From the NCBI RefSeq assembly GCF_001911425.1, contig NZ_MPPL01000001.1, positions 1,588,902-1,639,192 of the forward strand: a stretch of DNA of 50,291 nucleotides, given 5' to 3'. The translations under genes were made by a program, and so were the position numbers. Below are positions 1 to 50,291 of the stretch, piece after piece. How positions within the stretch are numbered: position 1 is the stretch's first letter; each line of letters starts with the position of its first letter. Source of the stretch: Mucilaginibacter polytrichastri. GTDB taxonomy: Bacteria; Bacteroidota; Bacteroidia; Sphingobacteriales; Sphingobacteriaceae. The notes beneath the pieces are model-generated. The model searched no databases. It was not told the origin of the DNA and saw only the letters and a program-made list of their open reading frames with translations.

Positions 1-116
1 GTCCTGTGGGATGCCGAAACAAGTTCGGCATGACGGGCGGAGTGGCTAAGTAGGCTAAATAAATGTTTAAGACCTGTCCTGTGGGATGCCGAAACAAGTT
101 CGGCACGACGGGGCCC
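1..116. repeat. Extragenic palindrome, two direct copies
   Basis: Two copies of the same short palindrome lie in the same orientation at about 1-40 and 73-113. Each has the conserved lead CCTGTCCTGTGGGAT (the first is cut by the window edge), a hairpin with arms GCCGAA and TTCGGC around ACAAG, and the tail ATGACGGG (ACGACGGG in the second copy). The same element recurs near 2.9, 11.5 and 18.1-18.9 kb. It lies beyond the 3' end of dnaB and encodes nothing convincing. Bases 117-157 show nothing further. Confidence 0.85.
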
Positions 117-157
117 CTCTCTACTCACTTATTCACCATTCACTCAATCAAAACTAA

Positions 158-1714
158 TTAGAACGGTGGCGTATCATCTTCCATATCATTTGCTTTTGAT
201 GGGCGGATAATGAAGTTGTTCTGTTTTTCGAAATCTGGCGATGGGGTTAAACCTGTAAATGCATTTGGCGCGGCACCGAAGCTATCGATGTTGGTATCCA
301 AATCGGTAAACTTCACATACTTACCTACAAATTTCAAGCGCACACGGCCGGTTTCACCGTTACGGTGCTTGGCTATAATTACCTCACCAACGCCCTGGGT
401 AGGGTTGTTATCTTCATCAAATTCCAGTCCGTAGTACTCGGGGCGGTAAAGGAACAATACCATATCCGCATCCTGCTCAATTGAACCTGACTCACGTAAA
501 TCTGATAGCATTGGCCGTTTAGAACCACCCGGCCTGCTCTCTACTGCACGGCTTAACTGCGAAAGGGCAATTACAGGTACTTCCAATTCTTTTGCCACGG
601 TTTTAAGTGCACGGGAAATACTACCAATTTCCTGCTCACGGTTACCACCTTTACCGTCAGATTTACCGTGCATCAGCTGCAGGTAGTCAATGATGATTAG
701 TTGAATATCGTATTGCGATTTCAGACGGCGGCATTTAGCCCGGAACTCAAATATATTTAGTGATGGAGTATCGTCAATAATTAAAGGGGCTTGTTCCAGT
801 CTACCAATTTTAGAGTGGATTTGCTGCCATTCCCATTCTTCGAGGTTACCCTTACGGATCTTCTCTTGTTCGATTTGGGTTTCACCCGAAATTAAACGAT
901 TAACCAATTGAACAGATGACATCTCGAGCGAGAATACCACAACCGGTTTGCTAAAGTCGACCGATGCGTTGCGGGCACAGGTAAGCACGAATGCCGTTTT
1001 ACCCATCGCCGGGCGAGCTGCGATAATCACCAGGTCTGATTTCTGCCAGCCGGAAGTGATCCTGTCCAGATCTGTAAAGCCGGATGGTACACCGGTAAGG
1101 CCGTCTTTTTTATCTTTTAATGCTTCTAATGCTTTTAATGATTCGTGCAGGATCTCGTCCATTTTGCGCGAATCGCGGCGGAGGTTATTCTGGGCAATAT
1201 CAAACAGGTTTTTTTCTGCCTTATCCAGTAAATCCAGTACATCCGAAGTATCTTCATAAGCCGCGCTAATTACCTCAGTAGAGATTCGGATCAGTTCGCG
1301 CTGAATAAATTTCTGGATAATGATGCGGGCATGGAACTCGATATTTGCAGCGGATGCTACACGGTTGGTTAGCTCGGTAATATAATAAGCGCCGCCTATT
1401 ATCTCCAGCTCGCCTTGCTGCCTTAACTGTGCGGTAACGGTGAGGATATCTACAGGAGAAGTTTTTTCGAACAGGGTGTGTATCGCCTTAAATATTTTCT
1501 GGTGGGCTTCCACGTAAAATATCTCGGGGTTTAACACATCAATTACAGATGATAAGGCGTCTTTCTCGAGCATTAACGCACCCAATATGGCTTCTTCCAA
1601 ATCGCGTGCCTGTGGAGGGAGTTTGCCAACAAGGCCGTTTGATTGCGGCGCACTAAATCCTTTGTTGCGCCTGTCAGAATTTGTTCGGTTATATTGTTGG
1701 TTTTCGTTCTCCAT
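158..1714 (-). CDS. dnaB: Replicative DNA helicase DnaB
   Basis: Hexameric helicase that unwinds DNA ahead of the replisome and interacts with primase. The protein has the DnaB N-terminal helical domain (about residues 35-135), a linker, and a RecA-like ATPase. The Walker A motif ARPAMGKT is near residue 235, Walker B is in the segment LIIIDYLQLM, and LSDLRESGSIEQDADMV follows. This is diagnostic of DnaB. The chosen ATG at 1714 gives 518 aa, a usual length; the frame stays open to a TTG at 1792, but those extra residues look unlike DnaB and overlap the likely promoter. It stands alone, with extragenic palindromes downstream. No intein or frameshift is visible. Confidence 0.97.
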   Translation of the reverse strand: MENENQQYNRTNSDRRNKGFSAPQSNGLVGKLPPQARDLEEAILGALMLEKDALSSVIDVLNPEIFYVEAHQKIFKAIHTLFEKTSPVDILTVTAQLRQQGELEIIGGAYYITELTNRVASAANIEFHARIIIQKFIQRELIRISTEVISAAYEDTSDVLDLLDKAEKNLFDIAQNNLRRDSRKMDEILHESLKALEALKDKKDGLTGVPSGFTDLDRITSGWQKSDLVIIAARPAMGKTAFVLTCARNASVDFSKPVVVFSLEMSSVQLVNRLISGETQIEQEKIRKGNLEEWEWQQIHSKIGRLEQAPLIIDDTPSLNIFEFRAKCRRLKSQYDIQLIIIDYLQLMHGKSDGKGGNREQEIGSISRALKTVAKELEVPVIALSQLSRAVESRPGGSKRPMLSDLRESGSIEQDADMVLFLYRPEYYGLEFDEDNNPTQGVGEVIIAKHRNGETGRVRLKFVGKYVKFTDLDTNIDSFGAAPNAFTGLTPSPDFEKQNNFIIRPSKANDMEDDTPPF

Positions 1715-1763
1715 TTCCAGCTCTTCGTATATCCTCGAAATTGCGTTGAAATTCGAGGGGGAA

Positions 1764-1771
1764 CAAAAATA
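1764..1771 (-). promoter_or_regulatory. Predicted dnaB promoter, -7 box TATTTTTG
   Basis: On the minus strand the octamer TATTTTTG matches the Bacteroidota -7 consensus TAnnTTTG. A TTG lies 18 bases further upstream, a suitable distance for the -33 element. The predicted start leaves roughly 45 bases before the dnaB ATG at 1714. Pattern match only. The rest of 1715-2055 holds this site, the rlmB promoter and no gene. Confidence 0.5.
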
Positions 1772-2028
1772 TACAAAAAACCGGCTTAACAATGTAAAAA
1801 CTCTACACTTAAATTTTGCTAAAAAAGCACATGGCTTTGTTTAGGCAAAAACAGGTGCTTATCATTTTGATTGCTAACACCTTATGTTGGTAAACCTGTT
1901 AAGAATAGAAATTTATGCGCCTGCTGCTATTTTTACACTTATGTGGATAAATCTTCGGGGTGTTAATAACTGAAACGGGACCGAAAGGGCTGGTACTCAA
2001 TAAAATCAGCTTAGTGGATTAAAATTTC

Positions 2029-2036
2029 TATTTTTG
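2029..2036 (+). promoter_or_regulatory. Predicted rlmB promoter, -7 box TATTTTTG
   Basis: TATTTTTG fits the Bacteroidota -7 consensus TAnnTTTG and sits 19 bases before the rlmB start codon, implying a leader of roughly 12-15 bases. No clear -33 TTTG is seen. Pattern match only. Confidence 0.45.
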
Positions 2037-2055
2037 CTGACTTATTCATCAGTAA

Positions 2056-2823
2056 ATGTCCTTTAATAATAATAATTCAGCAAAGCGCGAAAGCAATCAG
2101 ATGGTGTTCGGTATCCGTGCCGTAATAGAAGCCATTAAAGCAGGTAAAGAGATTGAAGCTTTGTATATACAACGTGGTTTAAGCGGCGGCCTGGTTATGG
2201 AACTTAAAAGCCTGTTGCAGGAGTATAACCTGAGCGCGCAACAGGTACCGGTAGAAAAACTTGACCGCATCACCACCAAAAATCACCAGGGCGTTATTGG
2301 TGTAATTTCGCCCATCACTTATCAAAAAATAGAAGATATTATTCCGCAGGTTTTCGAAGCCGGCAAAGTGCCTTTGGTACTGGTGCTGGATAGTATTACC
2401 GATGTGCGCAACATGGGCGCCATAGCCCGTACGGCAGAGTGTGCCGGTGTTGATGCCATTGTGATTCCCTCAAAAGGTTCGGCACAAATTACACCAGATG
2501 CTATTAAGACTTCGGCAGGGGCGCTGTTTACCATCCCGGTTTGCCGCCACGATAATTTAGTGCAAACTGTTAAGTTTTTGCAGGAATCTGGCCTACAGGT
2601 TGTATGCTGTACCGAGAAAACCAACGATACCATTTACCAGGTAGATTATACACCACCAACGGTAATTATCATGGGTTCGGAAGATGAGGGTATCCGTAAT
2701 GAGCTGATTCGCCATGCTGAGCATTTGGCCAAGATCCCGATGTTTGGCGAGATAGCTTCCCTTAACGTATCGGTATCAACCGCCGTTATTGTTTACGAAG
2801 CAATAAGGCAGCGGGGATTGTAG
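2056..2823 (+). CDS. rlmB: 23S rRNA (guanosine-2'-O-)-methyltransferase RlmB (TrmH/SpoU family)
   Basis: SPOUT-class methyltransferase, expected to 2'-O-methylate a 23S rRNA guanosine (G2251 in E. coli) using S-adenosylmethionine. The 255-aa protein has the N-terminal SpoU substrate-binding domain beginning MVFGIRAVIEAI. The three SpoU motifs follow: NMGAIARTAECAGVDA (motif 1), IIMGSEDEGI (motif 2) and LNVSVSTAVIVYEAIRQR (motif 3), which form the trefoil knot and the SAM pocket. Length and motif order fit RlmB. Other TrmH relatives (TrmH itself, TsnR) are less likely because the N-terminal domain matches RlmB. It is monocistronic and convergent with manC across a palindrome-rich spacer. Confidence 0.9.
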   Translation: MSFNNNNSAKRESNQMVFGIRAVIEAIKAGKEIEALYIQRGLSGGLVMELKSLLQEYNLSAQQVPVEKLDRITTKNHQGVIGVISPITYQKIEDIIPQVFEAGKVPLVLVLDSITDVRNMGAIARTAECAGVDAIVIPSKGSAQITPDAIKTSAGALFTIPVCRHDNLVQTVKFLQESGLQVVCCTEKTNDTIYQVDYTPPTVIIMGSEDEGIRNELIRHAEHLAKIPMFGEIASLNVSVSTAVIVYEAIRQRGL

Positions 2824-2847
2824 TTGGTTGTCTGTCAGTTGTCTGTG

Positions 2848-3073
2848 AAAAGGAAGATAACTATGTCATCCTGAACTTGTTTCAGGATCCCACAGGACAG
2901 GTCTGCTACTGACTTAGCAAGTGGGGTGCTGAAACAAGTTCAGCATGACGGGAGGATTCAAAGTCAAAAGTAAGATAACTATGTCGTCCTGAACTTGTTT
3001 CAGGATCCCACAGGACAGGTCTGCTACCGACTTAGCAAATGGGGTGCTGAAACAAGTTCAGCATGACGGGAGG
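2848..3073. repeat. Two tandem ~118-bp palindrome doublets
   Basis: Two nearly identical units with a 118-bp period. Each has an inverted palindrome (CCTGAA/TTCAGG stem, 2865 and 2983), a conserved spacer CCACAGGACAGGTCTGCTAC, and a second palindrome in opposite orientation (GCTGAA/TTCAGC) ending GACGGGAGG (2955 and 3073). The repeat also includes the preceding AAGATAACTAT. This is the same element as at 1-116 but with different, compensated stem bases. It fills most of the rlmB-manC interval (2824-3140). Confidence 0.9.
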
Positions 3074-3077
3074 AATC

Positions 3078-3115
3078 AAAAAAAAGGATCAGTTTTTAAA
3101 ACTAATCCTTTTTTT
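3078..3115. terminator. Bidirectional intrinsic terminator between rlmB and manC
   Basis: A-tract, stem GGAT-c-AGTTTT paired with AAAACT-a-ATCC, then a T-tract. It is symmetrical, so it could end both the plus-strand rlmB transcript and the minus-strand manC transcript. Confidence 0.8.
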
Positions 3116-3140
3116 AAATGTGTTGCTGACAACCGGCAAC

Positions 3141-4226
3141 TTAAATATATTTAGTTCCAAACTTCTGCTTTACATCGGCAACTATCTGTTTAACAGATTG
3201 CTCCTGGTCGCGGGGGCAGATCATCAGGGTGTTGTTGGCTTCTACCACGATGAAATCGTGCAGGCCTTGCAGCACTACCAATTTATCTTCGGGCACATTA
3301 ACCATACAGTTTGACGAATCGTACATGATCACTTTTTCTGAAGGGATCACCGCGTTGCCTACGTAATCTTTTTCGGCCAGCTGGTAAACTGATGTCCAGG
3401 TACCCAGATCGCTCCAGCCAAATTCTGATGGCAATACGTAAACGTTTTCTGCTTTCTCCATAATGCCGTAATCAATAGAGATATTGATGCATTGCTGGTA
3501 AGCCGTATTGATGTGCGAACGTTCTTTGTCGCTGTTGTAAACGCTGCGCGCATCTGCAAAAATATCGTGCATATCTGGCAAGTGTTTGCCAAATGCCTTC
3601 ACAATTGATTTTGCCGACCAAACGAAGATACCGGCATTCCACAAGAAATCGCCGCTTTGTAAAAAGCTTTTGGCAATCTCTAAGGTCGGTTTTTCGGTAA
3701 AGGTTTTTACTTTATGGAAATCGTTGTTTAAAAGCTGGTCGGTGTACTGAATATAGCCGTAGCCAGTATCCGGGCGCGATGGTTTAATACCCAGTGTAAT
3801 CAGGCAGTCGTGCTCGGCAGCGGTTTTTAACGAATTGTTGATGCTGTCTACAAAAGCCTGCTCATCCAGTATCAGGTGATCTGAAGGGGCAACCACAACA
3901 ATGGCATCCTCGTTCATGCTCTCAATTTTGTACGAACCGTAGGCCACGCAAGGCGCAGTGTTGCGCATTACAGGCTCGGTTAATATCTGGTGGTTCTGTA
4001 TGCCAGGTAGCTGCTCTTTTACAAGGTCGGCATAGTTCTCGTTGGTAACAATGTATATATTTTCTGGCGGGCAAATTTTCAGGAAACGGCTGTAAGTGTT
4101 CTGGATCAGCGTTTTTCCGGTGCCTAAAATGTCAATGAATTGCTTGGGATAGGAGGTCCTGCTGATAGGCCAAAAGCGGCTTCCAATGCCACCAGCCATG
4201 ATGATGGCATAATAATTTTTATTCAT
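3141..4226 (-). CDS. manC: Mannose-1-phosphate guanylyltransferase
   Basis: Makes GDP-mannose from mannose-1-phosphate and GTP, feeding synthesis of mannose- or fucose-containing surface polysaccharides. The nucleotidyltransferase signature GGIGSRFWPISRTSYPKQF spans residues 12-30, APSDHLI is the metal/nucleotide segment, and TFTEKPT plus FLWNAGIFVW form the sugar-phosphate site. At 361 aa it is the single-domain form without the phosphomannose isomerase domain of bifunctional AlgA/ManC proteins. The ATG at 4226 is the natural start. It stands alone; no other sugar-nucleotide gene is in the window. Confidence 0.93.
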   Translation of the reverse strand: MNKNYYAIIMAGGIGSRFWPISRTSYPKQFIDILGTGKTLIQNTYSRFLKICPPENIYIVTNENYADLVKEQLPGIQNHQILTEPVMRNTAPCVAYGSYKIESMNEDAIVVVAPSDHLILDEQAFVDSINNSLKTAAEHDCLITLGIKPSRPDTGYGYIQYTDQLLNNDFHKVKTFTEKPTLEIAKSFLQSGDFLWNAGIFVWSAKSIVKAFGKHLPDMHDIFADARSVYNSDKERSHINTAYQQCINISIDYGIMEKAENVYVLPSEFGWSDLGTWTSVYQLAEKDYVGNAVIPSEKVIMYDSSNCMVNVPEDKLVVLQGLHDFIVVEANNTLMICPRDQEQSVKQIVADVKQKFGTKYI

Positions 4227-4249
4227 AGATAGATTGATAAGAGCTTATG

Positions 4250-4257
4250 CAAAAATA
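4250..4257 (-). promoter_or_regulatory. Predicted manC promoter, -7 box TATTTTTG
   Basis: The minus strand reads TATTTTTG, matching TAnnTTTG, 23 bases ahead of the manC ATG. Pattern match only. Confidence 0.45.
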
Positions 4258-4478
4258 TAATACTAATGTTAATTGCAAATTATTTGTTAACAGATGAAAT
4301 AAAAGTTAATTTATTAACGTATCTTAAGTGTTAGTTATTAATTCCGCCATTACGACAACTAATGTATGATAATTGTTCAATAAAATATCATTTTATTGTG
4401 ATTATACACGTTTAATAGGCTATATGGAAAAAATTTGCTAATTTGTCCGTTTAAATAGAATGCATAGAATACACCAAA

Positions 4479-6674
4479 ATGATTGAGACAAAAAAGTCGC
4501 TTTTTGACAATCTCCAGAACTTTTTCGGCTTCGATAACTTCAAAGGAGAGCAGGAAGCGATTATTACTAACATCTTGGCAGGTAATGACACATTTGTAAT
4601 TATGCCTACTGGTGGGGGCAAATCAATGTGTTATCAGTTACCGGCCTTAATGAGCGATGGCACAGCGATTGTGATTTCCCCGCTTATTGCGTTAATGAAA
4701 AACCAGGTAGATCAGCTAAGGGCTTTCGGCGGATCAGACAGCATTGCCCATTTCTTAAATTCGTCTTTAACGAAAACTGATATACTGAGGGTGAAGGAGG
4801 ATGTACTGAGCGGTAAAACTAAATTACTGTACGTAGCGCCCGAATCACTTACCAAGCAGGAGAATGTCGATTTTTTACGTTTAAACCAGGTGTCATTCGT
4901 GGCCGTTGATGAGGCACACTGTATCTCAGAATGGGGGCACGATTTCAGACCCGAGTATCGCAAAATAAGGCAGGTGATCAGCAACATTGGCGAGAATATC
5001 CCGATTATCGCTTTAACCGCCACTGCCACCCCCAAGGTGCAGCACGATATACAGAAAAACCTGCAGATGAATAATGCAACGGTTTTTAAATCATCATTTA
5101 ACCGTGGCAACCTGTATTACGAAGTACGTGCAAAACGCAACGTGCTTAAAGAGATCGTAAAATTTGTTAAGCAGCATACCGGTAAATCGGGTATTATTTA
5201 CTGCCTGAGCCGTAAAAAGGTGGAAGAGGTTGCCGAGGCGTTAAGCCTTAACGGTGTTAAGGCATTGCCTTACCATGCCGGCCTTGATGCCAAAGTACGT
5301 GCCGATACGCAGGATAAATTCCTGATGGAGGATGTTGACGTTATTGTGGCTACCATTGCCTTCGGGATGGGGATTGACAAACCTGATGTTAGATACGTAA
5401 TACACCACGATGTGCCTAAAAGCATGGAAGGCTATTACCAGGAAACCGGCCGTGCCGGCCGTGACGGTGGCGAAGGTGTTTGCGTAGCATTTTACTCTGA
5501 AAAAGATATTGATAAACTGCAAAAGTTTATGAAAGATAAGCCGGTTGCTGAACGCGAGATCGGTACACAGATCTTGAAGGAAGTGATTGACTATGCCGAG
5601 TCGTCGGTTTGCCGCCGTAAGCAGATACTGCATTACTTTGGCGAAAACTTTAACGAGGCCGGTTGTAGCTGCATGTGCGATAACTGCAGCGCCAACAAAG
5701 AGCACTTTGACGGTGAAGAACATTTGCACCGTGCTTTAAGTCTCATTAAACAATTGGGCGAAAAGTTTGACGACCATCATGTAATTGGTGTTTTGCTGGG
5801 CGAAGATAACCCGCAGGTACACCACTACGAACACCACCTGATAGAGGAATTTGGCGCAGGCAAGGCACAGGGCGAAAATCTTTGGAAATCGCTGTTGCGC
5901 CAGGCATTGTTGGATAACTACCTGTCGAAAGATATTGACCAATATGGCCTTTTGCATTTAACTGCTAAAGGACAAAACTTTATTGATAACCCGCACAGTA
6001 TCCGTTTCGTTCTCAATCGCCCTATTGAAAATGCAGACGAGGATGACTCAGAAGAAGGCGGCAAAGGTGGTGGTGGTGCACTGGATGCCCAGTTGCTGCA
6101 AATGCTGAAAGATCAGCGTAAAAAGCTGGCTAAACAAAAAGGTTTGCCTCCATTCGTTATCTTCCAGGATCCATCTTTAGAGGAAATGTGTACGCATTAC
6201 CCCATCACTATGGACGAGCTGAAACAGATCTCGGGTGTGGGTGCCGGTAAGGCTGCCAAGTTTGGTGCTACGTTTATTGATCTGATCAAGAAGTATGTAG
6301 AAGAGAATGATATTGATCGCCCGATTGACCTGGTGATTAAGAGCGCTGCTAATAAATCGGCCCTTAAAGTATATATTATTCAGAATATCGACCGCCATCT
6401 TAATCTCGAAGATATTGCCAGTTCTAAAGGCTTATCGTACGAGGATATTTTGCGCGAGATTGAAACCATTGTAAACTCTGGTACTAAGCTTAACCTTAAC
6501 TATTACATTAACGAGGTGATAGATGAAGACAGGCAGGATGAGGTATTTGATTACTTCCGCTCTGCCGAGGATGATTCAATAGACCACGCGATGGCTGAAT
6601 TGGGTAACGAAGATTACACCCAGGAAGAAGTACAGCTGATGCGTATTAAATTTATGAGCGAACTGGGTAACTAA
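4479..6674 (+). CDS. recQ: ATP-dependent DNA helicase RecQ
   Basis: 3'-5' superfamily 2 helicase for recombination and fork repair. The 731-aa protein shows Walker A MPTGGGKSMCY (Lys48), the DEAH box VDEAHCISEWGHDFRPEY (about residue 145), motif III ALTATATPK, and helicase C-terminal motifs FGMGIDKPDVRYVIH and QETGRAGRDG. A zinc-binding RQC follows, with cysteines in SSVCRR and CSCMCDNC (about 378-405). An HRDC domain is at about 530-605 (ISGVGAGKAAKFG). The roughly 120-residue extension after HRDC is typical of Bacteroidota RecQ and looks like a helical winged-helix region. All ATPase motifs are intact. Monocistronic, with its own terminator. Confidence 0.95.
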   Translation: MIETKKSLFDNLQNFFGFDNFKGEQEAIITNILAGNDTFVIMPTGGGKSMCYQLPALMSDGTAIVISPLIALMKNQVDQLRAFGGSDSIAHFLNSSLTKTDILRVKEDVLSGKTKLLYVAPESLTKQENVDFLRLNQVSFVAVDEAHCISEWGHDFRPEYRKIRQVISNIGENIPIIALTATATPKVQHDIQKNLQMNNATVFKSSFNRGNLYYEVRAKRNVLKEIVKFVKQHTGKSGIIYCLSRKKVEEVAEALSLNGVKALPYHAGLDAKVRADTQDKFLMEDVDVIVATIAFGMGIDKPDVRYVIHHDVPKSMEGYYQETGRAGRDGGEGVCVAFYSEKDIDKLQKFMKDKPVAEREIGTQILKEVIDYAESSVCRRKQILHYFGENFNEAGCSCMCDNCSANKEHFDGEEHLHRALSLIKQLGEKFDDHHVIGVLLGEDNPQVHHYEHHLIEEFGAGKAQGENLWKSLLRQALLDNYLSKDIDQYGLLHLTAKGQNFIDNPHSIRFVLNRPIENADEDDSEEGGKGGGGALDAQLLQMLKDQRKKLAKQKGLPPFVIFQDPSLEEMCTHYPITMDELKQISGVGAGKAAKFGATFIDLIKKYVEENDIDRPIDLVIKSAANKSALKVYIIQNIDRHLNLEDIASSKGLSYEDILREIETIVNSGTKLNLNYYINEVIDEDRQDEVFDYFRSAEDDSIDHAMAELGNEDYTQEEVQLMRIKFMSELGN

Positions 6675-6697
6675 GAGATTTCTCTTAAAGAATATAT

Positions 6698-6727
6698 AAA
6701 GGCTTCGATTTATCGGGGCCTTTTTTA
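6698..6727 (+). terminator. Intrinsic terminator of recQ
   Basis: Hairpin with arms AAAGGC..CGAT and ATCG..GCCTTT, followed by a T-run, starting about 24 bases after the recQ stop. Confidence 0.8.
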
Positions 6728-6761
6728 TTGAAAGCACTATGTGATTTCTTAGTCAAAATTT

Positions 6762-7154
6762 TTACTTAATCGGTGCACAGAGAGCCCACATTAGATGCGC
6801 AAGCATAATAACCACGAAAGTTATGTTTTCGCCAATCATAATCATACTATTCCAGGTAGCTTTCGTATCATCTTGAAGTAGACGTTTATTGCCTCTTTTA
6901 GAACTGTAACGAAAAAAATAATGAGCTAATAATAATTGTATGACTCCCGCAGATAGATTGAAATGGACAGTTGGATTTTGAAAATATGGAATATGAAGAA
7001 ATGGTATGTACAAAAAGAACAATACAGCCCATACCGATGCAGTTATTTTTAGATAGCCATCTACATTTGTTCTATTCCGAACAAGCTTTAAGTACAGTAA
7101 AACATCAATTGACCAAAATAGAATTAAGTAAACTATTTTAATAAACCAAACCAT
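6762..7154 (-). CDS. Small integral membrane protein, unknown function
   Basis: 130-aa protein with about four hydrophobic segments (roughly residues 3-23, 38-58, 66-82 and 103-125) separated by short charged loops. Not recognised as a member of any named family. The ATG at 7154 lies 12 bases after the stop of the upstream OmpA-like gene, so it could be co-transcribed with it. It is visibly more AT-rich than its neighbours and uses many AAT/ATT codons, which suggests separate origin. It could be a sensor-less membrane accessory protein; no function is claimed. Reality of the gene rests on length, start context and coherent membrane topology. Confidence 0.6.
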   Translation of the reverse strand: MVWFIKIVYLILFWSIDVLLYLKLVRNRTNVDGYLKITASVWAVLFFLYIPFLHIPYFQNPTVHFNLSAGVIQLLLAHYFFRYSSKRGNKRLLQDDTKATWNSMIMIGENITFVVIMLAHLMWALCAPIK

Positions 7155-7166
7155 TTCTAATGCTTT

Positions 7167-9071
7167 TTATTTGGCGATGATCTTAAATTCAGTACGCCGG
7201 TTCTTAGCCTTATTTTCTTCGTTAGTATTTGGCGCTAGCGGCTGTGTTTTGCCGTAACCTTTAAACACTAATTTGGCGGCGTTTGTGCCGTTGGCTACCA
7301 GGTATTGGTATACAGATTTGGCCCGGTTCTCCGACAGGGTTTGGTTTAGCTGGTCGTTACCGGTATCATCGGTATGGCCGGAGATCTCGATCTTAACTGT
7401 GGGATTAGCGGTTAAAAATTCTGCGATTTTTCCAAGTTCAGCCTTAGACTCGGTTTTGAGTTCATATTTATTACTGTCGAAGAAGATATTGTTTAAGATT
7501 ACCTTTTTGCCAATCTCTATTGGCGATAGCGCTACATTAACGATAAACGGTTGAGTTGGGGCATGCCCAACCAGCGAAAAGTTTTCCGAATAAAATAAAT
7601 AACCTTCGCGCGATATATTTAACCCGTAATTTTTACCGCTGGTAAGCGTGGCCAAAAAGTCGCCATCAGTGGCCGAACTTACATCGTGATAAACAACGTC
7701 GTTCTTTTCCAGGTCTATGATCTCTACAATGCTCTCAATGGGTTGCTTTGTTTTGGCATCGGTAACCCTTCCTTTTACATAAGTAACCAGCTTGGGTTTT
7801 AAGGCAGCAGGCAACTCAAACATATAAATATCATAACCACCCACACCGTTTAAATTATTGGACGAAAAGTAAGCGTAGCTGCCATTGGTAGAAATGGTTA
7901 ACCCGTTTTCGTCGCCGCTAGAGTTGATGGGGTAGCCCAGGTTTTGTGGCTTTTGCCATTTACCATCCTGGCCCAGGCGACTAATGTAAAGGTCTTTATT
8001 ACCCATGCCCGGCCAGCCGTTTGAGCAAAAATAAAGGGTGCTATCATCCGGGTGTATAAATGGCGATTGCTCATCGAATGCGGTGTTGATGGTTGGGCCC
8101 AAATTTTCGGGTTCGCCCCAACCTGTTGCGTTAAGCGTTGACTTCCATATATCATACCCGCCATAGCCACCCTTACGGTTGCTTACAAAATAAAGCGTTC
8201 GGCCATCAGCACTGATGGATGGCTGCGACTCCCATCCCTGTGTGTTAAGCGGCCGGCTCAGATCAAACGGTGTCGACCAGTCGTTGCCCTTTTTTTGCGA
8301 CACATATATATCACATTTGCCTAAGCCGTCGGGCCGGTTGCAACCTGTAAAAAACAGGTATTTGCCATCCTGAGAGAGGGATTGTGCACCCTCGTTATAA
8401 TTGGGTGTATTAATATTTTTGCTGAGGTAAGTAGCCGTTTGCCACTTGCAGTTTTGCCTGGCGCTTTTATAAAAATCTTCGTTGTTGTTAATTTTTCGGG
8501 TAAATATCAGCATGCTTTCGTCTGCGGTTGCAGTGGGCAGGTACTCATCGTCGGTTGTGTTAATTTCTGGGCCCATATTTACGGGTGTAAACGGTACGGG
8601 GTGTTGCATGGCTAGCAGTGCAAAATCGCAATCGCCCATTAATTTTTTAGCCTTAAAACGGTCTTTATCGGTTATGTAGGGGTAGCTTAAATATTTGAGC
8701 AGGTGCATTTGCGCATCTTTGTACCTGCCAAGGCTAATTTCTGTTTCACTTATTTTAATGTAAACCGCCTGGCTAAATTCGGGGTTAAGCGTAATTGCTT
8801 TCTGGTAGTGTTCTGTTGCTTCTTTGTATTGCTTTTTAATGCCATACATATCGGCTAAAAATATATGGGCTTCTATAAAATGGTCGTCTGCTTCTGTGGC
8901 TTGTAGCAGGGAGGCAATGGCATCATCAATTTTGCGGTAATCATAGCTGGAACCAGCTATAGCGTAGTACTTTATGGCGGTTGTATTTTGCGTGGTATAT
9001 GTTCTTTGCTGGGCAAACAACGTACACGGAAACGCAATAAAAAATAGCACTGTAAATAGAACCCGGACCAT
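7167..9071 (-). CDS. TPR / PD40 propeller / regulatory domain / OmpA-like envelope protein (PorE-like)
   Basis: 634-aa exported protein that probably sits in the periplasm and anchors to peptidoglycan. In order: signal peptide ending LFAQQ, TPR repeats (about 35-130), PD40 beta-propeller repeats (about 165-420; repeated D-G-x-x-L-Y-F-x-S-N motifs), a carboxypeptidase-regulatory-like beta-sandwich (about 430-510), and an OmpA C-terminal domain (about 520-634). The peptidoglycan-binding residues of that last domain are in SGHTDDTGN and SENRAKSV. This domain order is that of PorE (PG1058) of the type IX secretion system. Many Bacteroidota have several such proteins, so the T9SS role is inference. 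The residue before the leader Cys is Pro, so it is not an obvious lipoprotein. Confidence 0.85.
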   Translation of the reverse strand: MVRVLFTVLFFIAFPCTLFAQQRTYTTQNTTAIKYYAIAGSSYDYRKIDDAIASLLQATEADDHFIEAHIFLADMYGIKKQYKEATEHYQKAITLNPEFSQAVYIKISETEISLGRYKDAQMHLLKYLSYPYITDKDRFKAKKLMGDCDFALLAMQHPVPFTPVNMGPEINTTDDEYLPTATADESMLIFTRKINNNEDFYKSARQNCKWQTATYLSKNINTPNYNEGAQSLSQDGKYLFFTGCNRPDGLGKCDIYVSQKKGNDWSTPFDLSRPLNTQGWESQPSISADGRTLYFVSNRKGGYGGYDIWKSTLNATGWGEPENLGPTINTAFDEQSPFIHPDDSTLYFCSNGWPGMGNKDLYISRLGQDGKWQKPQNLGYPINSSGDENGLTISTNGSYAYFSSNNLNGVGGYDIYMFELPAALKPKLVTYVKGRVTDAKTKQPIESIVEIIDLEKNDVVYHDVSSATDGDFLATLTSGKNYGLNISREGYLFYSENFSLVGHAPTQPFIVNVALSPIEIGKKVILNNIFFDSNKYELKTESKAELGKIAEFLTANPTVKIEISGHTDDTGNDQLNQTLSENRAKSVYQYLVANGTNAAKLVFKGYGKTQPLAPNTNEENKAKNRRTEFKIIAK

Positions 9072-9107
9072 CAGATTTATATATCGGTTGAGCCTAATTT
9101 ACAGTTT

Positions 9108-9731
9108 TTATGGGATATTTAGATACTTATGCGTTTGCAGGGAAATTTCCCATTTGGGGTTGGCCATTACATAATCAATAATAAGCGGGGTAACTTCTTT
9201 TGATTTAGACCATTCGGGTTGTAAATATAGTTTGCAGCCGGGCGATACCAGTTCGGCATATTCTTCGGCCCAGGCAAAATCAGATTTATTAAATACGATC
9301 ACCTTTAGCTCATGCGCCTCTTTGGCAATAGCGGGCTGCGGTGCCTTAAACTTTTTGGGTGATAAACAGATCCAGTCCCAATGACCCGAAAGGGGGTAAG
9401 CGCCCGAAGTTTCAATAAAGGTGGTTACACCGTTTGCCTTCATCTGCGCGGTCAAATAATCGAGGTTATAGATCAGCGGTTCGCCACCGGTAACTACCAC
9501 GGTTTTGGCGGGGAATTGAAGGGCGTTAGTAACAATCTGGTCGGCAGTGGTAAGCGGATGGAGGCTTGCATCCCAGCTCTCTTTAACATCGCACCAGTGG
9601 CAGCCTACATCGCAGCCGCCGAGGCGAATAAAGTATGCGGCCTTGCCGGTATTATATCCTTCGCCCTGTATTGTATAAAACTCCTCCATCAGGGGGAGCA
9701 ACGTGCCATCTTCCGGAACCTGTGCTGTCAT
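9108..9731 (-). CDS. queE: 7-carboxy-7-deazaguanine synthase QueE
   Basis: Radical-SAM enzyme that converts 6-carboxytetrahydropterin to 7-carboxy-7-deazaguanine in the queuosine pathway. The cluster motif is C40-x3-C44-x2-C47 (GGCDVGCHWCDVKESWD), preceded by the family signature EEFYTIQGEGYNTGK; VTGGEPL is the SAM-contacting GGE motif. The ATG at 9731 gives 207 aa and follows the promoter box by 10 bases; a TTG two codons upstream is less likely. The C-terminal part (LYLQPEWSK, SLQTHKYLNIP) is typical of Bacteroidota QueE. No other queuosine gene is nearby. Confidence 0.93.
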   Translation of the reverse strand: MTAQVPEDGTLLPLMEEFYTIQGEGYNTGKAAYFIRLGGCDVGCHWCDVKESWDASLHPLTTADQIVTNALQFPAKTVVVTGGEPLIYNLDYLTAQMKANGVTTFIETSGAYPLSGHWDWICLSPKKFKAPQPAIAKEAHELKVIVFNKSDFAWAEEYAELVSPGCKLYLQPEWSKSKEVTPLIIDYVMANPKWEISLQTHKYLNIP

Positions 9732-9741
9732 TTTCAATCTG

Positions 9742-9749
9742 CAAATATA
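9742..9749 (-). promoter_or_regulatory. Predicted queE promoter, -7 box TATATTTG
   Basis: Minus strand TATATTTG matches TAnnTTTG exactly. The box ends only 10 bases before the queE ATG, so the transcript leader would be about 5 bases, nearly leaderless. Pattern match only. Confidence 0.5.
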
Positions 9750-9829
9750 AAAATAACTAAACTGATGCTTTAATATTTTAGGCTTTTAAATGTTAATATT
9801 ATTATCTATAATTACTTGAAATTCAGCAT

Positions 9830-10597
9830 ATGAGAAAACTTTACGTTTTAATTATACTTTTTGGTGTATTAACGTCCCTCAGTTCATGCGTTGATATTGA
9901 AGAGCACTACAACTTTAAGGCAGACGGATCATGCAATGTGGTTTACGATTTCGATATGAGCCATGCCGTTGCCGTGTTAATGAACCTCATGTCAGACTCG
10001 GTTGCGGCAACCCCGCAGTTTGCTATGGCCAAAGATACCTCCCTAAATTTTTATAATGCCTTACCCGATACCACCCAGCAAAAGCTTAGCGCCGAAGAAA
10101 CTAAACTAGCCAAAAGCAGTAACCTGGATATTAAGATGAACCTGCGTAAAAGCCTCATGAAAATAAGCATCAATCACGAGGCAAAAGATGCTGCCGATCT
10201 TAAATATTATATTGAGCATATTAACCGGGTGGCCAATACCAGCCAGCTAAGCTCGGTAACAAAAGGTAACAAAAATATTAAAGGCTTTGATGCTGCGCAG
10301 ATGATAGTAGGGCAAGACTATTATGATTATGAGATAACCCCCCACAAGTTTTACCGCATTATTGATAAAACCAAGTTCAATAATTTTTTAAAGAAAACAC
10401 AGGCTACTTTTGTAATGGCCAAAGCCTTGCTCATAGAAACCCCCTACAAACTGATACTTAATTTTGCCAAGCCTGTTAAGAAGATAAATAACAGCAAAGC
10501 CATTGTATCTGCCGATCGTAAAACGGTAACCCTGGTTACCAATATGGATGAGGTGATTAAAAACCCATCGTTAATGAACCTGAAAATAGATTTTTAA
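9830..10597 (+). CDS. Predicted lipoprotein, unknown function
   Basis: 255-aa protein with a lipoprotein signal peptide: MRKLYVLIILFGVL, then the lipobox LSSC with Cys20. The mature part is predicted to be anchored in a membrane. It has a beta-rich start (EEHYNFKADGSCNVVYDFDMS), a Lys-rich helical middle and a final beta segment. The N-terminal DGS..VVYDFD pattern resembles small Bacteroidota lipoproteins of unknown role; I cannot name a family. It leads a three-gene cluster with a Rieske protein (7-base gap) and an NTF2-like protein. Confidence 0.75.
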   Translation: MRKLYVLIILFGVLTSLSSCVDIEEHYNFKADGSCNVVYDFDMSHAVAVLMNLMSDSVAATPQFAMAKDTSLNFYNALPDTTQQKLSAEETKLAKSSNLDIKMNLRKSLMKISINHEAKDAADLKYYIEHINRVANTSQLSSVTKGNKNIKGFDAAQMIVGQDYYDYEITPHKFYRIIDKTKFNNFLKKTQATFVMAKALLIETPYKLILNFAKPVKKINNSKAIVSADRKTVTLVTNMDEVIKNPSLMNLKIDF

Positions 10598-10604
10598 GAT
10601 TTTA

Positions 10605-10934
10605 ATGAAGTGGTATAAGGTAGGCAGCATTGGTGAAAACCGGGCTGTGATAAGCAAAGTTGTGGCCGGTGGTAAAAGGCTGTGTTTGGTTAATGATAAC
10701 GATACATTTTTTGCCTTAGCTGCCAAATGCCCGCACGCCGGGGCCGACTTAAGCGAGGGCTGGTGCGAAAATAAAAAACTCATATGCCCCTTTCACCGTT
10801 ATAGTTATGATTTGGCGACAGGCCGGGGTAGCGCCGGGCAAAATGATTATGTAGCAACCTACCCGGTTGAGATTAGGGACAACGCCATTTTTGTAGGCAT
10901 TCCATCATTTTGGGATCAATTAACAAAAAGTTAA
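10605..10934 (+). CDS. Rieske [2Fe-2S] ferredoxin-like protein
   Basis: 109-aa stand-alone Rieske domain. The cluster ligands are C42-x-H44 (KCPHAGADL) and C61-x2-H64 (ICPFHRYSYD), the standard two-Cys two-His set. There is no signal peptide or membrane anchor, so it is probably cytosolic, acting as an electron carrier or as a small subunit such as the NirD/ferredoxin type. The following segment DLATGRG..YPVEIRDNAIFVGI is typical of these ferredoxins. The gap of 7 bases to the lipoprotein gene and 9 bases to the next gene implies one transcript. No partner oxygenase or reductase is in the window. Confidence 0.88.
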   Translation: MKWYKVGSIGENRAVISKVVAGGKRLCLVNDNDTFFALAAKCPHAGADLSEGWCENKKLICPFHRYSYDLATGRGSAGQNDYVATYPVEIRDNAIFVGIPSFWDQLTKS

Positions 10935-10943
10935 ATATAACAT

Positions 10944-11384
10944 ATGAGTACCAGCGATATCGATTTTTTAGTAACCGATTTTTACCAGACCCTTACTTTT
11001 GTAGCCGGAGATAAACCCGATTTAAATGCTTTGGAGGCTCTTTTTCATGAAGAAGCAATACTGATTAATAATACTTTTGGCCGCCCGCTTACTTTTACGC
11101 CCGAAGAGTTTGCCAAAGGCATACAGACTAAGGTTGCAGACGGTAGTATGGAGCAGTTTATGCAGCGCGAGGTATTTTCAAAAACAGAGGTGTTTGGTAA
11201 AATTGCCCAGCGGGTAAGTGTATATGAATACTCTTTCACCGGCCACGAATCGGGCCGGATACCACGTGGCATTAGCTACATACAATGTATCCAGACCGAG
11301 AATAAATGGATGATCTCATCCATGGTATGGCAGGACGAGAATGAGAATTATCTGATTCCACATGAGTATCATATTGAGAGGTAG
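10944..11384 (+). CDS. NTF2/SnoaL-like protein of unknown function
   Basis: 146-aa soluble protein with an NTF2-like alpha+beta pattern: N-terminal helix with DFYQTLTF, LNALEALFHEEAILI (helix then strand), an FTPEEFAKGIQ helix, and paired strands RVSVYEYSFTG, YIQCIQTENKWMISSMVWQDE. Such folds serve as small enzymes or binding proteins; no catalytic residues can be assigned here. It is the third gene of the lipoprotein-Rieske operon. The call rests on overall pattern, so another small alpha+beta fold remains possible. Confidence 0.65.
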   Translation: MSTSDIDFLVTDFYQTLTFVAGDKPDLNALEALFHEEAILINNTFGRPLTFTPEEFAKGIQTKVADGSMEQFMQREVFSKTEVFGKIAQRVSVYEYSFTGHESGRIPRGISYIQCIQTENKWMISSMVWQDENENYLIPHEYHIER

Positions 11385-11443
11385 GGTTTTCAGTTGGCGC
11401 TTGTCTGTTGACTGTAGGAGATGAGTTAAAAGTAAATCAGCAC

Positions 11444-11672
11444 GTCATCCTGAACTTGTTTCAGGATCCCACAGGACAGGTCTGATACATTAAAATCGTA
11501 TAGCTAAGCAAGTGGGATGCTGAAACAAGTTCAGCATGACGGGAGGGAGGAGTAAAAATCAACCAGCACGTCATCCTGAACTTGTTTCAGGATATCACAG
11601 GACAGGTCTGATACATTAAAATCGTATAGCTGAGCAAGTGGGATGCCGAAACAAGTTCGGCATGACGGGAGG
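11444..11672. repeat. Two tandem ~126-bp palindrome doublets
   Basis: Two units, 11444-11547 and 11570-11672, each with a left palindrome (CCTGAA/TTCAGG), spacer with CACAGGACAGGTCTGATAC and GCAAGTGGGAT, and a right palindrome. The right stem is GCTGAA/TTCAGC in unit 1 but GCCGAA/TTCGGC in unit 2, a paired (compensated) change. It is the same element as at 2.9 kb and occupies most of the gap 11385-11783. Confidence 0.9.
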
Positions 11673-11711
11673 AGATGAGCAAGAGTAAAATCAGCAATAC
11701 AGGAGGAGTGA

Positions 11712-11756
11712 AAAACAAAAAGGGGATCAATTTACTACTGATCCCCTTTTTGTTTT
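11712..11756. terminator. Bidirectional intrinsic terminator before folD 3' end
   Basis: Arms AAAACAAAAAGGGGATCA and TGATCCCCTTTTTGTTTT with a short loop. It is symmetrical, so it can end the plus-strand operon 9830-11384 and the minus-strand folD transcript. Confidence 0.85.
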
Positions 11757-11783
11757 ATGCGTTGCTGATAGCCGACAACCCGA

Positions 11784-12665
11784 CTAAGAATATACTTCTT
11801 TATTAGCCGATGCCAGTGTGTTTTTTAGTAATCCAATAATGGTCATTAAACCAACACCGCCCGGTACCGGGGTAATCCATGATGATTTTGGGGCAACGTT
11901 TTCGAAATCAACATCGCCGTATAGTTTGTATCCCGATTTGGTTACGGTTGATGTTTCGCGGTTCATGCCCACGTCAATCACTACAACACCATCTTTAACC
12001 ATATCTGCAGTAATGAAATTCTTTTTACCGATGGCTACGATCAATATATCGGCATCCAGGGTAAATTTCTTGATATCCGGCGTGCGGCTGTGGCAAATGG
12101 TTACGGTGCAGTTACCTGGTTGCGTATTACGTGCCATCAGGATGCTCATTGGCGAACCAACAATATTACTGCGGCCAACAACTACGCAATGTTTACCTGC
12201 AGTATCTATACCATATTCTTTAAGCATTAAGGTAATGCCGTAAGGGGTAGCAGGGATAAACGAAGGCAGGTTGCGTTGCATGCGGCCTAGGTTAACAGGG
12301 TGAAAACCATCAACATCCTTAGCCGGGTTAATCTTCTCGGTTACTTTCTCCGGGTCGATGTGTTTCGGTAACGGTAGTTGAACAATAATGCCATCAATAT
12401 CGGCATCAGCATTAAGTTCTGCTACTTTGGCTAATAATTCTTCTTCGGTAACATCACTTTCGTAGCGTACCAATGATGATTTAAAACCTACCGCTTCGCA
12501 GTTTTTCATTTTGCTGGCCACATAAGTTTCGCTGCCGCCATCGTGCCCAACCAATACCGCAACCAGGTGTGGTTTGCGGCCTGTATTAGCTAATATTTTT
12601 GCTGCTTCTTCAGCTATTTCTAGCTTTAGTTTTTCTGATACGTATTTTCCGTCGAGTAAATTCAT
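11784..12665 (-). CDS. folD: Bifunctional methylenetetrahydrofolate dehydrogenase/cyclohydrolase FolD
   Basis: Interconverts 5,10-methylene-, 5,10-methenyl- and 10-formyl-tetrahydrofolate with NADP. Diagnostic motifs: [17 protein letters not shown] (includes the catalytic Lys of YxxxK), [24 protein letters not shown], the NADP-binding [11 protein letters not shown], and the C-terminal [13 protein letters not shown]. The ATG at 12665 gives 293 aa, the normal size; an upstream TTG (12731) would add residues encoded by the GAGATNT heptad repeats and is unlikely. It lies downstream of lepA on the same strand, separated by an inverted heptad repeat, and ends with TAG. Confidence 0.95.
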
Positions 12666-12667
12666 AA

Positions 12668-12813
12668 GATGAGATGTGAGATATGAGATATGAGATTTGA
12701 GACAGAAGTCTTTCGGCTCACACCCGATCAATCCTATTTTAATTATATTTAATTAGATATGAGATTTGAAACGGGAGCTTTCTCTCATATCTCAAATCTC
12801 ATATCTCAAATCT
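12668..12813. repeat. Inverted array of GAGATNT heptads between lepA and folD
   Basis: The left arm (12668-12702) reads as four to five tandem heptads of the form GAGATNT (N = A, G or T). The right arm (12781-12813) carries the same heptads in reverse complement, and a further short copy lies at 12755-12770. The arms can pair over about 30 bases to form a long hairpin in the lepA-folD transcript. The sequence is low-complexity and purine-rich. Whether it is a terminator, a processing site or replication slippage cannot be told; no T-run follows. Confidence 0.75.
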
Positions 12814-12816
12814 AAC

Positions 12817-14604
12817 TTAATCTAATTTCAATACCGCCATAAACGCTGATTGTGGTATTTCTACGTTACCAACCTGACGCATGCGTTTTTTACCTTTTTT
12901 CTGTTTCTCCAGCAGTTTACGCTTACGGGAAATATCGCCACCATAACATTTAGCGGTAACATCTTTACGTAAAGCTTTCACGGTTTCGCGGGCAATAATT
13001 TTTGCACCTATAGAAGCCTGGATAATAATTTCGAATTGCTGGCGAGGGATGAGCTCCTTCAGCTTTTCGCAGATCTTTTTACCGAAATCGTAAGAGTTGC
13101 TACGGTGGATCAGTGACGACAAGGCATCAACAGGCTCGGCATTCAAGCGGATATCCAAACGCACTAAGTCCGACTGGCGGTAACCAATCTGGGTATAATC
13201 AAACGAGGCGTAACCTTTAGATATGGTTTTTAGCCTGTCGTAAAAATCAAATACAATTTCGCCCATCGGTAGTTCGAAAACCAGCTCAACCCTGTCAGAC
13301 GTTAAATACGACTGGTTAACAATTGAGCCTCTTTTCTGAATACATAAGGACATGATCGGCCCAACAAACTCTGATTTTGTGATGATGTTGGCCTTAATGT
13401 AAGGCTCTTCCACATAATCAATTTTGCTTGGGTCTGGCAGGTCAGACGGGTTATTCACCAGCATCTCTTCGCCCTTGGTGGTATAAGCCAGGTAAGATAC
13501 GTTGGGTACGGTGGTAATTACCGTCATATCAAACTCGCGCTCTAAACGCTCCTGGATAATCTCCATGTGCAGCATCCCTAAGAAACCGCAACGGAAACCA
13601 AAGCCTAAAGCAGCAGATGACTCGGGTTCGAAAACCAATGAAGCATCATTCAGCTGCAGCTTACCCATTGAGTCGCGCAGTTCTTCGTAATCCTCGGTAT
13701 CAACCGGGTAAATGCCGGCAAATACCATTGGTTTTACCTCTTCAAACCCCTGGATACCTTGTGCAGCCGGGCGTTCAATTAGGGTAATGGTATCACCAAC
13801 TTTAACCTCTTTAGCTTCTTTAATACCGGAAATGATGTAACCTACGTCGCCGGTTTTAATCACATCCTTAGGCGTGGGGTGCAGTTTCAGCGTACCAACT
13901 TCATCGGCCAAATACTCTTTACCGGTGGCCATAAACTTAACCTTAGTATTTTTCCTGATCTCTCCGTTTACCACCTTAAAATAGGCTATAATACCGCGGA
14001 ACGAGTTAAACACCGAGTCGAAGATCAAAGCCTGAAGCGGAGCATCGGGGTCGCCAACCGGGGCCGGTACACGCTCAATAATAGCGGCTAATATATCCAA
14101 TACGCCTAAGCCGGTTTTACCCGATGCGGCCAAAATATCTTCGCGTTTACAACCAATCAGGTCAACAATCTGGTCTTTCACTTCCTCTGGCATAGCGCCG
14201 GGAAGGTCCATTTTGTTTAACACCGGGATAATCTCCAGGTCGTTCTCCAGCGCCAGGTACAGGTTTGATATCGTTTGCGCCTGTATACCTTGCGAGGCAT
14301 CAACAATCAGCAATGCACCTTCGCAGGCAGCAATAGAGCGCGAAACCTCGTACGAGAAATCGACGTGGCCGGGCGTGTCGATCAAATTCAATATATATTC
14401 CTGTCCATCCAATGTATAATTCATTTGGATGGCGTGGCTTTTAATGGTAATACCACGTTCGCGTTCCAAGTCCATATCGTCAAGCAATTGTGCCTGCGAT
14501 TCGCGTTTGGTAACGGTGTTGGTATATTCAAGCAACCTATCGGCGAGCGTGCTCTTACCGTGGTCGATGTGTGCAATGATGCAAAAGTTACGTATGTGCT
14601 GCAT
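12817..14604 (-). CDS. lepA: Elongation factor 4 (LepA), ribosome-associated GTPase
   Basis: Translational GTPase that acts on the ribosome in translation initiation/elongation quality. The G1 motif AHIDHGKST is at residues 11-19, [10 protein letters not shown] is the switch I region, DTPGHVDF is G3 and NKMDLPGA is G4. EF-G-like domains II-V follow, and the LepA-specific C-terminal domain ends the protein ([20 protein letters not shown]). The ATG at 14604 (MQHIRNF) gives 595 aa and aligns with the known LepA start; a TTG four codons upstream overlaps the promoter box. All domains are complete. Confidence 0.97.
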
Positions 14605-14613
14605 TTCGAACCG

Positions 14614-14621
14614 CAAAAATA
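14614..14621 (-). promoter_or_regulatory. Predicted lepA promoter, -7 box TATTTTTG
   Basis: Minus strand TATTTTTG matches TAnnTTTG and ends just 9 bases before the lepA ATG, giving a predicted leader of about 3-5 bases. This would be a nearly leaderless mRNA. Pattern match only. Confidence 0.5.
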
Positions 14622-14677
14622 AGGTTTTTGAGGGATAAAATTGTTATGAATATCTACAAAACACTTACTTTAGCTAT

Positions 14678-15562
14678 ATGGCCCTATCAGCTGATTTGGT
14701 GGACTTTCTGCAAAGTAAATTATCTGCGCTGCTAAACCGGCAGGTGCAGATAAACAGTACCAAACCCGTAAGCGGCGGCAGTATTAACCAGGCTTATTGC
14801 CTACATAGTAATGCCGGCAAATACATGCTAAAGCTTAACAGCAGGTACACATACCCCAATATGTTTGCCTGCGAAAGTGATGGGCTTAAAGCTATTGCCG
14901 CAACCTGTACCATTGCCGTACCCCAAGTTATTTTGCAGGACGAGCTGGATGATGATAGCTTTTTGATTTTACAATGGATAGAAACCCGGAAGCCTACTGA
15001 AGCAGCATCTAAACTTTTAGGCAGGCAGCTGGCCCAAATGCACCGCAACAGCACAGGTTATTTTGGTTTAGACAGTGATAATTACATGGGCTCATTGCCG
15101 CAAAGCAACCGGAAGCACCATAACTGGACCAGCTTTTTTATCGAAGAACGCCTGCAACCTATGGTTAAAATTGGGGTTGATAAGAAACTGCTCAACCATG
15201 CCGATGTTGCCAAATTTGAAACGCTTTATAACAAGCTAAATGTTTTATTTGAGGAAGAGCCATCATCTCTGATTCATGGCGATCTGTGGGGCGGTAATTA
15301 CCTCATCAGTACAGATGCAACTCCTTACCTTATTGACCCTGCTGTGAGTTATGGTAACCGCGAGTTTGATATTGCCATGACTACCTTATTCGGTGGTTTT
15401 TCAGAATCATTTTACTCGGCCTACCACGAAAGTTTCCCCTTGAATATAGGATGGCAGGAGCGAATAGCCCTGTGGAATTTGTATCCTTTACTGCTGCACC
15501 TGAATTTGTTTGGAGCCGGGTATCTGGGGCAGGTGAGGGATGGGGTAGAAGCGTATGTTTGA
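14678..15562 (+). CDS. Fructosamine/ketosamine-3-kinase family protein
   Basis: Expected to phosphorylate fructosamines (Amadori products) on the sugar 3-OH, destabilising them so that proteins are deglycated. The 294-aa kinase has the nucleotide-binding start VSGGSINQAYCL, a Lys in YMLKLN, the catalytic loop LIHGDLWGGNYL (about residue 205) and the metal-binding PYLIDPAVSYGNREFDIAMT, which are the family hallmarks. It ends with the usual LYPLLLHLNLFGAGY helix. It is divergent from lepA across 73 bases, with a near-consensus box TACTTTAG at 14666 just ahead of the ATG. Substrate specificity is inferred from the family only. Confidence 0.9.
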   Translation: MALSADLVDFLQSKLSALLNRQVQINSTKPVSGGSINQAYCLHSNAGKYMLKLNSRYTYPNMFACESDGLKAIAATCTIAVPQVILQDELDDDSFLILQWIETRKPTEAASKLLGRQLAQMHRNSTGYFGLDSDNYMGSLPQSNRKHHNWTSFFIEERLQPMVKIGVDKKLLNHADVAKFETLYNKLNVLFEEEPSSLIHGDLWGGNYLISTDATPYLIDPAVSYGNREFDIAMTTLFGGFSESFYSAYHESFPLNIGWQERIALWNLYPLLLHLNLFGAGYLGQVRDGVEAYV

Positions 15563-15645
15563 TAATAAGCAACGCATAGTTAAAAACACTTTATTGAGGT
15601 ACGAAGCAATCTCAGGCCGATTCGTACTATTTACAAATAAGAAAA

Positions 15646-16383
15646 TCATGTGCTTGCTTTAGGTATTTTACATAATTCGACAAAGTATAATCCAAAGCTT
15701 GTAAACTCAAATCCATCTGATCTTCTTAAATCATTGTAGGTATCTTCGTCTTTATTTGCCAAGGTTGGAAGAGATGGTCTGAAAATATGATAGGATAAGA
15801 GTCTTTCCATATATAGTTCTACCATCTCATGAGTAGTGTTAAGTTTATAAGGCATAGGATGTAATGTAAACCCAAATAGCTCTTTGGTAAATGGGATATC
15901 AGATTCTACAAGCTTATCAGAAGAGGCTTTACCTGCTGATTCCAGTGGATATTTCTGAAAATGTTTATGCCTTGCTTCGCTCTCAACATATTGTTCATAA
16001 ATAATATCAATAAGTAAAAGTTCCTTGTCGCTTATGCTTTTCATCATTTCAATACATCTTAAATCAAATGATTGATCCGTATTACTATAGCGGATGTTGG
16101 AGATTATTCTAGCCCATCTATCTTGTACCGTATCATTACTTTCTAACGACATGTTTTCAAGAAGAGGAGCGATCAGTTTTAGATTTATTTTATTAGGATC
16201 TATCCCAAATTTTTCACTGTATGCTATCGACTTATTATAGATTTTTATTTGATTTTTAAGGCGCTGGTATCTTATGGCATCTGCAAAAAGTTTACCACTT
16301 TCACTGAAAAAGTCTCCAAAAAGAGCATATTCCATTTGCTTAACATTCTCCTGAAATCCTTTGGGTAGGTTTGATAAGTTCAT
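15646..16383 (-). CDS. DUF4393 / Abi-alpha-like protein
   Basis: 245-aa mostly helical protein. The block GDFFSESGKLFADAIRYQRLKNQ, then FGIDPNKINLKLIAPLLENMSLES and QDRWARIISNI, and then the IEMMKSISDKELLLIDIIY segment, match the pattern I know for DUF4393 (Abi-alpha), proteins linked to abortive infection. No signal peptide or membrane segment. The gene is clearly more AT-rich than lepA, the kinase and the polymerase around it, has no operon partner and sits alone, as expected for a recently gained cargo gene. The family call is from memory of the pattern; phage defence is inference. Confidence 0.65.
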   Translation of the reverse strand: MNLSNLPKGFQENVKQMEYALFGDFFSESGKLFADAIRYQRLKNQIKIYNKSIAYSEKFGIDPNKINLKLIAPLLENMSLESNDTVQDRWARIISNIRYSNTDQSFDLRCIEMMKSISDKELLLIDIIYEQYVESEARHKHFQKYPLESAGKASSDKLVESDIPFTKELFGFTLHPMPYKLNTTHEMVELYMERLLSYHIFRPSLPTLANKDEDTYNDLRRSDGFEFTSFGLYFVELCKIPKAST

Positions 16384-16507
16384 TACTGGAAAAATATAAT
16401 TTGTTTAATTAGGGATTTTTAAATCCCCAACCGTGTTAATCACTCGTTGCAAACGAGCGCAAGTATTTTCTGTCTTGATTCTTGTCTCTCGATTCTTGCT
16501 TCTCTTC

Positions 16508-17818
16508 TTAATCGTATCTCGGTATTGCCGCATAATCCAGGTCTGTGAGGTCTTTTACAGAGCCGAAGCCAATTACGTCTTTAATTACCTTGTTGTCTGT
16601 TAGTTCAACAGCACGCATTATTTTGTTGTGGCCAAACTGATCTTTAATGGCATGCATGGTTTTGCGGGCGGTTTCTTTTTTGTCCATGTCTTCAAATAGC
16701 GAGTACAGCATGTTGCCATTGTTTACGAAGTTGGTTACCGAAAGCCGCAGACTGGTGATCTGGTTGTTAAAGATGGGGGCGCATTTGGTGGTTTCCTCAA
16801 ATTTGGCAATCCGTACCTTAACCATATTCATAAGGGTTATGGCATCTTGCATGGGGGTAGATATGGTAAAGCCATCTTCCCAACGGGAACCATCTGTATA
16901 ATGACAACTAAAACCAACCGCTTTGCAGTAAAATTTATGGCGCACCATGCGTTTTTCTAAAGTGCAACAAAGAGTTAAAAACAATTGCTCCATATATTCG
17001 GCGCTTGCGCGTTTTTCTTTAGATACCTGGCGCATGGCTTGCATACCCTTGTATTCGTGCGCTACAATATTGGTTTCAATAAAATTAAGCCGGTAATGCC
17101 AGTAAATGCCCTCAATGCTCTTAAAAATGGCTTTTAATTTATGCGGATCGGCATAGCGCATTTCTAAAGGCGTATTAATGCCAGCACGCTCCAGCCGGTA
17201 ACACATCTGTTTGCCAATACCAGGCAGATTACCTAGTTTAAGCCTGCCAAGTACAGCATCAATGTTGTTTTGGTCTATTAATTGCAATCCGGCATTTGCA
17301 CCTTCGTTTTTTTTGCCGATAACAGAGCCAAGCTTGGCCAAAAAAGCATTAGGCGCAATGCCGATAGAGCAGGACAGGAAGTCACCAACCTTGTCAAGTA
17401 TATCCTGCTTAATTTTTCGGGCAAGTACTTCGGGGTCGGGGTGTACCAGTTTATAATCTGTGAGGTTAATAATTGCCTCGTCGATGCTTTTGGGTACTAC
17501 ATCCTGGCAGTATTGCTGCAAAATAGAGATGATCTTCACATGAAATTCGCGGTAACGGGTGGGGTTACTTTCTACAGGGATAAAATCCGGACAGATCTCC
17601 ATTACCTCATTTAAACGGGTGCCGGCTTTAATGCCAAGTGCCTTGGCTTCTTTAGAGAGCGATATTACACAGCCATACTTACCCGTATAAACACAAACGC
17701 CAACAGGGCGACCGCGCAGCCAAAAATTAACTTGTTGTTCGCAACGCGCAAAAAAACTGTCCATGTCTACAAATAGTACACGGGCCTCGGTTTTGGCATG
17801 GATGGAGTTTTGATTCAC
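16508..17818 (-). CDS. Y-family DNA polymerase (DinB/UmuC type)
   Basis: Translesion DNA polymerase of 436 aa. The catalytic carboxylates are present: D18 in FVDMDSFFARCEQQ, and D113 and E114 in KSIDEAIIN. GCVISLSKEAKALGIK is the fingers motif. LPGIGKQMCYRLERAGI is the thumb helix-hairpin-helix, followed by the little-finger domain. With the active site intact it is not an inactive ImuB. The motif style lies between DinB and UmuC, so no symbol is given. The start is GTG at 17818 because an in-frame stop lies two codons upstream and the next ATG falls inside the catalytic motif. No UmuD-like gene is adjacent. Confidence 0.9.
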   Translation of the reverse strand: MNQNSIHAKTEARVLFVDMDSFFARCEQQVNFWLRGRPVGVCVYTGKYGCVISLSKEAKALGIKAGTRLNEVMEICPDFIPVESNPTRYREFHVKIISILQQYCQDVVPKSIDEAIINLTDYKLVHPDPEVLARKIKQDILDKVGDFLSCSIGIAPNAFLAKLGSVIGKKNEGANAGLQLIDQNNIDAVLGRLKLGNLPGIGKQMCYRLERAGINTPLEMRYADPHKLKAIFKSIEGIYWHYRLNFIETNIVAHEYKGMQAMRQVSKEKRASAEYMEQLFLTLCCTLEKRMVRHKFYCKAVGFSCHYTDGSRWEDGFTISTPMQDAITLMNMVKVRIAKFEETTKCAPIFNNQITSLRLSVTNFVNNGNMLYSLFEDMDKKETARKTMHAIKDQFGHNKIMRAVELTDNKVIKDVIGFGSVKDLTDLDYAAIPRYD

Positions 17819-17948
17819 AATTCAAAATTGCTAATATTTTTAGTAAAAACAATAATAAATCGTGTTTATTTTACAACCTTAGGGTGGTGTAAGGCTACGT
17901 TACGATGCGCTAAGCACCGGGGTGGGAGCTTATGTTAAAATAATTTGT

Positions 17949-18034
17949 GTCATTTTGAATGTAATGAAGAATCTTCTTCGATCTGCAAGGCAGCTCTATT
18001 AATGCAGAAGATTCTTCATTACATTCAGAATGAC
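17949..18034. repeat. 86-bp near-perfect inverted repeat
   Basis: The left arm begins GTCATTTTGAATGTAATGAA and the right arm ends TTCATTACATTCAGAATGAC. About 30 bases pair, with one mismatch and a small bulge, leaving a loop of about 20 bases. It differs in sequence from the GCCGAA palindromes and is a second repeat family in this window (single copy here). It could be a small non-autonomous element or a strong hairpin at the 5' side of the polymerase gene. No coding content. Confidence 0.85.
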
Positions 18035-18081
18035 AATGGGGAGAGAAATCAAGTTTAAATTATTAATTCTGCTACCTGTGC

Positions 18082-19022
18082 TGTGGGATGCCGAAACAAG
18101 TTCGGCACGACGGCGAATATGTTGGGGGGCAAACAAAGAGGGGTTATCCAACCCTTTTTAATCCGTATTTTTCTATCTTGCTATACAGGTGGCTTCGCTG
18201 TGTATCTATATACAATCCGTCATGCCGAACTTGTTTCGGCATCCCCCAGGACGGGTATAAGATATACTTTTCACAGATTTAGCAAGTGGGATGCCGAAAC
18301 AAGTTCGGCACGACTGCAGATATATTAGGGGGCTAACAAAAGGGGTTATTCACCCCTTTTTAATCCGTATTTTTCAATCTTGCTATACAGGTGGCTTCGC
18401 TGTGTATCAATATACAATCTGTCATGCCGAACTTGTTTTGGCATCCCATCTGCTTAGTATACGACACACCATTTCACAGCCTGTCTGTAGGATGTCGAAA
18501 CAAGTTCGGTACGACGGCGAATATGTTGGGGGGACAAACAAAGTGGGGTTATTCACCCCCTTTTTATCCGTATTTTTCTATCTTGCTATACAGGTGGCTT
18601 CGCCGTGTATCTATATACAATCTGTCATGCCGAACTTGTTTCGGCATCCCACAGGACGGGTATAAGATATACTTTTAGCAGATTTAGCAAGTGGGATGCC
18701 GAAACAAGTTCGGCACGACGGCAAATATATTAGGGGGCAAACAAAAAGGGGTTATTCACCCCTTTTTAATCCGTATTTTTCAATCTTGCTATACAGGTGG
18801 CTTCGCTGTATAGCTATATACAATCCGTCATGCCGAACTTGTTTCGGCATCCCACAGGACGGGTATAAGATATACTTTTCACAGATTTAGCAAGTGGGAT
18901 GCCGAAACAAGTTAGGCACGACGGCGGATATGTTGTGGGGGCAAACAAAAAGGGGTTATTCACCCCTTTTTAATCCGTATTTTTCAATCTTGCTGTATAA
19001 GTGGCTTCGCTGTATATCTATA
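18082..19022. repeat. Five-unit ~203-bp tandem array containing copies of the response-regulator 3' end
   Basis: Units start with the palindrome GGGATG(C)CGAA at 18085, 18288, 18489, 18693 and 18896, so the period is 201-204 bp. Each unit has, in order: the palindrome, a GGGGGCAAACAAA lead, an A/T-flanked hairpin AGGGGTTATTCACCCCTT, and about 70 bp matching the 3' end of the response-regulator gene. The four upstream units then have an inverted palindrome and a spacer. In unit 5 the 3'-end segment is the gene itself (18946-19022). The copies are at about 18136-18211, 18336-18412, 18540-18616 and 18743-18819. The spacer of unit 2 has diverged. Units 2 and 4 keep the C-terminal reading frame SHLYSKIEKYGLKRGE-stop; units 1 and 3 alter its end. 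Confidence 0.92.
18946..18975 (-). terminator. Intrinsic terminator overlapping the response-regulator stop codon
   Basis: On either strand the arms AAAAAGGGG and CCCCTTTTT enclose a 7-base loop TTATTCA (TGAATAA on the coding strand). The gene's last codons (Lys-Arg-Gly-Glu) and its TAA lie inside the stem and loop. The same hairpin is present in four further copies downstream in the tandem array. Confidence 0.8.
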
Positions 19023-20338
19023 TCGTCTGCAGTTTTAGATACGTTCCAGTTGTTTTTTTCGAGCTTAAACTTAATGTATTCGCGCTCGGCAAAATCTTTA
19101 TACTCCTGGAAGTTTTTAAACTGTTCGAAATCTGTTTTAGGTTCGGCAACAGCTGTAGCGGCGGTAATAGTAGCCGGGGCAGATGGGTTGGCAAAAGCCT
19201 TTACATCACCATCGGTAATCACCTTGTCGCTCAGTATAATTAAACGTTCAACCATGTTGCGCAGCTCGCGGATGTTACCACTCCATGGCAGGGCCTTCAG
19301 GGCTTCCATCGCAGGCTCAGAGAAGCGTTTAACCGGCATGCCATATTCTGTGCAAATCTCTTCTAAAAAGTTCTGTGTAATCAATGGTATATCGTCGCGG
19401 CGCTCGGTAAGCGGTGGTACATGGATCAGTATCACACTCAGGCGGTGGTACAAATCCATCCGGAAGTTACCGTCTTCAATTTCTTTCAGCAAATCTTTGT
19501 TGGTTGCCGCCACTACACGTACATCAACTTCAATTTCCTTTTCGCCACCCACACGGGTAATCTTACTTTCTTGCAGGGCACGCAATACTTTGGCCTGGGC
19601 CGACTGGCTCATGTCGCCAATCTCATCCAAAAATAAAGTACCGCCATTGGCCGATTCAAATTTACCGATCCGCTGTTTTACAGCCGAGGTAAACGAGCCT
19701 TTTTCGTGGCCAAATAGTTCACTCTCAATTAATTCAGACGGGATAGCCGCGCAGTTAACCTCAATTAAAGGTGCATTAACACGGTTAGATTTTTCGTGCA
19801 GCCAGCGTGCAACCAGCTCTTTACCACTACCGTTGGCACCGGTAATTAATACGCGGGCATCAGTAGGTGCAACACGCTCTATCGTTTCTTTAATTTTAAC
19901 AATAGATTGTGAGTTACCCAGTATAGGGCGAACCTTTGAAACCTTGCGTTTTAATACCTTAGCTTCGGTTACCAAACTTCCTCTATCCAGGGCGTTGCGT
20001 ACGGTAATCAGCAGGCGGTTTAAGTCTGGTGGTTTCGATATAAAATCAAAGGCCCCTTTTTTGCTGGCTTCAACGGCAGTTTCAACTGTACCGTGGCCGG
20101 ATATCATGATAAAAGGCAGGTCGGGCTTAATTAATAAACCTTCTGTTAATACCTCCATGCCGTCCATGCGGTTCATTTTAATATCACACAATACCAGGTC
20201 AAAATCGTTTTTACGAATCAGTTCTAATCCGTCAATACCATTATCAATGTCTTCTACCTGGTAGTCTTCGTATTCCAAAATCTCCCTGAGCGTATTGCGT
20301 ATCGCGCGCTCGTCATCTATTATTAAAACTTTAGCCAT
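18956..20338 (-). CDS. Sigma-54-dependent response regulator, NtrC family
   Basis: 460-aa regulator with three domains. Receiver: residues 1-120, acidic pair D8/D9 and phospho-acceptor D52 in LVLCDIKM. AAA+ ATPase: about 140-370, with Walker A GANGSGKE, FLDEIGDM as Walker B and an arginine-finger region LPWSGNIRELRNMVERL. C-terminal Fis-type HTH: about 415-460, ending SHLYSKIEKYGLKRGE. The sigma-54-contacting GAFTGA loop reads GSFTSA, a departure from consensus. The 3' end is duplicated in the neighbouring tandem array and its stop codon is inside its terminator. No cognate kinase is adjacent; the nearest is the hybrid kinase at 21.5 kb. Target genes are unknown. Confidence 0.92.
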   Translation of the reverse strand: MAKVLIIDDERAIRNTLREILEYEDYQVEDIDNGIDGLELIRKNDFDLVLCDIKMNRMDGMEVLTEGLLIKPDLPFIMISGHGTVETAVEASKKGAFDFISKPPDLNRLLITVRNALDRGSLVTEAKVLKRKVSKVRPILGNSQSIVKIKETIERVAPTDARVLITGANGSGKELVARWLHEKSNRVNAPLIEVNCAAIPSELIESELFGHEKGSFTSAVKQRIGKFESANGGTLFLDEIGDMSQSAQAKVLRALQESKITRVGGEKEIEVDVRVVAATNKDLLKEIEDGNFRMDLYHRLSVILIHVPPLTERRDDIPLITQNFLEEICTEYGMPVKRFSEPAMEALKALPWSGNIRELRNMVERLIILSDKVITDGDVKAFANPSAPATITAATAVAEPKTDFEQFKNFQEYKDFAEREYIKFKLEKNNWNVSKTADDIDIQRSHLYSKIEKYGLKRGE

Positions 20339-20414
20339 TATGTAGTGTAAATGCAGGTAATATTTGAGGTGCTAATATATTAATTGTATAGTAAATTAAA
20401 CACCGGCCTTTTTG

Positions 20415-20456
20415 TTTTAAAAAAATAACCCTTTCCGAAAAATCGAAAAGGGTATT
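20415..20456 (-). terminator. Intrinsic terminator of rnpB
   Basis: Read on the minus strand, the hairpin ACCCTTTTCGA...TCGGAAAGGGT is followed by a run of T residues. It lies just past the predicted 3' end of RNase P RNA. Confidence 0.85.
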
Positions 20457-20459
20457 AAC

Positions 20460-20844
20460 CAGCAGCAAAGCTGTAAGCCGGGTTCTGTGTTGCCCTGGTG
20501 GGCACTTTCTATCATTAATCTGTTCCTGAACATTGCTGCCAGGCTCTAACAACCTACCCATCCTGACCATGTTACTCAATAACATATAAAAGCGAGCAGC
20601 TTTAAATTCAGGACCTATTTGGTTTTTCAACTCCTGAGGTTTACCGCCATCCCGGTCGCCCGGTAATGCCGTGAGCTCTTACCTCACGTTTTCACCCTTA
20701 CCCCAACAAGTTGGGGCGGTATATTTTCTGTGGCACTTGCTGTCACCGGCTGGTACGGTGCCTTCCCGTTAGGAAGCAGGATGCTCTGTGTTGCCCGGAC
20801 TTTCCTCCGCCCGCCCGAAAGCAAAGCAGCGATAGAACGTTTTG
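20460..20844 (-). ncRNA. rnpB: RNase P RNA (bacterial type A)
   Basis: Catalytic RNA that removes 5' leaders from tRNA precursors. Conserved elements on the minus strand: GGCGGGCGGAGGAAAGTCC near the 5' end, the GGAAGGCACCG...CCGGTGACAG helices, the central GGGTAAGGGTGAAAACGTG with GGTAAGAGCTCACG, GCGACCGGG, and the 3' segment ACAGAACCCGGCTTACAG. About 385 nt, a normal type A length. The 3' end is set by a following intrinsic terminator; the 5' end is set from the promoter box and is accurate to perhaps 10 bases. Short open frames across it are spurious. Confidence 0.95.
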
Positions 20845-20849
20845 CATTG

Positions 20850-20857
20850 CAAAGATA
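20850..20857 (-). promoter_or_regulatory. Predicted rnpB promoter, -7 box TATCTTTG
   Basis: Minus strand TATCTTTG matches TAnnTTTG immediately upstream of the RNase P RNA. The -33 element is not evident. Between here and 21133 (about 276 bases) the sequence is AT-rich and holds no supported gene. Confidence 0.55.
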
Positions 20858-21133
20858 GGGTTTTTGATTTGTTGATGCGAGAATAATGGTTTACTGAAGA
20901 GATAATTTGCTGATTAGTTGATTGAAAAAAGATTGCTTTTGCTAATAAATAAGGCTGATTGTATGCGAAAAAGCAACAAATAATACCGCTTGTTATAAAA
21001 TTACTAAATCATTAAATACATAAACAATCTGTTAAATAACAGCGTTTTTATAAGTACCAATTAACCAATTAACAACATAGCGTAAACCGCATTAAGCAAT
21101 AATTAATATAGTTTGCTCGCTTATCAATAAATT

Positions 21134-21319
21134 ATGAAATCATTATTAATGACCGATGCGTACAACAACGCAGAAGAGTTGAAAGCTTCTTTAGAAGCAG
21201 ACCTGGAGATTATGGCATCTTTTGAAAAACTAATGGAACTTGAAGAGCAGGTTGAGCAAAAGGTAGCAGGCAAGAAGAAAGGTACTGTTAGCCAGATGCC
21301 ATATCGCAGAACGGCATAA
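21134..21319 (+). CDS. Small charged helical protein, unknown function
   Basis: 61-aa frame MKSLLMTDAYNN.., rich in Glu, Lys, Leu and Met, predicted to be one or two amphipathic helices (residues 12-46) with a basic tail GKKKG. No signal peptide or cysteine. An AT-rich upstream region includes ATAGTTTG at about 21109-21116, close to the TAnnTTTG box, 17 bases before the ATG. A GCCCAA/TTGGGC hairpin follows at 21373-21396. No family recognised. A competing frame on the other strand (21124-21378) lacks such context. It may be a short regulatory or peptide-precursor gene; this is speculative. Confidence 0.5.
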   Translation: MKSLLMTDAYNNAEELKASLEADLEIMASFEKLMELEEQVEQKVAGKKKGTVSQMPYRRTA

Positions 21320-21477
21320 GTAAATCGCAAATTCGCTGATCTTATCAATAGCTTTTGCTTTTTACAAACCGGGCCCAAATTATGGCTGCCTTGGGCTTAT
21401 TATCTTCTTACTGAATAATCTTCAGCTTATTACCTGGTTATGGTAATTGTAACGGCCAATTTTATGTTTTCTGATAT

Positions 21478-23955
21478 TTATTTATTCAGCTTGCCTTTCC
21501 ACAAGTTAAACTTGTAGTAAAAGCTATCAAAGTCAAAGGGTTTGGTAATATAATCGTCCATGCCGGCGGCAAGGCAATTTTCCCGGTCCTTTTCATATGC
21601 GCCTGCTGTCATGGCTATAATAATGGGCCTTTTATCGCCGTACGCTTCAATAATTTTACGGGTAGCCTGCAGGCCATCCATTTCGGGCATTTGTATGTCC
21701 ATCATTACCATGTCGTAATGCTGGCGTTGCAGGGATGATAATACTTCCAATCCGTTTGATACCATATCGCAAACGATGCCGATATTTTTTAAAGCTTTGG
21801 CTACAATTTTTTGATTAATGATATTGTCTTCGGCAACCAGTACGCTGATGTTACTTTCGTTAACAGAAGGCGTTACTACCGATGTAACAGGATCTGGTTT
21901 TTTAGTTTTTTGTGCTTGCGATAATTTATCAACCAGCATTTTATGAAAGTAATGCTGCTTAATTGGTTTATCCAGTACGGCGGCAAATAATTTCAGATCG
22001 TCTTTACGCTCTTCGGGGAAGTGCATGGCTGAGCTGAATAGCACCAGCGGTGTTGCTGTACCGTATTTATGGATAATATGATTAGCCACCTCAATACCGT
22101 CCATCTCCGGCATCAGCATATCAATAACCACAATATCGTACTGGTAATTTGCCATGGCATTTATACCCTCAAGCGGGTTATCAAATACATCGGCATGCAT
22201 GCCCCATTGTTCGCAATGGCCTTTTAGTATGCGCAGGTTGGTTTTATTGTCATCAATAATGAGGGCTGTTTTGCCAATCAGGTCTTTGAGCTGGTTTACA
22301 GCCTTGTACTCTTTAATTTGTGCGTTGGCATTAAGCTTTATCGTGAATCTAAATGTTGTACCTACGCCAACTTCACTCTCTACCCAAATACGGCCTTGCA
22401 TTTTCTCAATCAGCCTTGCGCTAATGGCCAGGCCGAGGCCGGTACCGCCATATTTGCGGGTGGTTGATGAATCTACCTGCGAGAAGGAGTTAAACAGCTT
22501 GTGCATCTTATCTGCCGGGATCCCAATTCCGCTGTCTTTCACAGCAAACTCAAGCTCGTAGTTACCGCCATTTTTGGCTGAAAGATTAATGCTGGTTAAA
22601 ATTTCGCCGGTATTGGTAAACTTAATGGCATTACCCACCAGGTTTACCACAATTTGCCGCAGGCGGGTCATGTCGCCAATCACCTCTAAGGGTACGGCAG
22701 GGTCAATCTGGTATAGCAGGTCAATATCTTTTTCCTGGGCCTTAAAAGCCAGCAGGTCATAAGTTTCTTCAATAATTTTGTGGATGAAGAAAGGATGCTC
22801 TTCCAGCTCCAGCTTGCCCGATTCTATCTTCGAGAAATCAAGGATCTCGTTAATGATCTCTAACAGGCTTTCGGCACTGATGCGGATCGATTCAACAAAG
22901 TCAAACTGTTCTTCATCAAGTTGGGTATTACTCAGCAGGCTGGTCATCCCCATTACCCCATTCATCGGCGTGCGGATCTCATGGCTCATATTGGCCAAAA
23001 ACTCCGACTTGGCCCTGTTTTGTTCCTCTGCCAGGCGGCTTTTTTCTTCCAACTGTATGTTGAGGTCTTTCAGATGTTCATCATATAGATATTGCTGGGT
23101 TACGTCATCAAAGGTCCACAGCATGCCGCTCACATATTCAGATACGGTGGGGGTACAGTAAACGTTTAATACAAAAAAAACCGGTTCGGTAAATAGCCAT
23201 TTCCAATCGCTAACGCTTTTATCTTTAGCCTTAAAAATCTCCATCCCCCGCCGGGCAATCTCATCTTTATTGCTGGCTCTGGCACGCAGCTGCTGCATAG
23301 CTGCCGATAATTGTATGGGTGCAACGTTGCCACCATTAATGTTAAATAGTTTAGAGGCCTGGCCATTAATCCAGCTATTGTTGCCGCTGTCATCAATAAA
23401 AACAATGCTTTGCGGTACTGTTTGTAATATGGCGTTAAAGCGGACTTTCAGCTCTTCGAGCGAATAATACGTACGGGTTAGGCGGATGGTTTCGTTGATC
23501 TTATTTAAACAGGCTGTAGCAAATTCTTTAAAGTCGTCGCTAAAATCAAATTTGTTTTCCCAGGTTAGCAGTATGTACCCGTTAATGTCTAATTGTTTAA
23601 CAGGCAAGGCCATTAAACAAAGCGGCTGGCCTACTAGATCCAGCAGTTTGGCCGGGAGGTTCTCTGCCGGGTTTTCAAAGCAATGTGGTTCGCCATCTTT
23701 AGTAAGGTTGCTTAATAACTCAGGGTCAATGTAGGTTGTATCATCTTTAGTGGTATTTGTACCGATAACCCTTGTGGTAAGTGCATCTTCGTTTTTAACC
23801 AGTACAACATGGTCTGCGCCGGATAATTGCTGCAAGTATACCATACTGCGCTGCATTACACCAAACCATTCCTGGTAGGTTTCAACAACGCCAATGCGGG
23901 CAATAAAAATCAATGCCTGCCTGGCCCAATTAATAGGATTGGTATTTTGCTGCAA
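21478..23955 (-). CDS. Hybrid sensor histidine kinase with two receiver domains
   Basis: 825-aa cytoplasmic hybrid kinase. N-terminal GAF-like region (about 20-165), PAS domain (about 170-295), coiled coil, HisKA with the H-box ANMSHEIRTPMNGV (His about 324), HATPase with GTGLGLAISARLIEKM, receiver 1 (Asp in VVIDMLMPEMDG, about 615) and receiver 2 (Asp in MVMMDIQMPEMDG, about 751). No membrane segment is seen. The start is TTG at 23955: the frame has a stop three codons upstream and the first ATG is 33 codons in. It begins 6 bases after the RsbQ-like hydrolase stop, so translation is probably coupled, and the two likely form one sensory unit. Confidence 0.93.
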   Translation of the reverse strand: MQQNTNPINWARQALIFIARIGVVETYQEWFGVMQRSMVYLQQLSGADHVVLVKNEDALTTRVIGTNTTKDDTTYIDPELLSNLTKDGEPHCFENPAENLPAKLLDLVGQPLCLMALPVKQLDINGYILLTWENKFDFSDDFKEFATACLNKINETIRLTRTYYSLEELKVRFNAILQTVPQSIVFIDDSGNNSWINGQASKLFNINGGNVAPIQLSAAMQQLRARASNKDEIARRGMEIFKAKDKSVSDWKWLFTEPVFFVLNVYCTPTVSEYVSGMLWTFDDVTQQYLYDEHLKDLNIQLEEKSRLAEEQNRAKSEFLANMSHEIRTPMNGVMGMTSLLSNTQLDEEQFDFVESIRISAESLLEIINEILDFSKIESGKLELEEHPFFIHKIIEETYDLLAFKAQEKDIDLLYQIDPAVPLEVIGDMTRLRQIVVNLVGNAIKFTNTGEILTSINLSAKNGGNYELEFAVKDSGIGIPADKMHKLFNSFSQVDSSTTRKYGGTGLGLAISARLIEKMQGRIWVESEVGVGTTFRFTIKLNANAQIKEYKAVNQLKDLIGKTALIIDDNKTNLRILKGHCEQWGMHADVFDNPLEGINAMANYQYDIVVIDMLMPEMDGIEVANHIIHKYGTATPLVLFSSAMHFPEERKDDLKLFAAVLDKPIKQHYFHKMLVDKLSQAQKTKKPDPVTSVVTPSVNESNISVLVAEDNIINQKIVAKALKNIGIVCDMVSNGLEVLSSLQRQHYDMVMMDIQMPEMDGLQATRKIIEAYGDKRPIIIAMTAGAYEKDRENCLAAGMDDYITKPFDFDSFYYKFNLWKGKLNK

Positions 23956-23961
23956 AGGATA

Positions 23962-24768
23962 TTAAATAAAAGATTTAACTGCCTTAATAACTTCCTGGGG
24001 TGCACTTATGTGTGGGAAATGCCCCTTAGCATCCAGGTATTGCAGGGTGCTGCCATTAATATTGTGATGCAGGTATTCGGCTACTTCGCTTGGTACGGCA
24101 ATGTCATGCTGCGTTTGCAGCAGCAGGGTATTTTTTTGAAATTTTGTGATCTCCTTACGTATATCAGATTCAAAGATCACCTTGGCTACAGCCAAAGCAA
24201 TATCGGGCCTGATAGCCGAAAGCGTACCTGCAAAGTGTGCGCCCAGTTCGGGTTTATCGGGGTTGTCCATCGCTACAGATGAGAAACCGCTTGCCCAGGC
24301 ATAATAATTGGTTGTCATAGCCTCGTACATACTATCTAAAGCAGGCTGATTAAAGCCGCCGGTATACTGCTCATGCTCATCGTTTAAATAACGTGGCGAA
24401 GCACCTACGAAAACTACTTTCGAGAAATATTTCGGGTCTTTAACAGAAGCCAGCAGCGTGATCATAGAACTTACCGAATGTGCAACAACAACGGCATCCT
24501 CCAATTCCAGATCTGCAGCTATGGCAAGCAGGTCATCGGCATAGGTATTTAATGTATTGTATTTAATGGGGCTGTAGGCATTTAGGTCGGCATTGCCGCC
24601 GCCAACGTTATCAAAAAGCACCAGGCGATAATCATCTTTAAATGCTTGTTTTACATTGTTCCATGAGGTTTGGTCGGTACCAAAGCCATTGGCAAATACA
24701 ATGGTTTTAGCTGCATTAGTATTGCCTTCGATACTAATGTTATTCTTTTTTTGCAGGTTTGGGGTCAT
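23962..24768 (-). CDS. RsbQ-like alpha/beta hydrolase
   Basis: 268-aa alpha/beta hydrolase. The catalytic triad is visible: S98 in VVAHSVSSM, D222 in TQHDIAVP and H250 in AKGHFPHISAP. FANGFGTDQTSW is the oxyanion loop, and YRLVLFDNVGGGN resembles RsbQ closely. In Bacillus subtilis RsbQ works with the PAS domain of phosphatase RsbP to signal energy stress; plant KAI2/D14 receptors share the fold. Here the partner would be the PAS-containing hybrid kinase that starts 6 bases downstream. This partnership is inferred from operon layout. No signal peptide. It could simply be a metabolic esterase, but the RsbQ likeness and context argue for signalling. Confidence 0.87.
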   Translation of the reverse strand: MTPNLQKKNNISIEGNTNAAKTIVFANGFGTDQTSWNNVKQAFKDDYRLVLFDNVGGGNADLNAYSPIKYNTLNTYADDLLAIAADLELEDAVVVAHSVSSMITLLASVKDPKYFSKVVFVGASPRYLNDEHEQYTGGFNQPALDSMYEAMTTNYYAWASGFSSVAMDNPDKPELGAHFAGTLSAIRPDIALAVAKVIFESDIRKEITKFQKNTLLLQTQHDIAVPSEVAEYLHHNINGSTLQYLDAKGHFPHISAPQEVIKAVKSFI

Positions 24769-24921
24769 TGCGTTAAAATAAGGATCGGAGTATTTACGTT
24801 AAAAACCGAAGATAAGATTTCGGCTTTGAATAAAATGTTATCTGATTACATTATTTAATCACTTTTTATAATAATTACTGTTAAAATTAATGCCAGGCTG
24901 ATCTGCGTGGTATTGTAATGT

Positions 24922-25539
24922 TTAATCGGTTTCGATATTTAATATTTGCTTCATCCATATGGGTATCAGCCGTCTGCGTTCTGCCATAACCCTGCCAAAT
25001 TCTTCGGTATCCATAACACCCGATTTAACGAGCACATTTTTGCCCAGAAAAGGAAAGAGGATCATCCCCATCAAGTTCATCATTACATGCACGGGTTCAA
25101 AATCAAACTTCCCGGCTGCATTTAGTGCATGTACTTGTTTAGCAAACACAGAGCTTTGCGCGTTTTTTATATTAGCCACCATGGGCGACTGCATCGAAGC
25201 CGACATTACCTCGTTTACCATAAAAACCGGGAAATCGGGGTTTTGCGAAATCATATCGATGTAATGCCCAACTAAAAGATCAATTTTTTCGCCCAGCGTA
25301 GTATCGTGGTTATTTACAACCGGTTGTATCTGGTCAAAAAGCTGTTGGACGGTTTCGGTCATAATTAAATCGAACAGCTTCTCTTTACTGCGGAAATAAT
25401 AATTTACCAGCGATAGGTTAATGTCTGCTTCGGCAGCAATATCACGCACGGTAGTGGCTGCAAAGCCCTTCCGGGTAAACACTGCTTTGGCTGCATCTTT
25501 AATTTTATCTTCTGTGCTGATCTCTGCCGCTGTAGTCAT
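24922..25539 (-). CDS. TetR-family transcriptional regulator
   Basis: 205-aa repressor-type protein. N-terminal HTH at about residues 10-57: IKDAAKAVFTRKGFAATTVRDIAAEADINLSLVNYYFRSKEKLF contains the TetR signature with the recognition helix ending NYYF. The C-terminal helical region should bind an unknown ligand and mediate dimerisation. It lies 60 bases downstream of the MFS exporter gene on the same strand and has its own predicted promoter. The likely target is the palindrome-rich exporter promoter at 27.2 kb. The effector is not predictable. Confidence 0.93.
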   Translation of the reverse strand: MTTAAEISTEDKIKDAAKAVFTRKGFAATTVRDIAAEADINLSLVNYYFRSKEKLFDLIMTETVQQLFDQIQPVVNNHDTTLGEKIDLLVGHYIDMISQNPDFPVFMVNEVMSASMQSPMVANIKNAQSSVFAKQVHALNAAGKFDFEPVHVMMNLMGMILFPFLGKNVLVKSGVMDTEEFGRVMAERRRLIPIWMKQILNIETD

Positions 25540-25558
25540 TGTTAAAAATATTTATGCC

Positions 25559-25566
25559 CAAATTTA
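25559..25566 (-). promoter_or_regulatory. Predicted tetR-type gene promoter, -7 box TAAATTTG
   Basis: Minus strand TAAATTTG matches TAnnTTTG and is identical to the -7 box of the exporter promoter. It lies in the 60-base gap between the exporter stop and the regulator ATG at 25539. No palindrome is seen around it, so it may be constitutive. Pattern match only. Confidence 0.4.
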
Positions 25567-25599
25567 TGCAATGTAGGGGATATACATAATGTAATGATT

Positions 25600-27147
25600 T
25601 TAGTGTGTATCGGCAACTGCTTTTTGCCCTTTTTTAAATGGTGCCAGGTAAAGTAATGGGATAGAGCACAGCAACACAATGCCCACTATCCAATAAGCAT
25701 CATCATAAGTAAGTAACATGCTTTGTTTGGTTACAATACCTTCCATGGCACTATAGGCCATTTTTGTAGCGTCTGATGCCGATTTGCCTTTGGCCATAAA
25801 GTTTTGAATAAGGCCATTAATCCGCTCGATAAAAACAGGGTTGTACTGATTAATGTGAGTTAGTAAATTGTTACGGTGTACTGCCTGGCGGATATGGATT
25901 AACGTGGTTAAACCGGCAATGCCGAACGAGCCGCCAAGTTGCCGCATCATATTGTTTAAGCCGGCTCCCTGGCCAATTTCTGCACCCGCTAAGCCACCAA
26001 TAGCCAGGGTGGTTAACGGTACAAAAAGAAGCGCCATGGCAACGCCGCGAATAAGAAGCGGCCAAAAGAAATCGTGGTTGCCTGTAGCCAGGGTAGAAGT
26101 GCTAAGCCACCACGAGAAAACGAAGAACAGGAGCATGCCCACGGTAGCCATAAATTGTGCTGGTACCCCTTTGTTAAGCATAACACCTACAAATGGCATC
26201 ATCACAATGGTAAATATACCTCCTGGTAAAAGTATGAGCCCAGTTTGCTGTGCCGAAAAGCCTAGCAATCCTTGTGCAAATACAGGGAAAACAAACTGCG
26301 ACCCATATAAACCTAAACCCAATACAAAAGAAGTGAGCATCCCGGCCGAAAAACTGCGGTGGCGCATAATTTTGAAGTTTACAATCGGGTAATCGGTGCT
26401 TAATTCGCGCCAAATAAATAGGAGCGTACCTACTACTGCCAATACCGTAAGCACAATAATATAACCTGTAGAAAACCAATCTTCATCTTCGCCTTTTTCT
26501 AATATGGTTTGCAGGCTGCCTATAGCTACAGCAAGCAGGCCTATACCCCACCAGTCGATAGGTTTGCCACGGCCATCGCTGGGTGTTGATTGTACAAACA
26601 TGTAGGTAAACGTTGCCGCTAAGGCGCCTATAGGCAGGTTTACATAAAATATCCAAGGCCATGAAAAGTTATCGGTAATGTAACCGCCGATGGTTGGGCC
26701 TATGGTAGGGCCAACTATGGCACCCAAGCCAAAGAGGGCAGTGGCTGTACCAATTTGTTCGCGCGGCCAGGTATCTAACAAAATGGCTTGTGCTGTAGAA
26801 ATGAGCCCGCCGCCTGCCATGCCCTGCAAAATGCGGAAGCCAACCAATTCTGACAGGCTGTGCGCATTACCACATAAGAAAGAGGCAATTGTGAAAATTA
26901 TGATGGAGGTTAAGAAGTAATTTTTACGCCCAAAAAAGCTTCCCAGCCAGCCCGACATAGGCAATATGATAACGTTTGCCACACTGTAACCTGTAACTAC
27001 CCAGGCGGCATCTGTGAGGGTGGCACCGAGGTTACCTTGAATTTGAGGGATAGATACATTTACGATAGTGGTATCAATAAGCTCGAGCAATGATGCTGTG
27101 ATAACTGTAATGGTGATAATCCATTTTTTGAATCCGGTTTCAGCCAT
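25600..27147 (-). CDS. MFS drug exporter of the DHA2 (14-TM, EmrB/QacA) family
   Basis: 515-aa inner-membrane proton antiporter with about 14 hydrophobic segments. Motif A-like loop LGSFFGRKNYFL lies after TM2, and the antiporter motif C region GAIVGPTIGPTIGGYI lies in TM5. The N-terminal ELIDTTIVNVSIPQI and the DxTIVNVA-like motif are typical of DHA2. No EmrA-type adaptor or TolC-type channel is adjacent, so it may work alone or with distant partners. It is the first gene of an operon with the TetR-type regulator, under a promoter packed with palindromes. Substrate unknown. Confidence 0.93.
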   Translation of the reverse strand: MAETGFKKWIITITVITASLLELIDTTIVNVSIPQIQGNLGATLTDAAWVVTGYSVANVIILPMSGWLGSFFGRKNYFLTSIIIFTIASFLCGNAHSLSELVGFRILQGMAGGGLISTAQAILLDTWPREQIGTATALFGLGAIVGPTIGPTIGGYITDNFSWPWIFYVNLPIGALAATFTYMFVQSTPSDGRGKPIDWWGIGLLAVAIGSLQTILEKGEDEDWFSTGYIIVLTVLAVVGTLLFIWRELSTDYPIVNFKIMRHRSFSAGMLTSFVLGLGLYGSQFVFPVFAQGLLGFSAQQTGLILLPGGIFTIVMMPFVGVMLNKGVPAQFMATVGMLLFFVFSWWLSTSTLATGNHDFFWPLLIRGVAMALLFVPLTTLAIGGLAGAEIGQGAGLNNMMRQLGGSFGIAGLTTLIHIRQAVHRNNLLTHINQYNPVFIERINGLIQNFMAKGKSASDATKMAYSAMEGIVTKQSMLLTYDDAYWIVGIVLLCSIPLLYLAPFKKGQKAVADTH

Positions 27148-27178
27148 GTTGTAATAATCTGAGTTGAATTAATAATTT

Positions 27179-27237
27179 GTCAATTGACGGGTCAAATTTA
27201 TTAATCAATTGATTAAAACAAATGTTTAAAACATTTG
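27179..27237 (-). promoter_or_regulatory. Exporter promoter with three palindromic operators
   Basis: On the minus strand a -33 TTTG (27219-27222) and a -7 box TAAATTTG (27193-27200) are spaced by 18 bases, matching the Bacteroidota promoter layout. Sixteen of those 18 bases are the perfect palindrome TTAATCAATTGATTAA (27201-27216). A second, CAAATGTTTAAAACATTTG (27219-27237), covers -33, and GTCAATTGAC (27179-27188) lies at the expected start site. These are good candidate sites for the TetR-type regulator of this operon. Binding is inference. From 27238 to 27368 nothing further is seen. Confidence 0.7.
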
Positions 27238-27368
27238 ATTGAAACAAGTTTACAATGCAATGATTTTGAGAAGACACAAAGATGAAAGGCGTTTAGAGAA
27301 CGCTATTTGGATAAAGTACTTTCGGAGAAAGATTAATATAGTTTTGTGAAAGCAGGTTAGATTACAGG

Positions 27369-27398
27369 AAAAAAAAAGCCTGATGTATAACATCAGGC
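27369..27398 (-). terminator. Intrinsic terminator of the M20 amidohydrolase gene
   Basis: Perfect 9-bp stem GCCTGATGT/ACATCAGGC with a 3-base loop, followed on the minus strand by a T-run. It lies 73 bases after the amidohydrolase stop. Confidence 0.85.
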
Positions 27399-27470
27399 CG
27401 GTTAATTTTATTCCGGGTTATTAGTCCGAAAAGTTTTGTCTTTTTTTAAAAATCTCAGGGAGCTTAATTC

Positions 27471-28940
27471 TTATTTTTTAGTGTCCCTGTAATCAAGTGG
27501 AGGTTTGCGGTCTCCTATCATGGCTTTGTATTGGAAACCCGGGCCTTTAGCCTGTTCAAATTCTGCTTTGGCTTTAACAATTAAATCGTTATCTGTCAAG
27601 AGGTCTATGCCGGTAAGGGCAATGGTTTTGGCAGCCACCATCATACCTTTAATGCCAATATCTGTGCCGCCGCACGATGTTGCCTGCCAGCTGTGCGGCG
27701 GTGTGCCGGGTACCCAGGTAGCTGCGCCTAAGCCAATGGTAGGCACTGTCCAGCTTACGTCGCCAACGTCAGACGATGCAGGGCCGAAACCCGGTTTATC
27801 AGGTAAAGCCTCAACCAATGCGGCCGATTCTACAGGAGGCACCTTGTAATTGAACGAGCTTTGGATCTTTTTGGCAAATTCTACCTCTTTAGGGGTATAA
27901 CTTACACCACCCACCATATCCAAATCTTTTTGCATGGCTATGGCCAGGGTTTTATTGGGGAGAATATCGTAATCGCCGTCAATCAGTTCGTACTCCATGC
28001 GGGTACCTGTACCTAGGGCAGCGCCTTTGGCGGCGTTGATCACACGGTCAAACAGTTGTTTATCTACATCGCGGTTATAATGGCGGATCATGTAGAACGA
28101 TTCGGCATAATCGGGCACCACGTTGGGTGCCTTGCCGCCGTCGGTAATAATGTAATGGATGCGGGCATCAGATGGTATATGCTCACGCATCATATTTACC
28201 ATATAATCCATTGATTCTACAGCGTCTAAAGCAGAGCGGCCTTTATCCGGCGCAGCCGCAGCATGTGCTGCCAGGCCATAAAACCTGAATTTGGCCGATG
28301 TTACCGCCATGGTAGTGGCATACTCTACACTGTTTTCTGACGATGGGTGCCAGTGCAGTACCACATCAACATCATTAAACAAACCGGCGCGTACCATATA
28401 AACCTTGCCGCCGCCGCCTTCTTCGGCCGGGCAGCCGTATACTTTAATGGTGCCTTTAAGGTGTTTTTCTGCCATTAGTTTTTTCATTTCGATACCCGCA
28501 GCAACCGAGGCCGTGCCAAACAGGTGGTGGCCGCAGCCATGGCCCGAGTCTTTACCTTTCAGCATTGTTTTCTGCGGAACAGAATCCTGCCCCAAACCGG
28601 GCAGGGCATCAAATTCGGCCAGGATACCGATTACCGGTTTGCCGCTGCCATAAGTTGCCACAAATGCCGTTGGGATATCGGCCACACCAGCCTGCACTTC
28701 AAAGCCGCTTTCTTTAAGTGTGTTTTGCAGCAGGGCCGAGCTTTTGTATTCTTTGTAGCCAACCTCGGCATAATCCCAGATCTGGAGGGCTACTTTTTTG
28801 TAATCGCCATATTTAGCCTGTATATCGGCCATGGCCTGCTTTTTATACTTTACTTTGTCGGCCGTTTTTTGAGCCATAGCACCGTAGTTGCCTGCCATTA
28901 GCGCGGCAAGCAATAAAATTTTAGGGGTTAATTGGGGCAT
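27471..28940 (-). CDS. Secreted M20-family amidohydrolase (AbgB-like)
   Basis: 489-aa zinc amidohydrolase of the peptidase M20D type, related to aminobenzoyl-glutamate and aminoacyl hydrolases. A signal peptide (MPQLTPKILLLAALMAG..AMAQ) implies periplasmic location. Metal-site motifs: GILAEFDALPGLGQ, GHGCGHHLFG, YGCPAEEGGGGK (catalytic Glu pair) and VVLHWHPS. The dimerisation lid follows (AAHAAAAPDKGRSALDAV), and the last His is in TPPHSWQAT. The substrate may be an N-acyl amino acid or peptide, not predictable. It is divergent from the next gene and has its own terminator. Confidence 0.9.
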   Translation of the reverse strand: MPQLTPKILLLAALMAGNYGAMAQKTADKVKYKKQAMADIQAKYGDYKKVALQIWDYAEVGYKEYKSSALLQNTLKESGFEVQAGVADIPTAFVATYGSGKPVIGILAEFDALPGLGQDSVPQKTMLKGKDSGHGCGHHLFGTASVAAGIEMKKLMAEKHLKGTIKVYGCPAEEGGGGKVYMVRAGLFNDVDVVLHWHPSSENSVEYATTMAVTSAKFRFYGLAAHAAAAPDKGRSALDAVESMDYMVNMMREHIPSDARIHYIITDGGKAPNVVPDYAESFYMIRHYNRDVDKQLFDRVINAAKGAALGTGTRMEYELIDGDYDILPNKTLAIAMQKDLDMVGGVSYTPKEVEFAKKIQSSFNYKVPPVESAALVEALPDKPGFGPASSDVGDVSWTVPTIGLGAATWVPGTPPHSWQATSCGGTDIGIKGMMVAAKTIALTGIDLLTDNDLIVKAKAEFEQAKGPGFQYKAMIGDRKPPLDYRDTKK

Positions 28941-29048
28941 AGTTTAATTGTGGTCAATTAGTGATGTTAGTTGGACACAATATATTAAAAACGACCCTAA
29001 AATCCTACAGATGATTGCTTTGCAGTTATTAAATTATTATAATCGTAA

Positions 29049-30278
29049 ATGGCCCGCATTAAAACCTATCCAACTTTATTAATTATCATTTTTACCCTTG
29101 TTTTCTTATCAATTCGGCCGTTGATGGCTCAGGACAGGAATAGGATCAGCGGGACTGTTTTATCTGCCGAAGGCGCCATGCCTGTTGATGGTGTAACGAT
29201 AGCATGGCTTAATAAAGGTATTGGATCGATAACCAATAGTGAGGGGCATTTTATTATTGTTTTAACTGCATCATATGCGGGTACAGATAGCCTCACATTT
29301 TCGTGCATCGGTTACAGCACAGAAAAGTTTAGCATTGGCACAGCCATCGGTACAAACGGCCTTGTGGTTAAGCTAAAGCCCCTAGTTGAAAACCTGAAAG
29401 AGGTTGTGGTACGCCCGCTTAGCTTAAAGCAGTTGTTGGATAGCATTACGCAGCACAATAACGAAGCTTTTGCATCGCCCATAAAAATGAATGGCTATTA
29501 CCGCGAACTGGTGTTTACCAATGATAAATGCACAGAATTTTCTGATGCTATATGCGCGTACTTTTTCGACCGCGTGACCCAACCCGATGGACAGCTGAAA
29601 ATTATAGCATCGCGTTGCCGTAAAGAGACTAAAGAAAACAAGGATAAGGATAATATGGAGGTTTATAAAGACTCGAAGATTAACCCTAACCAAGCCTTTA
29701 GCTATGCGATGTTAACGGGGATGATTGAAAAATATTTCCCCGAAAAAAGCCTTGCCGACTATCAATACACCATGCAGCAACAGGGTTCTGAGCAGGATTT
29801 GAAAATTGTGATCCTGCCAAAAACAGATACAGGAGAGGCGTTTTACCAATTAACCTTGATGCTGAAGGGCGACTTTACCCTGAAATCATATCGGCTTGAG
29901 ATTCCGGAAAGGTTATTGGGGCAGGTTAAAGAGAAAAGTTTGCTGGGGATACACATTAAGGTGGTTAAGAATTTAATTGAGGTTAATTATTTATCAATTG
30001 CCGGGCATATTTATCCGGGCTATTATTCGGTCAGGAAATTAACCAAACTCTGGGGCAAATTTCTGGGCACAACCATTAACCAGCTAAAGGAAGAAAAAAG
30101 CGAGTTTGTTACCGGCAATGTAGTATTAAACAGCAGCGCATTTACCAAGGCAGATGTATATAAAAAAGGTAACCTGTGCAGTAACGGCACCGCTATTAAT
30201 GATGACCTGCTGAAGAATTATACCATTATTAAACCAACCATGAAAGATAGTGTTGCCATTAGCGCATTAGGCAATTAA
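29049..30278 (+). CDS. Exported carboxypeptidase-regulatory-domain protein, unknown function
   Basis: 409-aa exported protein: signal peptide ending RPLMAQ, then a carboxypeptidase-regulatory-like beta-sandwich (about 30-120; ISGTVLSAEGAMPVDGVTIAW, GSITNSEGHFII) as found at the N-terminus of TonB receptors and many Bacteroidota surface proteins. The remaining about 290 residues are a mixed alpha/beta domain (KQLLDSITQHNNEAFASPIKMNGYYRE), a pattern common in this phylum but without known function. No TonB barrel follows, so it is not a truncated SusC: the region after the sandwich lacks plug features. Monocistronic, divergent from the amidohydrolase. Confidence 0.8.
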   Translation: MARIKTYPTLLIIIFTLVFLSIRPLMAQDRNRISGTVLSAEGAMPVDGVTIAWLNKGIGSITNSEGHFIIVLTASYAGTDSLTFSCIGYSTEKFSIGTAIGTNGLVVKLKPLVENLKEVVVRPLSLKQLLDSITQHNNEAFASPIKMNGYYRELVFTNDKCTEFSDAICAYFFDRVTQPDGQLKIIASRCRKETKENKDKDNMEVYKDSKINPNQAFSYAMLTGMIEKYFPEKSLADYQYTMQQQGSEQDLKIVILPKTDTGEAFYQLTLMLKGDFTLKSYRLEIPERLLGQVKEKSLLGIHIKVVKNLIEVNYLSIAGHIYPGYYSVRKLTKLWGKFLGTTINQLKEEKSEFVTGNVVLNSSAFTKADVYKKGNLCSNGTAINDDLLKNYTIIKPTMKDSVAISALGN

Positions 30279-30347
30279 CCGCTTGTTAATTAAATAGGGA
30301 GTGTGCCAAGTTGTTTGATGAGTTGTATTTGATATATTTATAATTAT

Positions 30348-31130
30348 ATGATAACAGACATTGAAGAAGAGTTGAAAATTCTGGAAAATTCTGTACGTGA
30401 CATTTTAAATCTTGTACTATTCAATAAGCATGGTACAAACTGGGAGGATTTTCTAAAGATATCTCCGGATAGAGTGGAAAACTGGAAAAAGAGAAAGGAT
30501 GTTGAAATCGCCAGGTTTAAGGGTGTAGCTCTTGAAACAAGACTGCTTTATTATTCTGATTTTTACGATTTGAAAAATATTATTGATAAACATTGGGATG
30601 ATGGATTGGTAAATGTTTTTCAAGAAAAAAAATCAACTCTATTATTTTTGGAAGAAGCTGAAAAGTTTAGAGATCCTAATGCCCATAGAAGAGAATTGTT
30701 TGAATATCAGAAGCATCTAATAAAGGGTATATCTGGCGAATTAAGAATTAGAATCATGAAATTTCGAGGTAAAAGACAAAATCCTGACGGTTTTTTTCCA
30801 GTCATTGAAGCTGTTAAAGACAGTTTAGGAAATGGTGCTTCAAATACCGTGTATGCACAGCAAATTATAACAAATCAAATTATAAAGGTTGGTGACTCAA
30901 TAGAAATAATTGGTTATTCATCAGATCCATTAGGTGGAGATATTGAGTACAGTATTGAAAGAATTGGTAAAAAGAATTGGAGTTTAGAAAACAAAAAAGT
31001 AATAAATTTCACTGTAAGCGACATTGGGAAGGCCTGTGATATTCAAGTTATGGTCAGAAGTAAACGCGATTATCATGCTTATAGTAGTTTTGACGACTAT
31101 GTTGATTTTCGATATTTAGTTATTCCGTAA
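30348..31130 (+). CDS. Orphan AT-rich gene, unknown two-part protein
   Basis: 260-aa protein with no signal peptide. The N-terminal ~165 residues are helical and contain REL/RDPNAHRREL (about 117-127), resembling an R-x4-6-H HEPN-like motif. The C-terminal ~85 residues look like a beta-sandwich (IIKVGDSIEIIGYSSDPLGGDIEY..). No family is recognised with confidence. The gene is strikingly AT-rich (AAA, ATT, GAA codons) compared with its neighbours, stands alone between unrelated genes and has its own terminator, all signs of acquisition by transfer. A defence-related role is possible but unsupported beyond the HEPN-like hint. Confidence 0.75.
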   Translation: MITDIEEELKILENSVRDILNLVLFNKHGTNWEDFLKISPDRVENWKKRKDVEIARFKGVALETRLLYYSDFYDLKNIIDKHWDDGLVNVFQEKKSTLLFLEEAEKFRDPNAHRRELFEYQKHLIKGISGELRIRIMKFRGKRQNPDGFFPVIEAVKDSLGNGASNTVYAQQIITNQIIKVGDSIEIIGYSSDPLGGDIEYSIERIGKKNWSLENKKVINFTVSDIGKACDIQVMVRSKRDYHAYSSFDDYVDFRYLVIP

Positions 31131-31164
31131 TGATAATTTTCGCTTCCTAAATATTTCAACACAT

Positions 31165-31197
31165 AAAAGGCCTGCAGTCTAAAAACTACAGGCCTTT
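31165..31197. terminator. Intrinsic terminator after the AT-rich orphan
   Basis: Arms AAAGGCCTGcAGT and ACTaCAGGCCTTT with an A-rich loop. It lies between convergent genes (30348-31130 and ohr), so it may serve both. Confidence 0.75.
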
Positions 31198-31229
31198 CAA
31201 ATTCAGGATCCTAAGACCTCGAAATATTA

Positions 31230-31673
31230 TTAAAATTCTGTAGCAGGTACAGTAGTGGTAGTTAAAGTAACCTCTACATTACCACGGGTTGCGTTAGAGT
31301 AGGGGCAAACCTGGTGTGCTTTTTCTACTAACAGGGCTGCATCGGCTTTTTCAACGCCGGGGATGTTTACCTCTAAAGTAACTACCAGGCCAAAACCACC
31401 GGTTTCGTTTGCGCCTATGCCTACATGGGCTCTAACTGCGGTATCGGTGATGTTTAATTTGGCATTTTTAATCACCAGGTTTAATGCGCTATCAAAACAA
31501 GCGGCATAACCTGCGGCAAATAATTGCTCGGGGTTGGTGTATGCACCGCCGGTGCCGCCTAGTTCTTTCGGCATTCTAACTTCTAAATTCAAAACGTTAT
31601 CAGATGATGATACGTGTCCGTTTCTGCCGCCTGTTGCGGTTGCTGCTGCGGTATAAAGTGCTTTTACTGACAT
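31230..31673 (-). CDS. ohr: Organic hydroperoxide resistance protein (Ohr)
   Basis: Thiol peroxidase of the OsmC/Ohr family that reduces organic hydroperoxides using lipoyl proteins. 147 aa, with peroxidatic C59 in FAAGYAACFDSAL and resolving C123 in HQVCPYSNATRGN, both in the Ohr-specific context; R17 in GGRNGH matches the conserved arginine. It follows the MarR-type regulator by 16 bases on the same strand, so the pair is an ohrR-ohr operon induced by peroxides. Confidence 0.95.
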   Translation of the reverse strand: MSVKALYTAAATATGGRNGHVSSSDNVLNLEVRMPKELGGTGGAYTNPEQLFAAGYAACFDSALNLVIKNAKLNITDTAVRAHVGIGANETGGFGLVVTLEVNIPGVEKADAALLVEKAHQVCPYSNATRGNVEVTLTTTTVPATEF

Positions 31674-31689
31674 GATATTTATTTATTAA

Positions 31690-32130
31690 TTAATTGTTAT
31701 TTATGGTTGTTTCTGTTTTGGTAAGCAGTTTAGTAAGGGTATCCTTAAAGGCCAGTAATTCATGGTCGCCCAAGGGGATGTGGCAGCGGAATGCATTTGG
31801 GATATGTGCTGCTTTAGTTTTTAAATCAAGGCCGGTTTGGGTTAAAGTCACCAGCACCACACGTTCGTCTCCAGCACTTCGGGTGCGTTTCAGCAATTGT
31901 TTTTCCTGCATCCTTTTCAGCAGTGGAGTAAGCGTGCCCGAATCGAGGAGTAGCTTAGCACCGATATCTTTTACAGATAATTCCCGGTGCTCCCACAATA
32001 CCATCATTACCAGGTACTGCGGGTAAGTTAAATTTAATTCATCCAGAAGCGGCTGGTATACGGCTGTCATCATCCGCGATAGCGCATATAATGGGAAACA
32101 AACCTGGTTTTCTAACTTTAAAAGATCCAT
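31690..32130 (-). CDS. ohrR: Peroxide-sensing MarR-family repressor OhrR
   Basis: 146-aa winged-helix regulator. C11 in LENQVCFPLYALSR occupies the position of the redox-sensing cysteine of OhrR (C15 in B. subtilis). LTYPQYLVMMVLWEHRELSVKDIGAKLLLDSGTLTPLLKRM carries the Tyr residue and the DNA-binding helices, and the wing has SAGDERVVLVTLT. Oxidation of the cysteine should release the repressor and induce ohr. Only the N-terminal cysteine and C115 are seen, so the 1-Cys or 2-Cys mechanism cannot be assigned with certainty. It lies first in the operon with ohr. Confidence 0.92.
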   Translation of the reverse strand: MDLLKLENQVCFPLYALSRMMTAVYQPLLDELNLTYPQYLVMMVLWEHRELSVKDIGAKLLLDSGTLTPLLKRMQEKQLLKRTRSAGDERVVLVTLTQTGLDLKTKAAHIPNAFRCHIPLGDHELLAFKDTLTKLLTKTETTINNN

Positions 32131-32150
32131 TGCTGAACTGATTATGGGTA

Positions 32151-32192
32151 CAAATATATGTTGTATAAAATTAAATTGTATGCAATTTAATT
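32151..32192 (-). promoter_or_regulatory. ohrR-ohr promoter and candidate OhrR operator
   Basis: On the minus strand a -7 box TATATTTG (32151-32158) matches TAnnTTTG exactly. Upstream, at 32169-32192, a perfect inverted repeat has arms AATTAAATTG and CAATTTAATT around a 4-base centre, similar in style to the A/T-rich OhrR operators. It would cover the -33 region. Regulation is inference from position. Confidence 0.6.
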
Positions 32193-32243
32193 AAGATGAC
32201 TTTGAGGAAATAATTGATTTGGCTGGAATAGAAAAATTAGGGT

Positions 32244-32274
32244 AAAAAAAAGCCTGTGGCCGGAGACAACAGGC
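32244..32274 (-). terminator. Intrinsic terminator of the 104-aa gene
   Basis: Stem GCCTGT/ACAGGC (32252-32274) followed on the minus strand by a T-run (32244-32251), just past the 32305 stop. Confidence 0.7.
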
Positions 32275-32304
32275 CTATTCTGCCATAGTAATGGGTATTA
32301 ATGG

Positions 32305-32619
32305 TTACAAATCTTTACGGTCTTTCAGTGCCTTTACCATATCGTCGCTCAATTGGTCGCTGTACATGCCATAGCCATTAACCAGCGTGCCTTTGGTTGC
32401 GCCATCGATAGATGATATCGCGTAAACCACCGCTTCGTCATCCGGGTTCGATTCGCCTTCGAAACGGAAGTGCCTGTCTACTACAAAATGTTCGGGGTGT
32501 AATTTTACTTCGGTGCCGGCACAAGCAATGCAATCGCCGCCGCTTAGGTTAAAATCTTCTGTGTAGCCTTCCGCTTTTAATTTATTGATGATCTCCGAAA
32601 GTGTGGTCATTGGTTCCAT
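32305..32619 (-). CDS. Small conserved Bacteroidota protein (often mislabelled PRPP synthetase)
   Basis: 104-aa soluble protein from the ATG at 32619 (MEPMTTLSEI). The pattern LSEIINKLKAEGYTEDFNL, a C-x2-C pair (DCIACAG), HPEHFVVDRHFRFEGESNPDDEAVVYAIS and LVNGYGMYSD is that of a small family widespread in Bacteroidota, commonly labelled phosphoribosylpyrophosphate synthetase in databases. No PRPP-binding motif is present and it is a third of the usual size, so that label should not be trusted. The upstream in-frame extension to 32679 is less likely. Function unknown. Confidence 0.75.
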   Translation of the reverse strand: MEPMTTLSEIINKLKAEGYTEDFNLSGGDCIACAGTEVKLHPEHFVVDRHFRFEGESNPDDEAVVYAISSIDGATKGTLVNGYGMYSDQLSDDMVKALKDRKDL

Positions 32620-32901
32620 AGTAGTGTGTTTGGTTATTTGCAGATAAAACCCCAAGATACAGCTTAAAATGGTTGCCACAAAAAGAGGCAGCTAAAAAGA
32701 CCTGCACCATACAATTACTGTAGATGCAGACCAAAATAAGCATATCCTGTAGTTTAAGTGCCTTATTTAGAATGCTGCTATATAACAAATAATGCCTTTG
32801 ATTACCAAACAAGTATGCTTTAAGGGAGGTATCTTAGTAGGGCAATTATATCTGTTGGCAAAAACATTTTCATTGCTATTACATACCTAATATTGAAAAA
32901 C

Positions 32902-33543
32902 ATGTCCGGAAAAAAGCCATGCACACCGCCCGAAAGCGAGCGCATTTCAAATGGAACGCGCCGCGATTTTATCAAAAAATCGTCGCTGATAACCGCTGTT
33001 GCCTTAGCGCCGGGTACGGTTGTTAAAGCCGCAGAAAACCAGTGGGATGAAAGGGTTGCCGGGGTGTTCGAAAAAATATCATTACACGTTGATGTTAACG
33101 GCGTTAAACATAATTTACTGGTAGAACCCCGCGTAACGCTGCTTGATCTGCTGCGCGAAGAACTGGGTTTAACCGGCACCAAAAAAGGCTGCGACCGTGG
33201 GCAATGCGGCGCTTGCACGGTGCATGTTAATGGCGTACGGGTAAACTCGTGTTTAAGCCTGGCGGTAACCAATGATGGTAAAAAGATAACCACGATAGAA
33301 GGCTTGGCCAATGGCGAAGATCTGCACCCTATGCAGGAAGCATTTATTAAGCACGATGGCTTTCAGTGCGGGTATTGCACTTCGGGGCAAATCATGTCGG
33401 CAGTGGCATTGATCAAAGAGGGGCATGCCAATTCAGAACTGGAGATCAGGGAGTTTATGAGCGGTAATATTTGCCGTTGCGGCGCTTACCCTAATATTGT
33501 AAATGCCATACAGGAAGTTAAGAACGGAGGACAGCCATCATGA
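32902..33543 (+). CDS. Periplasmic aldehyde oxidoreductase, [2Fe-2S] subunit (PaoA-like)
   Basis: Small iron-sulfur subunit of a molybdenum hydroxylase. A twin-arginine signal (R20R21 in TRRDFIKK) implies folded Tat export. The first [2Fe-2S] cluster ligands are in GCDRGQCGACTVHVNG plus a later Cys (VNSCLSL); the second are in FQCGYCTSGQIM and CRCGAYPNI. The start is ATG at 32902 (213 aa) rather than TTG at 32893. It resembles E. coli PaoA (YagT). It overlaps the next gene by 4 bases (ATGA). No exact symbol is used because substrate is unknown. Confidence 0.92.
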   Translation: MSGKKPCTPPESERISNGTRRDFIKKSSLITAVALAPGTVVKAAENQWDERVAGVFEKISLHVDVNGVKHNLLVEPRVTLLDLLREELGLTGTKKGCDRGQCGACTVHVNGVRVNSCLSLAVTNDGKKITTIEGLANGEDLHPMQEAFIKHDGFQCGYCTSGQIMSAVALIKEGHANSELEIREFMSGNICRCGAYPNIVNAIQEVKNGGQPS

Positions 33544-34526
33544 ACCAGTTTCAATACACCCGCCCGGCCGAAACGGGTACGGCCATTAAAGCATTAACTA
33601 AAGATGCTGAAGCGCACTTCCTGGCTGGAGGCACTAACTTAATTGACCTCATGAAAATGGGTATTGTTGTGCCGCACAAATTGGTTGATATTAACCACCT
33701 GCCTTTAAAGCAGATCCAGAAAACACAATTGGGCCTGCGCATAGGCGCATTAGCCACCAATACCGAGGTGGCCGAAAGCGCATGGGTTAAGGAAGGCTTC
33801 CCCTTACTGTCGCTGGCTATTAATGCAGGTGCATCGCCCCAGTTAAGAAACATGGCTACCGTTGGCGGCAATATGATGCAGCGTACCCGTTGCCCTTACT
33901 TTTTTGATACCACCATGCCCTGCAACAAACGTGTGCCGGGTAGCGGCTGCGGCGCATTAGCAGGTATTAACCGTATGCATGCCATTTTTGGCGCAAGCGA
34001 TAAATGCATTGCCGTAAACCCAAGCGATATGAATGTAGCCCTCACCGCTTTAGATGCCATGGTGCATATCACCGGCCCTAAAGGTTTAAGAACTATAAAG
34101 TTCGCAGATTTTCACCGTTTACCGGGCGAGTACCCCGAACTGGATAATACCCTGCAAAAAGACGAGCTGATTACAGGTATCGATATCCCGGCTTCACCAT
34201 TTACCAAAAATGTATACTATTTGAAGATTCGCGACAGGACTTCTTATGCCTTTGCATTGGTATCGGTTGCGGCGGCTTTACATATTGAGGGCAATACCAT
34301 TAAAGATGTGCGCCTGGCGATGGGTGGAGTTGCCCACAAACCGTGGCGACTAGCTACCGCCGAAGCATTTTTGAAAGGTAAACCGGTAAGCGAAGATAGC
34401 TTTAAACAGGCGGCGCAAATTGCTATGCAGGGTGCTAAAGCTTATGAATATAACCAGTTTAAACTAAAGCTGGCACCAAATGCAATTATCCAGTCGTTGA
34501 AAATGGCTTCGGGATTAGCATCATAA
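33540..34526 (+). CDS. Molybdenum hydroxylase FAD subunit (PaoB-like)
   Basis: 328-aa FAD-binding subunit. FLAGGTNLIDLMKM and the later TVGGNMMQRTRC are the FAD-binding motifs; the following cysteines (CPYFFDTTMPCNKRVPGSGCGAL) are placed as in PaoB-type subunits that bind an extra [4Fe-4S] cluster. It has no signal peptide and should be exported with the Tat-tagged small subunit. Start ATG overlaps the upstream stop, and 41 bases separate it from the molybdenum subunit. It resembles E. coli PaoB (YagS). Confidence 0.9.
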   Translation: MNQFQYTRPAETGTAIKALTKDAEAHFLAGGTNLIDLMKMGIVVPHKLVDINHLPLKQIQKTQLGLRIGALATNTEVAESAWVKEGFPLLSLAINAGASPQLRNMATVGGNMMQRTRCPYFFDTTMPCNKRVPGSGCGALAGINRMHAIFGASDKCIAVNPSDMNVALTALDAMVHITGPKGLRTIKFADFHRLPGEYPELDNTLQKDELITGIDIPASPFTKNVYYLKIRDRTSYAFALVSVAAALHIEGNTIKDVRLAMGGVAHKPWRLATAEAFLKGKPVSEDSFKQAAQIAMQGAKAYEYNQFKLKLAPNAIIQSLKMASGLAS

Positions 34527-34567
34527 TTAACAGACATCTACACATTGACCAATAATAGATTATCGTC

Positions 34568-36700
34568 ATGAAGAAAGACGCAATAGGCGATCCGTTAAAC
34601 CGGGTTGACGGCAGACTAAAAGTTACAGGGCGTGCCACGTACTCTGGCGAGTACAAGGTGCCAGGCTTAACTTATGCCGTATTGGTGCCTGCAACCATTA
34701 CCAGTGGTACTATAATCGCCGTGGATACTAAAGCTGCCCAAAATGCGCCGGGTGTATTGGCTGTAATTACGCCTTTTAATGCTATCAAAGTTCCTGGTTA
34801 TCAGCCGGATGTAGCTAAGCCTATCAAAGGGCTAAAGCTGTTTAATGATAACATCGTTTACTTTAATGGCCAGCCCATAGCGTTGGTAGTGGCCGATACT
34901 TTTGAGCGTGCTACTTACGCGGCAAGTTTGGTTAAGGCCACTTACCAAAAACAGCCGTTTGAAACCAACTTTCACAAAAATTTAGATAAAGGCGTTACTC
35001 CGCAGAATGGTAATTATAAAGATTACGTTCGCGGCCAGGTAAATGCTTATAAAACTGCCCCGGTAATTGTGGAGCAGGAATATATCCAGCCATCAGAAAT
35101 GCATAACCCGATGGAACTGCATGTTACCACCGCTTTTTGGGATGGCGATGATAAGGTTACGCTCTATACCAAATCGCAGGGTGTGGTGGGTTCACAAAAG
35201 GCTATTGCAACGGCTTTTAACCTCGATCCAAAAAACGTACAGATCAATTCGCGGTTTGTTGGCGGGGCCTTCGGTTCGTCACTGCGTACCTGGCCGCATG
35301 AGGTTGCAGCCGTACAAGCTGCCAAAATGGTAAAGCGCCCGGTTAAGCTAACCCTTACCCGCGAGCAGATGTTTACACTGGTAGGCTATCGCCCATACAC
35401 TATCCAGAAAATAGGTTTGGGTGCAACACAGGATGGTAAGTTGATCGGTATTACGCATGAATCACATTCGCAATCTGCCATTTATGAGGAGTTTACCGAG
35501 AATTCTGTAAATGTGTCGCGGTTTTTATATAACAGTCAGAATGCCAACACACTATACAAAGTTGTGCCGCTTAATGTGGGCGTACCTGCCCCAATGCGCG
35601 GGCCTGGTGAAGCTACAGGTTCATTCGCACTAGAATCGGCCCTGGATGAATTATCCTACATGCTGAAACTGGACCCGATTGAATTGCGGCTAAGAAATTA
35701 CGCCGATACAGACCTGGAACGTAACCTGCCATGGTCTAGTAAATATCTTAAGGAATGTTACCGGCAAGGTGCCGAGCGTATTGGCTGGGATAAACGCTCA
35801 TCAACCCCCGGCACCAACCGCGATGGTGAGTGGCTGGTAGGTTATGGTATTGGTTGCGGCGCATTTGGTGCATACCGGGCGCGCACGGTGGCAAAGATTA
35901 AGTTAACGCCCGATGGTAATATAAATATCCAAAGTGCAGCCAGCGATATTGGCCCCGGTACGGCTACGGCAATGGTATTAATTGCTGCCGACACGCTGGG
36001 TTTACCTGCCGATAAAATAACCTTCGAACTCGGTAATTCTGCCTTCCCGCCGGCACCTACGCAGGGTGGTTCGGCAACGGTTTCGTCGGTTGGTTCGGCG
36101 GTGCATGATGCTTGTATTGCGCTAAAACAAAAATTGAATACACTGGCTGGAAAAGCGCCCGATAGTAATGAGCAAATTGATTACGCCGGTATCTTACAAC
36201 AGCATAGTCTGCCCATGCTGGAGCTAACGCAGGAGTCAAAAAGCAACGATAATGCGCAAAAATACTCTATGTATTCTTTCTCATCGCACTTTGCGCAGGT
36301 ATATGTACACCCTTTAACAGGCGTAGTAAAAGTTAAAAAGATTGTTGCCGTTGTAGATGCCGGTAAAATAGTAAACCATAAAACAGCCAGCAGCCAAATG
36401 ATTGGCGGGGCAGTTGGCGGTATAGGTATGGCCATGACAGAGGAAGCCATTTTTGACGACCGTTTCGGCCGGTATGTGAATGGTAACTTTGCAGATTATC
36501 ACGTACCTGTAAATGCCGACATACCACAGATCGAAGCTATTTTTATTGACAAAGCCGACCCGATCATTAACCCGGTAGGAACCAAAGGCATCGGCGAAAT
36601 TTCATTAATAGGCGTAGCAGCGGCAATAGCCAATGCGGTTTATAATGCCACCGGTAAAAGGGTTAGAGAATTACCGATAACCCCGGATAAACTAATATAG
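34568..36700 (+). CDS. Molybdenum hydroxylase large subunit (PaoC-like)
   Basis: 710-aa catalytic subunit binding molybdopterin cytosine dinucleotide. Motifs: GRLKVTGRATYSGEY at the start, GGAFGSSLRTWPHEVAA and PMRGPGEATGSFALE for cofactor contact, and E677 in GTKGIGEISL as the catalytic glutamate. It has no signal of its own, so the complex is probably assembled in the cytoplasm and exported through Tat by the small subunit. Substrate (aromatic aldehyde or N-heterocycle) cannot be told. Similar size to E. coli PaoC (YagR). Confidence 0.93.
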   Translation: MKKDAIGDPLNRVDGRLKVTGRATYSGEYKVPGLTYAVLVPATITSGTIIAVDTKAAQNAPGVLAVITPFNAIKVPGYQPDVAKPIKGLKLFNDNIVYFNGQPIALVVADTFERATYAASLVKATYQKQPFETNFHKNLDKGVTPQNGNYKDYVRGQVNAYKTAPVIVEQEYIQPSEMHNPMELHVTTAFWDGDDKVTLYTKSQGVVGSQKAIATAFNLDPKNVQINSRFVGGAFGSSLRTWPHEVAAVQAAKMVKRPVKLTLTREQMFTLVGYRPYTIQKIGLGATQDGKLIGITHESHSQSAIYEEFTENSVNVSRFLYNSQNANTLYKVVPLNVGVPAPMRGPGEATGSFALESALDELSYMLKLDPIELRLRNYADTDLERNLPWSSKYLKECYRQGAERIGWDKRSSTPGTNRDGEWLVGYGIGCGAFGAYRARTVAKIKLTPDGNINIQSAASDIGPGTATAMVLIAADTLGLPADKITFELGNSAFPPAPTQGGSATVSSVGSAVHDACIALKQKLNTLAGKAPDSNEQIDYAGILQQHSLPMLELTQESKSNDNAQKYSMYSFSSHFAQVYVHPLTGVVKVKKIVAVVDAGKIVNHKTASSQMIGGAVGGIGMAMTEEAIFDDRFGRYVNGNFADYHVPVNADIPQIEAIFIDKADPIINPVGTKGIGEISLIGVAAAIANAVYNATGKRVRELPITPDKLI

Positions 36701-36703
36701 CTA

Positions 36704-37849
36704 TTGAAAGAGATAACAGACATTGTAGCTGCTTATAACCACGCAACCCAGCAGGGTAAAAAAACGGCATTGGCAACCGTTGTACTGGTAGAAGGTTCGG
36801 CATACCGCCGTGCCGGTGCACGTATGCTCATTACTGAGGACGGGCAACTTACCGGTGCCATAAGCGGCGGCTGTTTGGAGGGAGATGCTTTGCGCAAAGC
36901 CCGCCTGGTTATATTGCAGCAAGAACCTATGTTGGTTACTTATGATACCACCGATGACGATGATGCTAAACTGGGTGTAGGCCTGGGCTGCAATGGCATT
37001 ATTCATATTCTGATAGAACCTATAGATGAGCATCGGCAGGATAACCCGGTTAATTTACTTAAAGCAATTACGGGCAAGCGGCAAAATGGTGTGCTGATAA
37101 CCTTATTCTCTATAGAGAATCGTAAAGCCGTACAACCGGGTACATGCTTGTGCATGACGGAGGATGGGACGATTGTACGTGGTGTTGAGCATGCTGCTTT
37201 TAATCTTGTATTAATTAATGATGCCACTCAGGTATTGGAAAGCCAGCAATCGCTCATCAAAACGTATACAGACGAGATTACTTATACGGCATTTATAGGG
37301 CTTATTAAGCCCGCTATCTCATTGGTAATTATAGGCGCAGGTAATGATGCGGTACCGCTTAGCCAAATGGCCGCTGTATTGGGTTGGGATATTACCGTGA
37401 TTGATGGCCGGGCTAATTATGCAATTCCCGAACGTTTTCCGTCAGCAAAGCGGGTTATAACAGCCAGACCGGAGCAGGTATTATCTCAGATAGACATTAA
37501 CGAATGGACTGCCGTTGTAATGATGACGCATAATTATAACTACGAGATTGCTTTGCTAAAGGAGTTGCTACCCCTACAACCTAACTATACCGGCATCCTG
37601 GGGCCTAAAAAGAAACTGGAGCGCATGCTGGCAGAGCTGGAGGACCAGGGTATGCAGATCACAGCAGAACAACTGGAAAATCTCTACGGGCCAATTGGCC
37701 TGGATATCGGGTCGGAGGGGGCAGAAGAGATTGCCTTATCTATTTTGGCTGAGATTAAGGCCGTTTTGTCATCCCGTAAGGGTTACTCTTTGAAATATAA
37801 ACCGGTGCCCATCCATGCTACCGAATTGAAACCTATCCGAAATAAATGA
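36704..37849 (+). CDS. XdhC/CoxI-family maturation factor for the molybdenum enzyme
   Basis: 381-aa protein of the XdhC family, which binds the molybdenum cofactor and matures (sulfurates and inserts) it. N-terminal VEGSAYRRAGARMLI and AISGGCLEGDAL (conserved Cys) and the C-terminal Rossmann part LVIIGAGNDAVPLSQMAAVLGW are diagnostic. The start is TTG at 36704, only 3 bases after the large-subunit stop; no earlier ATG exists in frame. Its position matches PaoD of E. coli, the chaperone of PaoABC. Overlaps the next gene by 4 bases. Confidence 0.9.
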   Translation: MKEITDIVAAYNHATQQGKKTALATVVLVEGSAYRRAGARMLITEDGQLTGAISGGCLEGDALRKARLVILQQEPMLVTYDTTDDDDAKLGVGLGCNGIIHILIEPIDEHRQDNPVNLLKAITGKRQNGVLITLFSIENRKAVQPGTCLCMTEDGTIVRGVEHAAFNLVLINDATQVLESQQSLIKTYTDEITYTAFIGLIKPAISLVIIGAGNDAVPLSQMAAVLGWDITVIDGRANYAIPERFPSAKRVITARPEQVLSQIDINEWTAVVMMTHNYNYEIALLKELLPLQPNYTGILGPKKKLERMLAELEDQGMQITAEQLENLYGPIGLDIGSEGAEEIALSILAEIKAVLSSRKGYSLKYKPVPIHATELKPIRNK

Positions 37850-38427
37850 CCGGAATAATTATACTGGCCGCAGGCGAATCCTGCCGTTTGGGTGAACCTA
37901 AACAAAATCTAATATTTCAGGGTAAAACATTATTGCAAAGGGCTATTGAAACCGCATTAAGTTCTGCATGCGAAACGGTACTGGTAGTTTTAGGCGCAAA
38001 TGCCGAACTAATAAAACCTACCCTTCAGCCATATAAAGTTGAAGTTATTGTTAACGCCAATTGGACTGAAGGTATGGCGTCTTCAATACGGGCGGGAGTT
38101 GAAGCTCTTCAACGTAATGAATTGATTGAAAATGTGTTGATACTGCTTTGCGATCAGCCGTTTGTAAGTCTATCATTAATCAATAATTTACTACAAAAGC
38201 AGCAGGATACGTTAAAGCCAATTGTGGCTTGTAATTATAAAGATACTATTGGTGTTCCTGTAATATTCAATCGTTTGTTATTTACCCGTTTGCTTTTATT
38301 AAAAGGGCATGAGGGAGCGAAGAAAATGATTGCCGGTTATCCCGATGATGTGGCCACAGTTCCATTTGATTTAGGTACTGTGGATATTGATACGGTTGAA
38401 GATTATAACCGGCTGATCAGTCAGTAG
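37846..38427 (+). CDS. MocA/MobA-like molybdopterin nucleotidyltransferase
   Basis: 193-aa nucleotidyltransferase probably making the cytosine dinucleotide form of the cofactor for the upstream hydroxylase. The LAAGESCRLGEPKQNL motif at the start is the nucleotide-binding loop (LAAGxSxRxGxxK), and LLCDQPFVS has the catalytic Asp. Specificity for CTP (MocA) over GTP (MobA) is inferred from the linkage to a PaoC-type enzyme. It is the last gene of the five-gene operon (ATGA overlap with XdhC-like). Confidence 0.85.
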   Translation: MTGIIILAAGESCRLGEPKQNLIFQGKTLLQRAIETALSSACETVLVVLGANAELIKPTLQPYKVEVIVNANWTEGMASSIRAGVEALQRNELIENVLILLCDQPFVSLSLINNLLQKQQDTLKPIVACNYKDTIGVPVIFNRLLFTRLLLLKGHEGAKKMIAGYPDDVATVPFDLGTVDIDTVEDYNRLISQ

Positions 38428-38475
38428 CATCGAAAATGGGGGGGCGATTCGCAAAAGATATTTGAATCTGTAAAA

Positions 38476-38529
38476 GGGCGTGTGGGTATAAACTAGTTTT
38501 ATAACAGGTTTATACCTCTTAATGCGCCC
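38476..38529 (+). terminator. Two-tier hairpin after the molybdenum operon
   Basis: Outer stem GGGCG/CGCCC (38476-38480 with 38525-38529) encloses an inner 9-bp stem GGTATAAAC/GTTTATACC (38485-38493 with 38508-38516). There is no T-run after it, so classification as a terminator is tentative; it may be a 3'-end stabilising structure. Confidence 0.45.
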
Positions 38530-38560
38530 TCAGTAAATTTTAATAAGGTTAAGCGCTTTT

Positions 38561-38911
38561 TTATTTTCTTAAAAAACGGCTCACAACTTCAATAAACGTT
38601 TCAACCTCTCTTTGCAATCCATTAATGCCTTGTTTGTAGAAGTCTGCCACAGAGCGGTTGGTATGTGTTTTCTTTTGCCGGTAACAAAGTAATATGGCGT
38701 TATCTGTGCTCGATTGCTGAATCACGATATCATCATCATTACTCCAACCTAACAGGTCTAGTGCTTTTATTAATTCGTGGCGCTGTCTGTTAAGCACATT
38801 CAAGGCAAATGCATTGCTTTCGCTATAGGCATACGAACTCAAATTTTTGATCCGCTCCAATAACTCTTGAAGCAATCCTAACAGATGTTTGGGGTCAGGA
38901 AAATAATTCAT
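38561..38911 (-). CDS. Small protein, unknown function
   Basis: 116-aa soluble helical protein (start MNYFPDPKHLLGLLQELLERIKN). Leu-rich helices are followed by a segment with two adjacent charged stretches and a C-terminal helix (VADFYKQGINGLQREVETFIEVVSRFLRK). No signal peptide or known motif. The ATG at 38911 is preferred over an in-frame TTG at 38938. It is convergent with the MocA-like gene and divergent from the TPR kinase. No family recognised. The frame is coherent, but function is unknown. Confidence 0.55.
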   Translation of the reverse strand: MNYFPDPKHLLGLLQELLERIKNLSSYAYSESNAFALNVLNRQRHELIKALDLLGWSNDDDIVIQQSSTDNAILLCYRQKKTHTNRSVADFYKQGINGLQREVETFIEVVSRFLRK

Positions 38912-39329
38912 AGATGCTGTAGATAATGTCCAACTCAAACGTTAATTATATCGTTAAAATTGTGTGGGTTTAACGCAGAGTCCTTGAGTTTGGTTTGCTT
39001 TAAAAATCCTTTTTATAAGAAGAAAATGTAGAATTCAGTATATCAGTAAGATATAAAAATAATTGCATCAAATTTACCATTGTGCAAACCCAGACATCAC
39101 AATTGTCACAATTAATTGATAATATGCTGACAATGCCTTGATAGCAGTCCTTTTTTTGAAAAAATGATAAAAATGTAAATATATAATCAGTGCAACTAAA
39201 AGCCATAACTTGTACATTGTTAAAGGATATATGCTGTTGTATCTTAATTAATTATAAAATTTATAGCCTGCATTGTTATTCTCAATCAACGTATTTTTAT
39301 TAAATTGGTAATAAAATTTTAGGGTACAT
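38912..39329. other. 418-base interval without a supported gene
   Basis: AT-rich sequence between the 116-aa gene and the TPR kinase. A 68-codon minus-strand frame (39000-39206) starting MAFSCTDYIF has no convincing start context or known motif and is not called. No repeat from the other families, no tRNA and no clear hairpin with a T-run is seen. It presumably holds the divergent promoters. Confidence 0.5.
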
Positions 39330-41645
39330 ATGATAAAGCCGCTGCTGATATACTTTGTACTATTGATATCCGTTGCTGGCGCAGCCGCTCAAGGCATTAC
39401 TAATACATTACCCGCAGTATTGCTTACGCAAATAGAACAAGGTAAGCCGGATACTAACCATATTAAACTAATGGTGCAGGCAGGAAGCCTTTATTTGCAT
39501 AAACCCGGCGTTGTTAAAACTGATATTGATACTGCTTTCATTTGGTTTAACCAGGCTTTACAATTGAGTAATAAGCTTAACGCTGTAAAATTTAAGAATG
39601 AGCTGTTAGCGCTAAAAGGCAACAACTATATCAAAGCCGGCGATTTGCAGCAGGCTCAACGCTGTTTTGTGGAGGTAGTTAATTATTACCAGACTAAAGG
39701 CGATAAAAAAGCGGAAGCAGCTACCTGGAGCAGGCTGGGCGATGCTATTTCGGCGGATAATAAAAAGGATATTCCATTTAAAATAAGTTGCTACACCAAA
39801 GCCGGCAAACTATATGCCCAGGCTAATGATAAAATACAGCAAATAACCGCGTTAAAAAATATCGCTGATGTACACCTGAGCGATAACAAAATAGATACGG
39901 CTGAAACAGAATTACAAAAGGTATTAGCCGGATACAAAGCCGCCGGATACAAGAAGCTCCATTACACCTATGATGGGCTTGGTGCCATAAGCAGGGCCAA
40001 AGCCGATTTACATAAAGAACTTTATTACCGCATGGAGGCCGTAAAAAGTATGGATGCAACAGCGGATACCGCCATGGCCGATTACTTTTATGCCAAGCTG
40101 GCCCTTGTATACTCAGACCTGAGTATGTATAAACAAAGTGTTCCGTGGATCACTAAATCACTGGCCATACTAGAGGCCAGAAAACATTATGAAGATTACT
40201 ACGGCGATTTAAGTTTGCTGATCTACGACCTGATACAGGAGGATAAGGCCGCCGAGGCTATTGCTTTTTTAAATAAAACCATGCGCGATGTGCCACCCAT
40301 AAATGAGGCACAAAAGGTAGACCTGTATGAGGCTTTTGGCAATTGCTATACCGCCATGAAACAGTATGCAAAGGCCGAAAAATATTATCTCGCCATGATG
40401 CAAACCTACAAGCTCACTAATTTTAACAAAGCATTTTATACCACCAATGCCCAAATGGTGCTCGATTTTGTGCATTATAATGAAACCATGGGCGGCTTTT
40501 ATGTGCTTACCAGGCAATATGCAAAAGCTGGCTACTACTTTAATAAGATCTTACTTTTACCCCGGGATGCTGTACGGCCGGTTACTTTAAGTAAAATTCA
40601 CAGGCTGCAGTTCCAGGTAGATTCTGCTTCGGGTAATTTTGTGCAGGCCATTAATCATTTCGAGACCCATAAAAACATTAACGATTCGCTGTATAATGTT
40701 ACCAAAAGTAAACAGGTAGCAGACCTGCAAATTAAATACGAAACCACCCAAAAAGAACAATCTATTAAACTGCTGCAAAGCCAGGGCAAAAGCCAGCAGG
40801 CCGAACTACAGAAACTTAATTTACAGCGTAATATTACTTTTGGCGGGGTAGGGATGCTTTTCATAATTGCTGGTTTGGCTTATAATGGTTACCGCCAAAA
40901 ACAGCGCAGCAACCTTAAACTGCAGGCCAAACAAAGTGAAATTAATAAGCAAAATCAATCATTACAATTGCTATTAATTGATAAGGACAAGCTGCTTAAT
41001 GATAAAGACTGGTTGTTAAAAGAGGTGCACCACCGGGTAAAAAATAACCTGCAAATTGTAATGAGTTTGCTCAATACACAATCGGCCTATTTAAAAAGTA
41101 ATGATGCCATTACCGCCATACGCGAAAGCCAGAACAGGGTACAGGCCATCTCTTTGATCCATCAAAAATTATATAGTACTTCTAATGTGTCAAGTATTAA
41201 TATGGCGGTTTACATTGCAGATCTGGTTAGTTATCTGCGCAGCTGTTACAATACCGGCGATAACGACATTAGGTTTGATTTGCAGGTAGAGCCTGTACGC
41301 CTGGATGTTTCCCAGGCCATCCCCGCAGGGTTGATATTGAACGAGGCCATTAACAATGCAATTAAATATGCTTTCCCCGAAGCAAAGGGTGGCATTGTAA
41401 ACATTAATCTTCGGCAAATGAGCGAAATGTCATTACAGCTGAGTATTGTTGATAATGGTATTGGTTTACCCGATAATTTCGACGTCAGAAAATCGGCTTC
41501 ATTGGGTATGGAAATGATGAAAGCATTAAGTAAACAGCTTGGCGGCGAATTTACAATGAGAAATGAAAATGGGGTGCTGATCTCAATTAATTTCCAGATA
41601 GAAAAAGTACTTATAGGCAATAATACAGAAGCTATTTATAACTAA
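39330..41645 (+). CDS. TPR-containing sensor histidine kinase (HisKA_2)
   Basis: 771-aa membrane kinase. Signal peptide ending GAAAQG, TPR repeats (about 25-440) in the periplasm, one membrane segment (about 505-525, ITFGGVGMLFIIAGLAY), a coiled coil, then the HisKA_2 dimerisation motif EVHHRVKNNLQIVMSLL with the phospho-His about residue 567. The ATPase has NEAINNAIKYAFPEAKGG and VDNGIGLPDNFD. This type is common in Bacteroidota. No response regulator follows directly; the nearest are the AraC gene (opposite strand) and the sigma-54 regulators at 42.8-46 kb, one of which carries a receiver. Phosphotransfer partner unknown. Confidence 0.92.
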   Translation: MIKPLLIYFVLLISVAGAAAQGITNTLPAVLLTQIEQGKPDTNHIKLMVQAGSLYLHKPGVVKTDIDTAFIWFNQALQLSNKLNAVKFKNELLALKGNNYIKAGDLQQAQRCFVEVVNYYQTKGDKKAEAATWSRLGDAISADNKKDIPFKISCYTKAGKLYAQANDKIQQITALKNIADVHLSDNKIDTAETELQKVLAGYKAAGYKKLHYTYDGLGAISRAKADLHKELYYRMEAVKSMDATADTAMADYFYAKLALVYSDLSMYKQSVPWITKSLAILEARKHYEDYYGDLSLLIYDLIQEDKAAEAIAFLNKTMRDVPPINEAQKVDLYEAFGNCYTAMKQYAKAEKYYLAMMQTYKLTNFNKAFYTTNAQMVLDFVHYNETMGGFYVLTRQYAKAGYYFNKILLLPRDAVRPVTLSKIHRLQFQVDSASGNFVQAINHFETHKNINDSLYNVTKSKQVADLQIKYETTQKEQSIKLLQSQGKSQQAELQKLNLQRNITFGGVGMLFIIAGLAYNGYRQKQRSNLKLQAKQSEINKQNQSLQLLLIDKDKLLNDKDWLLKEVHHRVKNNLQIVMSLLNTQSAYLKSNDAITAIRESQNRVQAISLIHQKLYSTSNVSSINMAVYIADLVSYLRSCYNTGDNDIRFDLQVEPVRLDVSQAIPAGLILNEAINNAIKYAFPEAKGGIVNINLRQMSEMSLQLSIVDNGIGLPDNFDVRKSASLGMEMMKALSKQLGGEFTMRNENGVLISINFQIEKVLIGNNTEAIYN

Positions 41646-41736
41646 TAGTTCAGCATATAGCAGTAAAGTTTCGTCTCCGAAATCCATCTCAGGCAAAATT
41701 TTCGGCTAAACGTATAATTATATAGAGCGACGGTAG

Positions 41737-42660
41737 CTAACTGGCCAATAATGTAGCTGATGGAATTATAAACCTGTTTTTCTTAAAATCAGAGAAACTG
41801 GTGCCTGTGGTATTCTTAAAAAATTTGCTAAAGTGCGCCAGGTCAAAAAACCCCAGATCATAGGCAACTTCTTTCATTCCTATATCAGAACTAGCTGCTT
41901 TTCTCTTGGCTTCCAATGCCACGCGCTGCCTGATGTGATACCCTGCCGGGTAACCAGTAATTTTTTTAATCACTTCATTAAGGTAGTTGGGGGTCACAGC
42001 CAGGCGGTCGGCATAGTCGGCTACCATTTTTTGGTTTCTAAAGTTTTGCTCAAGTAATGATATAAAGTTTTGCAATAGATCAATATTGCGCGATTGCCTT
42101 GCAGCAGGCTGGGGCTCTGCAAATTGGCGGCTCAAATAAATGAGAAATATTTTGAAATAGCGTCTTAGCATTTCGGTGCGGTATAAATTGAGGTCGTTAT
42201 ACTCTTTTATAATTTGCCTGGTAATGTCCTGCATCTCGGCCAACGCTTCATTATTTAGTGAAATAGCCTGGTTGGTAAACATTTGCGAAAGGCTGCGAAG
42301 TAATGATTCAGAATCATGATCTTCTATTCCCAAAAACGATTTACAGAATGAAAAAATGTAGCCCTCTCTGGCATTATCTAGTTGTACGTTATCAAACTGC
42401 CCTGGTTTTACAAACAGCAGGCAATTATTATCCAGATTAAAATTATGAGTATGTTTTAAATAGTTACCTGCACCCTTAATTACCCAAACAATAGAAAAAC
42501 TGTTATTAAGGCCATTTAAACTATCAACCTGCTTATTGTTGTGGACTGATTGTAGTGTATGCAGGCTGAAAGTGTTATCACTGGTTAAACATTTGCCTGT
42601 TGGGCCCGAAAAATTTTGAAGATGTTTCATGTTGTTCAGATTTGGTTGTATGCATGCCAT
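41737..42660 (-). CDS. AraC-family transcriptional regulator
   Basis: 307-aa regulator. N-terminal cupin-like sensing region (about 45-110, IVWVIKGAGNYLKHTH..LLFVKPGQFDNVQL) and a C-terminal double HTH (about 205-300): DRLAVTPNYLNEVIKKITG and the signature EVAYDLGFFDLAHFSKFFKNTTG. The ligand is unknown. The ATG at 42660 is used; an ATG ten codons later is also possible. It is divergent from the sigma-54 activator at 42839, so the 178-base spacer is probably the control region for both. Confidence 0.9.
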   Translation of the reverse strand: MACIQPNLNNMKHLQNFSGPTGKCLTSDNTFSLHTLQSVHNNKQVDSLNGLNNSFSIVWVIKGAGNYLKHTHNFNLDNNCLLFVKPGQFDNVQLDNAREGYIFSFCKSFLGIEDHDSESLLRSLSQMFTNQAISLNNEALAEMQDITRQIIKEYNDLNLYRTEMLRRYFKIFLIYLSRQFAEPQPAARQSRNIDLLQNFISLLEQNFRNQKMVADYADRLAVTPNYLNEVIKKITGYPAGYHIRQRVALEAKRKAASSDIGMKEVAYDLGFFDLAHFSKFFKNTTGTSFSDFKKNRFIIPSATLLAS

Positions 42661-42746
42661 CTTAATCTAAATTCGTGCCTTATGTTTAATTATCTGATAT
42701 TCAGTTATTTATTTGTGTGTTTAGAGGTTTAAAATGACGATATATC

Positions 42747-42765
42747 ATTGATTTATAATATCAAT
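42747..42765. promoter_or_regulatory. Inverted repeat in the AraC / sigma-54 activator spacer
   Basis: Arms ATTGAT and ATCAAT with a 7-base centre, in the divergent spacer between 42660 and 42839. A further small inverted repeat ACGA-AATG-TCGT follows at 42766-42777. These are candidate regulator-binding sites; no -24/-12 sigma-54 element is seen here. Confidence 0.35.
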
Positions 42766-42838
42766 ACGAAATGTCGTACATTTAAATACATCGGATACGC
42801 TTAATTTCGTCTACCATCTATGCCTTATTACCATTGTT

Positions 42839-43855
42839 ATGAAAAGCAAACTAATTAAGGAAGGGAACCCGTATCTGCGGCAGCAAATAAAAAAAGTACT
42901 AAACGAGGGCGACATGGTAGGCCATAATGGCGGGCTAAAAGATGTTGCGTACCTTATATCAAGAGTAGCCGATACTGATACTACTGTTTTGATACTTGGC
43001 GAAACCGGCACCGGGAAAGAATTGGTGGCAAAGGCGTTGCATAATTCATCGCCGCGTAAGGATAAGCTTATGATTAGGGTAAACTGTGCCGCCTTGCCTG
43101 CAACCCTTATTGAGAGCGAGCTGTTTGGACACGAAAAAGGCAGTTTTACCGGTGCCACAGAACGCCGCATAGGCAAATTTGAACTGGCCAATAACAGCAC
43201 ACTGTTTTTAGATGAAATTGGCGAACTGGCACTCGAGCTGCAGGTTAAATTATTAAGGGCCTTACAGGAAAAAGAAATTGAGCGCATTGGCGGCAAAACA
43301 GTGGTGAAAGTTAACGTGCGCATTATAGCTGCCACCAACCGCGACTTGCTGCAAGAGGTACAAGCAGGCAGGTTTCGCAGCGATTTATATTACCGTTTAA
43401 ATGTTTTCCCAATATCGATGCCTGCATTGCGTGATCGTGCAGAAGATATCCCGGTTTTGGTTGCTCATTTTATTAATAAACTAGCCCAAAAGTTAGATAA
43501 AAAAATAACCGGTATTGCCCCTGAAGAGTTAAACAAGCTTAAGCTGTACAACTGGCCCGGCAACGTGCGCGAATTGGAGCACGTGATGGAGCGTAGCGCC
43601 ATTATGGCGACTGACTACACCATTAGAGAAATATTTTTACCAGATGGCAACCGGAAGGCTATGGCTAACCCTGCCATGCAGGAGTTTAAAACCAAATCGT
43701 TAGAAGACAGCGAGCGCGACCATATTAGAGCTGTTTTAACCAAATGTGGTGGAAAAGTAAAGGGTGCCGGTGGCGCGGCCGAGTTATTAGGTGTACCACC
43801 TACAACACTCCATTCTAAAATGAAAAAACTCGGCATAACTAAAGATACTTATTGA
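42839..43855 (+). CDS. Sigma-54 AAA+ activator without receiver domain
   Basis: 338-aa enhancer-binding protein made only of the AAA+ and HTH parts: Walker A GETGTGKE, sigma-54 contact loop GSFTGA, Walker B FLDEIGEL, arginine finger region [16 protein letters not shown], and a Fis-type HTH ending [13 protein letters not shown] short N-terminal stretch of about 30 residues replaces a sensor domain. It is a close paralogue of the AAA+-HTH half of the next gene (44012-45970). Without a receiver it may be constitutive or controlled by a partner protein. Target promoters unknown. Confidence 0.92.
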
Positions 43856-44011
43856 TTGCTATTTCGCCTGGATTGAAATAGATAAATTATACATCATTAG
43901 CCATAACGCGTACATTTTATTGTGTAAGTATTTATGTAATTTTCAAGCCTGATAACCGGTTATCTGAAAATTAATTATGCCACCATAAATGGCTAACCTG
44001 CTCCCATATTT

Positions 44012-45970
44012 ATGGAAAAAAAAATACTGATTGTAGAAGATGAGTCGTTGATTGCCTACGATCTTAAATTGATATTAACGAGAGCAGGGTATAAAGTTTG
44101 CGGCATAGCAGATTCTGTAAAAGAAGCGCTGGAGATTATTGAAGAAGAATTACCTGATTTGGTGCTGCTGGATATTTTTTTGAAAGGCCCGTTAAATGGG
44201 ATCGATCTGGCTAAGAAACTGACAGATAAAAACATTGCATTTGTATACCTGTCGGCCAATTTTCAGGAAAGTATTTTAGAGAAGGCTAGAGAAACGCAGC
44301 CCTACGGTTTTATGCTTAAGCCATTCAGGGAAAAAGAATTGCTGATCACACTGGATGTTGCATTTTACCGGCATCAAAACAGCATCGAATCCAAACTACG
44401 GCAAGAGCAGCTTTTGGAGACTGTTTTTAAAAATATTGTTAATGAACCCGGTACCTGGGAGCAGAAACTGCTTAAAATTGCCGTAAACCTTCAGCCCTAT
44501 ATCCCGTTTGATTACCTTACGGTTATATCCTATCATACAGGGCAGCAGTTTAATAACGGTATTTCGTTTTTAAGAACCGGGTTTAATGAATACCAGGTAA
44601 TAAGCACAGCCAGCCTTGCAGATATGGCCGGCCTAACCGGTGATGAGCTTAAGGCACTGCAACAGAAAAGCCCGCCAAGTACACAGATAGAATTTTTTAA
44701 TGCAGCCGGACTTAAAGCAATGTTAAACCACTATCCTGTAAAAAAGATCATTGTAAATAATTTAAAGCAGCAATCGTTTTTAAACCTGCCATTGCTGGTT
44801 TCGGGTGGTTTAATTGTATCGTTTTCTTTTTACAGTCGTAAGGATAATTGTTATTCTCCAGATCATTTAAACCTCATTAGCCGGTTACAGCGGTCGTTAG
44901 CTAACGCCATTGCCATTATTATACCCGAGGAGCAATTGAATACCTCATTGCGAAAAATAGAACCGCACGAAACAGAACAGGTTAACGGCAATAATAAAAC
45001 TGCTGCTTTTACGGGCATTATTGCCAAAAGCCACCAAATGTTAACCATACTAGATCATGTTTCTATCGTAGCGCCCTTAGATACATCTGTGCTTATTTTG
45101 GGTGAAAGTGGTACCGGTAAGGAGCAAATAGCCAAAAGCATCCACCAGTTATCGCTACGAAAACATAAACCTTTAGTTGTTATTAATTGTGCCGCACTGC
45201 CTGCCAGTTTAATAGAATCTGAGTTGTTTGGCTTTGAAAAAGGAGCCTTTACCGGCGCAATAGAAAAGCGGATCGGTAAGTTTGAAATGGCAGACCAGGG
45301 CACCATATTTTTAGACGAAATAGGTGAAATGCCGGCAGAGCTCCAGGTAAAACTACTTAGGGTATTGCAAGAACAGGAAATTGAACGGATAGGCGGCAGG
45401 GGTATAATTAAAATTAATGTACGCATTATTGCCGCCACCAACCGCAACCTCGAAAAAGAGGTAGAGGAAGGTCGTTTCAGGCTGGATCTGTATTACCGTT
45501 TATGTGTATTTCCTGTTTCTATACCGCCATTGCGTGAGCGAAAGGAGGATATCCCATTATTGGTACAGCACTTTATAAATAAATTTGCTCTAAAGATTTC
45601 AAAAAGAATAACCGGCCTGTCAACAGATGCCCTTAATCAGTTACTTGCATATACCTGGCCGGGCAATGTAAGGGAGCTGGAGCATTTGATAGAGCGCAGC
45701 ATACTGCTAACTGATGGCAATATTATTAAAGAAGTACAGCTGCCGCGTTTTAATAGTTTAATGATGGTCAATGATGCTACCATCGCCCTGGACGATGCTG
45801 TAATTAAAACAATAGATGAAAATGCCCGCGACCATATTGTTAATGTTTTAAAAAGTTGCAATGGTAAAATAAATGGAGAAAACGGTGCCGCCGAAATACT
45901 GGGCCTTAAGCCATCAACCCTGCACTCCAAACTTAAAAAGCTGGGTATTAAACGTAATGACCGTTATTAG
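44012..45970 (+). CDS. Response regulator: receiver, GAF-like, sigma-54 AAA+, HTH
   Basis: 652-aa four-part regulator. Receiver (1-120; phospho-Asp D54 in LVLLDIFLKG, Lys in FMLKPF), a GAF-like middle (about 140-300), AAA+ ATPase (about 335-570) with GESGTGKE, canonical GAFTGA loop in FEKGAFTGAIEKR and FLDEIGEM, and a Fis-type HTH ending STLHSKLKKLGIKRN. Unlike NtrC, it has a sensory domain between receiver and ATPase. It is 156 bases downstream of its receiver-less paralogue and ends with its own terminator. The kinase that phosphorylates it is probably in this cluster (39330 or 46601), but this is inference. Confidence 0.93.
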   Translation: MEKKILIVEDESLIAYDLKLILTRAGYKVCGIADSVKEALEIIEEELPDLVLLDIFLKGPLNGIDLAKKLTDKNIAFVYLSANFQESILEKARETQPYGFMLKPFREKELLITLDVAFYRHQNSIESKLRQEQLLETVFKNIVNEPGTWEQKLLKIAVNLQPYIPFDYLTVISYHTGQQFNNGISFLRTGFNEYQVISTASLADMAGLTGDELKALQQKSPPSTQIEFFNAAGLKAMLNHYPVKKIIVNNLKQQSFLNLPLLVSGGLIVSFSFYSRKDNCYSPDHLNLISRLQRSLANAIAIIIPEEQLNTSLRKIEPHETEQVNGNNKTAAFTGIIAKSHQMLTILDHVSIVAPLDTSVLILGESGTGKEQIAKSIHQLSLRKHKPLVVINCAALPASLIESELFGFEKGAFTGAIEKRIGKFEMADQGTIFLDEIGEMPAELQVKLLRVLQEQEIERIGGRGIIKINVRIIAATNRNLEKEVEEGRFRLDLYYRLCVFPVSIPPLRERKEDIPLLVQHFINKFALKISKRITGLSTDALNQLLAYTWPGNVRELEHLIERSILLTDGNIIKEVQLPRFNSLMMVNDATIALDDAVIKTIDENARDHIVNVLKSCNGKINGENGAAEILGLKPSTLHSKLKKLGIKRNDRY

Positions 45971-46027
45971 TAATTATTGGCCATTATATCATTGTCCATT
46001 TCTTCCTTTTTCAATTTTATTTAGCTA

Positions 46028-46057
46028 GGGGCACAATACTTTGTGTCTCTTTTTTTA
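46028..46057 (+). terminator. Intrinsic terminator after the sigma-54 response regulator
   Basis: Stem GGGGCACAA/TTGTGTCTC (two G-T pairs) with a 4-base loop, followed by seven T residues. Confidence 0.7.
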
Positions 46058-46196
46058 TTTCAAGTAATACGAATCATCAAATAGATGATTTGTACGATGG
46101 AAACCTTAATTGATACATTGATATCACACCATTTCCGGATGAACTTTACATCAGTTAAAAACATAGATTGTAATGTAATATTCAAACTAGCGGAAA

Positions 46197-46598
46197 ATGA
46201 AAAAAATCAGCTGTTTCTCAATACTTGCTTTCATAAGCATTATCGTTATTGTTTCTGCAGGCTTAAGCTTTAATTATCTGTTGCTAAACGTTCCAGATCT
46301 GTCTGAAACAGGTTTCGTTATGCTACAAGTATTAGTGGCCGTTAAATACGCAGCAGGCATCATTATATTAATGCCCGTAAAAGTTAACCAGCTGGCGCTC
46401 GGTTTCTTAATGGCTGATCTTTTTACCGGGATACTGAGCACGTTTCTACCATCACTACTCACAATTACCGTCCCGATCATTATTACGCAGATTACACTAT
46501 TAGTGATATATAAAGGCCCGGCGGGCAGTTACCTGCTTAACCTAAACACGTATAAAATACCACAATTTAAAAACGAACTACTTACTGGAGGGCTGTGA
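46197..46598 (+). CDS. Small integral membrane protein, unknown function
   Basis: 133-aa protein with about four membrane segments (7-32, 41-60, 65-85 and 88-106) and a short C-terminal tail. The start ATG at 46197 is the natural one. Its stop overlaps a potential GTG of the next gene, so it is probably in the same transcript as the PAS kinase and may be a membrane partner for it. No family recognised. A frame at 46085-46273 overlaps its start and is rejected. Confidence 0.65.
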   Translation: MKKISCFSILAFISIIVIVSAGLSFNYLLLNVPDLSETGFVMLQVLVAVKYAAGIIILMPVKVNQLALGFLMADLFTGILSTFLPSLLTITVPIIITQITLLVIYKGPAGSYLLNLNTYKIPQFKNELLTGGL

Positions 46599-46600
46599 TT

Positions 46601-47716
46601 ATGCAAGAAAAATGGTTATCAAACAAAAAACAAGGTCAGGCTACGATCAACAAGTCTGGCATTTTACCCGAATACACAGGTGAGGGTACCTATGTTGGGT
46701 ATTGGAAATTGATGCTCGGCGCAAACAAGCTAACTTTCTGCTCGCGGGTGCGCAAAATGCTCGAACTCTCGCGTACCAAAGAAAGTGGACTGTGGGCTAT
46801 CCTGAAATTAATGCCACCTGCCCAACGCCGAAGCATTATTTTTGAAGTACAACAAGCTTGCCTAAATGGCGCTAACTTTGAAAAACAGGTTAAATTAACA
46901 ACGCCCAAGGGCAAAGTAAAATGGATTCGTATAACAGGCATCCTATATTATCGCAGGTGGGGCAAAGCCGAGCAAATGATTGGCTCTATTGAAGACATGA
47001 CCCAAAAAGTTATTGAAGAGAGCATGAGCCTCGCTATTGTGAACCATGAGTTACGCACACCCTTAACCATTATTAAACTGAATGTACAGATGCTGATTAA
47101 CCAGTTTGCGGGTACTTTAAACAAATACCCTATAAAAGTACTCAACAACGTTGATCTGCACATAGATAGTATGACTCAGATTATGGAAGAGTACCTTAAC
47201 TCACCGCAAGACGATCAGCGGATGAAGCAACTCAACCTTACTGTGTTTGATATTCAGGAACTGATAGATGTTGTGATAGGGGAGATGAAAACCATCCACC
47301 CGAGTTACCGGTTTTATAAGGATTCGTCCGAACCTGTGTTTGTAAAGGCAGATAAGTACCAGATTATCCAGGTGCTGATCAATTACATTACCAATGCCGT
47401 TAATTTTTCACCCGCTTGCTCGCATATCAGGATCAGAACTTTGTTTGTTGACAACCAGATCGAAATATCGGTACACGACCAGGGAATAGGCATCCCTAAT
47501 GGGCAGGAGCAGCAATTATTCCAGAAATACTACCGCTGCGATCAAAAAGCAGTACGCCAAAAAAACAGCAAGGGTCTGGGTCTTTATGTGGTGAAAAAAA
47601 TCATCCAGGAGCATGAAGGTTTTGTAAGGGCAGAGCGCGGTTGCGAAGGCGGTTCTGTATTCTACTTTACACTGCCCATTTTTGAAGAAAAGAAGCTGGC
47701 AAATTCGGGATACTAA
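46601..47716 (+). CDS. PAS-domain sensor histidine kinase
   Basis: 371-aa soluble kinase. PAS-like domain (about 20-135: VGYWKLMLGANKLTFCSRVRKML..GSIEDMTQK), HisKA with VNHELRTPLTIIKL (His about 149), ATPase with NYITNAVNFSP (N box), HDQGIGIPNGQ (G1) and GLGLYVVKKI (G2). A GGAGG ribosome-binding sequence (46587-46591) lies 9 bases before the ATG at 46601, which is unusually strong for this phylum and favours it over the GTG at 46595. No membrane segment, so sensing is cytoplasmic or through the preceding membrane protein. Ends in a terminator. Confidence 0.92.
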   Translation: MQEKWLSNKKQGQATINKSGILPEYTGEGTYVGYWKLMLGANKLTFCSRVRKMLELSRTKESGLWAILKLMPPAQRRSIIFEVQQACLNGANFEKQVKLTTPKGKVKWIRITGILYYRRWGKAEQMIGSIEDMTQKVIEESMSLAIVNHELRTPLTIIKLNVQMLINQFAGTLNKYPIKVLNNVDLHIDSMTQIMEEYLNSPQDDQRMKQLNLTVFDIQELIDVVIGEMKTIHPSYRFYKDSSEPVFVKADKYQIIQVLINYITNAVNFSPACSHIRIRTLFVDNQIEISVHDQGIGIPNGQEQQLFQKYYRCDQKAVRQKNSKGLGLYVVKKIIQEHEGFVRAERGCEGGSVFYFTLPIFEEKKLANSGY

Positions 47717-47751
47717 AACAAAAAGGAGCACTATCGCTCCTTTTTTGTTTT
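47715..47751. terminator. Bidirectional terminator between PAS kinase and S10 peptidase
   Basis: Arms AAAACAAAAAGGAGC and GCTCCTTTTTTGTTTT around ACTATC. It overlaps the kinase stop codon and serves the convergent genes. Confidence 0.85.
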
Positions 47752-47780
47752 AACCAAGCTGCATTAACGCAGCATTATAT

Positions 47781-49310
47781 TTAATATTTAGCCGCTTGCC
47801 CCGGCTTAGGCAATGATTCTTTAATAAAGGTACGCAGGTTTTCTGTGGCGGTAGCAAGGTCGTTTTTGCGCAGGTAAAGCATGTGCCCGCTTTTGTAACC
47901 TTCCCATTTAAGGCGGCCTTTTAAACGGCCGCTTGGGTCTAGCTGCCATAGGCTGTATTTGGCGTTAAAGTAATCGCAGGCACCATCATAATAGCCAGAT
48001 TGGATTAGCAGGTGCAGGTATGGGTTTTCTGCAATGGCTTGGCGCAGGTTTTCGCCGGTATGGTTGTTCTTATCGTCCCATGGCCAAACAGAACCAAACA
48101 TGTTATATTTTAAGTCGGTTTTATACTTTAACTCGTCGCGCAGGTAAATATTAATGGCAGGGGTAAACTCATGCAGCCAGCTGGTTAGCTCAGCATTATA
48201 ATCGGGGCTTGTGCCGCCCGCCTGGCGGTCAATGCCTTTATAGCGCGAGTCTAAACGCCCAACTGTAAATCCTTTGTCGCGCAGCAGTTCTTTCCAAAAC
48301 AGCTCGTATGATACATCGAGGTTGCTTTCATTCACTACCTTTTCATTCAACCCACTGTATCGGGCTATTTTAGTCGCTATTTTTTTGCGGGTGGCATCAT
48401 CAATAAAACCACCGCGAGACATGGCCGGAATCAGTTCATTAATCGTAAAATCTTCTACCTCGGGCAACACATCAGTCAGGTCTTTCTTTTGCAGATCGGC
48501 AGGCAGCATACCATGAAACCAGGCCGTGGCTGTAAAATAAGGTAATTTTAATGCCGATTGCACCGGGCCGCTGCGTTCAATGCCCAAATCGGTTGGCGAT
48601 ACCAGTATCACGCCGTTTAAATACATCCATTGTGCATCCTGTAATTCTAAGGCCAAACCAGATACGCGGGTGGTACCATAGCTTTCGCCGATTAAAAATT
48701 TAGGCGAAGCCCAGCGGTCTTTACGGGTTACAAAGGTATTGATCCACTCGGCCAGGTATTTGATATCCTGGTTTACGCCAAAAAATTGGGCGGTTGCAAT
48801 ATCCTTGCTAACCGGGCGCGAGTAGCCTGTATTAACCGGGTCTACATACACAATATCGGCAACATCTAATATCGAATTAGGGTTTTCCCTGATGCCATAA
48901 GGCTGAATAGGATAGCCTTCATCATCGGCATTGAGTAAGCGCGGGCCGGTATAACCCAGCTCCATCCAAACAGATGGTGTACCGGGGCCACCATTAAAAG
49001 AGATCACTAATGGGCGCGAAGAACGGTCGGCTATGCCATCGCGTTCGTAAAAAGTATAAAATACACCTGCCGCCGGGCGGCCCTCTTCATCCCAGATAGG
49101 CATGGTGCCGGTAGTGGCAGTGTAAGCAATTTTCTGACCCTTAATGGTTACCTCGTGATGGGTAACCACTGAGGAATCAGTAGCCAGGATGCGGCTTTTC
49201 GATATGGGCATGGTGTTTTTTCCAGCGGGATTAGCTGGCGGGCCATTTTGTGCTACAGATTGCAATGCAATACCGCAAGTAAGTGTTAACAGGGCTAAAT
49301 ATTTATTCAT
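47781..49310 (-). CDS. Exported S10-family serine carboxypeptidase-like protein
   Basis: 509-aa exported peptidase. Signal peptide ends LQSVAQ. The family signature FNGGPGTPSVWMELGYTGP (oxyanion region), VYVDPVNTGYSRP, the nucleophile Ser in GESYGTTR (about 206), an Asp in the LIQSGYYDGACDYF region and His in KSGHMLYL complete the serine carboxypeptidase triad. It should remove C-terminal residues from peptides in the periplasm or outside. Monocistronic; convergent with the kinase and divergent from the hexosaminidase. Confidence 0.9.
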   Translation of the reverse strand: MNKYLALLTLTCGIALQSVAQNGPPANPAGKNTMPISKSRILATDSSVVTHHEVTIKGQKIAYTATTGTMPIWDEEGRPAAGVFYTFYERDGIADRSSRPLVISFNGGPGTPSVWMELGYTGPRLLNADDEGYPIQPYGIRENPNSILDVADIVYVDPVNTGYSRPVSKDIATAQFFGVNQDIKYLAEWINTFVTRKDRWASPKFLIGESYGTTRVSGLALELQDAQWMYLNGVILVSPTDLGIERSGPVQSALKLPYFTATAWFHGMLPADLQKKDLTDVLPEVEDFTINELIPAMSRGGFIDDATRKKIATKIARYSGLNEKVVNESNLDVSYELFWKELLRDKGFTVGRLDSRYKGIDRQAGGTSPDYNAELTSWLHEFTPAINIYLRDELKYKTDLKYNMFGSVWPWDDKNNHTGENLRQAIAENPYLHLLIQSGYYDGACDYFNAKYSLWQLDPSGRLKGRLKWEGYKSGHMLYLRKNDLATATENLRTFIKESLPKPGQAAKY

Positions 49311-49497
49311 GAAGTGGGGTTGTTGATGCGCTAAGATACTATTTCATTGCTTCTACTTATATTTTATATTAAAGGATGTATTGTATGAAGAAGCATAATT
49401 TGCATTGCAGAATTCTTTTTAAAATATTTTACAAAGTGTTATATACATCTTAAATTTTTTTAAATTAGTCCAAGTTTATAACTAATTGCAAATCAAT

Positions 49498-50291
49498 ATG
49501 CGTTATTTTTTGATCGCCACTTTCCTGGTCTTTTTTAATGTCGTCCAGGCACAGCAACCCCATACGCCAGCATTTAATGCTCATGATATTTCTATCAGCT
49601 GGCAGGCTGTTCAAAATGATTACCAGGGCAAGCCGCAATCATTAAATGCTTTAGTGATAACTAACCATGGGCATGCTGCATTACCGGCTACCGGCTGGAA
49701 GTTGTATTTTAACTCGGCCCGTGGTATTGCAGAGCAAACGGTAAGTAATAACGCTAAAATTGAGATCGTAAACGGTGATCTGTTTACAATAACCCCAAAC
49801 GGTAGCTTTGCAGGCATTAAGGAAGGCGATAGTACCCGTATAGACTTTATAGGTAAAGAGCCGGTGATTAACCTTTCGGACTCACCCGAAGGTTTTTACG
49901 TGGTTTGGGATACACAGCCAGAAAAAGGCTATCCAATTGGTAGTTTTACCAGCAAGCCATTTAAACCTAACTATGTTGGTTTGTACACCCCGGCGGTAAT
50001 TTATCAACAAAATAAAATTATTCAGGATGTTGCTTCGGCCAAATTAACCAAGGTTTTCCCAACCCCGGTTGATTACCAGGAAACAGCAGGTGCTTTTACA
50101 ATTGACGACAAGACCGGGATTACTGCCGATGCCGCATTTAAAAATGAAGCAGGTTATTTATCGGCCGAATTATTAGGACTGGGCATTAAGGTTAGTGCGC
50201 AAAAAGCAGCCCGTAGCATCAGCCTTAAAATGGTTCCAAACCTGGGCGATGAAGGTTATGGCTTGAGTATCACACCACAAAATATCACTGT
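49498..50291 (+). CDS. Family 20 beta-hexosaminidase-like protein, N-terminal part (partial)
   Basis: First 264 codons of a gene that continues past the window edge. A signal peptide (MRYFLIATFLVFFNVVQA) indicates export. The Ig-like chitobiase N-terminal domain is seen: YQGKPQSLNALVITNHGHAALPATGWKLYFN and EPVINLSDSPEGFYVVWDT. The start of the GH20b alpha/beta domain follows (KVFPTPVDYQETAGAFTIDD). The catalytic Asp-Glu pair would be beyond the end. Expected to release N-acetylglucosamine from chitin or glycans. Divergent from the S10 peptidase. Confidence 0.85.
   Translation, partial: MRYFLIATFLVFFNVVQAQQPHTPAFNAHDISISWQAVQNDYQGKPQSLNALVITNHGHAALPATGWKLYFNSARGIAEQTVSNNAKIEIVNGDLFTITPNGSFAGIKEGDSTRIDFIGKEPVINLSDSPEGFYVVWDTQPEKGYPIGSFTSKPFKPNYVGLYTPAVIYQQNKIIQDVASAKLTKVFPTPVDYQETAGAFTIDDKTGITADAAFKNEAGYLSAELLGLGIKVSAQKAARSISLKMVPNLGDEGYGLSITPQNIT

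Follow-up and report, generated by a model that had tools for sequence, protein, structure and literature searches.

A tandem REP array that includes the coding tail of a sigma-54 response regulator gene in Mucilaginibacter polytrichastri

The window analyzed here (50,291 nt) is part of the 5.84-Mb genome of Mucilaginibacter polytrichastri, which is assembled in three contigs and has Mucilaginibacter and related Sphingobacteriaceae as its nearest named relatives. We identified in it a tandem array (18064-19028, minus strand) in which the coding tail, stop codon, and terminator-like hairpin of a response regulator gene are repeated together with a dimer of palindromic REP sequences. The array very probably arose from one accidental tandem duplication around the REP dimer and was then expanded by unequal recombination. 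It belongs to a known kind of structure, the REP tandem clusters, and is distinguished by having taken in the coding tail of a conserved regulator. The structure is real and ordinary in kind; what is unusual is the reach of its unit into coding DNA. It means that, in Bacteroidota, a REP-bearing tandem array can absorb the coding tail, stop, and terminator of a conserved regulator while the gene stays unbroken. Our literature searches listed no such array in Bacteroidota and no account of gene ends within REP arrays, and none of the papers listed for Mucilaginibacter and palindromic repeats (10 of 15) was relevant, as judged from title and abstract.

Organization of the array

The regulator gene (18956-20338, minus strand) encodes a 460-aa sigma-54 (NtrC-type) response regulator with receiver, sigma-54 activation, and Fis-type HTH domains (Pfam Response_reg, Sigma54_activat, and HTH_8), and unit 1 of the array is formed by the 3' end of this gene. 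A bacterial RNase P RNA of class A (20458-20850, minus strand; 236.6 bits) lies just upstream. The next gene in the same direction (16508-17818, minus strand) encodes a dinB-like Y-family polymerase of the impB/mucB/samB family. Between the array and dinB lies a second family of inverted repeats, of the GTCATTCTGAATGTAATGAAGAATCTTC type (17950-18035); an inverted repeat of this type occupies the same slot in the relative G128 (locus L129).

Tandem Repeats Finder placed the array at 18083-19023 with a period of 203 bp, 4.6 copies, and a score of 1463, in agreement with the ~203-bp period given in the preliminary description; a period of 405 bp scores slightly higher (1526). The array length is that of the assembly, which may be in error on this point. 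There are four complete units of 202-204 bp, the gene end counted, namely U1 (18825-19028; the regulator gene's own end), U2 (18622-18824), U3 (18419-18621), and U4 (18217-18418), followed by the partial unit U5 (18064-18216), which ends after its first REP. In gene orientation, each complete unit consists of the last 68 nt of the gene with the stop codon, a terminator-like hairpin over the stop, a short spacer, a REP, a 38- to 39-bp spacer, an inverted REP, and a junction of 6 to 7 nt. The four junctions that precede a tail read GAC(G/A)GATTGTATAT. The CGTC-tagged head-to-head REP dimers, which are ~96 bp long and are assigned no strand, lie at 18827-18922 (U1), 18624-18719 (U2), 18421-18515 (U3), and 18219-18314 (U4); U5 retains a single REP (18086-18111, likewise without strand) of a truncated dimer, and the far flank of this last dimer is missing from the array. 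The linker between dimers measures 106 to 108 bp, of which ~96 bp match the gene side. The preliminary description had reported copies of ~75 bp joined to extragenic palindromes; the joining stands, the gene-derived stretch extends to ~96 bp once the terminator and 3' flank are included, and the palindromes belong to a genome-wide family of CGTC-tagged REP dimers.

The terminator-like hairpin over the regulator stop codon (18947-18971, minus strand), recognized from the sequence and its predicted fold, is also copied in U2 to U5. The predicted folds of 50-nt stretches from U1 to U5 have energies of -14.9, -14.9, -14.0, -14.4, and -7.6 kcal/mol, so that the U5 hairpin is weak. A similar hairpin across the regulator stop is seen in several relatives.

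Measured against the last 68 nt of the gene, stop included (18956-19023), the tail copies in U2 (18752-18819) and U4 (18346-18413) are 94% and 93% identical, respectively, and encode the same C-terminus. The copy in U3 (18549-18616; 88%) contains a premature stop five residues early, and the last residues are altered to KRVG in U5 (18144-18211; 90%). The original and all copies are on the minus strand, and SHLYSKIEKYG is intact in all five units. Searching the 5.84-Mb genome with the 79-bp gene end gave five good matches, all inside the array, which bears out the original count of four copies plus the gene itself (E values of the copies, 1e-29 to 9e-22). The best match beyond the array had an E value of 0.2 among the 14 matches listed, and no tail copy was found elsewhere in the genome with this query.

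The REP family and other arrays in the genome

The REP can be written as CGTC + ATGCCGAACTTGTTTCGGCAT + CCCA, in the array and genome-wide. An unpaired CGTC tag stands at one end, and the stem (ATGCCGAA..) and the CCCA tail can be read directly from the sequence. Head-to-head dimers predominate, as plus/minus pairs with CGTC outside, and in most loci scanned the pairs are spaced mostly 55 to 75 bp from start to start. Di Nocera et al. (2013; PMC3733652) define CGTC-tagged REPs by an unpaired CGTC (or variant) tag at one end, a stem of 8 to 9 bp starting with complementary AT, a loop of 4 to 5, and a CCA-like tail. The REPs described here fit these dimensions and resemble them in the CGTC end, AT-starting stem, and CCA-like tail, as well as in forming head-to-head dimers, occurring in Bacteroidetes, and lacking a dedicated transposase (for the present REPs, in a search of the Y1_Tnp family). 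In contrast to that survey, which calls CGTC REP clusters rare, the present genome holds many such clusters, including one with 13 dimers. A degenerate REP pattern (at most one mismatch) had 192 matches in this genome, the highest count among 149 genomes of the genus, and at least one match in 105 of the 149; a backward control pattern had none in any.

A search of the Y1_Tnp family for a transposase that accompanies the CGTC REP found none, and within this family the REP and transposase genes are not associated. Two Y1_Tnp matches occur in the genome (C1:560 kb and 3971 kb), both at a distance from the array (1607 kb), which is thus not adjacent to a RAYT gene. The fetched flanks of these two matches contained no CGTC REP. 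Across 32 Y1_Tnp loci examined (2 from this genome and the 30 best of the genus), a single locus had a REP pair in the fetched flank, located >1 kb from the match. Counts of REP and Y1 matches were uncorrelated (rho 0.14, p 0.09, n = 149 genomes), and two genomes without a Y1 match carry 48 and 28 REP matches. Locus L089 (1426-1986) holds a gene resembling those of Y1 transposases; its NHIH, WQ, and YIHDNP motifs are similar to those of the Bacteroidetes subclass 2.6 described in PMC6006769.

In Pseudomonas fluorescens SBW25, Bertels and Rainey (2011, PMC3116915) describe ordered clusters in which REPINs are repeated in tandem along with their flanks. They give 16 clusters, the largest with four REPINs and one additional REP, and three adjoining RAYT genes. 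The present array is likewise a tandem series of inverted REP pairs with flanking sequence in each unit, and its count equals that of the largest SBW25 cluster in this account. Unlike the SBW25 clusters as described there, its REP is of the CGTC type and no Y1 transposase match is adjacent. In the present array, the flank reaches into coding DNA. BIMEs are pairs and larger clusters of REPs, according to PMC3733652. The array shares with enterobacterial BIMEs the grouping of REP units in intergenic DNA and differs in its REP family. Gene ends are, to our knowledge, not a usual part of BIME arrays.

The genome contains ten other tandem REP arrays, all without a gene tail, and most have their own linkers. 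We dissected nine other clusters of at least two dimers: L091 (13 units of 121 bp), L092 (7 units of 106 to 111 bp), L093 (4 units of 152 to 155 bp), L094 (3 units of 156 bp), L096 (3 units of 112 to 113 bp), and pairs of dimers at L095, at L097, and at two sites in the window. The latter are two-unit arrays (2848-3080 and 11427-11672), both with short linkers not shared between them, and the two dimers of L097 differ enough to leave it uncounted as clearly tandem. Two further arrays are L399 (period 90) and L400 (period 104). Linkers are 24 to 60 bp long in the nine dissected clusters and 23 to 60 bp in the ten other clusters measured, which makes the linker of the regulator array the longest. 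Parts of some linkers align to the local flank (50 bp in L094, terminator-like hairpin included, and 20 bp in the array at 2848) or to the flank on the downstream side (24 bp in L095), whereas the flanks of L093 and L097 gave no convincing match. Comparing the linkers of 11 clusters (55 pairs) showed those of L092 (array 1179-1919) and L400 (array 945-1826), distant sites in the genome, to be related (score of 22, where 100 shuffles reached at most 14); two other pairs were borderline, and the linker of the regulator array resembled none of the ten compared with it. Because the L092 and L400 linkers are related, some arrays may be copies of each other or of a longer element, and these two sites may owe their likeness to the copying of an array, or of a longer REP element, from one to the other.

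The largest array found, L091 (1193-2744; G000:C1:4291691-4293244), starts 8 bp beyond the end of the coding sequence upstream of it, and its linker may include ~10 nt around the stop of that gene, a match too short for certainty. L399 (938-1891; G000:C1:4847254-4848084) consists of about ten head-to-tail single REPs rather than dimers, unlike the other arrays. In the relative G002, locus L377 (1180-1821) has three REPs in the same orientation, spaced by ~321 bp, and the long linker between them is repeated. With its many arrays, the present genome would be convenient for measuring gain and loss of REP arrays.

A screen of 253 ORF tails (ORFs of at least 120 aa) from 128 REP loci, many of which are overlapping fetches of one place, yielded no clean case of a second captured coding tail besides the regulator gene. 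The other matches were set aside by position as ORFs lying in or running through REP arrays, and the translations of two of them contain 6 and 2 REP cores. L399 was also rejected as a second captured tail, the gene's own frame ending ahead of that array.

Relatives and the origin of the array

The region downstream of the regulator was obtained from 140 of the 149 genus genomes, the present one included, in sets of 30 and 111 loci with one genome represented twice; the nine genomes with no orthologue listed were left out. Scanning up to 1,000 bp downstream with the last 60 nt of each gene revealed a second tail copy in none of 138 other genomes, the best result (35 of 60 positions identical) being noise. 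The array is thus present in 1 of 139 scanned genomes. In G137 (L223), no array was seen by eye in ~260 nt read at the gene end. The nearest relatives have 84 to 87% nucleotide identity in the regulator gene. The closest, G128, has one truncated CGTC REP directly after the terminator, in the same slot; G031 has a different palindrome there, and G002 has neither a CGTC REP nor a palindrome of the G031 type. As G128 has this single REP without an array, the array most likely arose once the G128 lineage had separated, at a site where the shared ancestry already carried a REP. We encountered neither a one-unit nor a two-unit intermediate, which leaves the founding step unseen.

The account that we favor joins the observed unit content, common short junction, 405-bp pattern, absence from the scanned relatives, and ten tail-less arrays elsewhere in the genome. 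A REP dimer located after the terminator and able to fold into a long hairpin likely triggered one tandem duplication, in which the palindrome would have stalled replication or caused it to slip. The duplicated piece would have comprised the gene tail, the terminator-like hairpin, and the REP dimer, its gene-side end lying 68 nt inside the coding sequence. The four junctions read alike, which points to one founding event. Later exchange or conversion between units would have expanded and partly homogenized the array. The regulator gene would survive such an event because the added copies come to lie downstream of its own tail, which is undisturbed. The sole likely effect would be a lengthened 3' untranslated region that carries several terminator-like and REP hairpins ahead of dinB. 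Several points weigh against this account, besides the lack of an intermediate: the two spacer types (that of U3 versus that of U1, U2, and U4) require an additional exchange step, the L092 and L400 linkers are related rather than private, the L093 and L097 linkers gave no convincing flank origin, and CGTC REP clusters are called rare in PMC3733652.

The array might instead be a selected 3' structure, in which repeated terminators and REP hairpins insulate dinB or stabilize the regulator mRNA. In favor of this, a terminator-like hairpin is predicted in each unit alongside strong REP hairpins, and a 273-nt stretch containing a REP dimer is predicted to fold, as RNA, at -100 kcal/mol (z -8.3). 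We nevertheless consider selection of this kind unlikely, with a weak hairpin in U5 (-7.6 kcal/mol) and 138 scanned relatives that manage without an array. Even less probable is active copying, in which REP dimers would multiply their neighborhood through a candidate single-strand nuclease or by template switching that uses the CGTC tag, joined at the gene's own breakpoint. That breakpoint does sit at a CGTC, identical in sequence to the REP tag; because a 6-nt insertion lies between them and a single array was considered, we give the coincidence little weight. If active copying did operate, it would make the coding tail and terminator of the gene a self-multiplying downstream cassette.

The two origins proposed in the preliminary description are both highly improbable. 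One was a C-terminal cassette array, from which recombination between gene and copies would swap the DNA-recognition helix or C-terminus. The copies are gene derived, were amplified as a unit, and, with 88 to 94% identity to the tail and a common orientation, make recombination physically possible. However, U2 and U4 encode the same C-terminus as the gene, U3 stops early, U5 alters the last residues, and SHLYSKIEKYG is unchanged throughout; given these encoded ends, exchange would yield the same or a changed end and no alternative recognition helix. The confinement of the array to one scanned genome also speaks against a cassette. The other origin was scarring by a mobile element that integrates at the 3' end of the gene and rebuilds it each time. 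Integrases are known to integrate at tRNA genes, rebuilding the gene end, and every unit places a gene end with its stop beside an inverted-repeat element. Recurrence of such a border at the same gene in relatives, as in attachment scars, was seen in none of the 138 other genomes, and REP dimers occupy many sites without a regulator tail. The genome search that had been suggested for elements bordered by the tail segment found the tail in the array alone, bordering nothing elsewhere in the genome, which likewise speaks against an integrating element.

History of the units and their codons

Within the array, U2 and U4 are identical at 192 of 203 positions and have in common ATT and a TAATAT 3' flank, while U3 and U5 have in common ATA and a CAACATATTCG flank; this alternate pairing accounts for the 405-bp period. 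One spacer is common to U1, U2, and U4, and the U3 spacer, as read from the sequence, is of a different type with ends in the opposite orientation, which suggests exchange of a dimer within the array.

The codon differences originally reported are correct. ATA is present in U3 and U5 in place of the ATT (Ile) of the gene, U2, and U4, and all four copies read CTG-TAT where the gene reads TTA-TAC (Leu-Tyr), a change of three synonymous substitutions. From these differences it had been argued that the copies derive from a version under coding selection, and the argument holds in part. ATA is also the codon in the three nearest relatives (G128, G031, and G002), which fits descent of the copies from an earlier allele of the regulator gene; for this reason, U3 and U5 probably keep an older state of the gene. 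The tail copies would thereby be a record of its earlier alleles. The three substitutions themselves carry little force as an argument, since each of the 12 Leu-Tyr codon pairs is found among the 140 loci of the genus, with TTA-TAC (23) and CTG-TAT (19) the commonest in a table that is off by one, the present genome (G000) having been entered from U5 and not from the gene.

We also examined whether a foreign allele had recently replaced the 3' end of the gene. Identity to the three nearest relatives falls to 0.75 to 0.78 in the last segment of the gene; this low value is not diagnostic, because an earlier segment is also low (0.70 to 0.80). In place of the direct repeat of the gene (TATACAG ... 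TATACAG), the U2 copy forms a perfect inverted repeat (GCTATACAG ... CTGTATAGC), and one local template switch plus one substitution may therefore be an alternative to three separate changes.
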